Positions 1-64,000 of a stretch of 64,000 nucleotides of DNA are shown here, piece by piece. Origin of the DNA: Candidatus Gemmiger excrementigallinarum. Its GTDB lineage: Bacteria > Bacillota > Clostridia > Oscillospirales > Ruminococcaceae. Made by a program: the position numbers and the translations under genes. Location: assembly GCA_019116445.1 (NCBI GenBank), contig DXBP01000059.1:1-64000 (forward strand). The letters are read 5' to 3'. The number at the start of each line of letters is the position of its first letter. Within the stretch, counting starts at the first letter, position 1. Below the pieces are notes generated by a model. It saw only the letters and a list, made by a program, of their open reading frames with translations. It was not told the DNA's origin and searched no databases.

Positions 1-123
1 AACCACAGCCGCCGCGGCCTGTTCAAGATGGTCGGCCGCCGCCGCAATCTGCTGGCCTATCTGCAAAAGAAGGACATCAACCGTTATCGTGCCCTGATCG
101 CTGAGCTGGGTCTGCGCAAGTAA
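1..123 (+). CDS. rpsO: 30S ribosomal protein S15, C-terminal part
   Basis: The window opens inside this gene; 40 codons remain before the TAA at 121-123. The residues read [20 protein letters not shown] and onward to the ELGLRK end, the conserved S15 tail. S15 binds 16S rRNA at the 20/22 junction and helps assemble the 30S platform. A strong terminator follows at once and pnp lies downstream, the usual rpsO-pnp order. Confidence 0.95.
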
Positions 124-135
124 TTTTCGCAAAAA

Positions 136-176
136 CGGGCAGGGTGCACGCAAGCACCTTGCCCGCTTTTCTTTTT
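136..176 (+). terminator. rpsO intrinsic terminator
   Basis: An 11-12 bp GC-rich stem (136-147 with 154-165, one G-U pair, 6-nt loop) is followed by a T-rich tract. It lies 13 nt after the rpsO stop, so pnp depends on readthrough or on its own start. Confidence 0.85.
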
Positions 177-181
177 ATTCC

Positions 182-224
182 ACTGCAAGGCTTTCGGCCG
201 GGCAGGCCCGCCGTTTTGTGCAGT
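182..224 (+). other. Structured 5' leader of pnp
   Basis: ACTGCA at 182-187 can pair with TGCAGT at 219-224, enclosing a smaller GC hairpin (CGGGC...GCCCG). A further CAAGC/GCTTG hairpin lies near 238-253. Autoregulation of pnp through a leader hairpin is known in enterobacteria; here it is only a possibility. Confidence 0.3.
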
Positions 225-326
225 AAATCGAGCACCCAAGCACCGGCTTGGCTGCTGGCTTTATTGCTCAAACCGGGAGCAGGCTCGGCCACGGTATATA
301 AAATCCAAACAGAAGGAGAATCTCTC

Positions 327-2480
327 ATGGCTTACGAATTTGCTTCCCGGCTGGAAACATTCCCCCACTATCGCAAATTTGAAACGACCTTCGCCGGCCG
401 TCCCTTTGTGGTCGAAACCGGCAAAATGTGCGGTCTGTCCAACGGCAGCGCCATGGTCCGCTACGGCGATACCTGCGTGCTGTGCAACGTCACGATGAGC
501 GAGAAACCCCGGGAGGGCGTGGATTTCTTCCCCCTGAGCGTGGAGTTTGAGGAAAAACTCTACGCCGCCGGCCGCATCCCCGGCAGCTTCATGCGCCGGG
601 AAGGCCGCCCCGGCGAGCACGCCATTCTGTCCTCCCGTGTGGTGGACCGTCCCATCCGTCCGTTGTTCCCCAAGGATATGCGCAACGATGTCTGCGTCAC
701 CATGACCGTGATGAGCCTCGATCCCGATAACTCGGCCGAGATCACCGGTATGAACGGCGCCTCCCTGGCCATCGCCATGTCCGACATTCCCTGGAATGGC
801 CCCATTGCCGGTGTGTTTGTCGGCCTGGTGGACGGTGAGATTGTGCTCAACCCCACCAAGGAACAGCGCGAGCGCAGTGACCTGTCCCTGACGCTGGCCG
901 CCAGCCAGGAAAAGATCGTCATGATCGAGGCCGGTGCCAACGAAGTGGACGAGGAAACCATGATGGCCGCCATCAAGGCCGGCCATGCCGAGATCAAGAA
1001 GATGCTGGCTTTCATCAACAGCATTGTGGCGGAGATCGGCAAGCCCAAAAAGACCTTTACCCCCGTGGAACTGGATCACGCCCTGCTGGCGGATGTCTAC
1101 GCCAAGCACCTGGACGAAGTCAAGGCTGCCATGGACACCGACGATAAGAATGTGCGTGACGCTGCGCTGCTGCCCATTATGGACGCCATCGCTGCCGAAC
1201 ATCCTGAACTGACCGCCGCCGACATTGACCTCATCAGCTACAAGCTGCAGAAGAAGGTCGTGCGTACCTGGCTGCTGGAAGACGGCAAGCGCGTGGATGG
1301 CCGCGGCATCAACGAGATCCGTCCTCTGGCTGCGGAAGTGGGCTTGCTGCCCCGCGTGCACGGTTCCGGTATGTTCACCCGTGGTCAGACCCAGGTGCTT
1401 ACCATCTGCACCCTGGGCTCCACCAAGGATGCCCAGCTGATGGACGATTTGTCCGACACCCAGTACAAGCGTTATATCCATCACTACAACTTCCCGCCGT
1501 ACTCTGTGGGTGAGGCCCGTGCTCCCCGCAGCCCCGGCCGTCGTGAGATCGGTCACGGCAACCTGGCGGAGCGTGCGCTGGTCCCGGTCCTGCCCGATCA
1601 GGCGGAATTCCCCTACACCATCCGCTGTGTTTCCGAGGTGCTGTCCTCCAACGGTTCCACCTCCCAGGCTTCCATCTGCGGTTCCACCCTGGCTCTGATG
1701 GATGCCGGTGTGCCCATCAAGGCGCCTGTGGCCGGTATCTCCTGCGGTCTGATCACCGACGGCGACCCCCTGCAGGGCGGCCGCTGGATGACCATGCTGG
1801 ACATCCAGGGCGTGGAAGACTTCCACGGTGATATGGACTTCAAGGTAGGCGGTACCCGCCGCGGCATCACCGCCATCCAGATGGATATTAAGGTGGACGG
1901 TCTGACTTACGAGATCGTGGAGGAAGCATTGGAGAAGTGCCGCAAGGGCCGCTTGTATATCCTGGATCAGATCATCAAGCCGGTCATCGCCGAGCCTCGC
2001 GCCGAACTGTCCAAGTATGCGCCCAAGATGTTCAGCATGATGATTCCTGTGGATAAGATCAAAGACGTCATCGGCAAGGGCGGCAAGGTCATTCAGGAAA
2101 TGTGCGCCAACTTCAACTGCAAGATCGATATTGAGGAGGACGGTCACGTCTTTATCTCTGCGGTGGATCAGGAGGACGCCAAGCGTGCCATTTCCACCAT
2201 CAAGACCATTGTGGAAGATCCCGAGATCGGTGCCATCTACAAAGGCCGCGTGACCCGTCTGATGAACTTCGGTGCTTTCGTCGAGATCGCGCCGGGTAAG
2301 GAAGGCCTGGTCCATATTTCCAAGCTGGATGATCACCGCGTGGAGCACGTGGAGGATGTGGTTGCCGTGGGTGATCCCATCTTCGTCATGGTCACCGATA
2401 TCGACCAGCAGGGCCGCATCAACCTGTCCCGAAAAGATGCGCTGGCTGCCATCGCCAAGAAGCGCGCTGAACAGCAGTAA
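327..2480 (+). CDS. pnp: Polyribonucleotide nucleotidyltransferase (PNPase)
   Basis: This is the phosphorolytic 3'-5' exoribonuclease that releases nucleoside diphosphates during mRNA decay. The 717-residue product has the full PNPase order: RNase PH domain 1 (about 20-150), a helical linker, RNase PH domain 2 (about 330-470), a KH domain with the GKGG loop (about 565-625) and a C-terminal S1 domain (about 637-705, GRVTRLMNFGAFVEI). The reading frame is open further upstream to 144, but the ATG at 327 has a good ribosome-binding site (AGAAGGAGA, 7 nt away) and begins MAYEFASRLE, as expected for the family. The earlier in-frame codons overlap the rpsO terminator. A bidirectional terminator follows the stop. 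Confidence 0.97.
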   Translation: MAYEFASRLETFPHYRKFETTFAGRPFVVETGKMCGLSNGSAMVRYGDTCVLCNVTMSEKPREGVDFFPLSVEFEEKLYAAGRIPGSFMRREGRPGEHAILSSRVVDRPIRPLFPKDMRNDVCVTMTVMSLDPDNSAEITGMNGASLAIAMSDIPWNGPIAGVFVGLVDGEIVLNPTKEQRERSDLSLTLAASQEKIVMIEAGANEVDEETMMAAIKAGHAEIKKMLAFINSIVAEIGKPKKTFTPVELDHALLADVYAKHLDEVKAAMDTDDKNVRDAALLPIMDAIAAEHPELTAADIDLISYKLQKKVVRTWLLEDGKRVDGRGINEIRPLAAEVGLLPRVHGSGMFTRGQTQVLTICTLGSTKDAQLMDDLSDTQYKRYIHHYNFPPYSVGEARAPRSPGRREIGHGNLAERALVPVLPDQAEFPYTIRCVSEVLSSNGSTSQASICGSTLALMDAGVPIKAPVAGISCGLITDGDPLQGGRWMTMLDIQGVEDFHGDMDFKVGGTRRGITAIQMDIKVDGLTYEIVEEALEKCRKGRLYILDQIIKPVIAEPRAELSKYAPKMFSMMIPVDKIKDVIGKGGKVIQEMCANFNCKIDIEEDGHVFISAVDQEDAKRAISTIKTIVEDPEIGAIYKGRVTRLMNFGAFVEIAPGKEGLVHISKLDDHRVEHVEDVVAVGDPIFVMVTDIDQQGRINLSRKDALAAIAKKRAEQQ

Positions 2481-2491
2481 ATACAAAAAAC

Positions 2492-2530
2492 AGGAGGCCG
2501 GCTCCCACAAGGGAGCCGGCCTCCTTTCTT
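2492..2530. terminator. Bidirectional terminator between pnp and ackA
   Basis: A perfect 15-bp stem (2492-2506 with 2511-2525, ACAA loop) has T-rich sequence on the plus side and an A6 run before it, so it can end both convergent genes. Confidence 0.9.
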
Positions 2531-2557
2531 TGTTGTGAAAAGCGCAAAAGGGGAAAA

Positions 2558-3769
2558 TTACTGATTTTCCAGCACTTCTTTGGTGTCGCGGGCAATCATC
2601 AGCTCTTCGTTGGTTTCCACCACCAGCGTGCGGACACGAGCGCCCCAGGCGGTGATTTCCACTACGTCTTTGTGCTGGTTGCGCACGTTGTGGTTCTTGT
2701 CGGTGTCGATGCGAACACCCAGCCAGTCCATGTGGTGGCAGATCTTGGCACGGGATTCATCATCGTGCTCGCCGATGCCGCCGGTAAAGACGATGGCGTC
2801 CACGCCGCCCATAGCGGCAATGTAGCTGCCGATGATCTTCTTGATCTGGTAGTTCAGCATATCCAGGGCCAGCTGAGCGCGCTCGTTGCCGTCCTTGGAG
2901 GCGGATTCCACGTCGCGAATATCGCTGGAAACACCGGAAACACCCAGCAGACCGGATTTCTTGTTCAGGATCTCATCCAGCTGATGGCCGGTGATTTCCA
3001 GGGTATACTTCAGGTAGTTGACCACAGAGGGGTCCAGGTCGCCGCAGCGGGTGCCCATCATCAGACCAGCCAGGGGAGTCATGCCCATGGAGGTATCCAC
3101 CACGCGGCCCTGGTCCACAGCGGCAATGGAAGAACCGTTGCCCAGGTGGCAGGTGATCAGCTTCAGGCGCTCAATGGGCTCTTCCAGATACTCAGCAGCG
3201 CGGTGGCTGACGTATTTGTGGCTGGTGCCGTGGAAGCCGTAACGGCGCACGCCGTACTTCTCATAGTACTCATAAGGAATGGCGTACATATAGGCCTTGG
3301 AGGGCATGGTGGAATGGAAAGCCGTATCGAACACGGCAATGTTGGGCTTGTCCTCGCCAAAGACTTTGTAGGAGGCTTCGATACCCAGGATGGCGGCGGG
3401 GTTGTGCAGCGGTGCAAGGGGAGAAAGATCGTGAATTGCCTTCACAACGTCGGGGGTGATCAGGCAGCTCTGCTTGAACTTTTCGCCGCCATGTACAACG
3501 CGATGGCCGATCGCGTCGATTTCGCTGACCTGGTCAATGACCTTGCCCTCGCCGGTGGTCATCTTCTTGACGACTTCGCCGAACGCCTCGGTGTGAGTGG
3601 GGAAGATCGCGGGCGTGGTAGCCTTATGGCCGTTCGCCTCGTGGGTGATCATGCTGCTCTCCATGCCGATGCGTTCACACAGGCCTTTGCAAAGAACCTT
3701 CTCACCGTCCATATCGATGAGCTGGTACTTCAGGCTCGAAGAACCGCAGTTGATAACCAGAATTTTCAT
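2558..3769 (-). CDS. ackA: Acetate kinase
   Basis: AckA interconverts acetyl phosphate plus ADP with acetate plus ATP, the energy-yielding last step of acetate fermentation. The 403-residue protein shows the ASKHA-kinase signatures: VINCGSSSLKYQ at the N terminus, HRVVHGGEKF, FDTAFHSTMP (catalytic Asp), GFHGTSHKYVS, HLGNGSS and GTRCGDLDPS. The start at 3769 was chosen because AAGGAGGAAACCTC precedes it and MKILVINCG matches the family; the frame is open 31 codons further upstream but that part covers the promoter. No pta gene is visible nearby. The neighbour tmcAL is transcribed divergently. Confidence 0.97.
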   Translation of the reverse strand: MKILVINCGSSSLKYQLIDMDGEKVLCKGLCERIGMESSMITHEANGHKATTPAIFPTHTEAFGEVVKKMTTGEGKVIDQVSEIDAIGHRVVHGGEKFKQSCLITPDVVKAIHDLSPLAPLHNPAAILGIEASYKVFGEDKPNIAVFDTAFHSTMPSKAYMYAIPYEYYEKYGVRRYGFHGTSHKYVSHRAAEYLEEPIERLKLITCHLGNGSSIAAVDQGRVVDTSMGMTPLAGLMMGTRCGDLDPSVVNYLKYTLEITGHQLDEILNKKSGLLGVSGVSSDIRDVESASKDGNERAQLALDMLNYQIKKIIGSYIAAMGGVDAIVFTGGIGEHDDESRAKICHHMDWLGVRIDTDKNHNVRNQHKDVVEITAWGARVRTLVVETNEELMIARDTKEVLENQ

Positions 3770-3827
3770 GAGGTTTCCTCCTTCAGTGGTGTGGGGCGCA
3801 AAACGCCCTTTTCGAATTATTAAAAAT

Positions 3828-3856
3828 ATTATATAATGGGGGCAGAGGATTTTCAA
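3828..3856 (-). promoter_or_regulatory. ackA promoter
   Basis: On the minus strand TTGAAA (3851-3856) and TATAAT (3828-3833) are separated by 17 nt. Transcription would start near 3821, giving a leader of about 50 nt. The plus strand also reads TATAAT at 3832-3837, which could serve tmcAL with a weak -35. Confidence 0.8.
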
Positions 3857-3904
3857 GGACAATTAACGCAAGATAGCACAATTTTTGCATAGTAGGAGCG
3901 ACGC

Positions 3905-5071
3905 ATGAAATTTGCAGGCATCATTACGGAATACGATCCTTTTCATAACGGACATGCCGCGCAGCTGGCAGCGGCGCGCCGTGCGGGAGCGGCGTGCATC
4001 GCAGTCTGTATGAGCAGTGGTGCCGTACAGCGGGGCGGTGTTCCGATTTTGCCGGATGCGGTCCGGGCCCGTGCCGCGCTGGAAGCGGGAGCAGACCTGG
4101 TGGTGGCACTGCCGGCCCCCTATGCCTGCGCCACGGCGGAACAGTTCGCGGCGGCCGGGGTCAGTCTGCTGGCCGCTTTGGGGTGTGACACCCTGGTTTT
4201 TGGTGCCGAAACGCCGGATGCGGCTCTTTTGCGGCAGGCGGCAGCCTTGCTGCAGCGGGAGGAACTGCAGCCTTTGCTGCGGCAGAAACTCAGCGCCGGC
4301 ATGACTTATGCGGCAGCCCGGGCCGAAGCGGCGGAGGCGTTGGTGCCCGGTATGGGCGCTCTGCTGCGCACACCCAATAACATTTTGGGGATTGAGTACT
4401 GTAAGGCCATCCTGAACCAAAAGGCAGCACTGCAACCGATGCCGCTGCCCCGCTGGGGCGCGGCCCATGGCGGTGCGGCAGGGGAACATAACGGCACCCC
4501 GATGGCCAGTGCCAGTTATCTGCGGCAGCATACGCTGGAAGAATGGGCGCCTTTTGTGCCGCAAACCGCCATGGAATTGTACCGGAAGGCCGCAGCGGAA
4601 GGCCAACTCCTTGACGCCCAAAAGTTTGAAACCGCCGTACTGGCTTTGTTGCGTGCCGCGCCACCGGAGCGCTTTGCCCGGGCACGCGGCGTCAGCGAAG
4701 GATTGGAAAACCGGCTGGCAGCTGCTGTGCGGGAGGCCGACAGCCTGGAAGAACTGTATACACGCCTGAAAACCAAGCGTTACCCCCACGCCCGGCTGCG
4801 TCGGCTGGTGCTGGATGCCGCATTGGAGTTCCCGGCGGAATTGCCGGAACCTCCCTATCTGTTGGTACTGGGGGCGCGCAAAGCCGTGCTGCCGCGGCTG
4901 AAACAGGCCTGGCTTCCCGCCGGAACTTCTCTGGCGGATTTGATGCGCACCGGCGAGGAGGCGCGCAAAATCGGAGAATTGCATAGCCGTGCGGTGGATT
5001 TTTCGTCGCTTTGCAGATGTAAAATCCGGCCCATGGGCCTTGCTTTCACCGCCAAGCCGGTGATACTATGA
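3905..5071 (+). CDS. tmcAL: tRNA(Met) cytidine acetate ligase (TmcAL/YlbM family)
   Basis: TmcAL uses ATP and free acetate to make N4-acetylcytidine at the wobble position of elongator tRNA-Met. The 388-residue product is close to the family length of about 400. It starts with the nucleotidyltransferase fold and an HxGH motif (H14, H17 in YDPFHNGH), followed by MSSGAVQRGGVP and LLRTPNNILGIEYCKAI, both typical of the former DUF795/YlbM family. AGGAG precedes the ATG by 6 nt. It is divergent from ackA, so an acetate-producing and an acetate-consuming enzyme share an intergenic region of about 135 bp. Confidence 0.88.
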   Translation: MKFAGIITEYDPFHNGHAAQLAAARRAGAACIAVCMSSGAVQRGGVPILPDAVRARAALEAGADLVVALPAPYACATAEQFAAAGVSLLAALGCDTLVFGAETPDAALLRQAAALLQREELQPLLRQKLSAGMTYAAARAEAAEALVPGMGALLRTPNNILGIEYCKAILNQKAALQPMPLPRWGAAHGGAAGEHNGTPMASASYLRQHTLEEWAPFVPQTAMELYRKAAAEGQLLDAQKFETAVLALLRAAPPERFARARGVSEGLENRLAAAVREADSLEELYTRLKTKRYPHARLRRLVLDAALEFPAELPEPPYLLVLGARKAVLPRLKQAWLPAGTSLADLMRTGEEARKIGELHSRAVDFSSLCRCKIRPMGLAFTAKPVIL

Positions 5072-5216
5072 ATATGGAGAAAAAATGCGCGAAATATACC
5101 CTTTGTTGCATTTTTGACGTGCAAAATCGGTGCGGTAAAGGCACAGGGTATACAATAATAACCATTCAGACGATGATCCGCTTCCCAGTCCCTGCTGCCC
5201 GAAAGGAGGTCTTCTG

Positions 5217-6497
5217 ATGAAAAAACGGTATGCTTCTTTGGCGTTGCTTCTGCTGCTGACAGCCTGCGGAACACCAGCAGAAAAAACGCAGTCCGCCCAG
5301 TCCCTGACGTCGGCCGCTACGGCGGAAATGGCCGAGCCGGCTGTCACACCTGTACCCACCGAAGAACCCACTCTGCCGCTTCACTGGATCGACGTACAGA
5401 ACAGTGAGGGCCGCTTTCAGCGGGAGCCGGTCTATGGGGCGGGCGGCTATGGGGATGGCGGTGTGGTGGCCCGCTACGTGGATTTTTACGATGCCACGGA
5501 GCAGATCATTGGCGAACCCCTGGAGCTGGAAAACGCTAATCTGTACCTGCTGGCCGATGACGAGTTCCTCTACTGGAGCTGGTCCGGCATGATCCGTGAC
5601 ACACCGATTCTGCTGCGCAGCAATCTGGACGGCAGTAATCGGGATTCCCTGTATGATTTTCCACAGGGCACGGCTATTTCCGTTTGGGACGGTGGCATGG
5701 CCAGCGATGGGACGGCGCTGTATTTCCAGTATTGCCGTATCTCGGATAATCCGGCAGTTCCCGATGAATATGAACTGGTTCGCCTGGACCCGGAAGCCAA
5801 AACCATGGAAACGCTCACCAAATGGAACACGTTTGGCGGAACTTTGGTGGGGGTATGGAACGACCGGTTGCTGATCACCCGCACAACACTGGCGGACGAT
5901 TGTCCGGTTGAACCCGTTTACAGTACCTATCACCTGGCCAACCGGGAAGAACTGTCTGCCTGGCTGACGACCACGCTGTGTGCCTTGAATCCGGCTACCG
6001 GCCAGGAGGAGGTGCTGTACACCTCCACGATTGATGGGATGCTGGACAGAACCCTGGCGGAAGATGCTCTGTGGAGCGTGGACGATCAAAACCAGCTGAT
6101 CCGCCGTCCGTTGGGCGAAACTGAGGACCAGGTGCTGGTCCAGCTGCCGGAGGGGCTGTACATTTGGGGTATCTACACCGAGGATGTGATGCTGTACGGC
6201 CAGGAGGACGGTGAGGAATGGCTTTATGTCTATAACCTCGCAGGCGGTTCGCTGAATCAAAGCCCCCGGAAACAGTGGTTCGGTGGGGAGTATCGGGCCA
6301 TCTCGGTAATAGGGGAGGCCGGACCGGGGCGGTATCTGGTCATAGACGATGCCAATACCGGTATGCAGCAGCTGGCCGGAAGCGATGGCACTCAGTATCT
6401 GATCGACGGATATACCCGGTACGCCATTGCCGGCAGGGATGCCCTGCTGGACACCAATGTGCCGCTGGTTCCAGTCACTCGTCCGGGTGTGGCCTAA
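5217..6497 (+). CDS. Lipoprotein, likely beta-propeller-like, function unknown
   Basis: The 426-residue protein starts with a lipoprotein signal peptide (MKKRYASLALLLLLTAC; lipobox LTAC, Cys17), then a Thr/Ala/Pro-rich spacer to about residue 55. The rest is rich in short beta-type repeats: YLLADDEFLYWSW, LVGVWNDRLLI, LWSVDDQNQLIRR. It has the same layout as the tandem lipoproteins at 17045-18346 and 18365-19663 but lacks their Cys/His knuckle. The start is set by AAGGAGG 8 nt before the ATG. fruK follows after 24 nt, so the two may be co-transcribed. I do not recognise a function; an extracytoplasmic sensing or binding role is a guess. Confidence 0.8.
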   Translation: MKKRYASLALLLLLTACGTPAEKTQSAQSLTSAATAEMAEPAVTPVPTEEPTLPLHWIDVQNSEGRFQREPVYGAGGYGDGGVVARYVDFYDATEQIIGEPLELENANLYLLADDEFLYWSWSGMIRDTPILLRSNLDGSNRDSLYDFPQGTAISVWDGGMASDGTALYFQYCRISDNPAVPDEYELVRLDPEAKTMETLTKWNTFGGTLVGVWNDRLLITRTTLADDCPVEPVYSTYHLANREELSAWLTTTLCALNPATGQEEVLYTSTIDGMLDRTLAEDALWSVDDQNQLIRRPLGETEDQVLVQLPEGLYIWGIYTEDVMLYGQEDGEEWLYVYNLAGGSLNQSPRKQWFGGEYRAISVIGEAGPGRYLVIDDANTGMQQLAGSDGTQYLIDGYTRYAIAGRDALLDTNVPLVPVTRPGVA

Positions 6498-6521
6498 AAA
6501 ACATAAAAAGGAAGCGTTTCT

Positions 6522-7427
6522 ATGATTTATACGGTGACCTTTAACCCCGCTATTGACTATGTGGTGCGGCTGGATGCCCCGCTGCAAGCGGGCGCTGTGA
6601 ACCGTGCGGCAGGGGAGGACTGTGTTCTCGGCGGAAAAGGCATCAATGTGTCCGGCGTATTGGCACAGCTTGGCTGCCCCAGCGTGGCCCTGGGGTTTGT
6701 GGCCGGGGAAACCGGCGCCTGGCTGGAACGGGGACTGGCGGCCCAGGGGCTGCAAACGGATTTTATCCATCTGCCATCGGGGATGACCCGCATCAATGTT
6801 AAGATCAAAGCCGGGCGGGAAACGGAACTGAACGGTGCCGGGCCTGCCATCCCGCCCGAGGCCATGGAGCAGCTGGCCCAAAAGCTGGATGCCTTGCAGC
6901 CCGATGATATTCTGGTGCTGGCGGGCAGTATCCCGGCCAGCCTGCCGGCGGATACTTACGAAAAAATCCTTGCCCGTTTGCAGGGCCGCGGGGTACGCAC
7001 TGTGGTGGATGCGTCGGGGCAGCTTCTGATAAAAGTGCTGCCTTACGGGCCGTTTCTCATCAAGCCGAACCATCACGAGCTGGCCGAGATCGCAGGCCGC
7101 GCGCTGCACGGCGATGCAGAGATTGCCCAGGCGGCCCTGGCGTTGCAGCGCCAGGGGGCACGCAATGTGCTTGTCAGCATGGCGGGGGACGGTGCACTGC
7201 TGTTGGATGAAACCGGTGCGGTGCATCGCATCGGTACACCCAAGGGCACTGTCATCAACAGCGTGGGCGCCGGGGACAGTATGTTGGCCGGTTTTGTGGC
7301 GGGCTACCTGCAAAGCAGCTCCTATGAAACCGCTCTGCGCCTGGGTACGGCCTGCGGTAGCGCCACGGCTTTCAGTCTGGGGCTGGCGACCCGCCACGAC
7401 ATCGACCGGCTTCTGGCAGAACTGTAA
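6522..7427 (+). CDS. fruK: 1-phosphofructokinase (PfkB family)
   Basis: FruK phosphorylates fructose 1-phosphate to fructose 1,6-bisphosphate. The 301-residue protein has the PfkB-family motifs: the substrate-binding LGGKGINVSGVLA near residue 40, IKPNHHEL in the middle, and NSVGAGDSMLAGF near residue 245 with the catalytic Asp in AGDSM. These fit the FruK/LacC branch better than ribokinase. AAGGAAG lies 7 nt before the ATG. No fructose PTS gene or DeoR-type regulator is adjacent, so the source of fructose 1-phosphate is not evident. Tagatose-6-phosphate kinase is the main alternative. Confidence 0.88.
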   Translation: MIYTVTFNPAIDYVVRLDAPLQAGAVNRAAGEDCVLGGKGINVSGVLAQLGCPSVALGFVAGETGAWLERGLAAQGLQTDFIHLPSGMTRINVKIKAGRETELNGAGPAIPPEAMEQLAQKLDALQPDDILVLAGSIPASLPADTYEKILARLQGRGVRTVVDASGQLLIKVLPYGPFLIKPNHHELAEIAGRALHGDAEIAQAALALQRQGARNVLVSMAGDGALLLDETGAVHRIGTPKGTVINSVGAGDSMLAGFVAGYLQSSSYETALRLGTACGSATAFSLGLATRHDIDRLLAEL

Positions 7428-7432
7428 TGCAA

Positions 7433-7470
7433 AACCCGGCGGGGGTTGTCCCTGCCGGGTTTCTGTGTTA
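7433..7470 (+). terminator. fruK terminator
   Basis: A 12-bp stem (7433-7444 with 7450-7461, one G-U pair) with a 5-nt loop and a short, weak T tract lies just after the fruK stop. Confidence 0.65.
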
Positions 7471-7507
7471 TGATGAAACGGAATTCAGAGAGAGGGGAAG
7501 TAAGCCT

Positions 7508-8314
7508 ATGCAGAATCACAACAGTGTACCCGGTGCGGAAATCGCGCTGGAAGGTGCGGTGAATTTTCGGGAGTTGGGCGGGTATCCGGCTGGGGATGGC
7601 CGCAGAGTGCGCTACGGCCTTTTGTATCGCGGCGGCAATCTGGATGCGCTGCAAAGCCCGGCGGATCGGGCCGTGTTGGAAAGCTGGCATCTGCGCGACA
7701 TCCTGGATCTGCGCAGTGCCGGTGAATGTGTAAAGCATCCCGACCCGGAGGTGCCGGGAGCGGAGTGCCATCGCGTCTGTGCCATGCGGATGGCCGATGG
7801 CACAGAGATGGACTTTTCCTCTTCCGGCATCGAGCGCCTGGCGGCGGAAAAGGCTGCGTTTGAGAAGGCGGCCGGGCACCCGGTTCATGACTATGACTGG
7901 TTCAGTGTGCTGTACCGGCAAATGCCCTTTGAAAATCCCGCCTATCATACGCTGTTTGCTCTGTTGGAGCAGCATCGCGGGCCGCTGCTGTTTCATTGTA
8001 CCTGCGGCAAGGACCGCACCGGCATTGCCGCCATGTTGATTTTGCTGGCCCTGGGGGTGGACCGGGAAACCGCCGTCCGCGACTATATGCTGACCAATAC
8101 CTACCGCCACGAAATCATCGAGGCATCGCTGCGTGGCAAGTCGCCGGAAGAACGACGTCTGCAACTCTCGGTGGAAGGGGTGGACGAAGCTATGGGCGCG
8201 GGGGCTATCGACGAGATCCTGCGCCGCTTCGGCAGCTATGAAGCGTATTTTTCGGCTGAGTTTGGTCTGGATGCCGGACGCCTGGCCGCGTTGCGTGATT
8301 TTTATCTGGAATAA
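7508..8314 (+). CDS. Tyrosine-protein phosphatase (Y_phosphatase3 / DSP-like)
   Basis: The 268-residue protein carries the CX5R phosphatase loop HCTCGKDRTG (nucleophile Cys164, Arg170). Upstream are NFRELGGY and LLYRGGNL, and ILDLRS before the loop, all standard for the bacterial tyrosine phosphatase family that includes Listeria LipA-like enzymes. Family members remove phosphate from phosphotyrosine or phosphoinositides; the substrate here is unknown. No signal peptide is seen. The ATG at 7508 follows GAGAGGGGAAG; the frame is open 27 codons upstream, but that part overlaps the fruK terminator. A strong terminator follows. Confidence 0.9.
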   Translation: MQNHNSVPGAEIALEGAVNFRELGGYPAGDGRRVRYGLLYRGGNLDALQSPADRAVLESWHLRDILDLRSAGECVKHPDPEVPGAECHRVCAMRMADGTEMDFSSSGIERLAAEKAAFEKAAGHPVHDYDWFSVLYRQMPFENPAYHTLFALLEQHRGPLLFHCTCGKDRTGIAAMLILLALGVDRETAVRDYMLTNTYRHEIIEASLRGKSPEERRLQLSVEGVDEAMGAGAIDEILRRFGSYEAYFSAEFGLDAGRLAALRDFYLE

Positions 8315-8320
8315 ATGAAG

Positions 8321-8360
8321 GGAGCGCTGCCCGCAGGGGCAGCGCTCCGTTGCTTTTGTT
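8321..8360. terminator. Terminator between phosphatase gene and pfkA
   Basis: A perfect 12-bp stem (8321-8332 with 8337-8348, GCAG loop) is followed by a T-rich tract on the plus side. Its position between convergent genes suggests it may also end pfkA transcription. Confidence 0.8.
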
Positions 8361-8371
8361 GTTTGAACCGA

Positions 8372-9448
8372 TCAACCCAGGCTGATGCCCATGGCACGTG
8401 CCACGTTGAGCATCTCGCAATCGCCGGGGACACCGCGGGTCTTGCCGGCAATGTCGGCAAGGGGATTGGCGGTGACATGGCTGTTGACCATAGCCACTGT
8501 CACGCCGTAATGCTCGTCCGCTACCAGGCTGGCGGCATAGGAGCCAAACTGGGTGGCCAGCACACGGTCGTAGGCGCTGGGGCTGCCGCCGCGCTGCATG
8601 TGGCCCGGTACACAGATGCGGGTCTCGGCGCCGGTCATCTCCTCAATCTGGTGGGCGATGCGGGCGGTGGCGGTGGTGTAACCGGCCTGGGCGCGCTGAG
8701 CGGTCCATTCCTTGCGCTTCATCTTGGCTTCTTCCACCGAGAAAGCGCCCTCGGCAACTGCCAGGATCGAGAAGTTCTTGCCGGCCTTGGCACGGCTCTC
8801 CACAGCCGCGGCCACCTTCTTGATGTCGTAGGGCATTTCGGGGATCAGGATGATATCGGCGCCGCCTGCAATACCGGAGTACAGCGTCAGCCAGCCGGCC
8901 TTGTTGCCCATGATTTCAATGCACATTACGCGGCTGTGACTGCCGGCGGTGGTGTGAATGCGGTCGATGACCTCGGTGGCAATATCCACAGCGGTGTGGA
9001 AACCGAAGGTGACATCGGTGCCATAGATGTCGTTGTCAATGGTCTTGGGCAGACCAATCACGTTCAAGCCTTCCTGGCTCAGCAGGTTGGCGGTTTTGTG
9101 GGTGCCGTTGCCGCCCAGGCAGAGCAGGCAATCCAGCTTGGCGGCGCGGTAGTTCTTCTTCATGGCCGCGACCTTGTCCACCTTGTCGTCCTCGACCACG
9201 CGCATCTTTTTAAAGGGGGTGCGCTTGGTGCCCAAAATGGTGCCGCCGACGGTCAGGATGCCGGAAAATTCATCCGGGCTCATTTCGCGGTAATTGCCGT
9301 TGATCAGACCGTCGTAGCCGTTGAGAATGCCGACGATCTCCACTTTATCGCCCATGCGGTTGTACAAGGCTTTTGCCACACCGCGGATCGTTGCGTTCAG
9401 GCCGGGGCAGTCGCCACCGGAAGTCAGGATACCAACACGAATTGCCAT
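8372..9448 (-). CDS. pfkA: 6-phosphofructokinase
   Basis: This enzyme phosphorylates fructose 6-phosphate to fructose 1,6-bisphosphate in glycolysis. The 358-residue product has GILTSGGDCPGLNA at the N terminus, GGNGT at 112-116, the catalytic PKTIDND at 134-140 and GHMQRGGSPSAYDR near the C terminus. The combination of Gly in GGNGT (as in ATP enzymes) with Lys in PKTIDND (as in pyrophosphate or mixed-substrate enzymes) leaves the phosphate donor uncertain. ATG 9448 follows GGGAGGTAATCGT; the frame is open 19 codons further upstream without a ribosome-binding site. It is a single-gene unit with its own promoter. Confidence 0.94.
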   Translation of the reverse strand: MAIRVGILTSGGDCPGLNATIRGVAKALYNRMGDKVEIVGILNGYDGLINGNYREMSPDEFSGILTVGGTILGTKRTPFKKMRVVEDDKVDKVAAMKKNYRAAKLDCLLCLGGNGTHKTANLLSQEGLNVIGLPKTIDNDIYGTDVTFGFHTAVDIATEVIDRIHTTAGSHSRVMCIEIMGNKAGWLTLYSGIAGGADIILIPEMPYDIKKVAAAVESRAKAGKNFSILAVAEGAFSVEEAKMKRKEWTAQRAQAGYTTATARIAHQIEEMTGAETRICVPGHMQRGGSPSAYDRVLATQFGSYAASLVADEHYGVTVAMVNSHVTANPLADIAGKTRGVPGDCEMLNVARAMGISLG

Positions 9449-9514
9449 ACGATTACCTCCCATATGCCGCGCCCAGCGCGGTTTTTGCACGGCTGCACCG
9501 TACAATCTACTATA

Positions 9515-9543
9515 AATTTACGCCACAGGGGGCGGCTTGTCAA
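9515..9543 (-). promoter_or_regulatory. pfkA promoter
   Basis: On the minus strand TTGACA (9538-9543) and TAAATT (9515-9520) are 17 nt apart. A 6-bp hairpin (9468-9482) sits in the leader just before the ribosome-binding site. Confidence 0.6.
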
Positions 9544-9611
9544 CCCTGCAAAACAAAAATGGACGTTGAAACGTGCCTTGCAAAAAACATGAAAAAATTG
9601 CAAAAAAACTG

Positions 9612-9640
9612 TTGACAAAAGCCTGCACACCGGCTATAAT
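9612..9640 (+). promoter_or_regulatory. Consensus promoter of the tRNA-Gln gene
   Basis: TTGACA (9612-9617) and TATAAT (9635-9640) with a 17-nt spacer form a perfect sigma-A promoter about 40 nt before the tRNA. Confidence 0.92.
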
Positions 9641-9679
9641 AGTTAAGCGTTGAGGGCAGGCGCCCACAACACAATGCGA

Positions 9680-9753
9680 TGGGGATTCGCATAATGGTAG
9701 TGCAGCGGACTCTGACTCCGCCCGTGGGAGTTCGATCCTCTCATCCCCAACCA
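9680..9753 (+). tRNA. tRNA-Gln (CUG)
   Basis: A cloverleaf can be drawn: acceptor stem TGGGGAT (9680-9686) with ATCCCCA (9743-9749), anticodon stem-loop GCGGA-CTCTGAC-TCCGC with anticodon CTG, and a T arm with TTCGATC. The U1-A72 pair is typical of tRNA-Gln. CCA is encoded at 9751-9753. Confidence 0.95.
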
Positions 9754-9754
9754 C

Positions 9755-9787
9755 ACCGCAGCAGCTCTGCTGCTGCGGTTTTTTTTA
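9755..9787 (+). terminator. tRNA-Gln terminator
   Basis: A 10-bp stem (9755-9764 with 9770-9779) is followed by eight T. It separates the two tRNA genes into different transcripts unless it is read through. Confidence 0.88.
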
Positions 9788-9788
9788 T

Positions 9789-9861
9789 CGGGGTGTAGCG
9801 CAGTTGGTAGCGCGCTTGGTTCGGGACCAAGAGGCCGTGGGTTCGAATCCCGTCACTCCGA
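9789..9861 (+). tRNA. tRNA-Pro (CGG)
   Basis: Acceptor CGGGGTG (9789-9795) pairs with CACTCCG (9854-9860) with one G-U pair. The anticodon loop TTCGGGA is flanked by CTTGG/CCAAG and gives anticodon CGG. The T loop is TTCGAAT. Unlike the other three tRNAs here, CCA is not encoded: the bases after the discriminator A are CTT. No separate promoter was seen; only the Gln terminator lies between. Confidence 0.94.
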
Positions 9862-9871
9862 CTTGGAACAG

Positions 9872-9915
9872 ACCGCGAAGAAGCCGAAAGGGTTCTCCGC
9901 GGTTTTTGCTTTTTT
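9872..9915 (+). terminator. tRNA-Pro terminator
   Basis: An imperfect stem (9872-9885 with 9890-9903, GAAA loop) is followed by two T runs. Confidence 0.8.
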
Positions 9916-9935
9916 GATACAGTCCTATAAAGTAT

Positions 9936-9968
9936 AACCGCCGCTTCCTGGAAAAGGAGGCGGCGGTT
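9936..9968 (-). terminator. Possible dnaI terminator
   Basis: A 9-bp stem AACCGCCGC/GCGGCGGTT (9936-9944 with 9960-9968) lies 6 nt past the dnaI stop. The minus-strand T tract is poor. Confidence 0.45.
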
Positions 9969-9974
9969 GTTTGG

Positions 9975-10934
9975 TTATTTCAGGCGCTGATCGGTGCCAA
10001 AGAACTTGAACATCTTGCAGCCGCCCAGCATACGGCTGGCGACCTTCTCAGTATAGCGGGCCACAAACACGCTCTGGTCGGTGATGTTGGTGGTATAGAT
10101 GGTAGGGCGCTCGGTCAGCATACGGGTGTTGATCAACTCATACAGCACGCTGATGGTCAGCGGTGTGATGTACTCGGTGCCCAGGTCATCCAGAATCAGC
10201 AGGTCGGCTTCCTGGCAGGCGTTCAGCCATTCGTCGCTGCTGTCAAAATCAAAGTGTTCGCGGCCCAGCCGGGCAGCCAGCGCAGCGGCGCTGGTATACA
10301 GCACGTCATGTCCGCCGCCCAGCACGGTATCGGCAATGGCCAGCGCCAGATGGGTCTTGCCCAGGCCGGTATGCCCCATAAACAATAGATTGGTACTTTT
10401 GCTGCTGAATTTTTGGGCGTAGGTTTCGCAATAGTGCAGTAGCTTTTCCATATAGGCCCGTGCCGAAATGCCCAGTTCCGGTTCCACCTCGGCGGAATAT
10501 CGGTTGACATCGAAGGTGGAAAACTGGCACAACCCCAGCGGGCTGGCCGCGTTGATCTCCTCCCGGCGCAGACGGCGGGCAATCTCAGCCACACAGGTGC
10601 AGGGATTGCCGTTGTACATGCCGGTATCATGGCAGCGCGGGCAGGCGTAAGCCGGCTGGAAGGCATTTTCGCCGTACCCCGCCTCCTTGGTGGCAGCTGT
10701 CAGGGTCTCATCGGCCCGGACAAGCGCCTGGCGGGCGGCTTCCACGTCACCCCCCAGGGCAGCAGCCCTGGCCAATGCCAGACCGGCGCGCATCTGGGCG
10801 TCATCGGCGTCGGCCAGTTCGGGGTGGGCGGCAAAGGCGGCCCGGCGGGCATTTTCGGCCTGCATCACGGCATACTGCCGGCGGGATGCGATCTCGCGCT
10901 GTGCAGCGCGGAACAGTTCGTCCTTGGTGCGCAT
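9975..10934 (-). CDS. dnaI: Helicase loader DnaI/DnaC (AAA+ ATPase)
   Basis: DnaI loads the replicative helicase during initiation and restart. The 319-residue protein has an N-terminal helical region, a zinc-binding cluster with Cys98, Cys101, Cys112 and Cys114 (CPRCHDTG...CTC), and an AAA+ domain with Walker A GHTGLGKT (187-194) and Walker B LLILDDLGTE. This order is that of Bacillus DnaI, not of the transposon-borne IstB, which lacks the zinc cluster. The ATG lies 3 nt after the stop of the DnaD-like gene, so the two form a replication-initiation operon. Confidence 0.93.
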   Translation of the reverse strand: MRTKDELFRAAQREIASRRQYAVMQAENARRAAFAAHPELADADDAQMRAGLALARAAALGGDVEAARQALVRADETLTAATKEAGYGENAFQPAYACPRCHDTGMYNGNPCTCVAEIARRLRREEINAASPLGLCQFSTFDVNRYSAEVEPELGISARAYMEKLLHYCETYAQKFSSKSTNLLFMGHTGLGKTHLALAIADTVLGGGHDVLYTSAAALAARLGREHFDFDSSDEWLNACQEADLLILDDLGTEYITPLTISVLYELINTRMLTERPTIYTTNITDQSVFVARYTEKVASRMLGGCKMFKFFGTDQRLK

Positions 10935-10937
10935 CGG

Positions 10938-11849
10938 TTATCCCTCCTCGTCAAACATGGCGGCCCAGTTGCGGTTGAACAGGTCTTTCTGGGCGCTGGC
11001 TGCGGCGGGCTGCGGGGCGGCGGGACGCTCGGTGGCAAGAATGTTGCTGCCGGAAAGCTGGCCCTGACCGCGGGCAGCCGCCACCGTGGTAATGCCTTGA
11101 GCGCGCCAGGCCCGCAGAATGCCGTCCACATACCGGATGGTATTCTTGCTGCCGGCCCGCAGCAGCGCTTCGTCGATCATCTCGCGGCCAATGCCCCATT
11201 CCTCGTGCCAGCGGGCAATGGCACCCCGTTCCCAGCGCGTCAGCGCTGTGGGTTCGATGCCGAATTGGACGGCAGCATCGGCGCACCATTCTTCCCGCTG
11301 TTTGACCTTGCGCAGATAGCGCTCGGCGTCCTCTCCGGATTCCACGCCGTCTTCCCGCCAGCGGGTCAGTTCCCGGGCTACGGCGGCTACGCTGCGGCGT
11401 CCCTGGCGGGCGGATTCGGCGCAGCACAGCAAAATAACATCCGGCTGCCAGCCGTCATTCAAATAGAGCGCCACCAGCCGCTGCAGTTCACTGCGGCTCA
11501 GCGCTTTGCCAAAAGCTGTCTGGGCTTCTTCGCACAGAACGGATACATAGGGGTCATTCAGGCTGGCCAGGTCGATTTTGGCGGCCTTTTCCTCCGCCGG
11601 AACAACCGGAGCCGACGCCTTGGAATTTACCAGCAGCCCGGCCCCGGCCCAGTACTGCAGGGCGCGGCGGGCGGCTTCTATACTGGGCAGCCCCAGAGTC
11701 CGGGCAATGGTCCGCGGATCCGTATCGCCGGTTTGTAAAACATACAGGGCCGTGCGTACCGTATCACCATCGGCCTGGGCCAGATGCGTCAATACGATCT
11801 GCGGCACCGGCAAGGTGTCGCCATTGTACGGTGCCAGTGTATAAGCCAT
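10938..11849 (-). CDS. DnaD-domain replication initiation protein
   Basis: The 303-residue protein has an N-terminal winged-helix-like part (HLAQADGDTVRTALYVLQTG; TIARTLGLPSIEAARRAL) and two DnaD-like C-terminal modules. The second ends in YVDGILRAWRAQGITT, the hallmark of the family. DnaD proteins bind DNA and recruit the DnaI-helicase complex. GGGAGG precedes the ATG by 7 nt. It is the first gene of a two-gene unit with dnaI, with only 3 nt between them. The family assignment is firm; DnaD or DnaB-like primosomal function cannot be told apart from sequence alone. Confidence 0.85.
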   Translation of the reverse strand: MAYTLAPYNGDTLPVPQIVLTHLAQADGDTVRTALYVLQTGDTDPRTIARTLGLPSIEAARRALQYWAGAGLLVNSKASAPVVPAEEKAAKIDLASLNDPYVSVLCEEAQTAFGKALSRSELQRLVALYLNDGWQPDVILLCCAESARQGRRSVAAVARELTRWREDGVESGEDAERYLRKVKQREEWCADAAVQFGIEPTALTRWERGAIARWHEEWGIGREMIDEALLRAGSKNTIRYVDGILRAWRAQGITTVAAARGQGQLSGSNILATERPAAPQPAAASAQKDLFNRNWAAMFDEEG

Positions 11850-11882
11850 ACCGCAAACCTCCCCACTTTAATAAGTGATCCT

Positions 11883-11911
11883 ATTATAACAGTTCGGCCG
11901 GAAGGTGTAAA
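11883..11911 (-). promoter_or_regulatory. dnaD-dnaI promoter
   Basis: On the minus strand TTTACA (11906-11911) and TATAAT (11883-11888) are 17 nt apart. Confidence 0.8.
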
Positions 11912-12027
11912 GGCAGGGCGGAAAAACTGCCCAAAAACCGCCGGTTTATTTTGGGCAAAGCGTTTCTTGCAATCACTCAGGAAACTCTTTACAATATAGG
12001 GTAGAAAGTTAAAGGGAGGGACTTCCA

Positions 12028-12666
12028 ATGGCTATGAACCTTGTCAAATTGCCGACCGGCAAGACGAATCTGATGTTGCGTGTCTGTAAAGGACATTTTG
12101 CGACCAGCCACAGCCATATCAACTATTATATCGATGTGACGCTGACAAAATCCCGTCTGTCGGAAGCGCGCGCGGTTGCGGCGGAACTTGTGAAGGAATA
12201 TACCCTCAATACCATCGTGGACACGATCCTCTGCCTCGACGGTACCGAGGTTATCGGCGCCTGCATGGCCAGCGAACTGACCAAATCCGGTTACGCCAAT
12301 ATGAACGCCCACCAGACGATTTATGTTGTCACGCCGGAGCATACGGTGGGCAGCCAGCTGCTGTTCCGTGAGAATACAGCCCCGATGATCGCCGGCAAAC
12401 ATGTGCTGGTGCTGGCGGCGTCGGTTACGACCGGCTACACCGTGCAAAGTGCTGTGGAAGCCATCAACTACTATGGCGGTATGCCGGTGGGCATTGCGGC
12501 AATTTTTGCGACGCAGCAGGAATGTGCCGGCTTCCCGGTCACCAGCATTTTCGACCCCAACGACCTGCCGGATTATGAGAGTCATGACTCTCACGTCTGC
12601 CCCTGGTGCAAGGCCGGTCAGAAGATCGACGCACTGGTCAACAGCTTTGGATATTCCAGCCTGTAA
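12028..12666 (+). CDS. Phosphoribosyltransferase-fold protein with atypical PRPP loop
   Basis: The 212-residue protein looks like the orotate phosphoribosyltransferase-like proteins of Clostridia: NHS/HSHINYYID-type N terminus, DTILCLDGTEVIGA in the middle, and a PRPP-loop region VLVLAASVTTGYT (126-138). Classical type I PRTases have two adjacent acidic residues before the TTG; here they are Ala and Ser. The C terminus has a CPWC knuckle (Cys191, Cys194) followed by KAGQKIDALVN. AGGGAGGG precedes the ATG. It stands alone between two terminator-bounded units, with no pyrimidine gene adjacent. A binding or regulatory role is as likely as OMP synthesis. Confidence 0.75.
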   Translation: MAMNLVKLPTGKTNLMLRVCKGHFATSHSHINYYIDVTLTKSRLSEARAVAAELVKEYTLNTIVDTILCLDGTEVIGACMASELTKSGYANMNAHQTIYVVTPEHTVGSQLLFRENTAPMIAGKHVLVLAASVTTGYTVQSAVEAINYYGGMPVGIAAIFATQQECAGFPVTSIFDPNDLPDYESHDSHVCPWCKAGQKIDALVNSFGYSSL

Positions 12667-12682
12667 AAAATGTTGAATCCCG

Positions 12683-12714
12683 ATCCCCCTGCCAACAGGG
12701 GGATTTTTCTTTTG
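12683..12714 (+). terminator. Terminator after the phosphoribosyltransferase-like gene
   Basis: A 9-bp stem (12683-12691 with 12696-12704, CCAA loop) is followed by TTTTTCTTTT. Confidence 0.88.
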
Positions 12715-12763
12715 GCACAAAAAGCGGGTGCTCGTATCAACGTTGTTTTTGTACAAAAAGCCC

Positions 12764-12793
12764 ATGACATTTTTGTCAAAAAAGTACTATACT
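12764..12793 (+). promoter_or_regulatory. Likely promoter of the CarD-family gene
   Basis: ATGACA (12764-12769) and TATACT (12788-12793) are 18 nt apart. Overlapping alternatives such as TTGTCA 12773-12778 have poorer spacing. Confidence 0.5.
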
Positions 12794-12848
12794 ATAAAGT
12801 AGAAGAAAATGTACCCTGATACGAAAGAAATATAAAGGAGGATGCAGC

Positions 12849-13352
12849 ATGTTTCAGGTTGGAGATGCGGTAAGTTACGGGACAAGCGGTGTGTGCACGA
12901 TTGCGGAGAAAAAGCCCATGAAGCTGGCAGGACAGCAGTGTGAATGCTATATTTTGAAGCCGGTATATGACAGCACGATGAAAATTTGTGTGCCCTGCAA
13001 CAGTCAGGTACTGCTGGAGCGTATGCGGGCGCTGCCCAGCAAGCAGGAACTGCTGGATCTTCTCCGGGAGCCGGCGCCGGAGCATGAGCCGGACCCGGAA
13101 GTGCGCAAGGAGCGTTACCGCCGCACGCTGCAAAGCGGGGACCGCCACGCACTGCTGCGGATGATCCGGGATATTTATACCGAACGCCGCCATCGCCACG
13201 CCATGGGCAAGCAGCTTTCCAGCTATGAGGACAGCGCACTGCGGGAAGCCCAGAACATCCTGCACAGTGAATTTGCCTACACCATGGGCATTGCGCCCGA
13301 CGAGGTGCCGGATTTTATCGCCGGTGTGCTGGATGAAGCTGCCAATCAATAA
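12849..13352 (+). CDS. CarD/CdnL-family transcriptional regulator
   Basis: The 167-residue protein begins MFQVGDAVSYGTSGVCTI, the RNA-polymerase-interacting domain shared by CarD, CdnL and the Mfd RID (about 1-60), followed by a helical C-terminal domain. CarD-type proteins bind the RNAP beta subunit and stabilise open promoter complexes. The C-terminal part lacks the usual long basic helix pattern of Mycobacterium CarD, but the length matches clostridial members. AAAGGAGG lies 8 nt before the ATG. It is a single-gene unit ended by a bidirectional terminator. Confidence 0.85.
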   Translation: MFQVGDAVSYGTSGVCTIAEKKPMKLAGQQCECYILKPVYDSTMKICVPCNSQVLLERMRALPSKQELLDLLREPAPEHEPDPEVRKERYRRTLQSGDRHALLRMIRDIYTERRHRHAMGKQLSSYEDSALREAQNILHSEFAYTMGIAPDEVPDFIAGVLDEAANQ

Positions 13353-13360
13353 ATGCAAAA

Positions 13361-13397
13361 CAAGCGGGCCGTCCCTGTAGGACGGCCCGCTTGCTGT
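13361..13397. terminator. Bidirectional terminator between carD-like gene and sdpI
   Basis: A 14-bp stem (13361-13374 with 13380-13393) with a 5-nt loop lies between convergent genes. T-rich sequence follows on the plus side, and the minus side reads TTTTGCATTT. Confidence 0.88.
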
Positions 13398-14063
13398 TTA
13401 TTTCATTTTCCCGATGAATACAAGATAAGAGTACAGATAGATCCAGGCGGTGCCGCCCAGGGTGGAACCCAGCAGCAGGACCAGCGTACCGGTTTCGCCC
13501 AACGCGCTGGCGAACAGCATCGTAACCAGCATGGCAACGCCAATGACCACAAAGACGATGCCACCCATGCGCTGAGTGCGGTTCCAGTTGTGTTCGTCGT
13601 TCAGGGACCAGGGCGTTTTGCAGCCAAAGGTGTAGTTTTGCTTGATGCGGGGCATATAGTTACCCAGCAGAATAAACAGTACACCGCACCCGCCGCACAC
13701 AAGCACGGTGATGATGCTCCCGCTGCCGGGCAGAACGTTGTATACGGTCAGTTCGGTGAGCCAGGTAATGGCGCACATAAACACGACGATGCCAACGACA
13801 AAGCCGCGGTAGATTTTATCGAACTTTTCGTAGTTCTGGGCGCGCGGGTCAATCTTGGGCACGATGGCCAGCAAAAGCAGGATTGCCAGCGGCACGATGC
13901 AGATGAACAGGGTGGAGGATTTGGGCCCCCAGCTGTCTGCCTGGCCGTCAAAGCCCCAATGGGTGGGCACTACATCCGGCAGGCCAGGGTAGAAAAACAG
14001 ATGCGCGGCAAAGTTTACAAGGCAGAGCGCAAGCAGGGCAAGGTACAGTTTTTTATTTTTCAT
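13398..14063 (-). CDS. sdpI: SdpI-family membrane protein (DUF1648 plus SdpI)
   Basis: The 221-residue protein has the DUF1648 start, with a first membrane helix followed by PDVVPTHWGFDGQADSWG, and about six hydrophobic segments. The second half carries the SdpI signature region NYMPRIKQNYTFGCKTPWSL with ENNWNRTQ-like EHNWNRTQRMGG. In Bacillus, SdpI gives immunity to the SdpC toxin and signals to the repressor SdpR. The gene overlaps the end of sdpR by 11 nt, so translation is probably coupled. AAGGGGGAT precedes the ATG. No sdpABC toxin gene is in the window, so protection against a foreign or distant toxin is the likely use. Confidence 0.88.
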   Translation of the reverse strand: MKNKKLYLALLALCLVNFAAHLFFYPGLPDVVPTHWGFDGQADSWGPKSSTLFICIVPLAILLLLAIVPKIDPRAQNYEKFDKIYRGFVVGIVVFMCAITWLTELTVYNVLPGSGSIITVLVCGGCGVLFILLGNYMPRIKQNYTFGCKTPWSLNDEHNWNRTQRMGGIVFVVIGVAMLVTMLFASALGETGTLVLLLGSTLGGTAWIYLYSYLVFIGKMK

Positions 14064-14334
14064 CGTCAGAATCCCCCTTCACAAGATCAACATCGTAAAA
14101 CCACTTGATCAGCTCTTGAAAAACCGTCAGATTTACGCTGTATACAATGTTTTGCCCGCTGCGCTGGTCGCAGATCAGGCTGGCGCTTTTCAGGATGCTG
14201 AGATGGTGACTCACCGATGGTTTGCTCATGGAAAAATGTGCGGCGATCTCGCCAGCGGTCAGGTCGCCCTGGGCCAACAATTCCAGAATATGCCGCCGGG
14301 TAGGATCAGCCAGCGCCTTGAAGGCATCCCCCAT
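14053..14334 (-). CDS. sdpR: ArsR/SdpR-family autorepressor
   Basis: The 93-residue protein is one winged helix-turn-helix: ALADPTRRHILELLAQGDLTAGEIA, then recognition helix SKPSVSHHLSILKSA. It lacks the CxC metal site of metal-sensing ArsR proteins, and its pairing with sdpI identifies the SdpR branch. GAGAGGAAG precedes the ATG. A perfect 10-bp inverted repeat at 14360-14385, directly after the predicted transcription start, is the obvious autoregulatory operator. Confidence 0.9.
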   Translation of the reverse strand: MGDAFKALADPTRRHILELLAQGDLTAGEIAAHFSMSKPSVSHHLSILKSASLICDQRSGQNIVYSVNLTVFQELIKWFYDVDLVKGDSDDEK

Positions 14335-14359
14335 AAGAACACTTCCTCTCTTTCTGGTA

Positions 14360-14385
14360 GATATTTAGAAAAACATCTAAATATC
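14360..14385 (-). promoter_or_regulatory. SdpR operator (perfect inverted repeat)
   Basis: GATATTTAGA (14360-14369) and TCTAAATATC (14376-14385) form a perfect 10-bp inverted repeat with a 6-nt spacer. It covers about +3 to +28 of the predicted transcript, so a bound repressor would block initiation or early elongation. Confidence 0.85.
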
Positions 14386-14394
14386 TGTACCGTC

Positions 14395-14423
14395 AATATA
14401 GCGCATAGGATGCTTTTTGTCAA
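14395..14423 (-). promoter_or_regulatory. sdpR-sdpI promoter
   Basis: On the minus strand TTGACA (14418-14423) and TATATT (14395-14400) are 17 nt apart. Confidence 0.85.
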
Positions 14424-14436
14424 GAAGAATCCTTCC

Positions 14437-14474
14437 CAAAAACAAAAATCCCGGTGCAGCAAAGCCGCACCGGG
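14437..14474 (-). terminator. Terminator of the trigger-factor-like lipoprotein gene
   Basis: An 8-bp stem CCCGGTGC/GCACCGGG (14450-14457 with 14467-14474) is followed on the minus strand by ATTTTTGTTTTTGG. It overlaps the far upstream edge of the sdpR promoter region. Confidence 0.85.
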
Positions 14475-14487
14475 AAAAGTACAGGAA

Positions 14488-15669
14488 TTATTCGTATTTC
14501 ACGTTGTCAATCAGGCTCTGCATAACAAGGCTGTCCAGCAGCTGGCACTTGACGTAGTTTTCGCCGTAGATGGCGGTGAAATTGCTGGGGTCCTTGACGC
14601 CGTACTGGTTCACGAATTCCGCGTTCAGGGTATCGGTGTCGCATTTCAGGCCCTCTTTTTCGGCGATGGCCTGCAGCAGCAGGGTCTGTTCCAGCTGGGT
14701 GCTGATGCTTTCGTCCATGTCCTCAATGAACTCCTCCACGGTGGAGTAGCCGGAGCCCAGGAACCCGGAGCTGGCGATGGTGTTCATATCGGTGCCGTAG
14801 TTCTGGGCATAGCTGTAAATGCCATAGAGCAGAACGTTACGGAAGTATTCCTTGCCGGACTCGGGCAGTTCTTCCGCAAAGGAAACTTTGTCGTGCAGGG
14901 CGGTGTAAACATCGCGGTACTGATTGTTGAAGGCAATCTGATTTTTGACGAATTCGTTCAGCGAAGCCACATCAGAAACACCCATGGTGGGGGAGAGGTT
15001 CTCCTGCACCCAGGCATCGGTCAGTTCGGGGGTGACGGTTTCGTTGATGTAGTTCAGCGTGGTGCTGAAAACCGCATCCTTGCCGGCCAGATCGGCGCTG
15101 CTGTAGTTCTCGGGGAAGGTGACGGTCACATCGAAGGTTTCGCCCGGGGTATGGCCTGCGATCTGATCTTCAAAGTCATCAATGAAGCTGCCGCTGCCGA
15201 GCTCCAGGTTGTAGCCCTGGGCGCTGCCGCCGTCGAACTCAACCCCGTCGATGGAGCCAACATAGTCGATGTTGACGGTATCGCCCATGGCGGCGGCACG
15301 GTCAGTGACCTGGTTGGTGGTAGCAAAGCTGGACAGGACGTTGGAGTTGATGTAATCCGAAATATCCTGGTCGCTTACTTCGCCCAAAGAGGCATCAATG
15401 GTGATGTCGGCGTAATCGTCGGGCAGGGTGACGTAATCCAGAGCGGTTACGTCTTTCAGGTAGCCGTTTTCGTCAAAACCGTCGGAGTAGCTGAACTCTG
15501 CCAGGTAATCGTAGGCGGAATCATCCGCGCTTTCGCTGGTAGCAGTTTCCGCAGTAGCGGTTTCGGCGGTGGAGGTGCTTTCTTCAGTTTTGCTGCAGCC
15601 GGCCAGCGAAGCGGTCATGGTGACGGCCAGGGCGCAGGCGGCGGTACGGTACAAAGTTTTCTTTTTCAT
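14488..15669 (-). CDS. Lipoprotein with trigger-factor-like FKBP prolyl isomerase domain
   Basis: The 393-residue protein begins with a lipoprotein signal (SLAGC, Cys25) and a Thr/Ser/Glu-rich linker. An N-terminal trigger-factor-like part follows, then an FKBP domain with GDTVNIDYVGSIDGVEFDGG and ELGSGSFIDDFEDQIAGHTP, and a helical C-terminal chaperone part. It is trigger factor rebuilt for the outer face of the membrane, probably folding secreted proteins as PrsA does in other Firmicutes. ATG 15669 follows AGGAGAACCCC; the frame stays open for another 464 codons upstream, but that is antisense to the aldo/keto reductase gene. Domain identity is firm; the client proteins are unknown. Confidence 0.88.
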   Translation of the reverse strand: MKKKTLYRTAACALAVTMTASLAGCSKTEESTSTAETATAETATSESADDSAYDYLAEFSYSDGFDENGYLKDVTALDYVTLPDDYADITIDASLGEVSDQDISDYINSNVLSSFATTNQVTDRAAAMGDTVNIDYVGSIDGVEFDGGSAQGYNLELGSGSFIDDFEDQIAGHTPGETFDVTVTFPENYSSADLAGKDAVFSTTLNYINETVTPELTDAWVQENLSPTMGVSDVASLNEFVKNQIAFNNQYRDVYTALHDKVSFAEELPESGKEYFRNVLLYGIYSYAQNYGTDMNTIASSGFLGSGYSTVEEFIEDMDESISTQLEQTLLLQAIAEKEGLKCDTDTLNAEFVNQYGVKDPSNFTAIYGENYVKCQLLDSLVMQSLIDNVKYE

Positions 15670-15770
15670 GGGGTTCTCCTGTGTTGTAAAAATTGCATAC
15701 GCAGTCTTTATTATACACGATTTTTGAAAAAAGTACAGTAAAAAATTGAAAACACTTTGCAAAACGGCAC

Positions 15771-15801
15771 TTGACTTGAAGTGCGCTTTAAGATATATAA
15801 T
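15771..15801 (+). promoter_or_regulatory. Promoter of the aldo/keto reductase gene
   Basis: TTGACT (15771-15776) is followed by TATATA at 15794-15799 (17-nt spacer) or TATAAT at 15796-15801 (19-nt spacer). Confidence 0.7.
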
Positions 15802-15861
15802 AAGGAAAACGGACAACCGGGCAGAAGAATCTGCTGCAAAAACAAACGGAGGAACCGGACG

Positions 15862-16998
15862 ATGGATATTTTCAATAACGCCAAAAAGCTGGGCTTTGGC
15901 CTGATGCGCCTGCCGCTGACCGACCCGAATGATGCGGGCAGCATCGATGTGGAGCAGACCAAACAGATGGTGGATTCCTTTTTGGAACAGGGGTTTACTT
16001 ACTTTGATACGGCGTGGATGTACTGTGCGTTCAAAAGCGAAAACGCGGTAAAAACCTGCCTGACCAGCCGCCATCCGCGGGAGTCTTTCACCCTGGCGGA
16101 TAAGCTCCACGCGGGTTTCATCCACAGCCTGGAGGATCGGGATCAGGTGTTCAACACCCAGCTGGAAAAGACCGGTGCCGGGTATTTTGACTATTACCTG
16201 CTCCACGATATCGGCACCGAGCACTACGAGATCTACAAAAAGCTGGACTGCTTCACCTGGCTGCAGGAGAAAAAGAAGCAGGGACTGGTGAAGCATATCG
16301 GCTTTTCCTTCCACGACCATGCGGACCTGCTGGATAAAGTGCTGACCGAACATCCGGAAGTGGAGTTTGTACAGCTGCAGATCAACTATCTGGACTGGGA
16401 TAGCGAGGGTGTGCAGTCCCGCAAATGCTACGAGGTGGCCGAAAAGCACGGTAAGCCGGTGATTGTGATGGAGCCGGTGAAGGGCGGCACCCTGGCTAAC
16501 GTACCCGCGGGTGTGGAAAAGCTCTTTAAAGAATACGCTCCCGAGGCTTCCATCCCCTCCTGGGCCATCCGTTTTGCTGCCAGCAAACCCAATGTGAAGA
16601 TGGTGCTTTCCGGCATGAGCAACATGGCCCAGCTGCTGGACAATACCGGTTATATGCAGAACTTCCGGCCCCTCAATGCGGAGGAGGATGCACGCATCCG
16701 GCAGGCGGTGTCCATCATCAATTCCAGCATTGCGGTGCCCTGCACGGGCTGCTCCTACTGTACCGACGGCTGCCCTATGCACATTGCCATCCCCAAGTAT
16801 TTCTCGCTGTATAACGCCGACTTGCAGGAAGCAAAGGACAAGGAATGGACGCCCCAGGGCGAGTATTACGACAACCTGACCAAGACCTTCGGCAAGGCCA
16901 GCGACTGCATCGGCTGCGGCCAGTGCGAGGGTGTTTGCCCCCAGCACCTGCCCATCATCGAAAACCTTAAACAGGTCGCCAAGCATTTTGAAGGCTGA
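15862..16998 (+). CDS. Aldo/keto reductase with C-terminal 4Fe-4S clusters
   Basis: The 378-residue protein has an AKR barrel with the expected catalytic residues: Asp and Tyr in FDTAWMY, Lys in LADKLH and His in LLHDIG. A C-terminal ferredoxin-like extension has two cysteine clusters, CTGCSYCTDGCP and CIGCGQCEGVCP, each able to bind a 4Fe-4S cluster. This AKR-ferredoxin layout is common in anaerobes, where electrons may come from ferredoxin rather than only NADPH. The start at 15862 follows ACGGAGGAACCGG; the frame is open 27 codons upstream over the promoter. Substrate unknown. Confidence 0.92.
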   Translation: MDIFNNAKKLGFGLMRLPLTDPNDAGSIDVEQTKQMVDSFLEQGFTYFDTAWMYCAFKSENAVKTCLTSRHPRESFTLADKLHAGFIHSLEDRDQVFNTQLEKTGAGYFDYYLLHDIGTEHYEIYKKLDCFTWLQEKKKQGLVKHIGFSFHDHADLLDKVLTEHPEVEFVQLQINYLDWDSEGVQSRKCYEVAEKHGKPVIVMEPVKGGTLANVPAGVEKLFKEYAPEASIPSWAIRFAASKPNVKMVLSGMSNMAQLLDNTGYMQNFRPLNAEEDARIRQAVSIINSSIAVPCTGCSYCTDGCPMHIAIPKYFSLYNADLQEAKDKEWTPQGEYYDNLTKTFGKASDCIGCGQCEGVCPQHLPIIENLKQVAKHFEG

Positions 16999-17010
16999 AT
17001 CACCGTAAAG

Positions 17011-17050
17011 AGCCGCCCCGGCATGCTGCCGGGGCGGCTTTGCTTTATAT
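17011..17050. terminator. Bidirectional terminator, aldo/keto reductase and lipoprotein operon
   Basis: A perfect 13-bp stem (17011-17023 with 17027-17039, TGC loop) lies between convergent genes. It ends the reductase gene and probably the five-gene minus-strand operon. Confidence 0.85.
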
Positions 17051-18346
17051 AATGTATTCACCCACTTCCGTATAATTGGGCACGCCGTTGAGGAAATCTT
17101 CGGTGGAGATCAGGCCGAGATATTCATGCTCAACATCTACAGTATAGGGGGTGCCGTCGGTACCAATGATGGTGCGGGTATAGGGCTCATACCGGCAGTC
17201 CACCAGTAAGATGTCGCCCAGGTTCAGGTAAATATTAGGCTGATGGGCGGAGCCGTTCCAGTAGTTATCGGGCAGATTCGGCTTCTCCCGGATTTCGCCG
17301 GTTTCCAGATGCACCATAGGCGATTCATAGAAGAGCAGCCAGCCCTGTACGGTGCCCTGGATCGCGAAAGAACCTTGCAGCTGGTCGGTGGGGTACTGAT
17401 CGGTGATCAGTTTGGCCTCGCCGGTAACGGGGTCCACTACCGAGATAGAACCGGCTTCCCGGTCTACCTGGTAGTATTGCCCGTCTACAATGGCGCTGTA
17501 CATCCTGTCCAGGCTGCCGTCGTCGGAGGTATAGGTCTGGAACGCCTTCCATTCGCCGGTATAGGGGTCAAAAAGCCAGTGGGTGATCGTGCCGGTGGGG
17601 GCTGTCAGGGCATCTGCCATTAAATCTCCTGTAGGTTCCGGGTAGGTTAAATCGGATTCGGAGAAAACAAACTGATTGTCCAATGCGCCCAAAAACTGCA
17701 GACCCTGGGCGGGTGCGCTTTCCAGAAGATTGCTCGATTCCCCGGTTTCCAGATCGACACGGAACATGGCTGCCTGGTTGCCGTAGCCATCCTGCCAGCC
17801 GGAACAGTAGAGATACTGCCCGTCTGTGTAAGGGACCGAGGCAACATCATATCCCAGGGATAAGAAGCTGCTGTTGGGGATGGTGGCGGCGACACGGCGG
17901 TTCTGGCAGTTCCGATCCAGCAATACCACTTGGCTGTCCTCGGTTTCAGAAAATTGATTGTTGGTAAACGCCACCAATGTATCGTCGTCCAGTACAAACA
18001 CCCGGTCACATTCGCCCCGGCGGAAAACGGCCGGGCAGCTTTCACTGTCGTGGGCGCAGCCCTCCACGTCACAGGGGACTTCCGTCACATGGTTGATCAG
18101 ATCGGCCACCTGGTAGCGGATCAGTTCGCCGGTGACCATCTCGTTCATATAATATTGCTTCTCGTCACCCAGCCACAGCGGACGCAGAGCCGCGGCAGGG
18201 GAGGGGGCAGCTGCGGTGGTTTCAGCCTCCTGCGCGGTGGAAGTTTCGGCGGTAACGGCGGTGGACCTTTCGTTGCCGTCAGCCGGGGCAGCGGTGCAGC
18301 CCGCCAGCAGCAGGGCCGCCAATGCCAGAGAAAAAACACGTTTCAT
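17045..18346 (-). CDS. Lipoprotein with Cys/His knuckle, paralogue A
   Basis: The 433-residue protein has a lipoprotein signal peptide (LLLAGC, Cys17), a Thr/Ala/Glu-rich linker and a beta-rich body. Residues 92-104 read CDVEGCAHDSESC, a CX4CXHX4C arrangement also present in its neighbour. The end, DFLNGVPNYTEVGEYI, matches the neighbour too. ATG 18346 follows AAAAAGGAG; the paralogue upstream ends 18 nt away. It is probably the last gene of an operon that starts with a response regulator at 22457. Function is not recognised; a beta-propeller-like surface sensor or binder is plausible. Confidence 0.8.
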   Translation of the reverse strand: MKRVFSLALAALLLAGCTAAPADGNERSTAVTAETSTAQEAETTAAAPSPAAALRPLWLGDEKQYYMNEMVTGELIRYQVADLINHVTEVPCDVEGCAHDSESCPAVFRRGECDRVFVLDDDTLVAFTNNQFSETEDSQVVLLDRNCQNRRVAATIPNSSFLSLGYDVASVPYTDGQYLYCSGWQDGYGNQAAMFRVDLETGESSNLLESAPAQGLQFLGALDNQFVFSESDLTYPEPTGDLMADALTAPTGTITHWLFDPYTGEWKAFQTYTSDDGSLDRMYSAIVDGQYYQVDREAGSISVVDPVTGEAKLITDQYPTDQLQGSFAIQGTVQGWLLFYESPMVHLETGEIREKPNLPDNYWNGSAHQPNIYLNLGDILLVDCRYEPYTRTIIGTDGTPYTVDVEHEYLGLISTEDFLNGVPNYTEVGEYII

Positions 18347-18364
18347 ACGAACTCCTTTTTCCAA

Positions 18365-19663
18365 TCAATAGGGCCCTTTGCAGACTTCGGTATAGTTGGG
18401 CACGCCGTTCAAAAAATCATCAATGGAAATCAGCCCCAGATACATCTGTTCAGTTTGGGTGGTGTATGGTGAGCCGTCGTCGGAAATGTCGGTTCGCGTA
18501 TAAGATTCGTACCGGCAGTCCACCAACAGGCGGTCTTTCAGCTGCAAGAAAATCTGCGGCTGGTGGCCGTATCCGTTCCATAGATTTTCCGGCAGGTCGG
18601 CTCGTTGGCGGACTTCACCGGTTTCTGCATTGACAAGAAGCGGCAAATCGTAGAAGACCAGCCAGCCGTTGAGATTGGCCTCCATCTGATACTGGTATTC
18701 TGCAGAAAGGGCGTCCGGTTCTGTGATGGGCAGCTGGTCAGTGAGCAGACGGCTTTCACCGGTGGCAGGGCCCACGGTGGAAAGTGTGCCTGCGGTGCTG
18801 TCGATCCAGTAATATTGGCCGCCGATGACATAGAAATACAGCCGGTCCAGGACGTAGTCATCGGAGGAATAGCTGCAAAAGTCCCGAACTTCGCCGGTGT
18901 CAACGTTCAGCAAGACCTGACTTTTGGTGCCGGTGGGGTGGGAGGGAACGGTTGTCATCGGGTTACCGAAAGTATCCGGATAAGTGAGATTCTCCTGCTG
19001 TAAAACGAGATCGCGGCCTACGGCGCCCATCATATACTGGAAATTGTAGAAGTGTTCCGTCAGGTTGGTGGTTGTTCCGTCCGATAGGTCGATGCGGTAA
19101 ATGGTATAGAGCGTGGAGCCAAGAGCGGTATTCTTTTCGTAGCCGCAGCAATAGAGAAAATCGCCGTCGGTATACATGTGATTGGGGTCCAGGAACAAAT
19201 CTACACCCTCCAACTTTTTCAGCACCCGGCGGTTCTGGCAGTTGCGGTCCATCAGTGTGATAAAAGAGGAACGGGTGGAATGATTCATGCCGCTCAATAC
19301 CAGCAAGGTACTGTCGTTCAGAACAAAGGGCTGATAGGATGGTATTTGCGTGGTGACGGCCGGGCAGCTTTCGCTGTCGTGGGTGCAGCCCTCCACATCA
19401 CAGGGGATCGTATCTTCGCCGGACTGCAGGTCCACCACGTGATACAAAATCATGGTGCTGCTGTCATCGAGGGATTCCTGCGTGTAATACTGCTTTTCGT
19501 CGCCGTGCTGCAACAGGCGCAGAGGTTCTCCGTTTCCAGTAAAGGCTTGTGCGGCCGCTGTTTCAGCCGTTACGACGGTGGAACTTTCGCTGCTGTCAGC
19601 CGGGGCGGCGGTGCAGCCCGCCAACAGCAGGGTGGCAAGCGCCAGAGAAAAAACGTGTTTCAT
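18365..19663 (-). CDS. Lipoprotein with Cys/His knuckle, paralogue B
   Basis: The 432-residue protein has lipobox LLLAGC (Cys17), the knuckle at residues 88-100 (CDVEGCTHDSESC), and repeated blades such as DFLYCCGYEKN, RLYFYVIGGQYYWID and LNGWLVFYDLPL. It aligns along its whole length with paralogue A at 17045-18346; signal peptide, knuckle and C terminus are nearly identical while the middle has diverged. AAAAGGAGG precedes the ATG. Only 28 nt separate it from the anchored protein upstream, so it belongs to the same operon. Function unknown. Confidence 0.8.
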   Translation of the reverse strand: MKHVFSLALATLLLAGCTAAPADSSESSTVVTAETAAAQAFTGNGEPLRLLQHGDEKQYYTQESLDDSSTMILYHVVDLQSGEDTIPCDVEGCTHDSESCPAVTTQIPSYQPFVLNDSTLLVLSGMNHSTRSSFITLMDRNCQNRRVLKKLEGVDLFLDPNHMYTDGDFLYCCGYEKNTALGSTLYTIYRIDLSDGTTTNLTEHFYNFQYMMGAVGRDLVLQQENLTYPDTFGNPMTTVPSHPTGTKSQVLLNVDTGEVRDFCSYSSDDYVLDRLYFYVIGGQYYWIDSTAGTLSTVGPATGESRLLTDQLPITEPDALSAEYQYQMEANLNGWLVFYDLPLLVNAETGEVRQRADLPENLWNGYGHQPQIFLQLKDRLLVDCRYESYTRTDISDDGSPYTTQTEQMYLGLISIDDFLNGVPNYTEVCKGPY

Positions 19664-19691
19664 CCAAACATCCTCCTTTTATAAGGTACAA

Positions 19692-20390
19692 TCACAATCC
19701 GGCGTAAGTTTCGGGCGACATGGAGGTTGCACTTACACTGAAATACCCAAGATCCATATTGGCGACCAGATACAACTGGGCATCGGCGCTGTAACAAGGG
19801 GCGGGGGACCCGTGACCCAATGGCTCGGCGTCCTCCCAGTCGGTAAAGCTGTCCAGGCCCAGCATGGTGCGGTAGGCTTTGGCAACCTGGGCGGAATCAA
19901 ACCCGTCAGCCAAACCCAGCTTTCCGTTCAAGCCGGTTAAAGTGCCGTGCTCGGTCACGGTCATGGTAAGATACGGTCCGTTCAGTTCGCGGTGAAAAGA
20001 ATAGGTGGTGGTGCCGGCGGCTTCGCTGCTGGTGTAACATTCGGTGGCCTGGGCTACCAGTTCCTCGGCGGCATCCATGTAGTTATCGGGCAGCACCTGG
20101 GCGCTGCGCAGAGCCGCCAGGCAGGGGGTTACGGCTTCCTGGGCGGTGGATAACGCGGCAGGTTGGGACATAACCGCTTCGGCGGACTGCTGCCGCCAGT
20201 AATACAATTCCCGGGCCACGGCGTTCTCCCGTCCGGCGGCGCTCAAAAAGCTGCTGTCGGCGGCGGTGCTCCACTGGGCACTATCCAGCTGGCGGTCCCG
20301 GACGGCAAACCATACAAAGGGCAGGGCGGTACACAAAATCACCAGCAGGGCGGTGCCGCACAACGGCAGCCAGCGTTCACGCAGTTTCAT
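19692..20390 (-). CDS. Membrane-anchored protein of unknown function in two-component operon
   Basis: The 232-residue protein has one N-terminal membrane helix (about residues 10-30, no lipobox) and an extracytoplasmic helical domain with many Ala and Gln, then a beta-type end with YLTMTVTEHGTLTGLNGKLG and LYLVANMDLGYFSVSA. It overlaps the end of the histidine kinase gene by 14 nt, so it is probably translationally coupled to it. This makes it a likely accessory or input protein of the kinase. ATG 20390 follows AAGGAGGCCGACC. No known family is recognised. Confidence 0.75.
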   Translation of the reverse strand: MKLRERWLPLCGTALLVILCTALPFVWFAVRDRQLDSAQWSTAADSSFLSAAGRENAVARELYYWRQQSAEAVMSQPAALSTAQEAVTPCLAALRSAQVLPDNYMDAAEELVAQATECYTSSEAAGTTTYSFHRELNGPYLTMTVTEHGTLTGLNGKLGLADGFDSAQVAKAYRTMLGLDSFTDWEDAEPLGHGSPAPCYSADAQLYLVANMDLGYFSVSATSMSPETYAGL

Positions 20391-21788
20391 GGTCGGCCTC
20401 CTTGGGGTTGGGCAGGGTAAAGGATACGGCGGTCCCGGCACCGGGGGAACTCTCAAAGGTCAGGTGGGTGCCATGCAGCACTGCAATGCGTTCGCACAGG
20501 GCCAACCCCATGCCGCTGCCGCCCTGCTGCCGGGCACGGGACTTGTCCACCATATAAAAGGGTTCGGTGATGTGGGGCAGGTCCCCGGCAGGGATGCCGC
20601 AGCCGGTGTCCCGTACTGTAAGGGTCACGCCGTCCGGCTGTTCGGCGGCTTCCAGGGTGATGGTGCCCTGTGGCGGGGTGGCATGCCGGGCGTTGAGTAC
20701 CAGATTGTATAAAAGGTCACACAGCAGTTCCCGTTGGGCCAGCACGGTCAGGCGGCAGTCCGGCACCGTCAACACCGGCGGAGTTGTGGGCAGGGCACGG
20801 GTCAGCTGACGGAACACTCCGTCCAGCCGCACCGGTTCCAACGGGGGCGGCTCGCTGCCATTCAGCTGCATCAGTTCCATCAGGCGCCCGCTCAAGGCTT
20901 CCAGGCGTTTGCTTTCGTGGTAGATAAAGTCGGCGGCTTTCTGCCGGGTGGCGGCGGGCACTTCGGTGCCGCGCAAAAGGTCCGCGTAGCCCAGCATGCT
21001 GGTCATGGGGGTTTTCAACTCGTGGGTAAAGGCGGCGATAAAATCCTCCCGCTGCTGCAAGTGCTCCTGCAAGGCATTCACTTTGTCCTGCACGGCGGCG
21101 GCCATCTCGTCAAAACTGCGGCTCAACCCGGCAATTTCGTCGTTGCCGGGCAACGCGGTGCGCCGGTCATAGGCTCCGGCGGCAATCTGGCGGCTGGCAG
21201 CGTTCAGCTGTTCCAGCGGGCGCACCATACGGCGGCAGAGCAGCAACGCCAACAAGGCGGCCACTGCCAGTGCCAGGGTCTGTCCCATCAGGGCATCCCG
21301 CAGGCGCAGGGCGCGGTCTGCGAACAGCCCACCCAGGCTTTGAGCGCTTACAAAGGTCAGACACTGTTCCGGGCAGACGATTAACCCGCTGCACACCAGG
21401 TACCGGGTACCATCCACGGCAGTGAGAATACGCATCTGCGTTCCCTCACTGCCCGGCACCACCCGGGCCAGTTCGCTCTGGGAGAGGGTCGTGGGCATGG
21501 TGGAGGCCAGGGACCGGCCCTCCTGGTCATACACTGCCAGCAGACTGTGGTTGCCCTGGCGGGACAGGTCTCCCAGGTAACCCCATGCCCGGAATTGCAG
21601 CATGGTCTGGTCATCGGAACGCAGCCCCCGCTGAAACGCGGCGGATTCCCGCTGCCATTCCTCCTGGGCGGTCTGGCGCAGGTCGGTCAGAGCGCGGCTG
21701 AACTGCCGCTCCTGGGTCCACAGGGTACTCAGGCTCAATACCAGGGCCAGTACCCCCAGCAATACAAGGGTCAGTTTGTGGCCGAATT

Positions 21789-21792
<4 letters not shown>
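20377..21792 (-). CDS. Two-component sensor histidine kinase
   Basis: The 471-residue protein has a membrane helix at about 8-25, an extracytoplasmic domain of about 140 residues, a second helix near 175-195 and a HAMP linker. The HisKA domain carries the phospho-acceptor in FTHELKTPMTSMLGYADLL. The ATPase domain has N box NLVLNARHA, G1 DTGCGIP and G2 GGSGMGLALCERI. All catalytic motifs are intact. The start overlaps the regulator stop (ATGA), and the frame upstream of ATG 21792 belongs to the regulator. The signal is unknown; the downstream anchored protein and lipoproteins may supply it or be its targets. Confidence 0.94.
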
Positions 21793-22457
<665 letters not shown>

Positions 22458-22489
22458 GCAGATCCCTCCTTATTGGGTGCTCTTAGTTT

Positions 22490-22518
22490 ACTGTACACTT
22501 CTTTCCGAGTTCTATCAA
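22490..22518 (-). promoter_or_regulatory. Promoter of the response regulator operon
   Basis: On the minus strand TTGATA (22513-22518) and TACAGT (22490-22495) are 17 nt apart, 33 nt before the start codon. Confidence 0.7.
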
Positions 22519-22563
22519 TGAGTAAAAAGAAAGTACATTCACAAATTGTTTTCAATTTTCCTA

Positions 22564-22591
22564 TTGACACCTGCAATGGAAGTGATACAAT
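22564..22591 (+). promoter_or_regulatory. clpB promoter
   Basis: TTGACA (22564-22569) and TACAAT (22586-22591) are 16 nt apart and lie immediately upstream of the CIRCE element. Confidence 0.85.
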
Positions 22592-22592
22592 A

Positions 22593-22619
22593 TTAGCAGT
22601 CGGATGCATAGAGTGCTAA
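22593..22619 (+). promoter_or_regulatory. CIRCE element (HrcA operator) upstream of clpB
   Basis: TTAGCAGTC-N9-GAGTGCTAA matches the CIRCE consensus (TTAGCACTC-N9-GAGTGCTAA) at 17 of 18 positions. It starts one base after the -10 box, so HrcA would block initiation. hrcA itself is not in the window. Confidence 0.9.
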
Positions 22620-22741
22620 TTCAAACAGAACGGTGCCTATACCGCGCCGTCATAGAGGTAGACGGGAAAAGGAAGCACTCGATGGCGTCCGTTGCTAATA
22701 GATGAATTTGCGTGTATCTGCACAGTAAGGAGGTACGCACT

Positions 22742-25354
<2,613 letters not shown>

Positions 25355-25370
25355 TACTTTTATAAATGTG

Positions 25371-25410
25371 CGCGCCGCGCGGAGGATTTCCTCTGCGCGG
25401 CGCGTTTTTT
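25371..25410 (+). terminator. clpB terminator
   Basis: A stem of up to 16 bp (25371-25386 with 25389-25404) is followed by six T. Confidence 0.9.
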
Positions 25411-25500
25411 GCCGAAAACAGTGGCTTTTGTTTGTGTGCTTTGCGGATTGACGGGAAAATTGCAGAAAGATATAATGAAAAAAGAGGAGGTGTTTCCGCC

Positions 25501-26643
25501 ATGAAACGAATACCGGATTTTTGCCGTTCTCTGGCACTGGCCGGCGCAGCGGGAATGTTGCTGGCTGTATTGGCCGGTTGCAGTACTCTGCCCCAATCGG
25601 CTGGCGAAAGCGTAAGTTCCAGTACGGCGGAAAGCACCGCGTCTACCCAGGAAACAGCGGCAGCCGAAGAAGTGGCGTCCCCCGAAGAATCTCTGCCTGA
25701 CCCGGATGGCGCGGCTGTTTTTACCTATGAGCAGTGTCAAGCGGCGGCCTTGCGGGCCCAGGAATATTGGTCTGCCGATATGATCACCGGCCCGGCAATT
25801 TATCGGTACGCAGTAGCGGAAAACGTAGCCGCGTCGGTGGTATCTTACGAAACCTGCATATACAATGAGCGGCTGCTGACACTGACGTCCTTTGGTGAGG
25901 AAGGGGAACGGCCACTGGACCGTATCTACGCCGGAACGGATATACTGGTGGAAGTCCACTTTTATGTGGAATATGAGCCGGAAATCAATTATCAGGGGCC
26001 ACAGTACGGGGATGGCCTGAATGCCGTGTATGTTTTGGTACCTGTGGATACCACCCAGCCCTGTGAGGTGATCAGCGGCTGGTATAGTGACCAGAACGGA
26101 GAGAGTATGTTCCGCCCGGAACAGACCGTGGTGGCGGAAGGACTGACCCTTTACCAGTCCCGTATGCTGCTGCACCAATGCCAGGCTATGGCGGCAGCCG
26201 GGGTGCGGGAATTTACGTCGCCTGCGGACTGGACGGAGGAAGAACTGTATCGGTATCTGTACTTCCGCGGTCAGGATTTTGGCTTTGCGGAGGAAACCTG
26301 GCAGAATAACAGGTTGGCTATCGATAACGGAAATCTGCTTCTGACCATTGATTTTACAGCAGAAGATGACTGGTACGGAAACCAGCGGTTTCTGTCGGCA
26401 GAGTGGCCTGGATTCGCCTTAGAGAACCTGGAAAAGTATATCGCCGGACTGGACCGCGGTGCGGTACCGGGCTATGATGGCAAGAATACCGTCTGGCAGT
26501 TCCAGTGGGAAGGGGATACCCTGGTGGCAAGCATGAGCAATGAGAGCGGATACGCTGTGCAGGAATATCGCTTTCAGGTATATGAAGGCTTTGCCCCCTG
26601 GAACGGCCGTGCCTACTGTGTAGGAGGGCAACCGTTGAATTGA
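25501..26643 (+). CDS. Lipoprotein of unknown function
   Basis: The 380-residue protein has a lipoprotein signal (LAVLAGC, Cys27), a Ser/Thr/Glu-rich linker to about residue 70, then a mixed alpha/beta body with YEQCQAAALRAQEYW, a segment beginning HFYVEYEPE, and a C-terminal WQFQWEGDTLVASMSNES block. GAGGAGG lies 8 nt before ATG 25501; the frame is open upstream but overlaps the clpB terminator. It does not clearly align with the other three lipoproteins. No family is recognised, and it appears to be a single-gene unit. Confidence 0.75.
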   Translation: MKRIPDFCRSLALAGAAGMLLAVLAGCSTLPQSAGESVSSSTAESTASTQETAAAEEVASPEESLPDPDGAAVFTYEQCQAAALRAQEYWSADMITGPAIYRYAVAENVAASVVSYETCIYNERLLTLTSFGEEGERPLDRIYAGTDILVEVHFYVEYEPEINYQGPQYGDGLNAVYVLVPVDTTQPCEVISGWYSDQNGESMFRPEQTVVAEGLTLYQSRMLLHQCQAMAAAGVREFTSPADWTEEELYRYLYFRGQDFGFAEETWQNNRLAIDNGNLLLTIDFTAEDDWYGNQRFLSAEWPGFALENLEKYIAGLDRGAVPGYDGKNTVWQFQWEGDTLVASMSNESGYAVQEYRFQVYEGFAPWNGRAYCVGGQPLN

Positions 26644-26687
26644 TGCCCACGTTTGGCGGATGCTGTAAAATAAATGCAAAAAGGGAC

Positions 26688-26717
26688 TTGACTTATCTGC
26701 CGGATTTATGCTAGAAT
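26688..26717 (+). promoter_or_regulatory. tRNA-Leu promoter
   Basis: TTGACT (26688-26693) and TAGAAT (26712-26717) are 18 nt apart, 22 nt before the tRNA. Confidence 0.8.
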
Positions 26718-26739
26718 ATCCCTTGCAGTTAAGCTGTAA

Positions 26740-26823
26740 GCGGAAGTGCTGGAATCGGCAGACAGGCACGTTTGAGGTGCGTGTGTCCATGACGTGTGGG
26801 TTCAAGTCCCATCTTCCGCACCA
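26740..26823 (+). tRNA. tRNA-Leu (GAG)
   Basis: Acceptor GCGGAAG (26740-26746) pairs with CTTCCGC (26813-26819). The anticodon stem-loop CACGT-TTGAGGT-GCGTG gives anticodon GAG. A long variable arm, typical of class II tRNA-Leu, precedes the T arm (TTCAAGT). CCA is encoded at 26821-26823. Confidence 0.95.
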
Positions 26824-26825
26824 AC

Positions 26826-26864
26826 AAAAAGCGTTGCAACATCAGTTGCAACGCTTTTTGTTTT
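26826..26864 (+). terminator. tRNA-Leu terminator
   Basis: A perfect 15-bp stem (26826-26840 with 26845-26859, ATCA loop) ends in a T run. Confidence 0.92.
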
Positions 26865-26880
26865 GTGGAAAAACCAAAGA

Positions 26881-26917
26881 AAAACCACGGTGCAGAATCA
26901 GAAGGCACCGTGGTTTT
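26881..26917 (-). terminator. Terminator of the polymerase-like membrane gene
   Basis: A perfect 13-bp stem (26881-26893 with 26905-26917) lies 6 nt beyond the stop of the minus-strand gene and ends in T4 on that strand. Confidence 0.75.
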
Positions 26918-26922
26918 TCTTG

Positions 26923-28116
26923 TTATAAAGTTCGTTGGCAGACCGTCGGCAGCGCCTCGTCCGCCGGCGTTTTGGCGCCTGCAAAAAAGACGCAGGGCGC
27001 CAGCAGCAAAAACGGATCGGCCGAAAGCAGGAACGGCTTGTTTTCCATAAAGATATACAGCGTCAGAGCCACCAGGCACAGTACCTCGGTGGCGTGGCGG
27101 TGCTTGGCCAGCCGCCACAACAGCAACAGGAAGAAAACCGCCACCAGAATTGCCCCCAGGTACCCTTTGTTCATGGGCACCGCCAGGAACGCATTGTCTA
27201 TGGCGTGGTGTTCATCGCCATCGGTAGGCAGGCCGCCCAGCAGCGAAAGATCCGAACCCCAGAAAACGTTGTGCCAGATTTCGAACCGCCCCGAAAGGAA
27301 GATGCTCAACAACAGCAACGCCATGCGCTCATACGGCCATTCCGGATTGTAAACATAGCCGGCATACAGGCTGAATGCCGCCAGCCCGATGGGCAAGGCG
27401 ATGGCCAGTGCATACCAGATCTTGTTGTCGAACAGCCGGGGTAAAAAGCGCTGCACGGCAAACAACACCAGCAGCGCGGCCATGGCGCCGGCCGCTCCGC
27501 GACTGCCCGGTACTTTATAGGTAAAAACAAACAGAGCAGCAAGCCCGGTCCAGTCGAACCAGCGCATCCGGTCGTGGCGCAGCCAGGCCCAGGCAAAGAA
27601 TACGCCCACCAGCCGGGCGCCGAAGCCGTTGTAATGTCCGTAACCGAAATCCCAGTTGCGGCAGTAGAAATTGTAGGGCATCAGCGGAGTGGCAAAGTGC
27701 AGCAGCTGCACAAAGATCAGTCCGGCCACGGCGGTGATCAGGTAGACCCGCAGCGCACGGTGCAGGTCGATGTCTTTGGCCCCCAGGCCTACCAGCGCTG
27801 CCAGAAAAAACCAGACATCATCCCCGTACCAGGCGGCAAATGCGGTATAACAGAGTACCAGCCCGGCCAGAACCGGCTGCCACCGCCGTTCGTAGTCGGT
27901 CAGCAGCAGGACCTTCGCGCCCAAAAGCAGTACCGCGCCGCCGGTCAGTGCCAGCCTGGCCAGGTGGCTGAGGGTGGGGAGTGTGGATTGAATATTGGAA
28001 CTGAACACCTCGGACAGAATCAGCAGCAAAGCCAGTGCTGCGCAGAAAACGTGCTGCGCCAGGGCCTGCCGCCGTGCCTGGCCGGGGTCCAGCAACTTCC
28101 AGTGTTGCAACAGCAT
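26923..28116 (-). CDS. Multi-pass membrane protein, O-antigen ligase/polymerase-like
   Basis: The 397-residue protein has about ten hydrophobic segments and a larger outside loop containing RFEIWHNVFWGSDLSLLGG and DEHHAIDNAFLAVPMNKG. The layout resembles Wzy polymerases and WaaL ligases, which join glycan units on the outer face of the membrane; Arg and His residues in such loops are used by that family. AAAGGG precedes ATG 28116; the frame is open 52 codons further upstream across the promoter. No glycosyltransferase or other capsule gene is adjacent, so the assignment rests on topology and this loop only. Confidence 0.6.
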   Translation of the reverse strand: MLLQHWKLLDPGQARRQALAQHVFCAALALLLILSEVFSSNIQSTLPTLSHLARLALTGGAVLLLGAKVLLLTDYERRWQPVLAGLVLCYTAFAAWYGDDVWFFLAALVGLGAKDIDLHRALRVYLITAVAGLIFVQLLHFATPLMPYNFYCRNWDFGYGHYNGFGARLVGVFFAWAWLRHDRMRWFDWTGLAALFVFTYKVPGSRGAAGAMAALLVLFAVQRFLPRLFDNKIWYALAIALPIGLAAFSLYAGYVYNPEWPYERMALLLLSIFLSGRFEIWHNVFWGSDLSLLGGLPTDGDEHHAIDNAFLAVPMNKGYLGAILVAVFFLLLLWRLAKHRHATEVLCLVALTLYIFMENKPFLLSADPFLLLAPCVFFAGAKTPADEALPTVCQRTL

Positions 28117-28146
28117 ACAAGAATACCCTTTCTTTGGAATGGGCCT

Positions 28147-28175
28147 ATTATAGCATAAAAATGCCGGCACGAAAA
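28147..28175 (-). promoter_or_regulatory. Promoter of the polymerase-like membrane gene
   Basis: On the minus strand an extended -10 TGCTATAAT (hexamer at 28147-28152) has a weak -35 TTTTCG (28170-28175) 17 nt upstream. Confidence 0.65.
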
Positions 28176-28293
28176 CACCCCGCCGGAAGGACTGTAAAAT
28201 CCTGGCGGCAAAGTCGTACTTTTTTCGGCGGCTTTGGTGCAAATTCCACAACTTTCCCCATCCGCGGTGCAAGAAAGATTTTCGTGAAAACTT

Positions 28294-28322
28294 TTGTGTT
28301 TTGTCCGCGAATGTGGTACAAT
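28294..28322 (+). promoter_or_regulatory. IMP dehydrogenase gene promoter
   Basis: TTGTGT (28294-28299) and TACAAT (28317-28322) are 17 nt apart. No purine riboswitch or PurR-type repeat was seen in the 72-nt leader. Confidence 0.65.
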
Positions 28323-28394
28323 CTTTCTAATCACATAATATCAATGGCAAGAAGCAATTGATCGTTTAAATCAGGAAGTCAGGAGAGTGCATTT

Positions 28395-29900
28395 ATGGCG
28401 TATTATTTTTCTGAACCGTCCCGTACTTTTGGTGAATATCTGCTCGTTCCCGGCTATTCTTCTTCCGAGTGCGTGCCTACGGCCGTCAGCCTCAAGACCC
28501 CGCTGGTAAAGTACCGCAAGGGTGAGGAAGAATGCCCCTTGGAAATGAATATCCCCATGGTTTCGGCTATCATGCAGTCGGTGTCCGGCGAAAAGCTGGC
28601 CATTGCGCTGGCCAAACAGGGCGGCGTTTCTTTCATTTATGGTTCTCAGACCATTGAGCAGGAAGCGGATATGGTGCGCCGCGTCAAGGCTTACAAAAAG
28701 GGCTTTGTCACTTCCGACTCCAACCTCCCGCCGGAGGCTACCCTGGGTGATGTGCTGGACCTCAAGACCCGCACCGGTCACTCCACGGTGGCCATCACCG
28801 ATGACGGCACGGCCCACGGCAAACTGCTGGGCATCGTGGCTTCCCGCGATTACCGTCTGTCCCGCATGACTCATGACCTGAAGGTCACCGAGTTCATGAC
28901 CCCGCTGGATATGCTGGTTACGGCACCGGCCACCACCAGCCTGCATGACTGCAACGACATCATCTGGGACAATAAGATCAACTCTCTGCCCCTGGTGGAT
29001 GAGGAAGGCCATCTGCAGTATATGGTTTTCCGTAAGGACTACGACTCCCACAAGGAGAACGTGAACGAACTGCTGGACGCCAACAAGAGCTATGTGGTGG
29101 GCGCCGGCATCAACACCCGTGACTTTGCCGAGCGTGTTCCCGCGCTGGTTGAGGCCGGTGTGGATGTGCTCTGCATCGACTCCTCCGAAGGCTTCAGCGA
29201 GTGGCAGTCCCGCACCATTTCCTGGATTCGGGAACATTACGGCGACAAGGTAAAGGTCGGCGCCGGCAACGTTGTGGACCGTGACGGCTTTATGTTCCTG
29301 GCCAAGGCCGGGGCCGACTTCGTCAAGATCGGTATCGGCGGCGGTTCCATCTGCATTACCCGTGAAACCAAGGGCATCGGCCGCGGCCAGGCTACGGCAG
29401 TCATCGAGGTTGCCAAGGCCCGCGACGAATACTACAAGGAAACCGGTATCTATGTGCCCATCTGCTCCGATGGCGGCATTGTGCAGGATTACCACATTAC
29501 CCTGGCGCTGGCTATGGGTGCGGACTTTGTCATGCTGGGGCGTTATTTTGCCCGCTTTGATGAATCTCCCACGAACAAGCTGCGCGTCGGCGGCAACTAC
29601 GTCAAGGAGTACTGGGGCGAAGGTTCCAACCGTGCCCGCAACTGGCAGCGTTATGACCTGGGCGGCGCCCAGAAGCTGAGCTTTGAGGAGGGCGTTGACT
29701 CGTACGTGCCTTACGCCGGTCCTCTGGCGGATGGTGTGCAGACCACGCTGTACAAGGTGCGCTCCACCATGTGCAACTGCGGCGCACTCTCCATTCCCGA
29801 ACTGCAGGAGAAGGCCCGCCTGACGGTGGTTTCCTCCACCTCTATTGTGGAAGGCGGCAGCCATGACGTAATCCTGAAGAACAACGTGCAGAACAGCTAA
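28395..29900 (+). CDS. guaB: IMP dehydrogenase, Tritrichomonas-like type
   Basis: IMPDH oxidises IMP to XMP with NAD+, the committed step to GMP. The 501-residue protein has a barrel interrupted by two CBS motifs (about residues 120-235), the catalytic Cys in [20 protein letters not shown], and the flap [19 protein letters not shown]. From memory these segments agree closely with IMPDH of the protozoan Tritrichomonas foetus, including the GGG before the catalytic SICIT, and less well with Bacillus or E. coli GuaB (GIGPGSICTTR). CAGGAGAGTG precedes the ATG. It is a single-gene unit with its own promoter and terminator. Confidence 0.95.
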
Positions 29901-29917
29901 AAATATAAGAAACATCA

Positions 29918-29952
29918 CAGGGCCTTTCCCCAGGGAAAGGCTCTGTTTTTTG
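29918..29952 (+). terminator. IMP dehydrogenase gene terminator
   Basis: A 13-bp stem with one G-U pair (29918-29930 with 29933-29945) is followed by six T. Confidence 0.9.
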
Positions 29953-29973
29953 TTTGGGGGCGCGGAAAAGGTG

Positions 29974-30012
29974 CATAAAGATTTTGTAAAAATGACATAA
30001 AGATTTTGTTAA
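29974..30012 (-). promoter_or_regulatory. Four 11-bp-phased direct repeats, PhoP-box-like
   Basis: Read on the minus strand, hexamers TTAACA (30007-30012), TTTATG (29996-30001), TTTACA (29985-29990) and TTTATG (29974-29979) recur with an exact 11-bp period. This is the spacing and nearly the sequence of PhoP boxes in Bacillus (TT[A/T/C]A[C/T]A with N5 spacers). The block ends about 20 bp upstream of the trkA -35. The binding protein is unknown. Confidence 0.6.
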
Positions 30013-30031
30013 GATTTAAGGGAAATTTCTA

Positions 30032-30059
30032 TTGCTTTTTCCCCTTACTTTGCTATAAT
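30032..30059 (+). promoter_or_regulatory. trkA-trkH promoter
   Basis: TTGCTT (30032-30037) and an extended -10 TGCTATAAT (hexamer 30054-30059) are 16 nt apart. A possible hairpin CTGTGCC/GGCACAG lies in the 75-nt leader. Confidence 0.8.
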
Positions 30060-30140
30060 GAACTTTATATTGTAGAAATCTGTGCCTGGGGGTTGTTTTA
30101 TGGCACAGGGTGAAGGAACAACATAAGAAGGAGTATTGTT

Positions 30141-31505
30141 ATGAGAATCGTGGTTGTCGGCCTGGGTAAGGTCGGCCGTGCCCTGGCGGCGCAGCTTGCC
30201 GGCGAGGGTCACGATCTTGTCGTCATCGATCAGAATGCCGAGATCATCGACAATATCGTCAATATCTACGATGTGCGCGGTGTGGCCGGGAACGGCGGCT
30301 GCTATGGTGTGCAGAAAGAGGCTTTTGAGGAAGGGGCGGATCTGCTGATTGCCACCACCTCCAGTGATGAGATCAACATTCTTTCCTGCCTGGTGGCCAA
30401 AAAGATCGGTACACCTCATACCATTGCCCGTATCCGGAACCCCGAATATGCCAAGCAGCTGCGCTTTATGCGCGGTGAACTGGGATTGTCCATGGTCATC
30501 AATCCTGAGCAGGCGACAGCGCGGGAAATTGCCCGCGTGCTGCGTTTCCCCAGCGCCATCAAGCGCGAACAGTTCTGCCGCCAGCGTTTTGAGCTGGTGG
30601 AGTACCGTATCGGGCGGGATAACCCGCTGGTAGGGATGCCGCTGACGGATCTGTACCGCAACATCCGCGTCAAAATTCTGATCTGCGCGGTGGCCCGCGG
30701 GCAGGAAACCATCATTCCTTCCGGTTCCTTTGAATTGCAGGAAGGGGATAAGATCTATCTGACGGCTTCGCCGCGGGATCTGGAAACCTTCTTCCGCAAG
30801 CTGAATCTGTTCAAGGAGCGCGCCAACAATATTATGATCGTGGGCGCCGGCCGCATGACCTACTACCTGGTCCGGGAGCTGCAGGATATGCAGAAGCGGA
30901 TGACAGTCATCGACAACAATCTGGCCCGCTGCCAGGAGATGAGCGAAAAGTTCCCCGGTGTGCTGGTGATTCACGGCGACGGTGCCGACAGCGAGCTGCT
31001 CAGCGAGGAGCGCATCCATGAGATGGACGCCTTTGTGGCCCTGACCGGCATGGATGAAACCAATATCATCCTGGCGATGTATGCCTCCCAGTTCAATTCC
31101 TGCAAGGTCGTGGCCAAAATCAACCGCCCTTCTTTTGCGGACCTGGCTACGGCCAACAATCTGGTGGACAGCGTGGTTTCCACGGCGGCTGTCACCAGTG
31201 AAGCCATCGCCCGGTATGTCCGCGCCATGCAGAACAGCATCGACTCCGACAATATCAAGACACTGCATCGCCTGGTGGGCGGCCGTGTCGAGGCGCTGGA
31301 ATTCAATGTAGGACCGGGCACGCCGTTTATCGGCAGGCCCCTCAAGGATCTGCGCCTGAAAGACGGTTTGCTCATCGTGGGGATCGTGCGGCGCAACGGC
31401 CAGACGGTCATTCCCTCCGGTGATGATGCACTTTCCGAGGGGGATGATGTTGTGGTAGTCACCACCGACACAACGCTGCACGCCCTGCGCGACATTGTAA
31501 AGTGA
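30141..31505 (+). CDS. trkA: Trk potassium uptake regulator TrkA (double RCK/NAD-binding)
   Basis: TrkA is the cytosolic gating ring of the Trk/Ktr potassium transporter. The 454-residue protein contains two RCK units, each with a Rossmann NAD-binding half (MRIVVVGLGKVGRALA at residue 1; NIMIVGAGRMTYYLV near 231) and a TrkA-C half (RIGRDNPLVGMPLTDL near 155; PGTPFIGRPLKDLRL near 392). The double-length form is that of TrkA, not single-unit KtrA. AGAAGGAG precedes the ATG. trkH follows after 10 nt. Confidence 0.95.
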   Translation: MRIVVVGLGKVGRALAAQLAGEGHDLVVIDQNAEIIDNIVNIYDVRGVAGNGGCYGVQKEAFEEGADLLIATTSSDEINILSCLVAKKIGTPHTIARIRNPEYAKQLRFMRGELGLSMVINPEQATAREIARVLRFPSAIKREQFCRQRFELVEYRIGRDNPLVGMPLTDLYRNIRVKILICAVARGQETIIPSGSFELQEGDKIYLTASPRDLETFFRKLNLFKERANNIMIVGAGRMTYYLVRELQDMQKRMTVIDNNLARCQEMSEKFPGVLVIHGDGADSELLSEERIHEMDAFVALTGMDETNIILAMYASQFNSCKVVAKINRPSFADLATANNLVDSVVSTAAVTSEAIARYVRAMQNSIDSDNIKTLHRLVGGRVEALEFNVGPGTPFIGRPLKDLRLKDGLLIVGIVRRNGQTVIPSGDDALSEGDDVVVVTTDTTLHALRDIVK

Positions 31506-31515
31506 GGCGCCGGGC

Positions 31516-32982
31516 ATGAACTATAAAATGGTAGGTTTTGTGCTGGGGCGCATTTTCTGGATCGAAGCGGTGCTGATGCTTTGTCCCATGGCCTGTTCTG
31601 CAATCTACGGCGAATGGAACATTGTGCTGGCCTTCTTGTGGCCGGCGCTGGGGCTTACACTGCTGGGGGTGCTGCTCAGTCACCGTCAGCCGCGTGATAC
31701 CACCATCTATGCCCGGGACGGCCTGGTTATTGTGGCGCTGGTCTGGGTACTGATGTCTGTATTTGGCGCGCTGCCCTTTATGATCTCGGGGGAGATCCCG
31801 TCTTTCTTTGATGCTTTTTTTGAGATGGTATCCGGTTTTACCACCACCGGCTCCACGATCCTGACCGATGTGGAATCCATGAGCAAGGGCCTTCTGTTCT
31901 GGCGCAGTTTTTCCCACTGGATCGGCGGTATGGGCGTTCTGGTGTTTGCCATGGCCATCCTGCCCATGACCGACGGCCGGGCCATGCACCTGATGCGTGC
32001 CGAGGTGCCGGGACCGACGGTGGGCAAAATTTCCAGCAAGCTGCGGGACAGTGCCAAGATTTTGTATGAGATTTACTTCGTGCTTACCGTGGTGGAGGTT
32101 GCCATCCTGTGTGCCGGCGGGATGCCGCTTTACGATGCGCTGATCCACGCTTTCGGTACCGCTGGCACCGGCGGCTTCAGCAACAAGGCGCTCAGCGTGG
32201 GGGCCTACAACAATCCTTTCTTTGAAATCGTCATCGGCATCTTCATGCTGCTGTTCGGTATCAACTTCAATCTGTATTATTTTATTCTGCTGCGGCATTT
32301 CCGGGAGGCATTCCGCTCTGAAGAACTGCGGGTCTATCTGGGGATCGTGGCATTTTCAACGATCACCATTACCATCAACATCGCCAGCCTGTACGATAAT
32401 GTGGGGACGGCGTTGCGCACGGCGTTTTTCCAGGTGGCGTCCATCGTCACGACCACCGGTTATGCCACCGCGGATTTCAACCTCTGGCCCAATTATTCCC
32501 GTGCGGTGCTGGTGCTGCTGACCTTTATGGGCGCCTGCGCCGGTTCCACTGCCGGCGGGCTGAAGGTGTCGCGCATCATCATTTTCGTCAAGGCTGCCAA
32601 ACAGGACCTGAACAAGATGCTGCACAGCCACGCCATCACCTCCATCCGGTTTGAAGGCAAACCCCTGGACGAAAAGACGCTGCGGGGCGTGCACAATTAC
32701 TTCAATATATATATGTTGCTGTTCTCGGTTTCGGTGTTGCTTGTGGCCATTGATGGGTTTGATCTGATCACCACATTCACAGCGGTGGCCACCTGCTTCA
32801 ATAACGTGGGCCCGGGCCTGGAACTGGTGGGCCCCATGGGCTCGTTTGCCCATTTCTCCGACCCCGTCAAGCTGCTGCTCTCCTTTGATATGCTGGCGGG
32901 ACGGCTGGAACTCTATCCGATTCTGGCTCTGTTCTCGCCGCGGCTCTGGCGCAAGCGTTCGACGCACATCGCGCCGGCATAA
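31516..32982 (+). CDS. trkH: Trk potassium uptake channel subunit TrkH
   Basis: TrkH forms the K+ path through the membrane. The 488-residue protein repeats the membrane-pore-membrane unit four times; the filter segments can be seen as VSGFTTTGSTIL, FGTAGTGGFS, ASIVTTTGYATAD and TCFNNVGPGLE. Each has the glycine needed for K+ selection. The ATG lies 10 nt after the trkA stop within GGCGCCGGGC, a weak ribosome-binding site, suggesting coupling to trkA. The stop TAA overlaps an ATG at 32982 by one base. Confidence 0.95.
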   Translation: MNYKMVGFVLGRIFWIEAVLMLCPMACSAIYGEWNIVLAFLWPALGLTLLGVLLSHRQPRDTTIYARDGLVIVALVWVLMSVFGALPFMISGEIPSFFDAFFEMVSGFTTTGSTILTDVESMSKGLLFWRSFSHWIGGMGVLVFAMAILPMTDGRAMHLMRAEVPGPTVGKISSKLRDSAKILYEIYFVLTVVEVAILCAGGMPLYDALIHAFGTAGTGGFSNKALSVGAYNNPFFEIVIGIFMLLFGINFNLYYFILLRHFREAFRSEELRVYLGIVAFSTITITINIASLYDNVGTALRTAFFQVASIVTTTGYATADFNLWPNYSRAVLVLLTFMGACAGSTAGGLKVSRIIIFVKAAKQDLNKMLHSHAITSIRFEGKPLDEKTLRGVHNYFNIYMLLFSVSVLLVAIDGFDLITTFTAVATCFNNVGPGLELVGPMGSFAHFSDPVKLLLSFDMLAGRLELYPILALFSPRLWRKRSTHIAPA

Positions 32983-32992
32983 TGCTGAAAAC

Positions 32993-33031
32993 ACACCCTG
33001 TCTTTCCTGGTGAAAGGCAGGGTGTTATTTT
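32993..33031 (+). terminator. trkAH terminator
   Basis: A 14-bp stem with one mismatch (32993-33006 with 33012-33025) is followed by TTATTTTG. Confidence 0.8.
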
Positions 33032-33056
33032 GTCCACCCGGCGCATAGGTTATAGC
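33028..33056 (+). promoter_or_regulatory. Weak promoter for the deacetylase gene
   Basis: TTTTGT (33028-33033) and TATAGC (33051-33056) are 17 nt apart. Transcription would start near 33062, directly before the GGGAGGGG at 33067-33074. Confidence 0.4.
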
Positions 33057-33080
33057 AAAACGCCAAGGGAGGGGAGTACC

Positions 33081-33899
33081 ATTCGCTACAATCGCCGACA
33101 GGAGGAACTGCGCCAGAATGTACTTGCCTGGGCAGTGCTGGGGCTGCTGCTTGCCATTCTGGCTGCGGTGATCCACTTGCTGTATCATCAGGAATTTGCT
33201 GATGCCGATATCCCCAACGATTGCTTTGCCGTGGCAGCCGCAACGGGAGAAACGGCCGTTCCCAAACTGGTGTGCCTGACCTTTGACGACGGCCCCAGTC
33301 CGAACACCCAGCCGATTCTGGAAATTCTGGCGCAGGAGAAAGTCCCGGCCACCTTTTTTGTCTGTGCGCAGGACATCAACCGAGAGTACCTGCCGCTGGT
33401 ACGCACTATCGCCCAGCAGGGGCATCAGGTGGCGATGCACAGTGCCACCCACCGGTATGCCAAAATCTATCAGAGCCCGGATGCCTTCTGGCAGGACATC
33501 AAGACGCTGCGGCAGGCGCTGGAACCCTATATTTCGCTGGACACGCTGACCTGGCTGCGGTTTCCCGGCGGCAGTACCAATACGGTCAGCCATAAATATG
33601 GGGGCAGTAGTATCATGAAAGAGCTGAAAGCCCAGACTGAAGAGAAGGGCTGGCACTGGATCGACTGGAATGTCTGCGGCGAGGATGCCACCGCCGCCCA
33701 TCCGGATGCAGACGGCATCCTGCGCAACATCCAGGAGGATGCCAGGGATCTTTCTACCTGTGTGGTTCTGCTGCACGATACCAAAGCCACCGGACAGACG
33801 GTGCAAGCGCTGCCGCAAATCATTGGCTGGTTCCGGGAAGAGGGCTATACTTTTTGCACGGTAGAACAATTGGCGGAATTGCAAACCACCGGGGAATAG
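33081..33899 (+). CDS. Membrane-anchored polysaccharide deacetylase
   Basis: The protein has one N-terminal membrane helix (about 15-35) and a NodB-type deacetylase domain: TFDDGPSP with the metal Asp, MHSATH (His120, His124) for the metal site, RFPGGSTN, and HDTKATGQT at the C-terminal His. It probably removes acetyl groups from peptidoglycan or another cell-wall glycan. The start is uncertain. ATT at 33081 has the best ribosome-binding site (GGGAGG, 8 nt spacing) and gives 272 residues with a short basic N terminus; in-frame TTG at 33030 and ATG at 32982 fall in the trkAH terminator region. Length from ATG 32982 would be 305 residues. Confidence 0.9.
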   Translation: MRYNRRQEELRQNVLAWAVLGLLLAILAAVIHLLYHQEFADADIPNDCFAVAAATGETAVPKLVCLTFDDGPSPNTQPILEILAQEKVPATFFVCAQDINREYLPLVRTIAQQGHQVAMHSATHRYAKIYQSPDAFWQDIKTLRQALEPYISLDTLTWLRFPGGSTNTVSHKYGGSSIMKELKAQTEEKGWHWIDWNVCGEDATAAHPDADGILRNIQEDARDLSTCVVLLHDTKATGQTVQALPQIIGWFREEGYTFCTVEQLAELQTTGE

Positions 33900-33907
33900 G
33901 GTATAAT
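33879..33907 (+). promoter_or_regulatory. Promoter of the small membrane protein gene
   Basis: TTGCAA (33879-33884) and TATAAT (33902-33907) are 17 nt apart. The -35 lies inside the end of the deacetylase gene. Confidence 0.8.
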
Positions 33908-33932
33908 AGCTGCGAAAGCAGGTGAACCCCAA

Positions 33933-34472
33933 ATGCGCAAAACCGAAAGCCAGAAAATTGCCCTCTGCGGTGTGTTGGGGGCGCTTTCGGTCGTATTGTT
34001 GCTGCTGGGGGCTGCTTTGCAGATCGGTACCTACGCAGCGCCGATGCTGGCTTCCTTTTTGCTGGTGCCGGTGCTGGAAGAATACGGCTCCCGCTACGCG
34101 CTGCTGCTGTATGCAGCAACGGCGATCCTGGCCGTGCTGGTGGTGCCGGAAACAGAACTGGCGCTGTTTTATGCACTGGTTATCGGGTATTATCCCGTTT
34201 TGCGCTATGCTTTGCGCAAGATAAAACCGACGCTGCTGCGCTGGGCCATCAAATTTGAGGTGTTCAATACGGCAACGGTACTGGTCTACCTTTTGCTGTT
34301 CGCGCTGCTGGGGCCGGCTATATGGCAGGAACTCACAGCCGATGGCACGGGTATGCTGGTTGTGTTGCTGGCACTGGGCAACCTTTCCTTCTTTTTGTGT
34401 GACCGCGCGCTGGGGGCCGTGACCCGGTATTACCGGCTGGTCCTTCGCAGGCGTCTGAAACACTTTTTTTGA
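33933..34472 (+). CDS. Small multi-pass membrane protein, ECF S-component-like
   Basis: The 179-residue protein has about five or six hydrophobic segments with a short basic N terminus (MRKTESQKIALCGVLGALSVVL). The first segment and the alpha-helical layout are reminiscent of substrate-binding S components of ECF transporters, which have six helices and a similar length, but no ligand-specific motif is recognised. Its own promoter lies upstream. The ribosome-binding site AGCAGGTG is moderate. It ends 47 nt before the amylase gene. A transport role is inference from topology only. Confidence 0.6.
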   Translation: MRKTESQKIALCGVLGALSVVLLLLGAALQIGTYAAPMLASFLLVPVLEEYGSRYALLLYAATAILAVLVVPETELALFYALVIGYYPVLRYALRKIKPTLLRWAIKFEVFNTATVLVYLLLFALLGPAIWQELTADGTGMLVVLLALGNLSFFLCDRALGAVTRYYRLVLRRRLKHFF

Positions 34473-34519
34473 CGGTACGGCGGGGCAAATGCCCGCTGAA
34501 AATATTAGGAGGACAAACT

Positions 34520-35842
34520 ATGTGGTACAATGAAGCTGTGGTCTATCAGATCTATCCGCTGGGACTTTGCGGTGCGCCGCTGCAAAACGAGGGTGACACA
34601 GCCCAGGCGGAACAGCATCGCCTGCTGCGGGTGCTGGACTGGGTGGATCACATCCGGGAACTGGGAGCAACCTGTGTACTTTTCAACCCGCTGTTTGAGA
34701 GCGATGCCCACGGTTATGATACCCGGGATTACACCAAGGTGGATTGCCGGCTCGGCACCAACGAGGACCTGAAAACAGTGGTCGAAGCGCTGCACAAGGC
34801 AGGCATCCGGGTGCTGCTGGATGGCGTGTTCAACCATGTGGGCCGCGGTTTCTGGGCGTTCCGGGACGTGCAGGAAAAAAAGTGGGACAGCCCGTACAAG
34901 GACTGGTTCCATATCAGCTTTGACGGCAACACCAACTACAACGACGGTTTCTGGTACGAAGCCTGGGAAGGCTGCAATGAGCTGGTGAAGCTCAATCTGC
35001 AGAATCCGGCGGTCAAGCAGTATCTGTTCGACGTGGTGCGCGGCTGGGTCAAAGACTATGACATCGACGGCCTGCGGCTGGACGTGGCCTATTGCCTGGA
35101 CCTGGGTTTCCTGGCGGAACTGCGCGCCCTGGCCAATGAGGTCAAGCCGGAGTTCGTACTGGTGGGCGAAACCCTTCACGGCGACTACAACCGCTGGATG
35201 AATGACCATGCCTGCCACAGCGTGACAAACTACGAGTGCTATAAGGGGCTGTATTCCAGCTTCAACACCGGCAATATGCACGAGATCAGCTACAGCCTGA
35301 ACCGGCAGTTTGGTTCGGAACCCTGGTGCCTGTACACCGGCAAGCATCTGCTCTCCTTTGTGGATAACCACGATGTCACCCGTGTGGCAACGATCCTGAT
35401 GGATAAGGCGTGCAGCAAGCCGCTGTACGGTCTGCTGTTCGGTATGCCGGGTGTTCCGGCGGTTTACTACGGCAGCGAATGGGGCGTGGAAGGGGACAAG
35501 AAAAACGGCGATCCCACGCTGCGCCCGGCCATCGAGAAGCCGGAAGAAAATGATCTGACCCAGTGGATTTCGCTGCTGGCCCAGGCACGCACATCCAGCC
35601 CGGCGCTGTGCAACGGCAGCTACCGCAATGTGCTGGTGCAGCCCAAACAGTTGATCTTTGAGCGCCGCACCGGCGACGAGCGGGTGCTGGTAGCCATCAA
35701 TGCCGACAGTGCACCCTATATGGCCCACTTTGATGCAGGCTGCGGGATGGCCATGGACCTGATCACCGGCGAACCCCATGATTTTGGCGGCGGCAGCGAA
35801 CTGCCTGCCTACAGCTGCGCATTCTGGAAGATGGAGCGCTGA
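34520..35842 (+). CDS. GH13 alpha-amylase-family glycosidase (cytoplasmic)
   Basis: The 440-residue protein has the four conserved GH13 regions: DGVFNH (101-106), GLRLDVA with nucleophile Asp188, VGETLH with acid/base Glu217, and VDNHD with Asp285. No signal peptide is present, so it acts on imported maltodextrins or on storage glycan. The absence of an N-terminal carbohydrate-binding or dimerisation domain and the short length suggest a compact maltogenic-amylase or alpha-glucosidase type; exact specificity cannot be read. ATTAGGAGG precedes ATG 34520; the frame upstream to 34469 has no ribosome-binding site. A bidirectional terminator follows. Confidence 0.88.
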   Translation: MWYNEAVVYQIYPLGLCGAPLQNEGDTAQAEQHRLLRVLDWVDHIRELGATCVLFNPLFESDAHGYDTRDYTKVDCRLGTNEDLKTVVEALHKAGIRVLLDGVFNHVGRGFWAFRDVQEKKWDSPYKDWFHISFDGNTNYNDGFWYEAWEGCNELVKLNLQNPAVKQYLFDVVRGWVKDYDIDGLRLDVAYCLDLGFLAELRALANEVKPEFVLVGETLHGDYNRWMNDHACHSVTNYECYKGLYSSFNTGNMHEISYSLNRQFGSEPWCLYTGKHLLSFVDNHDVTRVATILMDKACSKPLYGLLFGMPGVPAVYYGSEWGVEGDKKNGDPTLRPAIEKPEENDLTQWISLLAQARTSSPALCNGSYRNVLVQPKQLIFERRTGDERVLVAINADSAPYMAHFDAGCGMAMDLITGEPHDFGGGSELPAYSCAFWKMER

Positions 35843-35860
35843 GCTTTTTCTGAATAACAA

Positions 35861-35910
35861 AACCGCCCCGCGGAGAGATCGTTCTCTCTGCGGGGCGGTT
35901 TGTTTTTGGT
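35861..35910. terminator. Bidirectional terminator between amylase gene and gltD
   Basis: An 18-bp stem with one G-U pair (35861-35878 with 35883-35900) lies between convergent genes. T-rich sequence follows on the plus side and TTGTTATTC on the minus side. Confidence 0.9.
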
Positions 35911-35914
35911 AAAA

Positions 35915-37387
35915 TTACAGGTTGGTGTAGCCCATCAGGCTGTTATCCACTACGGCGGCGGTGTCACGTCCTTCCCGCAGCGCCCAGACTACCAGGCTCT
36001 GGCCGCGGCGCATATCGCCGCAGACAAACACATGGGGGACGTTGGTGGTGTAGTGGTCGTCGGCCACCGTGCCGCGGGCCGTCAGGTCCACGCCGAAGGC
36101 ATCGGCCACATAGGACTCACAGCCCACGAAACCGGCGGCAATGAGCACCAGGTCGCAGTCTACGGTGAATTCCTCGCCGGTGGGTACCATCTGGCGGCGT
36201 CCATCGATGACCTGGCTCTCCAGCTTTTCCAGCAGCGCACCGCAGACCTGGCCGGCGTCGTTCTTGTAGAACTCCTTGACCGTGGTCTGGTAAACCCGCG
36301 GATCGCTGCCGAATCTGACGATGGCTTCCTGCTGGCCGTAATCGGTTTTCAGCACACGGGGCCACTCCGGCCAGTCGTTGCCGGGGGCGCGTTCCGCGGG
36401 CGGGCAGGGCATCATTTCCAGCTGCAGCACACTCTCGCAGCCCTGGCGGATGGCCGTACCTACACAGTCGTTGCCGGTGTCGCCGCCGCCGATGACCAGT
36501 ACTCGTTTGCCTGCGGCGCTGATGGCCTTGCCGTCGGCAAAATCCGAATCCAGCAGGCTGCGGGTCACGCTGGTCAGGTAATCCACCGCAAAGTAGATGC
36601 CGTTGGCATCCCGGCCCGGCGCGCTGATGTCCCGGGGCTGTTTGGCACCGCAGCAGAGCACCACGGCGTCATACTGGGATTTCAGCTCCTCGGCGCTGAC
36701 GTTGCCGCCTACATTGGCGTTGAGCACAAACTCGATGCCCTCATCCTGCAGGATCTTGACCCGGCGGTCGATGACCCATTTTTCCAGCTTCATGTTGGGG
36801 ATGCCGTACATCAAAAGACCGCCTACGCGATCCTCGCGCTCGTAGATGGTCACGCTATGGCCGCGCTTGTTCAGAAGGTCCGCCACCGAAAGCCCCGCAG
36901 GCCCGGCCCCCACCACGGCTACCTTTTTGCCGGTGCGGGTGGGAGGCGGCACGGCGTGGATGGCTCCATTCTCGTAGCCGTATTCCACGATGGCGCGTTC
37001 GTTCTCCTTGACGGTGACCGGATCGCCGGTAGTCATGCCGCAGGTGCAGGCCGCCTCGCACAGAGCGGGGCAGACGCGGCTGGTAAATTCCGGAAAGCGG
37101 TTGGTGGCGATCAGGCGGTGTACCGCCAGATTCCATTTGCCCTGATAGATCAGATCATTCCACTCGGGAATCAGGTTGTTCAGCGGGCAGCCGCTGTACA
37201 TGCCGCCCAGCAGCATACCGCTCTGGCAGAACGGCACGCCGCAATCCATGCAGCGGGCGCCCTGGGCCTGTTGTTCTTCTGTCAGCAGCGGCAGATGAAA
37301 CTCCTTGAAATTCTGAATCCGTTCTTCGGGCGGCAGTTCCAGGCTGGTCTGCCGTTCGATCTCCATAAATCCTGTCGGTTTACCCAT
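35915..37387 (-). CDS. gltD: Glutamate synthase small subunit
   Basis: GltD passes electrons from NAD(P)H through FAD and two 4Fe-4S clusters to GltB. The 490-residue protein has the N-terminal Cys clusters (CMDCGVPFC...[26 protein letters not shown]), FAD site [17 protein letters not shown] and NADPH site [13 protein letters not shown]. All are intact. The start at 37387 lies 14 nt after the gltB stop with GGGAGGCAGC before it, so gltB and gltD form an operon. Confidence 0.96.
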
Positions 37388-37401
37388 TGTTGCTGCCTCC
37401 C

Positions 37402-40400
37402 TTACTTGGCGTTTTTCATCGCATAGAATGCTTCGATCTGGGCCTGCTCGCTGTCCTCGCCTTTTTCTTCCATCTGGGCAATCAGACGCAGCATCTTGTC
37501 GTAGTCGTGGGGCAGGACCTTCTTGAACTTGGGCAGATATTCACCGAAGTTTTCCAGAATCTCCTTGCCGCGGGGGGAACCGGTCAGCTCTACGTGCTCC
37601 CGGATCAGGTCTTTCAGCAGCGAAACATCATACTTGTGTTCCACAGGCTCCAGGCTGACCATATCCTTGTTGACGCGCTGGTAGAAATCCCAGTCCTCGT
37701 CCAGCACATAGGCGATGCCGCCGCTCATGCCGGCCGCAAAGTTTTTACCGGTCTTGCCCAGCACCACCACGGTGCCGCCGGTCATATATTCGCAGCCGTG
37801 GTCGCCCACGCCTTCCACAACGGCAGTGGCGCCGGAGTTACGCACGCAGAAGCGCTCGCCGGCCACACCGTTGATGAAGGCTTTGCCGCCGGTGGCACCG
37901 TACAGGGCCACGTTGCCGATCACGATGTTGTCGCTGCGGTCAAAGGTGACGTCCTTGGGCGGGTAAACGATCAGCTTGCCGCCGCTCAGACCCTTGCCCA
38001 TGTAGTCGTTGGAGTCGCCGATCAGTTCCAGCGTCAGGCCCTTGGGCAGGAAGGCACCAAAACTCTGGCCGCCGTAGCCGTGGCATACCACGTGGAAGGT
38101 GTCATCCGGCAGGGTGTTGCCGAACTTGGCGGTGATCTCGCTGCCAAAAATGGTGCCGAAAGCGCGGTCGGTGTTGCCGACGTCCAGCGTAACGGTCATG
38201 GGCTTGGGCTCCGCCATCTCGAAGGACTTCTTGAACTTCTTCATCAGTACCCGCATATCAGGGGTCTTTTCCAGGCCAAAATTATAGACGGCCTTGGGAT
38301 CAAAGTGGATGCAGGAATCCTCAATCAGGGGATTCTTCAGCAGGGCGGTCAGATTCAGCTCACTGGCGCGGGAACCGGCGGGTACATCCTTGACCTTCAG
38401 CAGGTCGGTGCGGCCGACGAGTTCGTCCACGGAGTGTACGCCCAGTTTTGCCATATATTCCCGCAGTTCCTCCGCCATGAAGCGCATGAAGTTCATGACG
38501 TATTCCGGTTTGCCCTTGAACCGCTTGCGCAGTTCGGGGTTCTGGGTGCAGATGCCCATGGGGCAGGTGTCCAGGTTGCATACGCGCATCATCACGCAGC
38601 CCATAGCCACCAGCGGGCCGGTACCAAAGCCGAATTCCTCGGCGCCCAGCATCGCGGCAATGGCTACATCGCGGCCGCTCATCAGCTTGCTGTCGGCTTC
38701 AATGCGTACGCGGCTGCGCAGACCGTTCATGATCAGGCACTGATGGGCCTCGGCAATGCCCAACTCCCAGGGCAGACCGGCGTTGTGGATGGAATTGCGG
38801 GGGGCCGCACCGGTGCCGCCATCAAAGCCGGAAATCAGGATGACCTCAGCACCGGCCTTGGCAACACCGGCAGCGATGGTACCTACGCCGGCCTCGCTGA
38901 CCAGTTTGACGTTGATGGCCGCCTTGCGGTTGGCACATTTCAGGTCGTAGATCAGCTGGGCCAGGTCCTCGATGGAGTAAACATCGTGGTGGGGCGGGGG
39001 AGAGATGAGTCCCACACCGGTGGTGGAGTTGCGGGTTTTGGCAACCCAGGGGTAGACCTTGGCACCGGGCAGCTGGCCGCCCTCGCCGGGCTTGGCGCCC
39101 TGGGCCATTTTGATCTGGATTTCGCTGGCGGATACCAGGTATTTGCTGGTGACGCCGAAGCGGGCGGAGGCCACCTGCTTGATGGCGGAATTGCGCTCGG
39201 TGCCGTAGCGGTCCTCGGCTTCGCCACCCTCGCCGGTGTTGGACTTGCCGCCCAGACGGTTCATGGCAACGGCCATGCACTCGTGGGCTTCTTCCGAAAG
39301 CGCACCGTAACTCATAGCCGCAGTCTTGAAGCGCTTGACGATGGATGCTACGCTTTCCACTTCGTCCAGGGGCACACCCTGCTCGGGATAGTTGAACTCC
39401 AGCAGGCTGCGCAGATGCATCTCGTCGCCGCCCTCGTTGGCTACCGCCTTGGTGTACTGCTTGAAGGTATCGTAGTTGCCGGTCCAGCAGGCCTGCTGCA
39501 GCAGGTGGATGGTCTGGGGATTGTACAGGTGCTGCTCGGCAGCGGGGCCGCTGCGGAACTTGTGGGCGCCCAGGCTGGGCAGTTCACGGTTGATATCCAG
39601 CCCCAGCGGATCGAAGGCTTCCTGGTGGCGGGCTTCCAGATCGTTCTGGATGTCATGGATGGTAATACCGCCCACACGGGTGATGGTATTGGTGAAGTAC
39701 TTGTCGACCACTTCCTGGCTCAGGCCCAGGGCTTCAAAAATCTGGCTGCCCGCGTAGGACTGAATGGTGGAAATGCCCATCTTGGAGGCGATCTTCACGA
39801 TGCCCGCCAGAACGGCTTTGTTGTAGTCCTGCACGGCGGCGTAGTAGTCCTTATCCAGCAGACCTTCGTCGATGAGGCTGCCGATGGTCTGCTGCGCCAG
39901 ATAGGGATTGATGGCACTGGCGCCGTAGCCCAGCAGGGTGGCAAAGTCATGTACCAGCCGCGGTTCGCCGCTTTCCAGAATCAGTGCCATGGCCGTGCGC
40001 TTGCGGGTGCGGACCAGGTACTTGCTCACGGCGCCCACAGCCAGCAGGCTGGGGATGGCCACGTGGTATTCGTCGATCTCCCGGTCCGAGAGGATCAGGA
40101 TGTTGGCGCCGTCCCGGTAGGCACGGTCCACATCCACGAACAGACGCTCGATGGCTTTCTCCAGATCGGTGTTCTTGTAGTAGCAGATGGACAGGGTTTC
40201 AACTTTAAAACCGGGCACATCCATCGTCTTGATCTTCAAAAGATCGGTTTCGGTCAGGATGGGGTTGTCGATCTTGAGGACCTTGCAGTTGTCGGCCTGT
40301 TCTTCCAGCAGGTTGCCCTGGGCGCCTACATAGACGGTGGTGGAGGTAACGACCTTCTCACGCAGGGCGTCAATGGGCGGGTTGGTGACCTGGGCGAACA

Positions 40401-41952
40401 TCTGCTTGAAGTATTCAAACAGGGAAGGCCGGGTGTGGCTCAGCACAGCCAGCGGGGTATCGCTGCCCATGGCACCGGCCGGCTCACCGCCGTTCTTGGC
40501 CATGGGCAAAATGATGGTGGAAACATCCTCGTAGCGGTAGCCGAAAGCCTTCTGCAGCTGCACCAGCTGCTCTTTGTCGTAGCTGGGGGCGCGCTTGTTG
40601 GGCACTTTCAGGGCGGACAGATTCACAAGGTTGCGGTCCAGCCACTCGCCGTAGGGCTGACGGCTGGCGTAATCGTTCTTCAGCTTTTCGTCGTCCACAA
40701 GTTCGCCCTTCTGCGTATCCACCAGCAGCATCTTGCCGGGGCGCAGTCGGTCTTTGCGCACGACCTGGTCGGCGGGAATATCCAGTACGCCTACCTCACT
40801 GGAAAGGATCAGCCGGCCATCCTTGGTGATGTAGTAACGGCTGGGGCGCAGACCGTTGCGGTCCAGCACGGCGCCCATCACATCGCCGTCGCTGAACAGA
40901 ATGCTGGCGGGGCCGTCCCAGGGTTCCAGCATGGTGGCGTAGTACTGGTAAAAATCCCGCTTCTTGGCGTCCATGGCCTGGTTGTTGCTCCAGGGCTCGG
41001 GGATGGTCACCATCACCGCCAGCGGCAGATCCATGCCGTTCATGACCATGAATTCCAGAGTGTTATCCAGCATGGCCGAGTCCGAACCGCCCTGGTTGAC
41101 GATGGGCAGTACCTTGGTCATGTCGTCTTTCAGATAGTTGGAGCCGATGGTCTCCTCCCGGGCCAGCATGGTGTCCACATTGCCGCGGATGGTGTTGATC
41201 TCGCCGTTGTGCAGAATCAGGCGGTTGGGGTGTGCCCGGTTCCAGCTGGGCGCCGTGTTGGTGGAGAAGCGGCTGTGCACCATGCCGATGGCGGATTCGT
41301 AATCGCTGTCCTGCAGATCGGGGTAGAACAGGCGCAGTTCGTTGACCAGGAACATACCCTTGTAGACGATGGTCCGGCTGGACAGGCTGCAGACATAGGT
41401 ATTGGGGCTGGACTGTTCAAACACGCGGCGGGCTACATACAGGCGGCGGTCAAAGGCAATGCCGGACTCCAGACGGGCCGGTTTGCCCACAAAGCCCTGC
41501 CAGATGCTGGGCATGCAGTCCCGGGCTTTGTGGCCCAGAACTTCGGGGCAGACGGGAACTTCGCGCCACCCCAGGAACGGCAACCCCTCTTTTTTGCAGA
41601 CGATCTCAAACAGTTTCTTGGCTTGGTTGCGGCGCAGTTCATCCTGCGGGAAGAAGAACATACCAATGCCGTATTCCCGCTCCTTGCCCAGGTCGATGCC
41701 AAGGGCAGCGGCAGCTTTCTGGAAAAACTTGTCGCTGATCTGCGTCAGGATGCCAACACCGTCGCCGGTTTTTCCCTCGGCGTCCTTGCCGGCGCGATGC
41801 TCCAGATGCTCCACGATCTGCAGCGCATCCTCGATGGTTTTATGGGTCTTGCGGCCCTTGATGTCCACCACCGCGCCGATACCGCAGTTGTCATGTTCCA
41901 AGTGCGGGTCATACAGGCCGGCAGGCTTTTGCATCGTAGTAAAGTCTTGCAC
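37402..41952 (-). CDS. gltB: Glutamate synthase large subunit
   Basis: GltB makes two glutamates from glutamine and 2-oxoglutarate, the main entry of ammonia nitrogen with glutamine synthetase. The 1516-residue protein has the glutaminase domain whose nucleophile is Cys23 in HDNCGIG (the first 22 residues are removed), a central domain, the FMN/synthase domain with GAKPGEGGQLPG and the 3Fe-4S cluster CVMMRVCNLDTCPMGIC, and the C-terminal GXGXG helix. The start is taken as GTG 41952 because AGGAAGGAGAG lies 6 nt upstream; ATG 41982 in the same frame has no ribosome-binding site. Transcription passes a hairpin at 42017-42066 first, suggesting attenuation. Confidence 0.95.
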   Translation of the reverse strand: MQDFTTMQKPAGLYDPHLEHDNCGIGAVVDIKGRKTHKTIEDALQIVEHLEHRAGKDAEGKTGDGVGILTQISDKFFQKAAAALGIDLGKEREYGIGMFFFPQDELRRNQAKKLFEIVCKKEGLPFLGWREVPVCPEVLGHKARDCMPSIWQGFVGKPARLESGIAFDRRLYVARRVFEQSSPNTYVCSLSSRTIVYKGMFLVNELRLFYPDLQDSDYESAIGMVHSRFSTNTAPSWNRAHPNRLILHNGEINTIRGNVDTMLAREETIGSNYLKDDMTKVLPIVNQGGSDSAMLDNTLEFMVMNGMDLPLAVMVTIPEPWSNNQAMDAKKRDFYQYYATMLEPWDGPASILFSDGDVMGAVLDRNGLRPSRYYITKDGRLILSSEVGVLDIPADQVVRKDRLRPGKMLLVDTQKGELVDDEKLKNDYASRQPYGEWLDRNLVNLSALKVPNKRAPSYDKEQLVQLQKAFGYRYEDVSTIILPMAKNGGEPAGAMGSDTPLAVLSHTRPSLFEYFKQMFAQVTNPPIDALREKVVTSTTVYVGAQGNLLEEQADNCKVLKIDNPILTETDLLKIKTMDVPGFKVETLSICYYKNTDLEKAIERLFVDVDRAYRDGANILILSDREIDEYHVAIPSLLAVGAVSKYLVRTRKRTAMALILESGEPRLVHDFATLLGYGASAINPYLAQQTIGSLIDEGLLDKDYYAAVQDYNKAVLAGIVKIASKMGISTIQSYAGSQIFEALGLSQEVVDKYFTNTITRVGGITIHDIQNDLEARHQEAFDPLGLDINRELPSLGAHKFRSGPAAEQHLYNPQTIHLLQQACWTGNYDTFKQYTKAVANEGGDEMHLRSLLEFNYPEQGVPLDEVESVASIVKRFKTAAMSYGALSEEAHECMAVAMNRLGGKSNTGEGGEAEDRYGTERNSAIKQVASARFGVTSKYLVSASEIQIKMAQGAKPGEGGQLPGAKVYPWVAKTRNSTTGVGLISPPPHHDVYSIEDLAQLIYDLKCANRKAAINVKLVSEAGVGTIAAGVAKAGAEVILISGFDGGTGAAPRNSIHNAGLPWELGIAEAHQCLIMNGLRSRVRIEADSKLMSGRDVAIAAMLGAEEFGFGTGPLVAMGCVMMRVCNLDTCPMGICTQNPELRKRFKGKPEYVMNFMRFMAEELREYMAKLGVHSVDELVGRTDLLKVKDVPAGSRASELNLTALLKNPLIEDSCIHFDPKAVYNFGLEKTPDMRVLMKKFKKSFEMAEPKPMTVTLDVGNTDRAFGTIFGSEITAKFGNTLPDDTFHVVCHGYGGQSFGAFLPKGLTLELIGDSNDYMGKGLSGGKLIVYPPKDVTFDRSDNIVIGNVALYGATGGKAFINGVAGERFCVRNSGATAVVEGVGDHGCEYMTGGTVVVLGKTGKNFAAGMSGGIAYVLDEDWDFYQRVNKDMVSLEPVEHKYDVSLLKDLIREHVELTGSPRGKEILENFGEYLPKFKKVLPHDYDKMLRLIAQMEEKGEDSEQAQIEAFYAMKNAK

Positions 41953-42011
41953 TGTAAACTCTCCTTCCTGGTATTCCACCATGCTGCAACGGGGAAAATC
42001 CCTTTTGCAGC

Positions 42012-42066
42012 AAAAAAAGGACGTCCGCCTGCCGGGAGCGCACGGCTCCGGCGGGTGAACGTCCTT
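42012..42066 (-). terminator. Attenuator-like hairpin in the gltB leader
   Basis: On the minus strand, AAGGACGT (42059-42066) pairs with ACGTCCTT (42017-42024), enclosing a GC-rich inner stem (GCCGGAGC/GCTCCCGGC), and seven T follow (42012-42018). The hairpin begins about 6 nt after the predicted transcription start and about 60 nt before the GTG, so the operon needs readthrough or antitermination. Confidence 0.75.
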
Positions 42067-42078
42067 GTTCTTGCCTAC

Positions 42079-42107
42079 ACTATACCATAGAAAACGTTGG
42101 TTGACAA
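42079..42107 (-). promoter_or_regulatory. gltBD promoter
   Basis: On the minus strand TTGTCA (42102-42107) and TATAGT (42079-42084) are 17 nt apart; transcription would start near 42072. Confidence 0.8.
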
Positions 42108-42123
42108 TCGCAAAACAAAAATA

Positions 42124-42144
42124 TTTTACGAAATTAACGTAAAA
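42124..42144. promoter_or_regulatory. Inverted repeat upstream of the gltBD promoter
   Basis: TTTTACG (42124-42130) and CGTAAAA (42138-42144) form a 7-bp inverted repeat with a 7-nt spacer, at about -52 to -72 from the predicted gltB start. The position suits an activator of the LysR type, as GltC is in Bacillus; no such gene is adjacent. Confidence 0.4.
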
Positions 42145-42186
42145 ATGGCATCAAAATTAAATCTTGACGGATTGAACTTAATTTAA

Positions 42187-42639
42187 TTATGCATCCCGGT
42201 GGTTTTGCGCCTGCAATTCTGCCAGGATCTTGGCCAGCAGCTCTTCCTGAGTGGGGCCGGCCGGTTTGGCGGCCGCTTCCGCAGCCTCCTTTTTTCGCTG
42301 ACCAATGCGCATCAGTCTGCCCATGAATTTGACCAGGCAGAACAGCACAAAGGCCATGATAACGAAATTGATCACGGCAGACAGGAAGGCACCGATGCGC
42401 AGCGGGTCTGCGCCGTTGGGCAGGGGAATCACCACATTGCTGAAATCGGTCGAAAAAGCAATGCCCAGCAACGGGTTCAGGATATCCCCGGTGAGGGAAG
42501 CAACGATGGACTGGAACGAGGCACCGATGATGACGCCGATGGCCATATCCATCACGTTGCCTTTCAGGGCAAAGGCCCGGAACTCGTCCAGAAATTTGCG
42601 GGAGTGTTCCAGACCCTGTTTAACATGATTCTGGTTCAT
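42187..42639 (-). CDS. mscL: Large-conductance mechanosensitive channel
   Basis: MscL opens under membrane tension to release solutes after osmotic downshock. The 150-residue protein matches the family: N-terminal amphipathic helix FLDEFRAFALKGNVMDMAIGVIIGASF, TM1 with Gly/Ala packing, the loop, TM2 VINFVIMAFVLFCLVKFM and a charged C-terminal helix. ATG 42639 has AAGGACC before it; an ATG seven codons upstream lacks one. It lies 22 nt after mrp and is probably co-transcribed with it. Confidence 0.95.
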   Translation of the reverse strand: MNQNHVKQGLEHSRKFLDEFRAFALKGNVMDMAIGVIIGASFQSIVASLTGDILNPLLGIAFSTDFSNVVIPLPNGADPLRIGAFLSAVINFVIMAFVLFCLVKFMGRLMRIGQRKKEAAEAAAKPAGPTQEELLAKILAELQAQNHRDA

Positions 42640-42661
42640 GGTCAGGTCCTTCCGGTACAAA

Positions 42662-43486
42662 TCACTGCTTCAGCAGTTTGGCTACCGTGTCGGCGGCGCC
42701 GTTCAGGAAGTCGCCCGCATACATCTCGATCATACCGGCGTCGGCTTCTTTGGACAGCTCGGGGTCGATGGGCATTTTAGCCAGAACGGGCAGCTGATAT
42801 TTGGCGGCGATCTCATCCACATGGCTGTCGCCGAAAACCTGGATGTGCTTGCCGCAGTCGGGGCAGACGGCATAGCTCATGTTTTCCACCAGGCCGAGGA
42901 TGGGAATGTTCATCATCTTGGCCATCTGCACCGCCTTGCCGACGATCATGCCCACCAGTTCCTGCGGGCTGGACACGATGATGATGCCATCCACCGGCAG
43001 CGTCTGGAAGACGGTCAGCGGCACGTCGCCGGTTCCCGGAGGCATATCCACGAACAGGAAATCCACATCCCAGATGACCTCCTGCCAGAACTGCTTGACA
43101 GCACCGGCAATGACGGGGCCACGCCAGACAACGGGGGCTTCGGGGTCATCCAGCAGCAGGTTGATGCTCATGATCTCCACGCCGGTGCGGCTGGGGATAG
43201 GATTGATGGATTCACCGTCACCGGTGGCAGGACCCTTCACGCCGAACAGACGGGGGATGGACGGACCGGTGATATCGGCATCCAGAACGCCGGCTTTATA
43301 GCCAAGACGGCGCATGGCAACGGCCAGCATGGCGCTGGTCATGCTTTTACCGACACCGCCCTTGCCGGAAACAACGCCGATCACCTTTTTGATGTGGCTT
43401 CTCGGGTGGGGCGGCTCGTGCTGCGGTGCACGGTGATCACAATTCGCACTGCACGTGCTGCAATCGTGGGTACATTCTTCACTCAT
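42662..43486 (-). CDS. mrp: Mrp/NBP35-family ATPase, iron-sulfur carrier
   Basis: Mrp/ApbC proteins carry 4Fe-4S clusters to apo-enzymes. The 274-residue protein has a Cys-rich N terminus (CTHDCSTCSANC) as in NBP35, a deviant Walker A SGKGGVGKS near residue 40, the MinD-like DADITGPSIPRLFG and DMPPGTGDVPLT, and the bridging pair CPDC near residue 216. GGAGCAAAACATC precedes the ATG. The extended N-terminal cysteines suggest a second cluster. It heads a short unit with mscL. In this genome it may serve Fe-S enzymes such as GltB/GltD and IspG. Confidence 0.93.
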   Translation of the reverse strand: MSEECTHDCSTCSANCDHRAPQHEPPHPRSHIKKVIGVVSGKGGVGKSMTSAMLAVAMRRLGYKAGVLDADITGPSIPRLFGVKGPATGDGESINPIPSRTGVEIMSINLLLDDPEAPVVWRGPVIAGAVKQFWQEVIWDVDFLFVDMPPGTGDVPLTVFQTLPVDGIIIVSSPQELVGMIVGKAVQMAKMMNIPILGLVENMSYAVCPDCGKHIQVFGDSHVDEIAAKYQLPVLAKMPIDPELSKEADAGMIEMYAGDFLNGAADTVAKLLKQ

Positions 43487-43529
43487 GATGTTTTGCTCCT
43501 TACCATAAAAATGCGCTCAGGCAACGTAT

Positions 43530-43558
43530 AGTATACCAAAAATACCTTGCCATTGCAA
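43530..43558 (-). promoter_or_regulatory. mrp-mscL promoter
   Basis: On the minus strand TTGCAA (43553-43558) and TATACT (43530-43535) are 17 nt apart. The -35 is shared with the hairpin at 43544-43561. Confidence 0.75.
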
Positions 43559-43561
43559 GGT
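43536..43561 (-). terminator. Terminator of the purine nucleoside phosphorylase gene, overlapping the mrp promoter
   Basis: ACCTTGC/GCAAGGT (43544-43550 with 43555-43561) forms a 7-bp hairpin followed on the minus strand by ATTTTTGG. It starts 11 nt past the stop of the phosphorylase gene and overlaps the next promoter. Confidence 0.65.
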
Positions 43562-43572
43562 TCCGGTCCCCT

Positions 43573-44382
43573 TTACATTGCCTCGACGATGCCGCGCACC
43601 AGCTGCTGGAATACCGCCCCGCGCTGGTTGGCGATTTCGATGACCTCGTCACCGGAAAGCCGCTTGCCTGCCATACCGGCAGCCATGTTGGTGATCAGGC
43701 TCAGGCCCAGCACCGGCAGGCCACAGTGGCTGGCGGCAATGGCTTCTGGCACGGTGCTCATGCCCACGGCATCGGCCCCCAGAGTACGGAAGGCCCGAAT
43801 CTCAGCCGGGGTTTCAAAGCTGGGGCCCATGTAGCCCAGATATACGCCTTTCTGCAGCACCAGGTTGTGGCGGGCGGCTACTTGCAGGGCAATTTCCTGC
43901 AATTCCGGGGTGTAAACATGGGTCATATCGCAGAAGCGGGGGCCGATGCTGTCATCGTTGGCACCCCGCAGCGGGTTGGCACCCATAAAGTTGATATGAT
44001 CGGTGATGAGCATAAAATCGCCCACGTTGAAATCCCAGTTTACACCCCCGGCGGCATTGGTCAGAACGAGAGCGCGGCAGCCCAACGCCTTGAACACCCG
44101 TACGGGCAGGGCGATGGCCATCATGTCATGCCCTTCGTAATAGTGGAACCGTCCCTGCATACAGAGCACGTTTTTGCCGCCCAGGCGTCCCGCCACAAAG
44201 CGGCCGGCATGGCCCGGTGCGGTGGAAACCGGGAACCCGGGTACATCGCGATAGGGGATGATGACGGCATCTTCGATCTCGTCGGCCAGCCCGCCCAGAC
44301 CGGAACCCAGTACCAGGGCCAGGTCGGGGGTAAAGGGAAGCTGCGCGCGCAGATAGGCGGCAGCGGTATCGACTTCTTTCAT
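43573..44382 (-). CDS. punA: Purine nucleoside phosphorylase (trimeric type)
   Basis: The enzyme splits inosine and guanosine with phosphate into base and ribose 1-phosphate for purine salvage. The 269-residue protein has LVLGSGLGGLADEI (phosphate site), STAPGHAGR, QGRFHYYEGH, the base-binding VLTNAAGGVN and VGMSTVPEAI, the set typical of trimeric, mammalian-like PNPs. GGAGGTTATCT precedes ATG 44382; the frame is open 49 codons upstream over the promoter and into the divergent leader. It stands divergent from the flippase gene. Confidence 0.94.
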   Translation of the reverse strand: MKEVDTAAAYLRAQLPFTPDLALVLGSGLGGLADEIEDAVIIPYRDVPGFPVSTAPGHAGRFVAGRLGGKNVLCMQGRFHYYEGHDMMAIALPVRVFKALGCRALVLTNAAGGVNWDFNVGDFMLITDHINFMGANPLRGANDDSIGPRFCDMTHVYTPELQEIALQVAARHNLVLQKGVYLGYMGPSFETPAEIRAFRTLGADAVGMSTVPEAIAASHCGLPVLGLSLITNMAAGMAGKRLSGDEVIEIANQRGAVFQQLVRGIVEAM

Positions 44383-44410
44383 AGATAACCTCCTGCGAGT
44401 TGTTGCCACC

Positions 44411-44439
44411 ATTGTACCACCGGCCTGCCCGGCGCGCAA
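44411..44439 (-). promoter_or_regulatory. punA promoter
   Basis: On the minus strand TTGCGC (44434-44439) and TACAAT (44411-44416) are 17 nt apart. Confidence 0.7.
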
Positions 44440-44495
44440 GGAATAATGCACCCGCCGGTCACATAGGCATACAAGAGGGAAAGGGGGACGGCATC

Positions 44496-45806
44496 GTGAC
44501 AAGACGCAAGGTGTATTTGCAGAATGCAATGCTGCTCACGGCATCGGGACTGGTGCTGCGTATGCTGGGCATGGGGTTCCGGGTCGTCCTCTCGGCCTAT
44601 TTAGGCGGCGAGGGCATGGGTCTGTACCAGTTGATTCTGGCGCTGTATATGGTGTTTGTTTCGCTGGCAACCGCGGGGGTCAATGTGGCGGCTACCCGGC
44701 TGGCGGCGCAAAGCCTGGCGCGGGGGCAAGGCATGGCAGCCACTTTGCGGGGGCTGTGCGCAGCGGCACTGGCCTTTGGTACAACGGCCATGGTGGCTCA
44801 GGCCGCGCTGGCAGGCCCGGCCGCACGATTTTTGCTGCACGATGCCCGGGCCGAAACGGCTCTGCGGGTCCTGGCACCCAGTCTGCCGTTTATGGCGGTG
44901 GCGGGGGCGCTGCGCGGATGTTTTCTGGCAGCGCGCCGGGTAACGCCCAATGTGATCGCCCAGCTGATCGAACAGTTGGTGCGTATGGCGGTGGCGGTGG
45001 CAGGGCTGCGGGTGATGGCCCAATGGGGAGCCGGTTATGGCTGTGCGGCGGTGGTGTTGGGCAATACAGTTTCGGAAAGTGTATCCTGCTGCCTGATGCT
45101 GGTATTTGCGGCCCGTATGCCGGAATTCGCCCGGCGCGGCCGGGAACCGTTGCACCCCTATACACAGCGGGAACTCTATGAAATTGTGCTGCCGGTAACG
45201 GGCAGCCGCCTGCTGAGCAGCGGCTTGCAGGCGGCAGAGAGCAGTCTGATTCCGCTGACGCTTTCGTTGTATACCGGCAGCCGGGCGGTGGCCATGACTC
45301 AGTATGGTAACTTCAAGGGCATGGCCCTGCCGCTGCTGTTTTTTCCGTTTTCGGTGTTGTCGGCGCTCTCGGGCCTGCTGATGCCGGAAATCACCCGTGC
45401 CTATACCCGCGGGGATGGGCCGGGGACCCGGCGGCTGATTCTGACGATGCTGAAATTGACAGGGGCTTTCTCTTTGGCGGCGGGGGCCTGCTTTGTGGTT
45501 TTTGGGCCGCAGCTGGCACAGATCGTCTACCGGGATGCCGAGGTGGGGCGGTATGTGCAGGTGCTGGGGTTTGTGGCCCCCTTCATGTACCTGGAAAGCA
45601 TGGTGGATGGTGTGCTGAAGGGGCTGGGGGAGCAGCTGGCGACGTTCCGGTATTCACTGGCGGATTCCATATTGCGGATTGCTGCCATTGCACTGCTGTT
45701 GCCGCGGTACGGCATTGCCGCCTTCCTTGCCATCATGATCGCCTCCAACCTATTCACCTTTACCCTCAATACCCGCCGTATGCTGAAAGTGGCTGCCGCG
45801 GCATAG
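44496..45806 (+). CDS. SpoVB/MVF-family lipid-linked oligosaccharide flippase
   Basis: The 436-residue protein has about 12 to 14 hydrophobic segments and the MOP-flippase features of the SpoVB/MurJ group: GMGFRVVLSAYLGGEGMGLYQLI near the N terminus, PFMAVAGALRGCFLA, and MYLESMVDGVLKGLGEQ near the C terminus. SpoVB-type proteins move lipid II or similar intermediates and are needed for spore cortex in Bacillus. The start is GTG 44496, preceded by AAAGGGGG; an upstream in-frame stretch to 44400 overlaps the punA promoter. A role in general wall synthesis is possible if the organism does not sporulate. Confidence 0.85.
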   Translation: MTRRKVYLQNAMLLTASGLVLRMLGMGFRVVLSAYLGGEGMGLYQLILALYMVFVSLATAGVNVAATRLAAQSLARGQGMAATLRGLCAAALAFGTTAMVAQAALAGPAARFLLHDARAETALRVLAPSLPFMAVAGALRGCFLAARRVTPNVIAQLIEQLVRMAVAVAGLRVMAQWGAGYGCAAVVLGNTVSESVSCCLMLVFAARMPEFARRGREPLHPYTQRELYEIVLPVTGSRLLSSGLQAAESSLIPLTLSLYTGSRAVAMTQYGNFKGMALPLLFFPFSVLSALSGLLMPEITRAYTRGDGPGTRRLILTMLKLTGAFSLAAGACFVVFGPQLAQIVYRDAEVGRYVQVLGFVAPFMYLESMVDGVLKGLGEQLATFRYSLADSILRIAAIALLLPRYGIAAFLAIMIASNLFTFTLNTRRMLKVAAAA

Positions 45807-45807
45807 C

Positions 45808-45838
45808 AAAAAGCCCCGCCGAAGCGGGGCTTTTTGCA
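45808..45838. terminator. Bidirectional terminator between flippase and ABC exporter genes
   Basis: A perfect 12-bp stem (45808-45819 with 45824-45835) begins with five A and ends with five T, so it works on both strands. Confidence 0.92.
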
Positions 45839-45851
45839 GGGAAAGCAGCGG

Positions 45852-47627
45852 TCACAGAGTCTGCCCGCTGACAAGGCCGTTCCACAAACGATAGTAGATG
45901 CCTTTCTTTGCCAGCAGTTCGGTGTGGTTGCCTTCCTCCTCGATGCCGTCCTTACCCAGCACCAGAATCCGGTCGGCGTTCTGGATGGTGGTCAGCCGGT
46001 GGGCGATGGTCAGCGTGGTGCGGCCTTTGGCCAGTTTGTCCAGACTTTGTCCCACCAGGATCTCACTCTCGTTGTCCAGGGCGCTGGTGGCTTCATCCAG
46101 CAGCAGGATCGGCGGATTTTTCAAAAAGACCCGCGCAATGGCAATGCGCTGTTTCTGCCCGCCGCTGAGCTTGACGCCGCGCTCTCCCACATAGGTGTCG
46201 TAGCCGTCTTTCAGGGCGCGCACAAAGCCGTCGGCACCGGCCAGCCGGGCAGCCTGTTCGATTTCCGCCTGGGAGGCACCGGGTTTGCCGTAGGCAATGT
46301 TTTCGGCCACCGTACCGCTGAACAGGTAGACGTCCTGCTGCACCACACCGATGGCGTCGCGCAGGCTGTGCAGGGTGACATCCCGCACGTTTTGCCCGTC
46401 GATGAGAATTTCACCGCCGGTAACATCATAAAACCGGGGGATTAGATTGCACAGCGTGGTTTTGCCACCGCCCGAAGGGCCTACCAACGCCAGACTCTCC
46501 CCGGGACGGATGCGCAGATTTACATGACGCAACACCTGGTTGTGGTCGTCGGGATATTCAAAACTCACATCCCGGAACTCAATGCCGCCTTCCCGCACCA
46601 CAAGGGGCTTGGCATGGGGGGCATCGGCAATGGCTACCGGAGTGTCCATGATTTCAAGGAAACGTTCGATGCCAGTCATGCCGCGCTGGAACTGTTCGGC
46701 AAATTCCACGATGCGGCGAATGGTGGCAATCAAGGTGGAAACGTACAGCACGTATGCCACCAGATCGCCGGCGTTGATGGCGCCATAGACCAGCGCCAGA
46801 CCGCCGGCCAGGATGACCACCAGATACATCAGGCCGTCGAACAGGCGGGTGGAGGTATTGAAAGCAGCCATGGCATGGTAGGTCAGCGTTTTGATGTTTT
46901 CAAAAGCGCGGTTGCCCTCGGCAAATTTTTCCCGCTCCTGTTCTTCGGCGGCAAAGGCTTTGACGACGCGCTGGCCCAGCAGGCTGTCCTCAATGGTGGC
47001 GTTCAGCTCGCCGATCTGGAAGCGCTGCTGACGGAAGCGGGCCCGGAGTTTCAGATTCAGGTATACCGAAACCACGCCCATCAGCGGCACACAAGCGAAC
47101 ACTACCAGGGTCAGCGGCACACTGGCCTGGCACAGGATCACGAAGGAAGCCACGATTTTGATAAAGGCAATAAAAAACTCCTCAGGGCAATGGTGGGCGA
47201 ATTCGGTCACATCAAACAGGTCATTGGTAATGCGGCCCATGATCTGGCCGACCTTCGTATTATTGTAGTAGGTGTGATCCAGCCGCAGCAGATGGTCGAA
47301 AGCGTCCCGGCGCATATCAGTTTCGATGTGCACGCCCATGATGTGGCCGATGCCCGACATAAAATAGCTGGCCGCACCGTCAATGATGCGCAGTACAAAG
47401 TACAGCAGCGCCAGCTTCAGCACCGCCTGGACGGTCAGGGCAGCGGCCTGGCCGGAGGCGGCGTTGGTCAGTACACCCATGATTTTGGGCAAAACGATAT
47501 CGCACAGGGTGGTGAGTGCGGCACAGAACAGGTCAAAGAACAAAATGCCCTTATACTTCATCAGATAAGGCAGAAAACGGCGCAGCAGTTCACGGCTGCC
47601 GCCGTGTTGGTTCCGGGTGGTATCCAT
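45852..47627 (-). CDS. ABC exporter, fused permease and ATPase
   Basis: The 591-residue protein has a six-helix type IV exporter domain (about 20-310) and an ATPase domain with Walker A GPSGGGKTT, signature LSGGQKQRIAIAR, Walker B ILLLDEATSALD and the H loop IAHRLTT. It acts as a homodimer, or as a heterodimer if another half exists elsewhere; no partner is adjacent. The substrate could be lipid, peptide or drug. AGAGAGG lies before the ATG. The surface SGNH gene is upstream on the same strand but is separated by a terminator. Confidence 0.9.
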   Translation of the reverse strand: MDTTRNQHGGSRELLRRFLPYLMKYKGILFFDLFCAALTTLCDIVLPKIMGVLTNAASGQAAALTVQAVLKLALLYFVLRIIDGAASYFMSGIGHIMGVHIETDMRRDAFDHLLRLDHTYYNNTKVGQIMGRITNDLFDVTEFAHHCPEEFFIAFIKIVASFVILCQASVPLTLVVFACVPLMGVVSVYLNLKLRARFRQQRFQIGELNATIEDSLLGQRVVKAFAAEEQEREKFAEGNRAFENIKTLTYHAMAAFNTSTRLFDGLMYLVVILAGGLALVYGAINAGDLVAYVLYVSTLIATIRRIVEFAEQFQRGMTGIERFLEIMDTPVAIADAPHAKPLVVREGGIEFRDVSFEYPDDHNQVLRHVNLRIRPGESLALVGPSGGGKTTLCNLIPRFYDVTGGEILIDGQNVRDVTLHSLRDAIGVVQQDVYLFSGTVAENIAYGKPGASQAEIEQAARLAGADGFVRALKDGYDTYVGERGVKLSGGQKQRIAIARVFLKNPPILLLDEATSALDNESEILVGQSLDKLAKGRTTLTIAHRLTTIQNADRILVLGKDGIEEEGNHTELLAKKGIYYRLWNGLVSGQTL

Positions 47628-47668
47628 ACAAAAATAACCTCTCTTTTACTTTGGCAATACACAAAACG

Positions 47669-47690
47669 ACCGCTCCCGCAGGGGAGCGGT
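47669..47690 (-). terminator. Terminator after the SGNH protein gene
   Basis: A 9-bp stem (47669-47677 with 47682-47690, 4-nt loop) is followed on the minus strand by CGTTTTGTGT. It is moderate in strength, so some readthrough into the ABC gene is possible. Confidence 0.65.
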
Positions 47691-47737
47691 TAGAGAAAAA
47701 TCCATCGTAGCCGGAAAAAATTCCGATCAAAAGGGAT

Positions 47738-49588
47738 TTACGCTGTCGGCGCAAGTGCACCTGCCGCGCTGGTATTTTCAACAGAAGTTCCGTCTTCAAC
47801 GGTGGGATCAGAAGCGGGTGTGGCCTCCGGTACCGGCGTGGCAGGGGATTCCGTCGGCTGCACAGGGGTGGGGTCCGGTGTGGGGACAGGTGTGTTCTCC
47901 GCCGGAGGATCCACAGGCGGTGTGGATGGCTCGACGGGAGGCGTAGTCGGCTGTTCTGTCGGCTGCGGCGTGGCGGGGGCAGCTTGCAGCAACACACCGC
48001 AGCGGCTGCATACGATGCTGCCATCCCCCTGGGTTGCGGGGGCGTGGCCCAGCGCCTGCTGACCATTGGTGGTGGTCTGCGCACCGCAGGAACACTGCAG
48101 CACAATGACTTCCGCTTCGGTGCAGGTAGCGGGGGTGTCACTGACGACCTGACTGTAGTTGTGAGTGTGCGCAATCGTTTCGCTCTTGGTCTGGCCGCAG
48201 CGGCGGCAGGTGTAAACCATCTGATCGCCTTGCTGGCTGCCGCCGTCCCAGTCGTGACCCAGGGCGGGAATGTCTTTTTCGATGATCTCGCCGCAGATGC
48301 TGCACTTGTATTTGGCACTGCCCGCCGTCAGGCAGGTGGCGGCCACTTTGGTGTCGCTCATTTCCACATAATTGTGCTCGTGGGCGTCAGCCTTGAAATG
48401 GGCGGTCAGCACCACGCCGCCGGCATTGGCGTCGGCCGGCATGGTGAACTGGATGGTGGCGCTGCTGTAGCTGCCGCCGGTACTGGCGGTCCATCCCGCA
48501 AAGACGAAGCCTTCATCCGGTACCGCGGTCACGGCGCTGGCCGTACCGCCCTTCTTGACCAGCTGGCTGGTGGAACCGGAGAGCGTGCCGCCGTTGGTAG
48601 CTACAAACTCCAGGGGCACTTTGGCGCCGCGCACGGCGATGGGATCTTGTGTGATCAGGTTGGCCGGCACGCCGTCCGGCGTGGGAATGTTGCCCAGCGG
48701 CTGCGGACGGCGGTCTTCCGTAACATAAGCATGGGTGCGCACATAATTGAAGTATGCCGTGACCGCCGTTTTGGAAAGATGCACGCCATCCGACAAAGTG
48801 TAGTCAGTTTTGGCCCAACCGGTGGTGCTGTCGCGCAGTACTTCGGCGCTGTTCAAAAACTTGAATCCGTTTTCCTCACACATTTTGACCAGGGCGGCGT
48901 TGTAGGCATCCACCTGGGTCATGGTCAGGTTGGTGTTTTCCCGCTGCTTGTCCAGCGGAGGAATTGCGCTGACGATGATGTCACAGTACGGCCAGGAGGA
49001 TTGAATGGCTTTCAATCCCGTTAAGTAAGTGGAAATAAAGCCGGAGGCGTCGGTGGAGGAACCGCCCAGGTTGTTGGTACCGAAGCAGATGATGATGCGT
49101 TTGGGTTTGAGCATCGCAACTGCTTCCGGTATGGTATGCATGGTGGAGGAACCTTTGAATTTCTCGCATTTCAACGAGGTGATGGCACCCGCGCCCATGC
49201 TGACAACACCGATGTTGTTGTTCAGTGAGGTAAAGGCCTGCCCGGTTTCATCGGCGTACATCATATACCGCGCGGTGTTGGAGTCGCCGATGAACAGTGT
49301 TTCGTCCACATAACTCCGCCCGGCGTCGGTGCCCTGGGGAAGTACCGTTCCCACCGCCGCAGTCTGTACAGCCAGGTCGGCTGTGTTGGGAACTTCCGCG
49401 GTTTCCGAAGATGCGCTTTCGGCCGTTTCGGCGGTGGCCTGCGGAGTGGGGCTGTCGCTGTCGGTGCGGCCGCTGAGGGCAATCACCAGCAGACAGCAGA
49501 ACACAACAATGGCAGCTGCACAGCCTGCGGCAATCAAAAGCAGCTTCCGGTTCCATTCTTCAAAAGGTGGAAAGGACGGTATTTTCAT
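47738..49588 (-). CDS. Surface SGNH/GDSL hydrolase with repeat and Cys-rich domains
   Basis: The 616-residue protein has an N-terminal membrane anchor (about 15-39) and a Thr/Glu-rich spacer. The SGNH hydrolase domain has FIGDSN with Ser103, the FGTNN block and SDGVHLS with the catalytic His. A beta-repeat module follows (FVATNGGTLSGS...GFVFAGWTAS, InlB B-repeat-like). Two or three HNY...C...CG...LGH modules with CxxC pairs then suggest small metal- or disulfide-stabilised repeats. A Pro/Thr-rich tail without LPxTG ends the protein. The esterase may act on acetylated glycans. GAGGAG precedes ATG 49588; upstream frame to 49714 covers the promoter. Confidence 0.88.
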   Translation of the reverse strand: MKIPSFPPFEEWNRKLLLIAAGCAAAIVVFCCLLVIALSGRTDSDSPTPQATAETAESASSETAEVPNTADLAVQTAAVGTVLPQGTDAGRSYVDETLFIGDSNTARYMMYADETGQAFTSLNNNIGVVSMGAGAITSLKCEKFKGSSTMHTIPEAVAMLKPKRIIICFGTNNLGGSSTDASGFISTYLTGLKAIQSSWPYCDIIVSAIPPLDKQRENTNLTMTQVDAYNAALVKMCEENGFKFLNSAEVLRDSTTGWAKTDYTLSDGVHLSKTAVTAYFNYVRTHAYVTEDRRPQPLGNIPTPDGVPANLITQDPIAVRGAKVPLEFVATNGGTLSGSTSQLVKKGGTASAVTAVPDEGFVFAGWTASTGGSYSSATIQFTMPADANAGGVVLTAHFKADAHEHNYVEMSDTKVAATCLTAGSAKYKCSICGEIIEKDIPALGHDWDGGSQQGDQMVYTCRRCGQTKSETIAHTHNYSQVVSDTPATCTEAEVIVLQCSCGAQTTTNGQQALGHAPATQGDGSIVCSRCGVLLQAAPATPQPTEQPTTPPVEPSTPPVDPPAENTPVPTPDPTPVQPTESPATPVPEATPASDPTVEDGTSVENTSAAGALAPTA

Positions 49589-49621
49589 GCAAAAACACTC
49601 CTCACAAAACCGATATAGCTT

Positions 49622-49650
49622 ATCATACAACATTTTATAGAACTGCGCAA
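49622..49650 (-). promoter_or_regulatory. Promoter of the SGNH protein gene
   Basis: On the minus strand TTGCGC (49645-49650) and TATGAT (49622-49627) are 17 nt apart. Confidence 0.65.
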
Positions 49651-49731
49651 ACGGAAAAGGCGGGAAAAAGGCGCCTGAGTCGATCTTTTTACAACTTTTA
49701 GAGGGATTTTTCACTTTTTTGTGCGCAACCC

Positions 49732-49760
49732 TTGACTTTTTGCGGGGAATGCGGTAGACT
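49732..49760 (+). promoter_or_regulatory. tRNA-Ala promoter
   Basis: TTGACT (49732-49737) and TAGACT (49755-49760) are 17 nt apart, 19 nt before the tRNA. Confidence 0.82.
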
Positions 49761-49779
49761 AATCAGGTCAGAAAAATAT

Positions 49780-49855
49780 GGGCCTGTAGCTCAGTTGGGA
49801 GAGCGTTCGGTTCGCATCCGAGAGGTCAAGGGTTCGAATCCCTCCAGGTCCACCA
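49780..49855 (+). tRNA. tRNA-Ala (CGC)
   Basis: Acceptor GGGCCTG (49780-49786) pairs with CAGGTCC (49845-49851). The anticodon stem-loop TTCGG-TTCGCAT-CCGAG gives anticodon CGC, and the T loop is TTCGAAT. CCA is encoded at 49853-49855. The acceptor does not keep the canonical G3-U70 pair at the expected place only by virtue of G3 opposite T (49782 with 49849), which does match alanine identity. Confidence 0.94.
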
Positions 49856-49856
49856 G

Positions 49857-49895
49857 AAAAGATCCGCACTGTATGCAGTGCGGATCTTTTTTCTT
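49857..49895 (+). terminator. tRNA-Ala terminator
   Basis: A perfect 15-bp stem (49857-49871 with 49876-49890, TATG loop) ends in a T run. Confidence 0.93.
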
Positions 49896-49945
49896 TGTTT
49901 CTTTGTCATATAGCGTATATTTTCACCGAATTTTCGCATAAATCG

Positions 49946-49974
49946 TTCCCATTTTGCACTTTTTGTGCTATACT
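49946..49974 (+). promoter_or_regulatory. Promoter of the Spo0A-like cassette
   Basis: An extended -10 TGCTATACT (hexamer 49969-49974) has a weak -35 TTCCCA (49946-49951) at 17 nt. The leader is about 155 nt and has a hairpin ACGTTT/AAACGT (49987-50016). Confidence 0.55.
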
Positions 49975-50137
49975 GAACCAAAACAGACGTTTCTTGCGCT
50001 GCGCGTAGGAAAACGTAGGTCCCGTGTGGATTGAATCCTTTCTCAGTATGCCCTATAGTACCTTATTAAAGAGGGACTGTACCGCGGCAGGCTCTCCGGA
50101 CAATTCGGTTTTGTTGATTGGAGAGGATGAAGGAGTT

Positions 50138-50419
50138 ATGGAAGAAGCCGGACGGGAATATCTGGCCGTTTACCGGCGGGATTTTTCAGAGCTGGAAGGC
50201 CTGCAGCAGGCCGAGCAGGTGACGTATGCCCTGCAGCGCGTGAAAAATGCCCTGTGTTTTTATGCAAAGCGGCGAACGACTGCCCGGGAGGTTTCCTGCT
50301 GTCTGCGCGGCGTGGACGAAGCGTTTGCGGGACGTTTGCTGTGCTATATGTATGAAAATGCCGTGGCGCCGGAGCAGGTCCCCGACGTTCTGCGGGATCT
50401 GTGCGGAACGGCGGTGTAA
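50138..50419 (+). CDS. Small soluble protein of unknown function, Spo0A-like cassette
   Basis: The 93-residue product is helical and charged (REYLAVYRRDFSELEGLQQAEQVTYALQRVKNAL) with two cysteines in a row near residue 54. No membrane segment or known family is recognised. The start is uncertain: ATG 50138 has AAGGAG only two bases away, which is tight, and a GTG at 50024 in the same frame would add 38 residues without a good ribosome-binding site. It is the first gene before the Spo0A-like regulator, with 59 nt between them, so a modulating or phosphotransfer-related role can be proposed but not shown. Confidence 0.6.
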   Translation: MEEAGREYLAVYRRDFSELEGLQQAEQVTYALQRVKNALCFYAKRRTTAREVSCCLRGVDEAFAGRLLCYMYENAVAPEQVPDVLRDLCGTAV

Positions 50420-50478
50420 AAACCATGCAAGGGACGTTGGAAAGGAGCTGCAGCGCTCTGGAAAATGGGAGGACAGCG

Positions 50479-51234
50479 ATGCAGCCGCTGACACAAAAGA
50501 AAACGGTCGTGGCGGTTTTTGTCACCGATGCCCGCATGGAACGGGATTGCATCCGGCTGTACGCGCAGACGCACCCTGAAGTCCGCGCGGCGGCGGTTTT
50601 GCCCGGTGGGCGGGAACTGCTGCAGCAGCTGCACCGCGGATTGTCGCCCCAGGTGTTGGTGCTGGATGTCCTGCTGGCGGATATGGGGATCTTTTCCCTC
50701 ATCGAAGCGGTGCATGAACTGCATCTGGACCCGGAACCGGTCATTCTGCTGACAGCGCCGGTGCCGGAACAGACAGCAGCTCGCCGTGCCATGCAGGTAT
50801 TCGGTGATTGTCAGATCCTGCTCAAGCCCTATCGGCTGAAAGAACTGTTTGATCAGGTCTATCTGCTGGGCGCCGGGGCAGACCAGTATCGTTTGTACCG
50901 CGCGCGGGGGTTCTGCCGGCGCTGCCTGCAGCAGATGCACGCCGACCCGGCGATGAGCGGGTGTGATTATCTGGAACAGATGCTGCTTTGCGCCTATACG
51001 GCAGAGCGCCCCTACACGGGTGCGGCGCTGTATCAGATGGTTGCGCAGGAAAATGATACCCAGGAGGCCAGTGTGGCGGCGGCTGTTATGCGGTTGTCCC
51101 GCAAAATGTGGCAGCAGGCAACCCCGTTGTACCGGTCGCTTTGCCTGCGATGCGGGCTGCCGGCAGATGCGGTATTGCCCAACGGCAAACTTTTAAAGGG
51201 AATGTTGGAACTGCTCCGGCAGGAGATCGTATAG
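50479..51234 (+). CDS. Divergent Spo0A-like response regulator
   Basis: The 251-residue protein has a receiver domain with the key residues in place (Asp17, phospho-acceptor Asp63 in LVLDVLLADMG, Thr92, Lys116 in LLKPY). The C-terminal domain (about 162-250) follows the Spo0A output domain column by column: YLEQMLLCAY; LYQMVAQENDTQEASV; W210; and P234-N235 before a final GMLELLRQE helix. The DNA-recognition helix differs strongly from Spo0A, so the box it reads is probably different. ATG 50479 follows GGGAGGACAGCG; earlier in-frame starts lack a ribosome-binding site. A GHKL ATPase follows after 25 nt. Confidence 0.78.
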   Translation: MQPLTQKKTVVAVFVTDARMERDCIRLYAQTHPEVRAAAVLPGGRELLQQLHRGLSPQVLVLDVLLADMGIFSLIEAVHELHLDPEPVILLTAPVPEQTAARRAMQVFGDCQILLKPYRLKELFDQVYLLGAGADQYRLYRARGFCRRCLQQMHADPAMSGCDYLEQMLLCAYTAERPYTGAALYQMVAQENDTQEASVAAAVMRLSRKMWQQATPLYRSLCLRCGLPADAVLPNGKLLKGMLELLRQEIV

Positions 51235-51259
51235 GCAGCGGCAAAGGGAGGAACGCGGT

Positions 51260-52069
51260 ATGCAGCCAAACGAACAGGAACTGATGATGGCCCTGCGCGG
51301 TGGTCTGCGCGGGCGTTTCCGCCAGTCTTTTCACCTGCTGGAAGCTGCGTTTGAAGTGTTGGACGATCGGATGGCCCACTGTGTGACGCCGGAGGAATAC
51401 GAAACCATGCAGCCGATTTTGCGGCAGATCACCGAGCAGCTGCTGAGCCTTCAGCGGCTGGGGGAACATGCGGCGGATGCGGCCATTGCGCCGGTGCTGC
51501 ACCAGGCGTGTGCGCCGCGTGCCATGGATTTGCTGGGCCAGCTGCGGGAACTGGCGGAACTGCTCAATGAAATTCTGCTGCAGGAATCTGTGGAAGCCTC
51601 GGTACGGGTAGAAGCTGCCGAAAACCTTGGCGTTTTGCTCACCATGGGGGACGATACGCTGCTCAACGGTCTGCTGGCGAACCTGGTTTCCAACTCTTTG
51701 GCGGCGGGCCTGCCGGTGCAGATCACGTTGTCCTGCGAGCCGGGGCGGCTGTACTACCGGGATAACGGCCCCGGTCTGCCGGAAGATGCAGCAGCGCTGC
51801 TGGAAAGCGGCGTCTGGAGCGACCGGCTGCTGGAACAGGGCGGGTTGGGCCTGCCGCTGATCCGGGCCTATGCGGCTGCCATGGGCTGGACGTTGACAGT
51901 GGAACGGGAAGCCGGTATCTGTGTGTGTTTCTCGCTGCCTCCCTGCACGCTGGATCTGGGCAGCATGGTGCTGGAATCAACAGCCGGTACCCCGTCCCAG
52001 CGCCAGCGCCGCCGGCAGGATCTTTGGAGGGAACTGCATCCGGTTTTGCCGCAAACCCCGGAAACATAA
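51260..52069 (+). CDS. GHKL-type ATPase, soluble kinase-like protein
   Basis: The 269-residue protein has no membrane segment. The C-terminal half is a histidine-kinase-type ATPase domain: N box LLANLVSNSLAAG (138-150), G1 YYRDNGPGLP (165-174) and G2 GGLGLPLIRAYAAAMG (194-209). The N-terminal half is helical like a dimerisation domain but has no clear H-E/D-x-x-T/N acceptor; His25 in SFHLLEAA is the only candidate. GGGAGGAACGCGGT precedes the ATG. Position after a Spo0A-like regulator suggests that it phosphorylates, dephosphorylates or otherwise controls it. It may be a degenerate sporulation-type kinase or a Spo0B analogue. Confidence 0.75.
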   Translation: MQPNEQELMMALRGGLRGRFRQSFHLLEAAFEVLDDRMAHCVTPEEYETMQPILRQITEQLLSLQRLGEHAADAAIAPVLHQACAPRAMDLLGQLRELAELLNEILLQESVEASVRVEAAENLGVLLTMGDDTLLNGLLANLVSNSLAAGLPVQITLSCEPGRLYYRDNGPGLPEDAAALLESGVWSDRLLEQGGLGLPLIRAYAAAMGWTLTVEREAGICVCFSLPPCTLDLGSMVLESTAGTPSQRQRRRQDLWRELHPVLPQTPET

Positions 52070-52078
52070 TCTTTACGG

Positions 52079-52112
52079 GCACCACCCAGGCGGGCGGTGC
52101 TCTTTTTTTTCG
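52079..52112 (+). terminator. Terminator of the Spo0A-like cassette
   Basis: A 9-bp stem with one mismatch (52079-52087 with 52092-52100) is followed by TCTTTTTTTT. Confidence 0.85.
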
Positions 52113-52119
52113 GGGGCGC

Positions 52120-52148
52120 TTTACTTTACCTGCAATCTATTGTAAAAT
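52120..52148 (+). promoter_or_regulatory. pyrH operon promoter
   Basis: TTTACT (52120-52125) and TAAAAT (52143-52148) are 17 nt apart, about 70 nt before pyrH. Confidence 0.65.
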
Positions 52149-52221
52149 ACTATCAACTAAGAATGGTTTATTGTGCCCATCTGGCACAATACCGCACAAA
52201 ACAACAGGTGGTGTTATATTT

Positions 52222-52929
52222 ATGGGGATTCAATACAAACGCATCCTGCTGAAAGTCAGCGGCGAAGCACTTTCCGGCCCCAAGGGAACCGGCTTTGATG
52301 AAGCAACCATCGCTTCCATCTGCGCCGGCATCAAAGCCGCACATGAACTCGGTGCCCAGATCGGCATTGTGGTGGGCGGCGGCAACTTCTGGCGCGGCCG
52401 CTCCAGCGGCAAGATGGACCGTATGGATGCCGATAAGATCGGTATGCTGGCAACCGTGATGAACGCTCTGGCCGTCAAGGACGCATTGCGTCAGCAGGGA
52501 GTACCGGCAGTGGTGATGACCAGCTCTTTCATGCCCCAGGTGGCGGAAGTGTTCACCAGCGATAAAGCCATTGCCGCACTGGAAAGCGGCCAGATCGTCG
52601 TGTTCGGCGGCGGTACCGGCAACCCGATCTTCTCCACCGATACGGCTTCCGCGCTGCGTGCGCTGGAGATCGGTGCCGATGCCATGTTCAAGGCCACGAT
52701 GGTGGACGGCGTCTATGATAAGGACCCGCACAAATACCCTGATGCGGTTCGCTACGATACGTTGACTTTCACCCGGGTGCTGGATGAGCGCCTGGCGGTG
52801 ATGGATTCCACCGCGGCGACCCTCTGCCGTGATAACGGCCTGCCCATCCTGGTGTTTGACCTGGGCGAACCTGCCAACATCGCGAAGGCTGTGCAGGGCG
52901 AAACGGTGGGCACCCTCGTAAAAGAATAA
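52222..52929 (+). CDS. pyrH: Uridylate kinase
   Basis: PyrH phosphorylates UMP to UDP and is feedback-controlled by UTP. The 235-residue protein shows the amino-acid-kinase fold motifs: LLKVSGEALSGPKGTGFD, GIVVGGGNFWRGRS, GGGTGNPIFSTDTASALRA and GVYDKDPHKYPDA. ATG 52222 was chosen because the family starts here; the longer open frame to 51925 runs through the preceding gene and terminator. It leads the run pyrH-frr-cdsA-dxr-rseP-ispG-polC. Confidence 0.97.
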   Translation: MGIQYKRILLKVSGEALSGPKGTGFDEATIASICAGIKAAHELGAQIGIVVGGGNFWRGRSSGKMDRMDADKIGMLATVMNALAVKDALRQQGVPAVVMTSSFMPQVAEVFTSDKAIAALESGQIVVFGGGTGNPIFSTDTASALRALEIGADAMFKATMVDGVYDKDPHKYPDAVRYDTLTFTRVLDERLAVMDSTAATLCRDNGLPILVFDLGEPANIAKAVQGETVGTLVKE

Positions 52930-52980
52930 GAAAAATTCATAAAATCTGCTTATACTAATCATGATGAAGGAGAAATTGCC

Positions 52981-53535
52981 ATGAGCAGCACGACCAAACC
53001 CTATGAAGAAAAGATGAATGCCAGCGTGGACCATCTGGTCCGGGAACTGGCTGCGATCCGCGCCGGCCGCGCCAACCCTGCCGTCCTGGATAAGGTTACG
53101 GTGGACTACTACGGCAGCCCCACGCCCATCAACCAGATTGCTGCGGTGTCTGTGGCGGAAGCCCGTATCCTGACCATCACCCCCTGGGACCGCCAGATGC
53201 TCAAGCCCATTTCCAAGGCGATCCAGACCAGTGATATCGGCATCAACCCCATTGATGACGGCCAGGTCATCCGTCTGGTGTTCCCGGCTCCCACCGAGGA
53301 ACGCCGCAAGCAGCTGACCAAGGACGTGCAGAAGCAGGGCGAGGAGGCCAAAGTTGCTGTGCGTAACGTCCGCCGTGACGCCATGGATAAGTTCAAGGCC
53401 ATGAAGAAAGCCGGCGAACTGACCGAGGATGACCAGAAGAAACTGGAAGAAGAAACCCAGAAGCTGACCGACAAGTACGTCAAGATGATCGACGATACCT
53501 GTGCGGCCAAAAACAAGGAAATCATGGAAGTCTGA
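52981..53535 (+). CDS. frr: Ribosome recycling factor
   Basis: RRF with EF-G splits post-termination ribosomes. The 184-residue protein has the tRNA-mimic two-domain pattern: a long three-helix bundle (LVRELAAIRAGRANPAVLDKV at the start, RNVRRDAMDKFKAM later) and the small beta/alpha domain with GSPTPINQIAAVSV. ATGAAGGAGAAATTGCC precedes the ATG. It follows pyrH by 51 nt, the usual pairing. Confidence 0.97.
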   Translation: MSSTTKPYEEKMNASVDHLVRELAAIRAGRANPAVLDKVTVDYYGSPTPINQIAAVSVAEARILTITPWDRQMLKPISKAIQTSDIGINPIDDGQVIRLVFPAPTEERRKQLTKDVQKQGEEAKVAVRNVRRDAMDKFKAMKKAGELTEDDQKKLEEETQKLTDKYVKMIDDTCAAKNKEIMEV

Positions 53536-53561
53536 TTCCGGTCAGCGCTTCCTCATCGTCT

Positions 53562-53591
53562 GTGCGGGCATGCCGATCGGCACGCCCGCAT
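53562..53591 (+). other. GC-rich hairpin between frr and cdsA
   Basis: GCGGGC-A-TGCC / GGCA-C-GCCCGC (about 53564-53590, GATC loop) forms a stable hairpin without a T tract, so it is not a standard terminator. It lies in the 102-nt gap where uppS is often found; it could stabilise the upstream mRNA end. Confidence 0.5.
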
Positions 53592-53637
53592 AGGCTGTTA
53601 TGAGTACACTATTCCATCCGTGAAAGGGAACCACCGT

Positions 53638-54498
53638 ATGAAGACCCGCGTCATTACCGCCGTAGTCGGCCTGGCCCTGTTGGCCGTTGTGCTGGCGTTT
53701 TTCAACACCATCCTGTTTGATCTGGTGCTCAGCGCCGTTTGCCTGATCGCCATTCACGAGGTATTTTCCGCAATGGGATTCGGCAAAAAGCAATGGTATC
53801 TGTATGCCGTGGCCGTGCCGTATACGCTGCTGATCATGCTTACCACCACCCAGGCCGCCCGCGCGCTGGTGTTGCCGGTCAGTTTCCTGGTGGTGCTGTT
53901 TTTCAATGTCTGCCAGATCACCCATGTGCAGAAACTGGATTTCGGCAAACTCGCGGGATACGTCTATTTTTCCGGTGTGATCATCTTCTGCTTTTACTCG
54001 CTCATTCACCTCAAACGGATGCTTCCTTTTGAAAACTATCGCTACGACGCGGTATATTTCATCCTGCTCACACTCTGCTTCGCCTGGGGCGGCGATACGG
54101 CGGCCTATTTTGTCGGCCGTGCCTTCGGCAAGCATAAGCTGGCGCCTGTTGTCAGCCCGCACAAGACGGTGGAAGGTGCCATCGGCGGAATCGTGGGCAG
54201 TGTTGCAGCCGGTATGCTGCTGACGGCGGCCTATACGCTTCTGTCCTCTGCCTTCAATGTCATCAGCATCCAGATGCGTCCCAAACATTACCTGGTCCTG
54301 CTGTTCATGGGCGCCATTGCTTCGGTGCTGGGCATTCTCGGCGACCTGTTTGCCTCGGCGGTCAAGCGCCAGGTGGGCATCAAGGATTACGGCACGATCT
54401 TCCCGGGGCACGGCGGTATCCTGGACCGCTTTGACAGCGTTATGTTCATCGCGCCTTTTGTAGCCATCGTCGTGCGCTATTTCTTCTATGTACTGTAA
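53638..54498 (+). CDS. cdsA: Phosphatidate cytidylyltransferase
   Basis: CdsA makes CDP-diacylglycerol from phosphatidic acid and CTP. The 286-residue protein is mostly membrane helices and ends with the CDP-diglyceride synthetase signature at about residues 240-266: SAVKRQVGIKDYG followed by PGHGGILDRFDS. AAAGGGAACCACC precedes ATG 53638; a GTG 18 nt upstream is in frame but less well placed. It lies 102 nt after frr. The usual upstream neighbour uppS is missing here. Confidence 0.95.
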   Translation: MKTRVITAVVGLALLAVVLAFFNTILFDLVLSAVCLIAIHEVFSAMGFGKKQWYLYAVAVPYTLLIMLTTTQAARALVLPVSFLVVLFFNVCQITHVQKLDFGKLAGYVYFSGVIIFCFYSLIHLKRMLPFENYRYDAVYFILLTLCFAWGGDTAAYFVGRAFGKHKLAPVVSPHKTVEGAIGGIVGSVAAGMLLTAAYTLLSSAFNVISIQMRPKHYLVLLFMGAIASVLGILGDLFASAVKRQVGIKDYGTIFPGHGGILDRFDSVMFIAPFVAIVVRYFFYVL

Positions 54499-54516
54499 GA
54501 TAAAGGATGGAAACGT

Positions 54517-55668
54517 ATGAATAAAACCATCACCTTGCTGGGCTCCACGGGTTCCATCGGCACCCAGAGCCTGGATGTCTGCCGTATGCACGGCTATTCG
54601 GTGTTCGGTCTGGCGGCAAACGCCCGTGTGGACAAACTGCTGGAACAGATCCGGGAGTTTCATCCCCGCTATGCGGTGGTTGTGGACCCGGATGCCTTCC
54701 GCAAACTGGAGGCGGAACTGGCCGGGCAGTCCGATGCGCCGCAGCTGCTGCAGGGGCCGGAAGGCTTGCGGGAACTGGCCGCTATGGAAGGCCCGGACGT
54801 AGTGCTCAATGCGGTGGTCGGCATTGCCGGTCTGGATGCGTCGCTTGCGGCCATCGAGAGCGGTCATGACCTGGCGCTGGCCAATAAAGAGAGCCTTGTT
54901 ACCGGCGGTCACCTTGTCACCGATGTGGTGAAACAGCACGGTGTGCACCTTTTGCCGGTGGACAGTGAGCACAGCGCCATTTTCCAATGTCTGCAGGATG
55001 CCCACAGCGCCAAAACGCTGGAAAAAATCCTGCTCACGGCGTCGGGCGGCCCGTTCTTCGGAATGACTACCGAGGAACTGCGCGGCAAAACCAAGGCTGA
55101 TGCCCTGCGCCATCCCAACTGGAATATGGGTGCCAAAATCACCATTGATTCCGCTACCCTGATGAACAAGGGCCTGGAACTGATCGAAGCGGCGTGGCTG
55201 TTCGGCCTGCCGGAGGATAAGATCCAGATCGTTGTGCAGCGGGAAAGCATCATTCACTCGGCGGTGCAGTTTGCCGACCATTCCATCATTGCCCAGCTGG
55301 GCGTGCCGGATATGCGCATTCCCATTCAGTATGCGCTGACCTGGCCGGAACGTCTGCCCAGCCCGGTGCCGGAACTGGATTTCACGGCCCTGACCAAGCT
55401 GAGCATCGCCACAGCGGACGAGGAAACCTTCCGCTGCCTGGCAGCCTGCAAAAAAGCCATCCGCAAGGGCGGCCTGGCCCCCTGTGCGGCCAACGGTGCC
55501 AACGAGGCCGCCGTTGCTCATTTTCTGCGGGATGAAATTGGTTTCCTGGACATCGGCCGTCTGGTGGAAGGCATTGTGGACAGCGACAGCTTCGGCGGTG
55601 ACTACACACTGGCCGATGTACATGAATGTGACCGTATGGCCCGCGCTTATGTGGAAGCGCATATCTGA
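54517..55668 (+). CDS. dxr: 1-deoxy-D-xylulose 5-phosphate reductoisomerase
   Basis: Dxr makes 2-C-methylerythritol 4-phosphate, the committed step of the MEP isoprenoid pathway. The 383-residue protein has the NADPH site LLGSTGSIGTQSLDVCR, ANKESLVTGG, the metal/substrate block PVDSEHSAIFQCL, GGPFFG with the flexible loop, and the NWNMGAKITIDSATLMNKGLE helix region. GGATGGAAACGT precedes the ATG. The next MEP gene, ispG, is two genes downstream. Confidence 0.97.
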   Translation: MNKTITLLGSTGSIGTQSLDVCRMHGYSVFGLAANARVDKLLEQIREFHPRYAVVVDPDAFRKLEAELAGQSDAPQLLQGPEGLRELAAMEGPDVVLNAVVGIAGLDASLAAIESGHDLALANKESLVTGGHLVTDVVKQHGVHLLPVDSEHSAIFQCLQDAHSAKTLEKILLTASGGPFFGMTTEELRGKTKADALRHPNWNMGAKITIDSATLMNKGLELIEAAWLFGLPEDKIQIVVQRESIIHSAVQFADHSIIAQLGVPDMRIPIQYALTWPERLPSPVPELDFTALTKLSIATADEETFRCLAACKKAIRKGGLAPCAANGANEAAVAHFLRDEIGFLDIGRLVEGIVDSDSFGGDYTLADVHECDRMARAYVEAHI

Positions 55669-55684
55669 GATTTGAGAGGTGCCT

Positions 55685-56773
55685 ATGACTGCAATACTGA
55701 CCGGGCTGGTATCCCTGCTCGTGTTCGGGGTTGTCATTTTGGTGCATGAACTGGGTCACTTTTGGGCGGCCCGGCATTGCGGCATCCGGGTGGAGGAGTT
55801 CTCCATCGGATTTGGTCCGAAACTGTTCGCCTGGAACCGCGGCGGTACACGGTATACCCTGCGGCTGATCCCGCTGGGCGGCTACAATCTGTTTTCCAAC
55901 CCGCCGGACCCGGAGGACGGGGAAGAAATTCCGCCGGTCCGTCCGCCGGAACGGAAGAAGGGGCTGTTCCCTGTAGTGATGCGGGGCCTGGAGTTTGAGC
56001 AGGCCGGTGCATGGCAGCGCTTTTTTGTTACGTTGTGGGGCGCGGTGATGAATTTCCTGCTGGGGCTCATCGTTTTGCTGATTCTGGTGTTCAGCATGGG
56101 CAGCCTTGGCGGTACCACCATTGCCCAGTTTGTGGATGGCGCTTCCAGCAGCCAGACCGGGCTGCAGCTGGGGGATACCCTTGTGGAAGTGGACGGCAAG
56201 CGGGTGCATACGGCCAACTCCCTGGCGCAGCTGTTTGATGGAACCGCTCGGCAGCACACCATGACGGTGCTGCGCGGTGACGAAATCGTGACCCTTCCTG
56301 CGGTCACCGTCGCGCCGACGGAAGATGCAGAGGGCAATATTATCAGCAGTGTGGATTTCCGCGTGGCGGCTGTGCCCAAAACGCTGCGCAATGTGCTGGT
56401 ACAGACCGGGGAATTCTTCCAGTATTACAGTACCGCCATTCTGGGCGGCTTCTGGGATCTGGCCACCGGGCAGGTGGGGGTCGATCAGCTTTCGGGTCCC
56501 ATCGGTACGGTATCGGCAGTCAGCCAGGCTGTGCAGTATGGCTGGCGGGATGTCCTTTCCCTGATGGCGCTGCTGACCATCAACGTGGGAATTTTCAATT
56601 TGCTGCCGGTCCCGGCGCTGGACGGCTGCAAACTGCTGTTTTTGTTGTTTGAAGGGCTGACCGGGCACGCGGTGCCCCAGCGCTTCCAGATGGCGGTGAA
56701 TACCGCCGGCATGGTTCTTTTGCTGTGGCTGATGCTGCTGGTGACCATGCAGGATATTACCAGGATTTTGTAA
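55685..56773 (+). CDS. rseP: RIP metalloprotease RseP/RasP
   Basis: This site-2 protease cuts transmembrane anti-sigma factors, signal peptides or other single-pass proteins inside the membrane. The 362-residue protein has the zinc motif HELGH (21-25) in TM1, one PDZ domain (about 145-215), and the third ligand in NLLPVPALDGCKLL. The usual GG after LD is GC here; the Asp ligand itself is kept. GAGAGG precedes ATG 55685. dxr-rseP-ispG is a standard order in Firmicutes. Confidence 0.95.
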   Translation: MTAILTGLVSLLVFGVVILVHELGHFWAARHCGIRVEEFSIGFGPKLFAWNRGGTRYTLRLIPLGGYNLFSNPPDPEDGEEIPPVRPPERKKGLFPVVMRGLEFEQAGAWQRFFVTLWGAVMNFLLGLIVLLILVFSMGSLGGTTIAQFVDGASSSQTGLQLGDTLVEVDGKRVHTANSLAQLFDGTARQHTMTVLRGDEIVTLPAVTVAPTEDAEGNIISSVDFRVAAVPKTLRNVLVQTGEFFQYYSTAILGGFWDLATGQVGVDQLSGPIGTVSAVSQAVQYGWRDVLSLMALLTINVGIFNLLPVPALDGCKLLFLLFEGLTGHAVPQRFQMAVNTAGMVLLLWLMLLVTMQDITRIL

Positions 56774-56785
56774 GGAGGAGCAGCT

Positions 56786-57838
56786 ATGACGCGCCAACTG
56801 AAACGGGAAGTCAAGATCGGAAACATCACCATTGGCGGTACCAACCCCATCGCCGTGCAGACGATGCTCAATGTGCCGGTCAAGGATATTGCGGGCAATG
56901 TGGCCCAGGCCAGGCAGGTGGCGGCAGCCGGCTGCCAGATCGTGCGCGTTACGGTTCCCACGCCCGAGGATGCGGCGGTGGTGTCTGCCATCAAAGAAGC
57001 GGTGGATATTCCGGTAGTGGCGGACATCCATTTTGATTACCGCGCTGCGCTGGCCGCGTTGGATGCCGGCGCAGATAAAATCCGGATCAATCCCGGCAAT
57101 ATTGGCTCCGACGACCGCGTGAAGGCGGTGGCCGATGCCTGCAACGCCAAAAATGTGCCTATCCGCATTGGCGTCAATGGCGGCAGCCTGGAAAAACATA
57201 TCCTGGCCAAGTATGGCGCTCCGGTGCCCGAAGCCATGGTGGAAAGTGCCCTGTATCACGTGCGCCTGCTGGAAAAGCATGATTTTGACAACATCGTCAT
57301 CTCCATCAAGTCCAGCAATGTTCCCCGCATGATGGCGGCCTACCGGATGCTCTCTGCCCAGACGAACTACCCGCTGCACGTGGGTGTCACCGAAGCGGGG
57401 GGCAACCGTATGGGGCTCATCAAGTCCGGTATGGGCATCGGCGGTCTGCTGCTGGAAGGTATCGGCGATACGCTGCGTGTTTCCCTCACCGAGGACCCTG
57501 AAAACGAGGTCTATGCGGGCTATGATATTCTGCGTGCGGTGGGCTATGCTGTGGCAGGGCCCGAAATCATCAGCTGCCCCACCTGCGGCCGTACCCAGTA
57601 CCCCATGATCGAGATTGCCAACGAGGTGGAGCGTCGTCTGCGGGATGAGGGCTTCAAGAAGCCGCTGAAGATCGCCATTATGGGCTGCGTGGTCAATGGA
57701 CCCGGTGAGGCGTCGGATGCCGATATCGGTATTGCCGGCGGCAAGGACGAGGCATTGCTCTTCATCCGCGGCGAAAAGGTCCGTATGCTCAAGGGGGATA
57801 TTGTCGGTCAGTTCATCGACGAGATCCACAAGCTGTAA
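56786..57838 (+). CDS. ispG: 4-hydroxy-3-methylbut-2-enyl diphosphate synthase
   Basis: IspG is the 4Fe-4S enzyme of the next-to-last MEP step. The 350-residue protein has the barrel start QTMLNVPVKD, LRINPGNIG-type KIRINPGNIG, VTEAGGNRMGLIKS, and the cluster ligands in CPTCGRTQ and MGCVVNGPGE. It is the shorter bacterial form without the plant insert. TAAGGAGGAGCAGCT precedes the ATG. It lies 12 nt after rseP. Confidence 0.97.
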   Translation: MTRQLKREVKIGNITIGGTNPIAVQTMLNVPVKDIAGNVAQARQVAAAGCQIVRVTVPTPEDAAVVSAIKEAVDIPVVADIHFDYRAALAALDAGADKIRINPGNIGSDDRVKAVADACNAKNVPIRIGVNGGSLEKHILAKYGAPVPEAMVESALYHVRLLEKHDFDNIVISIKSSNVPRMMAAYRMLSAQTNYPLHVGVTEAGGNRMGLIKSGMGIGGLLLEGIGDTLRVSLTEDPENEVYAGYDILRAVGYAVAGPEIISCPTCGRTQYPMIEIANEVERRLRDEGFKKPLKIAIMGCVVNGPGEASDADIGIAGGKDEALLFIRGEKVRMLKGDIVGQFIDEIHKL

Positions 57839-57860
57839 GCCTTCCGGGCAGGGAGGGAGC

Positions 57861-58130
57861 GTGACGGTTATGGAGGTTCTGTTCGAGATCGTCGGGGAAG
57901 TTCTGCTGGAAATTCTGCAGGAGATCTGGCCGCCGGTTCTGGCTGTCGTAGACGGCGCGCTGGTTCTGTTGTTTGGCTTTCTGACCTGGCTGTTCTTCTC
58001 GCAAGGGGAAGCCGCCAGGGCAGTTATCAGTCTGCTGGCAGCGGGGCTGTTTTTGGCTGTGGGCATCACAGGATTCAAAACAGGCCTGTATACCCGCAAA
58101 GGCCGCGACAACCGTTGCCGGAAGAAATAA
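57861..58130 (+). CDS. Small membrane protein between ispG and polC
   Basis: The 86- to 89-residue protein has an amphipathic acidic N terminus (MEVLFEIVGEVLLEILQEIW) and two hydrophobic segments, LVLLFGFLTWLFF and ISLLAAGLFLAVGITGF, then a basic tail. GTG 57861 fits the GGGAGGG ribosome-binding site better; ATG 57870 in the same frame is the alternative. It is sandwiched between ispG (22 nt) and polC (36 nt), so it is co-transcribed with them. No known family is recognised; its conserved position in relatives would show whether it is real. Confidence 0.7.
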   Translation: MTVMEVLFEIVGEVLLEILQEIWPPVLAVVDGALVLLFGFLTWLFFSQGEAARAVISLLAAGLFLAVGITGFKTGLYTRKGRDNRCRKK

Positions 58131-58166
58131 AAACGCCCCCGTTTTTTCATCTGCAAAGGAGTCACT

Positions 58167-61100
58167 TTGAAACCACTTGTAACCCAGGTCTGGCCGCAGT
58201 TTACGGCAGACCAGCAGTTCTGTGCCGCTTTCGGCAACGTTCTTGTGGAGCGTGTGGAACTGTACCGTACAAAACGTCAGGTTATTATCTGCCTGCGCAG
58301 CGCCGAACCCCTGGATCAGGCGCTGTGCGGGCGCCTTTGTGCTTCCCTGCAGGAAGTATTCGCGGGGTACGAGCTGCATCTGCGCAACTATTTTGCCTAT
58401 CCGAATATTACGCCGGAATCGGTCTGCCTGATGATCCAGGAACTCAAGGAAAAAGGTATGCCGGTCAATGGCTTTCTGGATAAGGAACAGCCCGTGGTCT
58501 TCGGGGAAGACGGCATCACCATCCGGGTCAATGCAGGCCGCACGATTCTGGAAAGCGTGGAACTGCCCCGGGTGCTGGCGGAACTGATCCAGGAACGCAC
58601 CGGTTCATTGCCCATTGTTCGTCTGGCGGATACTGGTCATGCCCGTTCGGAGGAAGAATTCGAGCAGTACCTGCAGGAAAAAGCGCCGGTGGTCAAGTTC
58701 GAAGCCAAGGAAACGCCCCCGGACTTTACCATCGAAGGGATGGCACTCACCAACAAGCCGGTCAAGGTATTCTACGGCAAGAACTTCAAACCCACCGAAA
58801 CCCGTCACCTCAACGATCTGGGCGACGGCGGCAAGGTGGTGGTCTGGGGCGACGTCTTTGCCACCGAGGTCAAGGGCAGCCGCCGCAAGATTTATTTCAC
58901 TTCCATTACCGACTATACGGGTTCCGTCAACCTAAAAATTCTGGGGGACGAGGACGCCGATATGTCCAAGTGGGAAGGGCTCAAGCCCGGTACTACACTT
59001 ATCGTGCGCGGTAACTATATGTACGATAAGTATGAGCATGATTTCGTCATCATGCCTTACGATGTATTGCAGGTGGAACGGGAACCCCGCCAGGATACCG
59101 CCCCGGAAGGACAGAAGCGGGTGGAACTGCATCTGCACACCAAGTCCAGTTCCATGGACGGTTTCAACGATCCCGGCAAAATCGTACGTCTGGCCCACCG
59201 CATGGGACATCGGGCCATTGCCATTACCGACCACGGCGTCTGCCAGGGGTATCCCGAAGCCATGCTGGCTACCGACGATATCCACCAGAACGATCCCGAC
59301 TTCAAGCTGATTTACGGCTGCGAAGCCTACTTTGTGGACGATATGATCCCGGCTGTCTACGGCGGGGCCAGAATGCCGTTGTCCGGTTCCTTTGTGGTCT
59401 TTGATACCGAAACCACCGGCCTGGACTCCAACGTGGAGGCCCTCACCGAGATCGGTGCCGTCTTTGTGGAAAACGGCAAGATCAACGAGGAAAAGAAATT
59501 CTGTACCTTCGTCAATCCCGGCAAGCCCATTCCCCAGCGGGTGGTGGAACTCACCGGCATCAATGATGCTATGGTGGCAGACGCCCCCACGCCGGAGGAA
59601 GCCATCCGCGCTTTCAAGGAATTCTGTGGGGATAATGTGCTGGTAGCCCATAACGCCCACAGCTTTGATATGCTGTTTATCCGTAAGGCGGGGGAGAAGG
59701 CAGGCGTCAGCTTTGACGAAAACACCTACATTGATACCCTGCCCATGGGCCAGGCCCTGTTCCCGGGACTGCGCAACTATAAGCTGGATACCATCAACAA
59801 ACATCTGGAAATCCCGCCCTTCAACCATCACCGGGCGGTGGACGATGCCATGGCCCTGGCCCGCATCTTCGAGGTCATGCTGAACGACCTGGAAGAAAAG
59901 GATATCCATACTCTGGAAGCGATCAACACCGGTCTGGGCGGAAATAAAGAGGTTTTAAAGAAGAAATACTACCATCTGATCATTCTGGTACAGAATCAGG
60001 TGGGCCTCAAAAACCTCTACCGTATTGTCAGTGCGGCCCACACCCAGTATTTCTTCAAAAAGCCCCGGGTGCCCCGCAGCCTGCTCAACCGGTACCGCGA
60101 AGGTCTGCTGCTCTCGCCGGCCTGTGAAGCGGGCGAACTGTACCGTGCCATCGTGGCCGGTCAGCCTTACGAGCAGCTGCTGCGCATTGCCGACTACTAT
60201 GACTATCTCGAAGTGCAGCCCCTGGGCAACAACGAGTTTATGGTCCGCAACGGCCAGGTGGATTCCATTGAGGCCATCAAGAACTTCAACCGCACGGTCA
60301 TTCAGCTGGGCGAGGACCTGCACAAGCCCGTTGTCGCCACCGGCGACTCCCACTTCCAGGAGCCGGAGGACTGGATCTACCGCGCCGTGCTCCAGGCGGG
60401 CAATGGATTCAAGGACGCCGACAATCAGGCGCCCCTGTATTACCATACCACCACCGAGATGCTGGAAGATTTCAGCTACCTGCCCCAGGATAAGGCCTTC
60501 GAGATCGTAGTCACCAATCCCAACAAGATTGCTGCCACCATCGACAACAATCTGCGGGCTATCCCCAAAGGCACCTACCCGCCCAGCATCCCCGGCGCCG
60601 AACAGGAATTGCGGGATGATACCTGGAAACACGCAGCTCGGGACTATGGCACGCCGCTGCCCGATGTGCTGCAAAAGCGCCTGAAAAAGGAACTGGATTC
60701 CATCTGCGGCCATGGCTACGCGGTTTTGTATGTCATTGCGGTGCGTCTGGTGGCTTACTCCAACGCAGGCGGCTACCAGGTAGGCAGCCGTGGTTCGGTC
60801 GGTTCCTCGGCTGTGGCCCACTTCTCGGGCATTTCGGAGGTCAACTCCATGCCGCCCCACTATTTGTGCCCTGAGTGTAAGCACAGTGAGTGGATCGACG
60901 ATGGCGTTCACATGGACGGCTTCGACCTGCCCGACAAAAAGTGCCCGGTCTGCGGCCATCCCATGATTGTGGAAGGCCACGACATTCCCTTTGAAACCTT
61001 CCTGGGCTTCTACGGCGACAAGGAACCGGATATCGACCTGAACTTCTCGGGTATGTACCAGTCCCACGTGCACCGCTATACCGAGGAACTCTTCGGCAAG

Positions 61101-62474
61101 GAAAACGTGTTCAAAGCGGGTACGGTTTCCGGTCTGCAGGATAAGACGGCCTACGGCTATGTCAAAAAATATCTGGAAGAGCGGGGCAAGACCGTCAACC
61201 GCGCCGAGGAAAACCGCCTGGTTATTGGCTGCACCGGTGTCAAGCGTACCACCGGCCAGCACCCCGGCGGCATGGTCGTTGTACCCGATACCTTTGATAT
61301 TTATGACTTCTGTGCCATCCAGCACCCGGCGGACGATGTGAAGGGCGGCCTGCTGACCACCCACTTTGAATTCAAATACCTCCACGATACGCTGCTCAAG
61401 CTGGACGAGCTGGGCCACGATGTGCCTACCTTCTATAAATACTTCGAGGAATATTCCGGTATCCCCATCGACTCGGTGCCCATGAACGACGAGAAGGTGT
61501 ACAGCCTGCTCACCAGCCCGGCGGCCCTGGGGGTGACCGAGGAACAGATCGGCTCCAAGACCGGAACCTTCGGTATCCCGGAAATGGGTACGAACTTTGT
61601 GCGCCAGATGTTGCTGGACGCGCAGCCCAAGAATTTCTCGGAACTGATTCAGATTTCCGGCCTGTCCCACGGCACCGACGTCTGGACGAACAATGCCGAC
61701 GAGCTGATCCGTTCGGGCACCTGTACCATCGCGGAAGTCATCGGCTGCCGTGACAGTATCATGCTGTACCTGCTGCGCAAGGGCCTGGAACCCAAAATGG
61801 CCTTTGACATTATGGAAGCTGTGCGTAAAGGCAAGGTGGCCAAGGGCGGTTTCAAGCCCGGCTGGGAGGAAGCTATGCGGGAGCACGAGGTACCGGACTG
61901 GTACATCGAATCCTGCCGCAAGATCAAGTATATGTTCCCCAAAGCCCATGCGGTGGCCTACCTGATGGCGGCCATTCGTCTGATGTGGTTCAAGGTCTAT
62001 CATCCCGCCATTTTCTACGCGGTGTACTTCACGGTACGCGGTGCGGACATCGACTATGAAGCTGCAGTGGGCGGTGTGCGAGTGGCTAAAGAACACCTGC
62101 GGGATAACGAGCGCATCCCCAAGGAGGAACGCACCGCCAAGGATGATGATGCACTGGTCAGCTTGCAGCTGGAAAATGAGATGCTGCAGCGCGGGTGCCA
62201 GTTCCTGCCCATTGAACTGGGCAAAAGCCACGCCAGCAAATACGTGGTGGAGGATGGCAAGGTCCGTCTGCCCTTTACGGCGCTGCGCGGTCTGGGCGAA
62301 GCCGCAGCCGTGGCGCTGGAGGAAGCAACGATCCACGGCCAGGAGTATATTTCCATCGAGGAACTGCAGCAGGCCAGCGGTGTGGCCGGCTCGGTGTTCG
62401 ATAAACTCCGTTCGGTGGGCGCTTTGGGCAATCTGCCCGAAACCAGCCAGGTGGACCTGTTCAGCCTGATGTGA
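58167..62474 (+). CDS. polC: DNA polymerase III PolC-type alpha subunit
   Basis: PolC is the main replicative polymerase of Firmicutes. The 1435-residue protein has the N-terminal domain, OB fold (VVVWGDVFATEVKG), a PHP domain split by the exonuclease (VELHLHTKSSSMDG; then VFDTETTGLDSNVEALTEIGA with its Asp/Glu), a zinc module (CPECKHSEW...CPVCGHPM) and the polymerase core with PDIDLNFSG. The start is TTG 58167, preceded by AAAGGAG at 5 nt spacing and beginning MKPLVTQVW; no ATG is in frame nearby. It ends the long operon; secG has its own promoter. Confidence 0.97.
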   Translation: MKPLVTQVWPQFTADQQFCAAFGNVLVERVELYRTKRQVIICLRSAEPLDQALCGRLCASLQEVFAGYELHLRNYFAYPNITPESVCLMIQELKEKGMPVNGFLDKEQPVVFGEDGITIRVNAGRTILESVELPRVLAELIQERTGSLPIVRLADTGHARSEEEFEQYLQEKAPVVKFEAKETPPDFTIEGMALTNKPVKVFYGKNFKPTETRHLNDLGDGGKVVVWGDVFATEVKGSRRKIYFTSITDYTGSVNLKILGDEDADMSKWEGLKPGTTLIVRGNYMYDKYEHDFVIMPYDVLQVEREPRQDTAPEGQKRVELHLHTKSSSMDGFNDPGKIVRLAHRMGHRAIAITDHGVCQGYPEAMLATDDIHQNDPDFKLIYGCEAYFVDDMIPAVYGGARMPLSGSFVVFDTETTGLDSNVEALTEIGAVFVENGKINEEKKFCTFVNPGKPIPQRVVELTGINDAMVADAPTPEEAIRAFKEFCGDNVLVAHNAHSFDMLFIRKAGEKAGVSFDENTYIDTLPMGQALFPGLRNYKLDTINKHLEIPPFNHHRAVDDAMALARIFEVMLNDLEEKDIHTLEAINTGLGGNKEVLKKKYYHLIILVQNQVGLKNLYRIVSAAHTQYFFKKPRVPRSLLNRYREGLLLSPACEAGELYRAIVAGQPYEQLLRIADYYDYLEVQPLGNNEFMVRNGQVDSIEAIKNFNRTVIQLGEDLHKPVVATGDSHFQEPEDWIYRAVLQAGNGFKDADNQAPLYYHTTTEMLEDFSYLPQDKAFEIVVTNPNKIAATIDNNLRAIPKGTYPPSIPGAEQELRDDTWKHAARDYGTPLPDVLQKRLKKELDSICGHGYAVLYVIAVRLVAYSNAGGYQVGSRGSVGSSAVAHFSGISEVNSMPPHYLCPECKHSEWIDDGVHMDGFDLPDKKCPVCGHPMIVEGHDIPFETFLGFYGDKEPDIDLNFSGMYQSHVHRYTEELFGKENVFKAGTVSGLQDKTAYGYVKKYLEERGKTVNRAEENRLVIGCTGVKRTTGQHPGGMVVVPDTFDIYDFCAIQHPADDVKGGLLTTHFEFKYLHDTLLKLDELGHDVPTFYKYFEEYSGIPIDSVPMNDEKVYSLLTSPAALGVTEEQIGSKTGTFGIPEMGTNFVRQMLLDAQPKNFSELIQISGLSHGTDVWTNNADELIRSGTCTIAEVIGCRDSIMLYLLRKGLEPKMAFDIMEAVRKGKVAKGGFKPGWEEAMREHEVPDWYIESCRKIKYMFPKAHAVAYLMAAIRLMWFKVYHPAIFYAVYFTVRGADIDYEAAVGGVRVAKEHLRDNERIPKEERTAKDDDALVSLQLENEMLQRGCQFLPIELGKSHASKYVVEDGKVRLPFTALRGLGEAAAVALEEATIHGQEYISIEELQQASGVAGSVFDKLRSVGALGNLPETSQVDLFSLM

Positions 62475-62512
62475 AACCGGACGGCTGCCGGAAATAAATC
62501 ACAAAAAATGCT

Positions 62513-62540
62513 TGCACCATCGGCATATCTGTGTTATACT
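62513..62540 (+). promoter_or_regulatory. secG promoter
   Basis: TTGCAC (62513-62518) and TATACT (62535-62540) are 16 nt apart, 36 nt before the secG start. Confidence 0.75.
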
Positions 62541-62575
62541 ATACCCCGCATGAGAAGTTAAAGGAGTGCTATTCA

Positions 62576-62821
62576 ATGAACTGGTATGAGATCGCTCTGG
62601 GTTGCGTTCTGATTGCAGTGTCGCTTTTGATCATCGTTTTCACCCTCGCACAGGAGCAGAAGGGCCAGGGCCTCTCTGCCGCAATCATGGGCGAGAACAG
62701 CCATATGGCGGCCGGCCGTGAGCGCGGTATCGACGCCAAACTCGCCAAATGGACCAAGGTCTTTGGCGGCGTGTTTTTCGTGGTCGCGCTGGTCATCTGC
62801 GTGCTCAGCGCCCGCCTGTAA
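62576..62821 (+). CDS. secG: Preprotein translocase subunit SecG
   Basis: SecG is the auxiliary subunit of the SecYEG channel. The 81-residue protein has two membrane helices (about 4-23 and 62-79) with the loop LAQEQKGQGLSAAIMG, the hallmark QxxKGxGLS region of the family. TTAAAGGAG precedes the ATG. secG-rnr is the standard order in Firmicutes. Confidence 0.92.
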   Translation: MNWYEIALGCVLIAVSLLIIVFTLAQEQKGQGLSAAIMGENSHMAAGRERGIDAKLAKWTKVFGGVFFVVALVICVLSARL

Positions 62822-62851
62822 TCGGAGAAAGCAGCAATCACAAAACAAAAG

Positions 62852-62904
62852 GGTCCGCCAAGCGCGTTGAAGTAAAGTCTATGCGCCCCGGCGGGCCGTT
62901 TTTT
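62852..62904 (+). terminator. Possible terminator/attenuator between secG and rnr
   Basis: GGTCCGCC (62852-62859) pairs with GGCGGGCC (62890-62897), with an inner GCGC pair, and six T follow. Two further hairpins (62916-62935; 62948-62961) lie between it and rnr. Confidence 0.6.
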
Positions 62905-62986
62905 GTGGGAAAGTGGCGGGGAAGATGTGCCCCGCATTGGAAGGGCTGCACCGGACGGTGCGGCGACGTAAATTAAAGGAGAAATT

Positions 62987-64000
62987 ATGACACCGTTACA
63001 AAAAAGCATCCTCTCTGCGGTCAAGCGCCGTCCCATGACGCTGCGCGAACTGCAGAACAATCTGCAGGTGGACAACTCCCGTCTGCGCACTACGGTTTCG
63101 GCCATGGTGGCTACCGGGGAACTGTCCCTGCGCAATGGCGCCTATGTGCCGGGCTTTGCCACGTATGAGAATGAGGCCAACCCCAATACCATCCCCTGCA
63201 CGCTGGTCAAGCTGGCGGCCCGGTTCGGTTTTGCCAGCCGGGATGACGGTCAGGGAGATATCTTTATCCCGGGCCGTGCGCTGCACGGTGCCATGCCCCA
63301 GGACAAGATTGACGTGAAACTCTTCGATCATCCTCGTGTGGAAGGTTCCTCGGAGGGCGAAGTTGTGGAGGTCAAGGTCCCCAACAACCGTTTTGCGGGC
63401 ACAGTCTGCCTGTCTGATGACGGACGCCTTGCCGTGGAACCCGATGGCTGCCGCGATGTGAAGTTCCTGCTGGCCAAGCAGGGGAGTGAGGGCGTGCACA
63501 TCGGGGATAAAGTCGGCATCCTCATCACCCATCGCGGTGGACGCCACAGCGACCATCGTGCTGCCGTGGTGGAAAAGTTCGGCTCTTCCGATCGTGCTTC
63601 GGAGTGTGCCAAGGCCATTTTGTACGGCCGCAATGTCCGTCAGGAATTCCCGCCCGAAGTGTTGGCCGAGGCGCATACCTACGATGATGCCGCCATCGAC
63701 CCGACCGAAGCGGCCCGCCGCATGGACCTGCGCAGCATTCCCATCTTCACCATTGACTCGGCCGAAACCAAGGACATTGACGACGCCATCAGCCTGCAGA
63801 AGCTGGAGGACGGCGGTTACGAGCTGGGCGTGCATATCGCGGATGTCAGCCATTACGTCCGTCCCGGTTCGGCCCTGGACGAAGAAGCCTTTGAACGTGC
63901 CACCAGCATTTATTATGCCGATAAGGTCATCCCGATGCTGCCTACCCAGCTGTCCAACGGTATCTGCTCGCTGAATCCCAAGGAGGAGCGGCTGGCGTTT
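62987..64000 (+). CDS. rnr: Ribonuclease R, 5' part
   Basis: RNase R is a processive 3'-5' exoribonuclease able to go through structured RNA. The 338 codons present include an N-terminal winged helix (LRELQNNLQVDNSRLRTTVSAM), cold-shock-type OB folds (about 65-215) and the start of the RNB domain with catalytic Asp residues in IDSAETKDIDDAISL and HIADVSHYVRPGS. AAAGGAG precedes the ATG by 6 nt. The window ends inside the RNB domain. Confidence 0.95.
   Translation, partial: MTPLQKSILSAVKRRPMTLRELQNNLQVDNSRLRTTVSAMVATGELSLRNGAYVPGFATYENEANPNTIPCTLVKLAARFGFASRDDGQGDIFIPGRALHGAMPQDKIDVKLFDHPRVEGSSEGEVVEVKVPNNRFAGTVCLSDDGRLAVEPDGCRDVKFLLAKQGSEGVHIGDKVGILITHRGGRHSDHRAAVVEKFGSSDRASECAKAILYGRNVRQEFPPEVLAEAHTYDDAAIDPTEAARRMDLRSIPIFTIDSAETKDIDDAISLQKLEDGGYELGVHIADVSHYVRPGSALDEEAFERATSIYYADKVIPMLPTQLSNGICSLNPKEERLAF

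Follow-up and report, generated by a model that had tools for sequence, protein, structure and literature searches.

The window, by which we mean the whole 64,000-nucleotide stretch of DNA that was analysed, belongs to an assembly of Candidatus Gemmiger excrementigallinarum of 2.38 Mb in 67 contigs, 83% complete. It contains three open reading frames in the same orientation, located between a tRNA-Ala(CGC) gene and pyrH (Table 1). The original prediction had described them as a compact cassette with its own promoter and terminator, and their positions, their lengths and the 25 nt that separate the regulator stop from the kinase start were all verified. The two control elements also appeared as proposed, with a sigma-70-like promoter and a hairpin followed by T8 bounding the unit, although the consensus promoter scan is weak alone, with 3 promoters found in the stretch versus 1.0 expected. 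The pyrH gene of the window showed 98% identity to that of the nearest genome of the genus and 90% to that of the nearest named locus (uncultured Gemmiger sp.).

Table 1. Features of the three-gene cassette and its flanks, in window positions.
Feature	Position	Strand	Description
tRNA-Ala(CGC) gene	49780-49855		Flanks the cassette on the 5' side
Possible upstream promoter P1, TTCCCA-17-TATACT	49946..49974	+	Consensus scan only; by eye, L128 and L130 have better hexamers there
Candidate operator, TTGC-N6-CGTA-N6-CGTA	49994..50017	+	7-bp boxes at 50001-50007 and 50011-50017, 3 bp apart
Sigma-70-like promoter P2, TTGAAT-17-TATAGT	50031..50059	+	13 bp after the operator
DUF6514-type small protein, 93 aa	50138..50419	+	Motifs FSxLxxLQ...Y and LYENAV; predicted fold bbbb-aa
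Spo0A-paralog response regulator, 251 aa	50479..51234	+	Receiver with Asp63; Spo0A-type output domain, altered recognition helix
Pseudo-histidine-kinase, 269 aa, predicted ATP-binding	51260..52069	+	Gly (GGLxGR motif) in place of the H-box His; N, G1 and G2 boxes intact; conserved C-terminal tail; PF02518, 38.7 bits
Intrinsic terminator, hairpin and T8	52077..52110	+	Between the cassette and pyrH; fold -18.9 kcal/mol

The second gene had been predicted to encode a regulator of 251 residues with an intact receiver and a Spo0A-like C-terminal domain. Asp63, Thr92 and Lys116 were all present, though the usual acidic pair of the receiver is reduced to Asp17, and the best matches among solved structures were Spo0A receivers. 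Residues 148-214 matched the Spo0A_C family (PF08769) with 19.4 bits, below the curated cut-off of 25, and the same family was matched by 11 of 12 aligned regulators (E up to 1). The Spo0A-like nature of the C-terminal domain was borne out by a profile of 14 cassette regulator C-termini, which retrieved among solved structures the Spo0A entries 1lq1 (2.6e-9) and 1fc3 (6.2e-9), and no other below E 0.01. In addition, the alignment of the regulator with the Spo0A of its own genome by hhalign extended over 227 columns (E 7.8e-21, 15% identity). The recognition helix was different, as predicted, reading VAAAVMR in the window regulator versus VERAIRH in canonical Spo0A, so the canonical combination of helix and 0A box is absent. 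With both the Spo0A-type output domain and the receiver Asp in place, the regulator is, to judge by its sequence, a Spo0A paralog, and the case becomes firm once the relatives are included.

The product of the third gene had been described as a soluble GHKL ATPase without a clear phospho-acceptor His, which agrees with our results, as no membrane segment was seen by eye and the H-box position is occupied by Gly. The HEFKT H-box of a relative with an intact His (L101) aligns with GRFRQ in the window kinase, in which the adjacent E/DxxT/N phosphatase motif is also lost (E to R, T to Q). When 22 cassette kinases were combined into a profile, it covered the DHp and ATPase domains of solved kinases, including KdpD (6lgq, query 11-239, 3.3e-31) and DivL (4q20, 1.3e-20); its invariant columns, N141, N145, G197 and L198, are all residues of the ATP site, the His not being among them. 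In the clade of the window (13 rows), His is absent from all members and a new invariant motif, GGLxGR, takes the place of the H-box, with N141, N145, D168, G172, G197 and L198 invariant as well. No substitute conserved His was found in this clade, where no kinase column has His in more than 4 of the 13 rows. An alternative phospho-His near residue 25 of the window kinase was rejected, His being present there only in L000, L118 and L120, and a Spo0B-like phosphotransferase was also rejected because the ATP site of the window protein is intact and its His is absent. The protein is thus a HisKA and ATPase core, and from its motifs we infer that it would act as an ATP-binding pseudokinase. Nothing supports the suggestion that the protein feeds or drains the Spo0A phosphorelay; it is a decayed cognate kinase of the cassette regulator, with neither the His nor the E/DxxT/N motif left.

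Regarding the first gene, the original prediction had left its 93-residue product as a protein of unknown type. This holds for the window protein alone, which has no Pfam match, but not for its relatives, as PF20124 (DUF6514) was matched by 5 of 11 aligned ones (E up to 1; best 1.5e-9), and through them the protein can tentatively be assigned to DUF6514. In the collection of papers that was searched in full text, none on this family was found. The structure model of the protein has a mean pLDDT of 86.5, and the WGR domain appeared as a weak look-alike of the modelled fold.

A DUF6514-type profile (E up to 1e-6) matched 45 of 396 genomes of the family, from 16 of 126 genera, at 49 places; 8 of the 45 belong to the genus of the window, a count that covers matching genomes only. 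The order DUF6514-regulator-kinase was found at 44 of the 49 places, the five exceptions being solo DUF6514-type copies (G081, G369, G601, G638, and G598), so the three genes are conserved as a block among relatives rather than scattered. The pyrH frame begins at most about 330 nt past the kinase stop in 33 of the 44 complete cassettes, lies 2.3 kb off in one, and was not in the stretch taken for the other 10. In an order-wide sample, 9 of 295 genomes matched, 4 of these 9 in the same family, and a named collection yielded 24 loci, of which 10 were from Gemmiger, 4 from Fournierella, 3 from Anaerofilum, 3 from Faecalibacterium and 4 from others. The comparisons were made on 50 distinct cassettes, leaving out L093, a Gemmiger-like copy at the end of a contig named Succinivibrionaceae, and L080, which is without a regulator. 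Cassette L090 failed the automatic order test, yet it was included in the operator-pattern and promoter comparisons.

Along these 50 cassettes, the H-box His was kept in 13, and the other 37 have G, A, C, Y, N, T, Q, M, E, K, S, P or D at that position; the H-box alignment is uncertain for the most divergent rows, especially L131. The His-intact cassettes include kinases of the PAS/GAF type (L096, L097, and L101; domain names by eye). ATP-site motifs persist in most of the 50 and look degraded in L071, L072, L111 and L117. The receiver Asp was kept in 41 cassettes, with S, N or G in the remaining 9; in the clade of the window, Asp63 is invariant (13 of 13), Lys116 is present in 11 of 13, and the acidic partner residues are partly lost. 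On a tree built without those columns, the fewest changes required were 4 between His and no His, 17 among the letters at the His position, and 5 between Asp and no Asp. Whether His and Asp were lost together could be compared in just 3 independent pairs on the starred branches, and Asp did not differ in any of them.

The dN/dS values of the three genes versus the nearest relative, L118, were 0.094, 0.059 and 0.167 (0.012 for pyrH), and they ranged from 0.06 to 0.24 in the two closest pairs. Versus L128 and L130, values of 0.38-0.54 were obtained with dS near or above 1, indicating that the constraint is weaker or the comparison saturated at that distance. The identity to L128 was 44-52% for the cassette proteins versus 93% for pyrH. 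The close pairs thus point to purifying selection on all three genes, and a chance arrangement is discounted by the same order at 44 of 49 places in 45 genomes together with the dN/dS of 0.06-0.17 versus L118.

The candidate operator upstream of the small gene reads TTGCGCTGCGCGTAGGAAAACGTA. Its pattern, TTGC-N6-CGTA-N6-CGTA, was detected upstream of 10 of 51 cassettes, every one a member of the clade of the window. When CGTA-Nk-CGTA was counted for k from 0 to 20, a spacing of 6 was found in 10 regions, 11 in four and 15 in two, and the others in none, the upstream stretches of L073 and L101 being short in this count. Tandem 0A boxes, the sites of Spo0A, are 7 bp long with a 3-bp spacing. A generic scan for xxxCGxx-N3-xxxCGxx, which required only that the two boxes be similar and the middle A/T-rich and which itself fixes the CG, revealed a tandem site at period 10 in 31 of 50 cassettes from 14 of 24 groups; periods 8, 9 and 11-15 gave 3-13 cassettes. 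The window site scored 5.0, exactly the threshold, and 19 of the 50, the related L082 included, showed no tandem site. In L126 and L139 the scan picked positions that are probably not the true sites, and the in-register sites for L139 and L090 were located by eye only. Boxes with 6 of 7 identical letters were found in 14 of 50 cassettes at period 10 and in at most 6 at the other periods from 8 to 30, whereas 200 block shuffles gave a mean of 1 and at most 3.

The window boxes, GCGCGTA and AAACGTA, carry CGTA instead of CGAA and are without G2. The cassette boxes are similar to the 0A box TGTCGAA, in which the bases contacted by Spo0A are described in PMC3485338 as G2, C4 and G5. Among the cassettes, G2 was present in both boxes in 15 of 18 with the helix Arg (that of VERAI-R-H) and in 0 of the 13 that lack this Arg, and in at least one box in 16 of 18 and 4 of 13, respectively; these counts ignore kinship, and the link between helix and box rests on few independent changes. 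The window regulator has Met204. The 24 groups used in the box scans and for promoter geometry were drawn by hand from the tree, and the box-helix table was compiled by eye, the G2 count not. The covariation of box G2 with the helix Arg speaks for the site being read by the cassette regulator itself.

The promoter also keeps a defined distance from the boxes. In 16 of 31 cassettes (9 groups) the TTG of a -35 begins exactly 9 bp past box 2; the distance is 13 bp in 6 (2 groups, that of the window included) and 23 bp in 5 (1 group), and in the cassettes with any of these spacings the best -10-like hexamer lies 17 or 18 bp further on. The distance of 13 bp between operator and P2 is shared by L118, L120, L128, L130 and L124, and that of 23 bp, one helical turn apart from it, by L076, L079, L083, L085 and L121. 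When all 50 cassettes were considered, CG-N11-TTGC[AC] was found in 11 of 24 groups and the same elements one turn further in 12, one other spacing reaching 8 and the rest 0-4. A sigma-H promoter over the operator was rejected, as its spacing did not fit by eye. The regulator appears to bind its own promoter at the predicted site. Downstream, when a simple fold criterion was applied, 31 of 40 pyrH-linked cassettes, including that of the window, showed a terminator-like hairpin between kinase and pyrH; it was missing in 7 of 9 His-intact versus 2 of 31 His-less ones, a suggestive difference that is confounded by kinship.

The exact full operator was present once in each of six genomes of the genus, always at the cassette. 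Elsewhere in these six genomes neither an exact nor a one-mismatch site was found, and sites with two mismatches numbered 17 versus 32 matches of the reversed control. A shorter form of the pattern gave 9 sites in eight genomes of the genus, 6 of them at the cassette, and 13 control matches; the CGTA form was missing at the cassette in G433, with a site elsewhere only, and in G054, with none. Of the three sites away from the cassette, the one in L152 lies inside a frame reading like rnhB, and those in L149 and L151 lie at the centre of the locus, which is filled there with long open frames (by eye). A GACGRA-type tandem pattern was also searched in eight genomes of g9 and g58, where it appeared at 24 places, 8 of them at the cassette (one per genome); as the control matches (31) exceeded these places, no regulon is claimed for it. 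A wider regulon was consequently rejected for the six genus genomes, in which the pattern searches gave the exact operator only at the cassette; further targets of the regulator may exist at weaker sites that escape a pattern search.

As the original prediction had suggested checking, the genome does hold a canonical spo0A, about 19 kb downstream (contig position 69984-70295; PF08769, 154.9 bits). Canonical Spo0A_C (over 150 bits) was detected in 41 of 45 carriers of the cassette, and SpoIVA in 42 of the 45 as well as in 30 of 32 hand-picked non-carriers. Since both groups keep spoIVA alike, the cassette shows no visible association with the gain or loss of sporulation, and these counts argue that the module is an addition to the sporulation circuit, not a replacement. 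Thus, of the proposed rewired Spo0A branch acting beyond sporulation, the derivation from Spo0A and the position beside a canonical copy were upheld, whereas the search of the six genus genomes turned up no wider regulon and no connection with sporulation was seen.

In conclusion, the cassette is probably a self-contained, autoregulated module derived from Spo0A, a two-component system whose cognate kinase would have turned into an ATP-binding pseudokinase; the DNA binding, the signal and the target process of this module are what we infer from genes and promoter. It would have originated as a two-component system with a Spo0A-paralog response regulator. The regulator would bind the operator as a tandem dimer and control its own operon, activation being more likely than repression because the boxes lie upstream of the -35 in a fixed helical phase. 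In the clade of the window, the ATP-bound pseudokinase would dock to the regulator and either gate its DNA binding or read the state of Asp63, with no phosphotransfer, and the DUF6514 protein would be a third component, signal-giving or adaptor. Given the invariance of Asp63 in this clade, it may still receive phosphate from another donor, such as a Spo0A kinase or acetyl phosphate. A bolder version, which we put forward tentatively and hold to be somewhat doubtful, is that of a two-component system shedding phosphotransfer altogether. It would be a self-addressed switch with no bulk regulon, in which the DUF6514 protein and the ATP-binding pseudokinase gate the regulator by contact; several lineages would have neither His nor Asp, and operator and helix would have drifted together off the canonical 0A code, insulating the paralog from Spo0A.

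Alternatively, the tandem boxes could be targets of canonical Spo0A, the cassette then being part of the Spo0A regulon and tuning the phosphorelay instead of regulating itself. The retention of spo0A in 41 of 45 carriers would agree with this, as would the TGACGAA-like boxes of several clades, close enough to TGTCGAA for canonical Spo0A to bind them. However, we consider it unlikely, given that the canonical helix was VERAIRH in the four copies examined, yet the boxes vary by clade with the helix of the cassette regulator, and that the CGTA boxes of the window are without G2, one of the three contacts described in PMC3485338. The cassette could also be an ordinary two-component system, in which the kinase uses another residue, or in which another kinase phosphorylates the regulator normally and the GHKL protein is only a phosphatase. 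The retention of Asp63 (13 of 13) and Lys116 (11 of 13) in the clade of the window and the intact ATP site of the window kinase would agree with this, but it is improbable in view of a clade with no conserved His, a phosphatase motif lost in the window, and an Asp that is itself lost in other lineages (9 of 50).

Two further explanations involve the neighbouring pyrH. It is quite unlikely that the module serves the pyrH-frr-cdsA-dxr operon, its own promoter driving or reading through into these essential genes, since a terminator intervenes in 31 of 40 pyrH-linked cassettes by the fold criterion, that of the window among them, and several cassettes are located elsewhere; this has to be set against the closeness of the pyrH frame in 33 of 44 complete cassettes and the 7 of 9 His-intact pyrH-linked ones without a hairpin before it. 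Still less credible, to the point of being very improbable, is a decaying remnant whose genes drift to pseudogenes in a neighbourhood conserved only through pyrH. Although the cassette proteins diverge much faster than pyrH (44-52% versus 93% identity to L128, with dN/dS of 0.38-0.47) and an in-frame TAG interrupts the small gene of G119, the dN/dS of 0.06-0.24 in the two closest pairs, the new invariant GGLxGR motif and the preserved geometry of operator and promoter speak against decay, as does the order being kept away from pyrH too, in L096, L097, L098 and L105.

Response regulators, Spo0A and pseudokinases are each already known. As an autoregulated module derived from Spo0A, the cassette would provide a natural series for the replacement of phosphotransfer within one family, from intact sensor kinases through trimmed and His-less ones to regulators without the Asp, every stage having members with a matching operator. 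It would also be a small test bed for the co-evolution of regulator and operator, one helix position versus one box base, and it gives a first context for DUF6514, a family of unknown function. The cassette may show a phosphate-driven switch turning into something else. Searches of the literature on Spo0A paralogs, Spo0A-like or orphan regulators and Ruminococcaceae sporulation found nothing on this cassette, and no paper was found on Spo0A with Faecalibacterium and Gemmiger. In PMC6136694, the word 'paralog' is confined to the reference list.

Compared with known systems, the cassette regulator resembles Spo0A in its full-length combination of receiver and Spo0A-type output domain and in tandem 7-bp boxes with a CG core and 3-bp spacing. 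In contrast to Spo0A, with which it shares 15% identity, it has a changed helix and box, is a paralog encoded in a three-gene cassette, and has no evident role in sporulation. ChrS of Corynebacterium glutamicum is reportedly a histidine kinase turned pseudokinase within a two-component pair but, unlike the cassette, belongs to an unrelated heme-response system. Regarding autoregulation, the spo0A gene of Bacillus subtilis is described in PMC12090719 as having two promoters, Pv and Ps, with 0A boxes between them. Likewise, the cassette boxes lie between two promoters, one on each side, of the gene that encodes the regulator, although, as far as that description goes, the cassette differs in a P2 that looks sigma-70-dependent and a P1 that is weak in the window. 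Finally, DivL of Caulobacter, as presented in PMC4211667, is a pseudo-histidine kinase with Tyr (once Ala) as the acceptor that reads the phosphorylation state of a response regulator. The window kinase is similar in its HisKA-HATPase core, with a replaced acceptor and conserved ATPase boxes, and differs from DivL, so far as this account of it reaches, in having Gly within the new GGLxGR motif, no PAS domains, and a gene adjoining that of its regulator.

Among the cassettes linked to pyrH, the terminator-like hairpin between the kinase gene and pyrH was absent in seven of the nine that retained the phospho-acceptor His of the kinase H-box, in contrast to 2 of the 31 His-less ones. The loss of the kinase His and the insulation of the cassette from pyrH may have arisen together. 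In the G119 genome, the DUF6514-type small gene of the cassette (L096/L050) carried an in-frame TAG, and the kinase of this cassette retained its His.

Regarding the neighbouring genes, a tRNA-Ala(CGC) gene was located near the cassette in 14 of the 20 relatives scanned, its strand varying among them. The frr-cdsA gap, of 85 nt in the window, reached about 0.8 kb in several relatives (e.g., locus L071), leaving space for one more gene, presumably uppS.

Solo DUF6514-type paralogs lacking a regulator were found at loci L132 (genome G369), L134 (G601), and L135 (G638), all at a common conserved site upstream of a phosphoglucomutase-like gene, as named by eye. In addition, a Gemmiger-like DUF6514-regulator pair appeared at the end of the L093 contig, labelled as uncultured Succinivibrionaceae, which is probably misbinned or chimeric. 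Finally, short frames (121-175 aa) matching the Spo0A output domain profile (Spo0A_C, PF08769) were located outside the cassettes.

Locations of features in the window and in the genomes searched (G, genome; C, contig)
Feature	Location	Remark
frr-cdsA gap, window	53535-53620	
tRNA-Ala(CGC) gene, window	49780-49855	
TAG-bearing small gene	G119:C56:15850-16116	
Non-cassette Spo0A_C frames	G047:C90, G655:C67, G655:C87, G583:C22, G560:C15, G480:C40	matches above the curated cut-off
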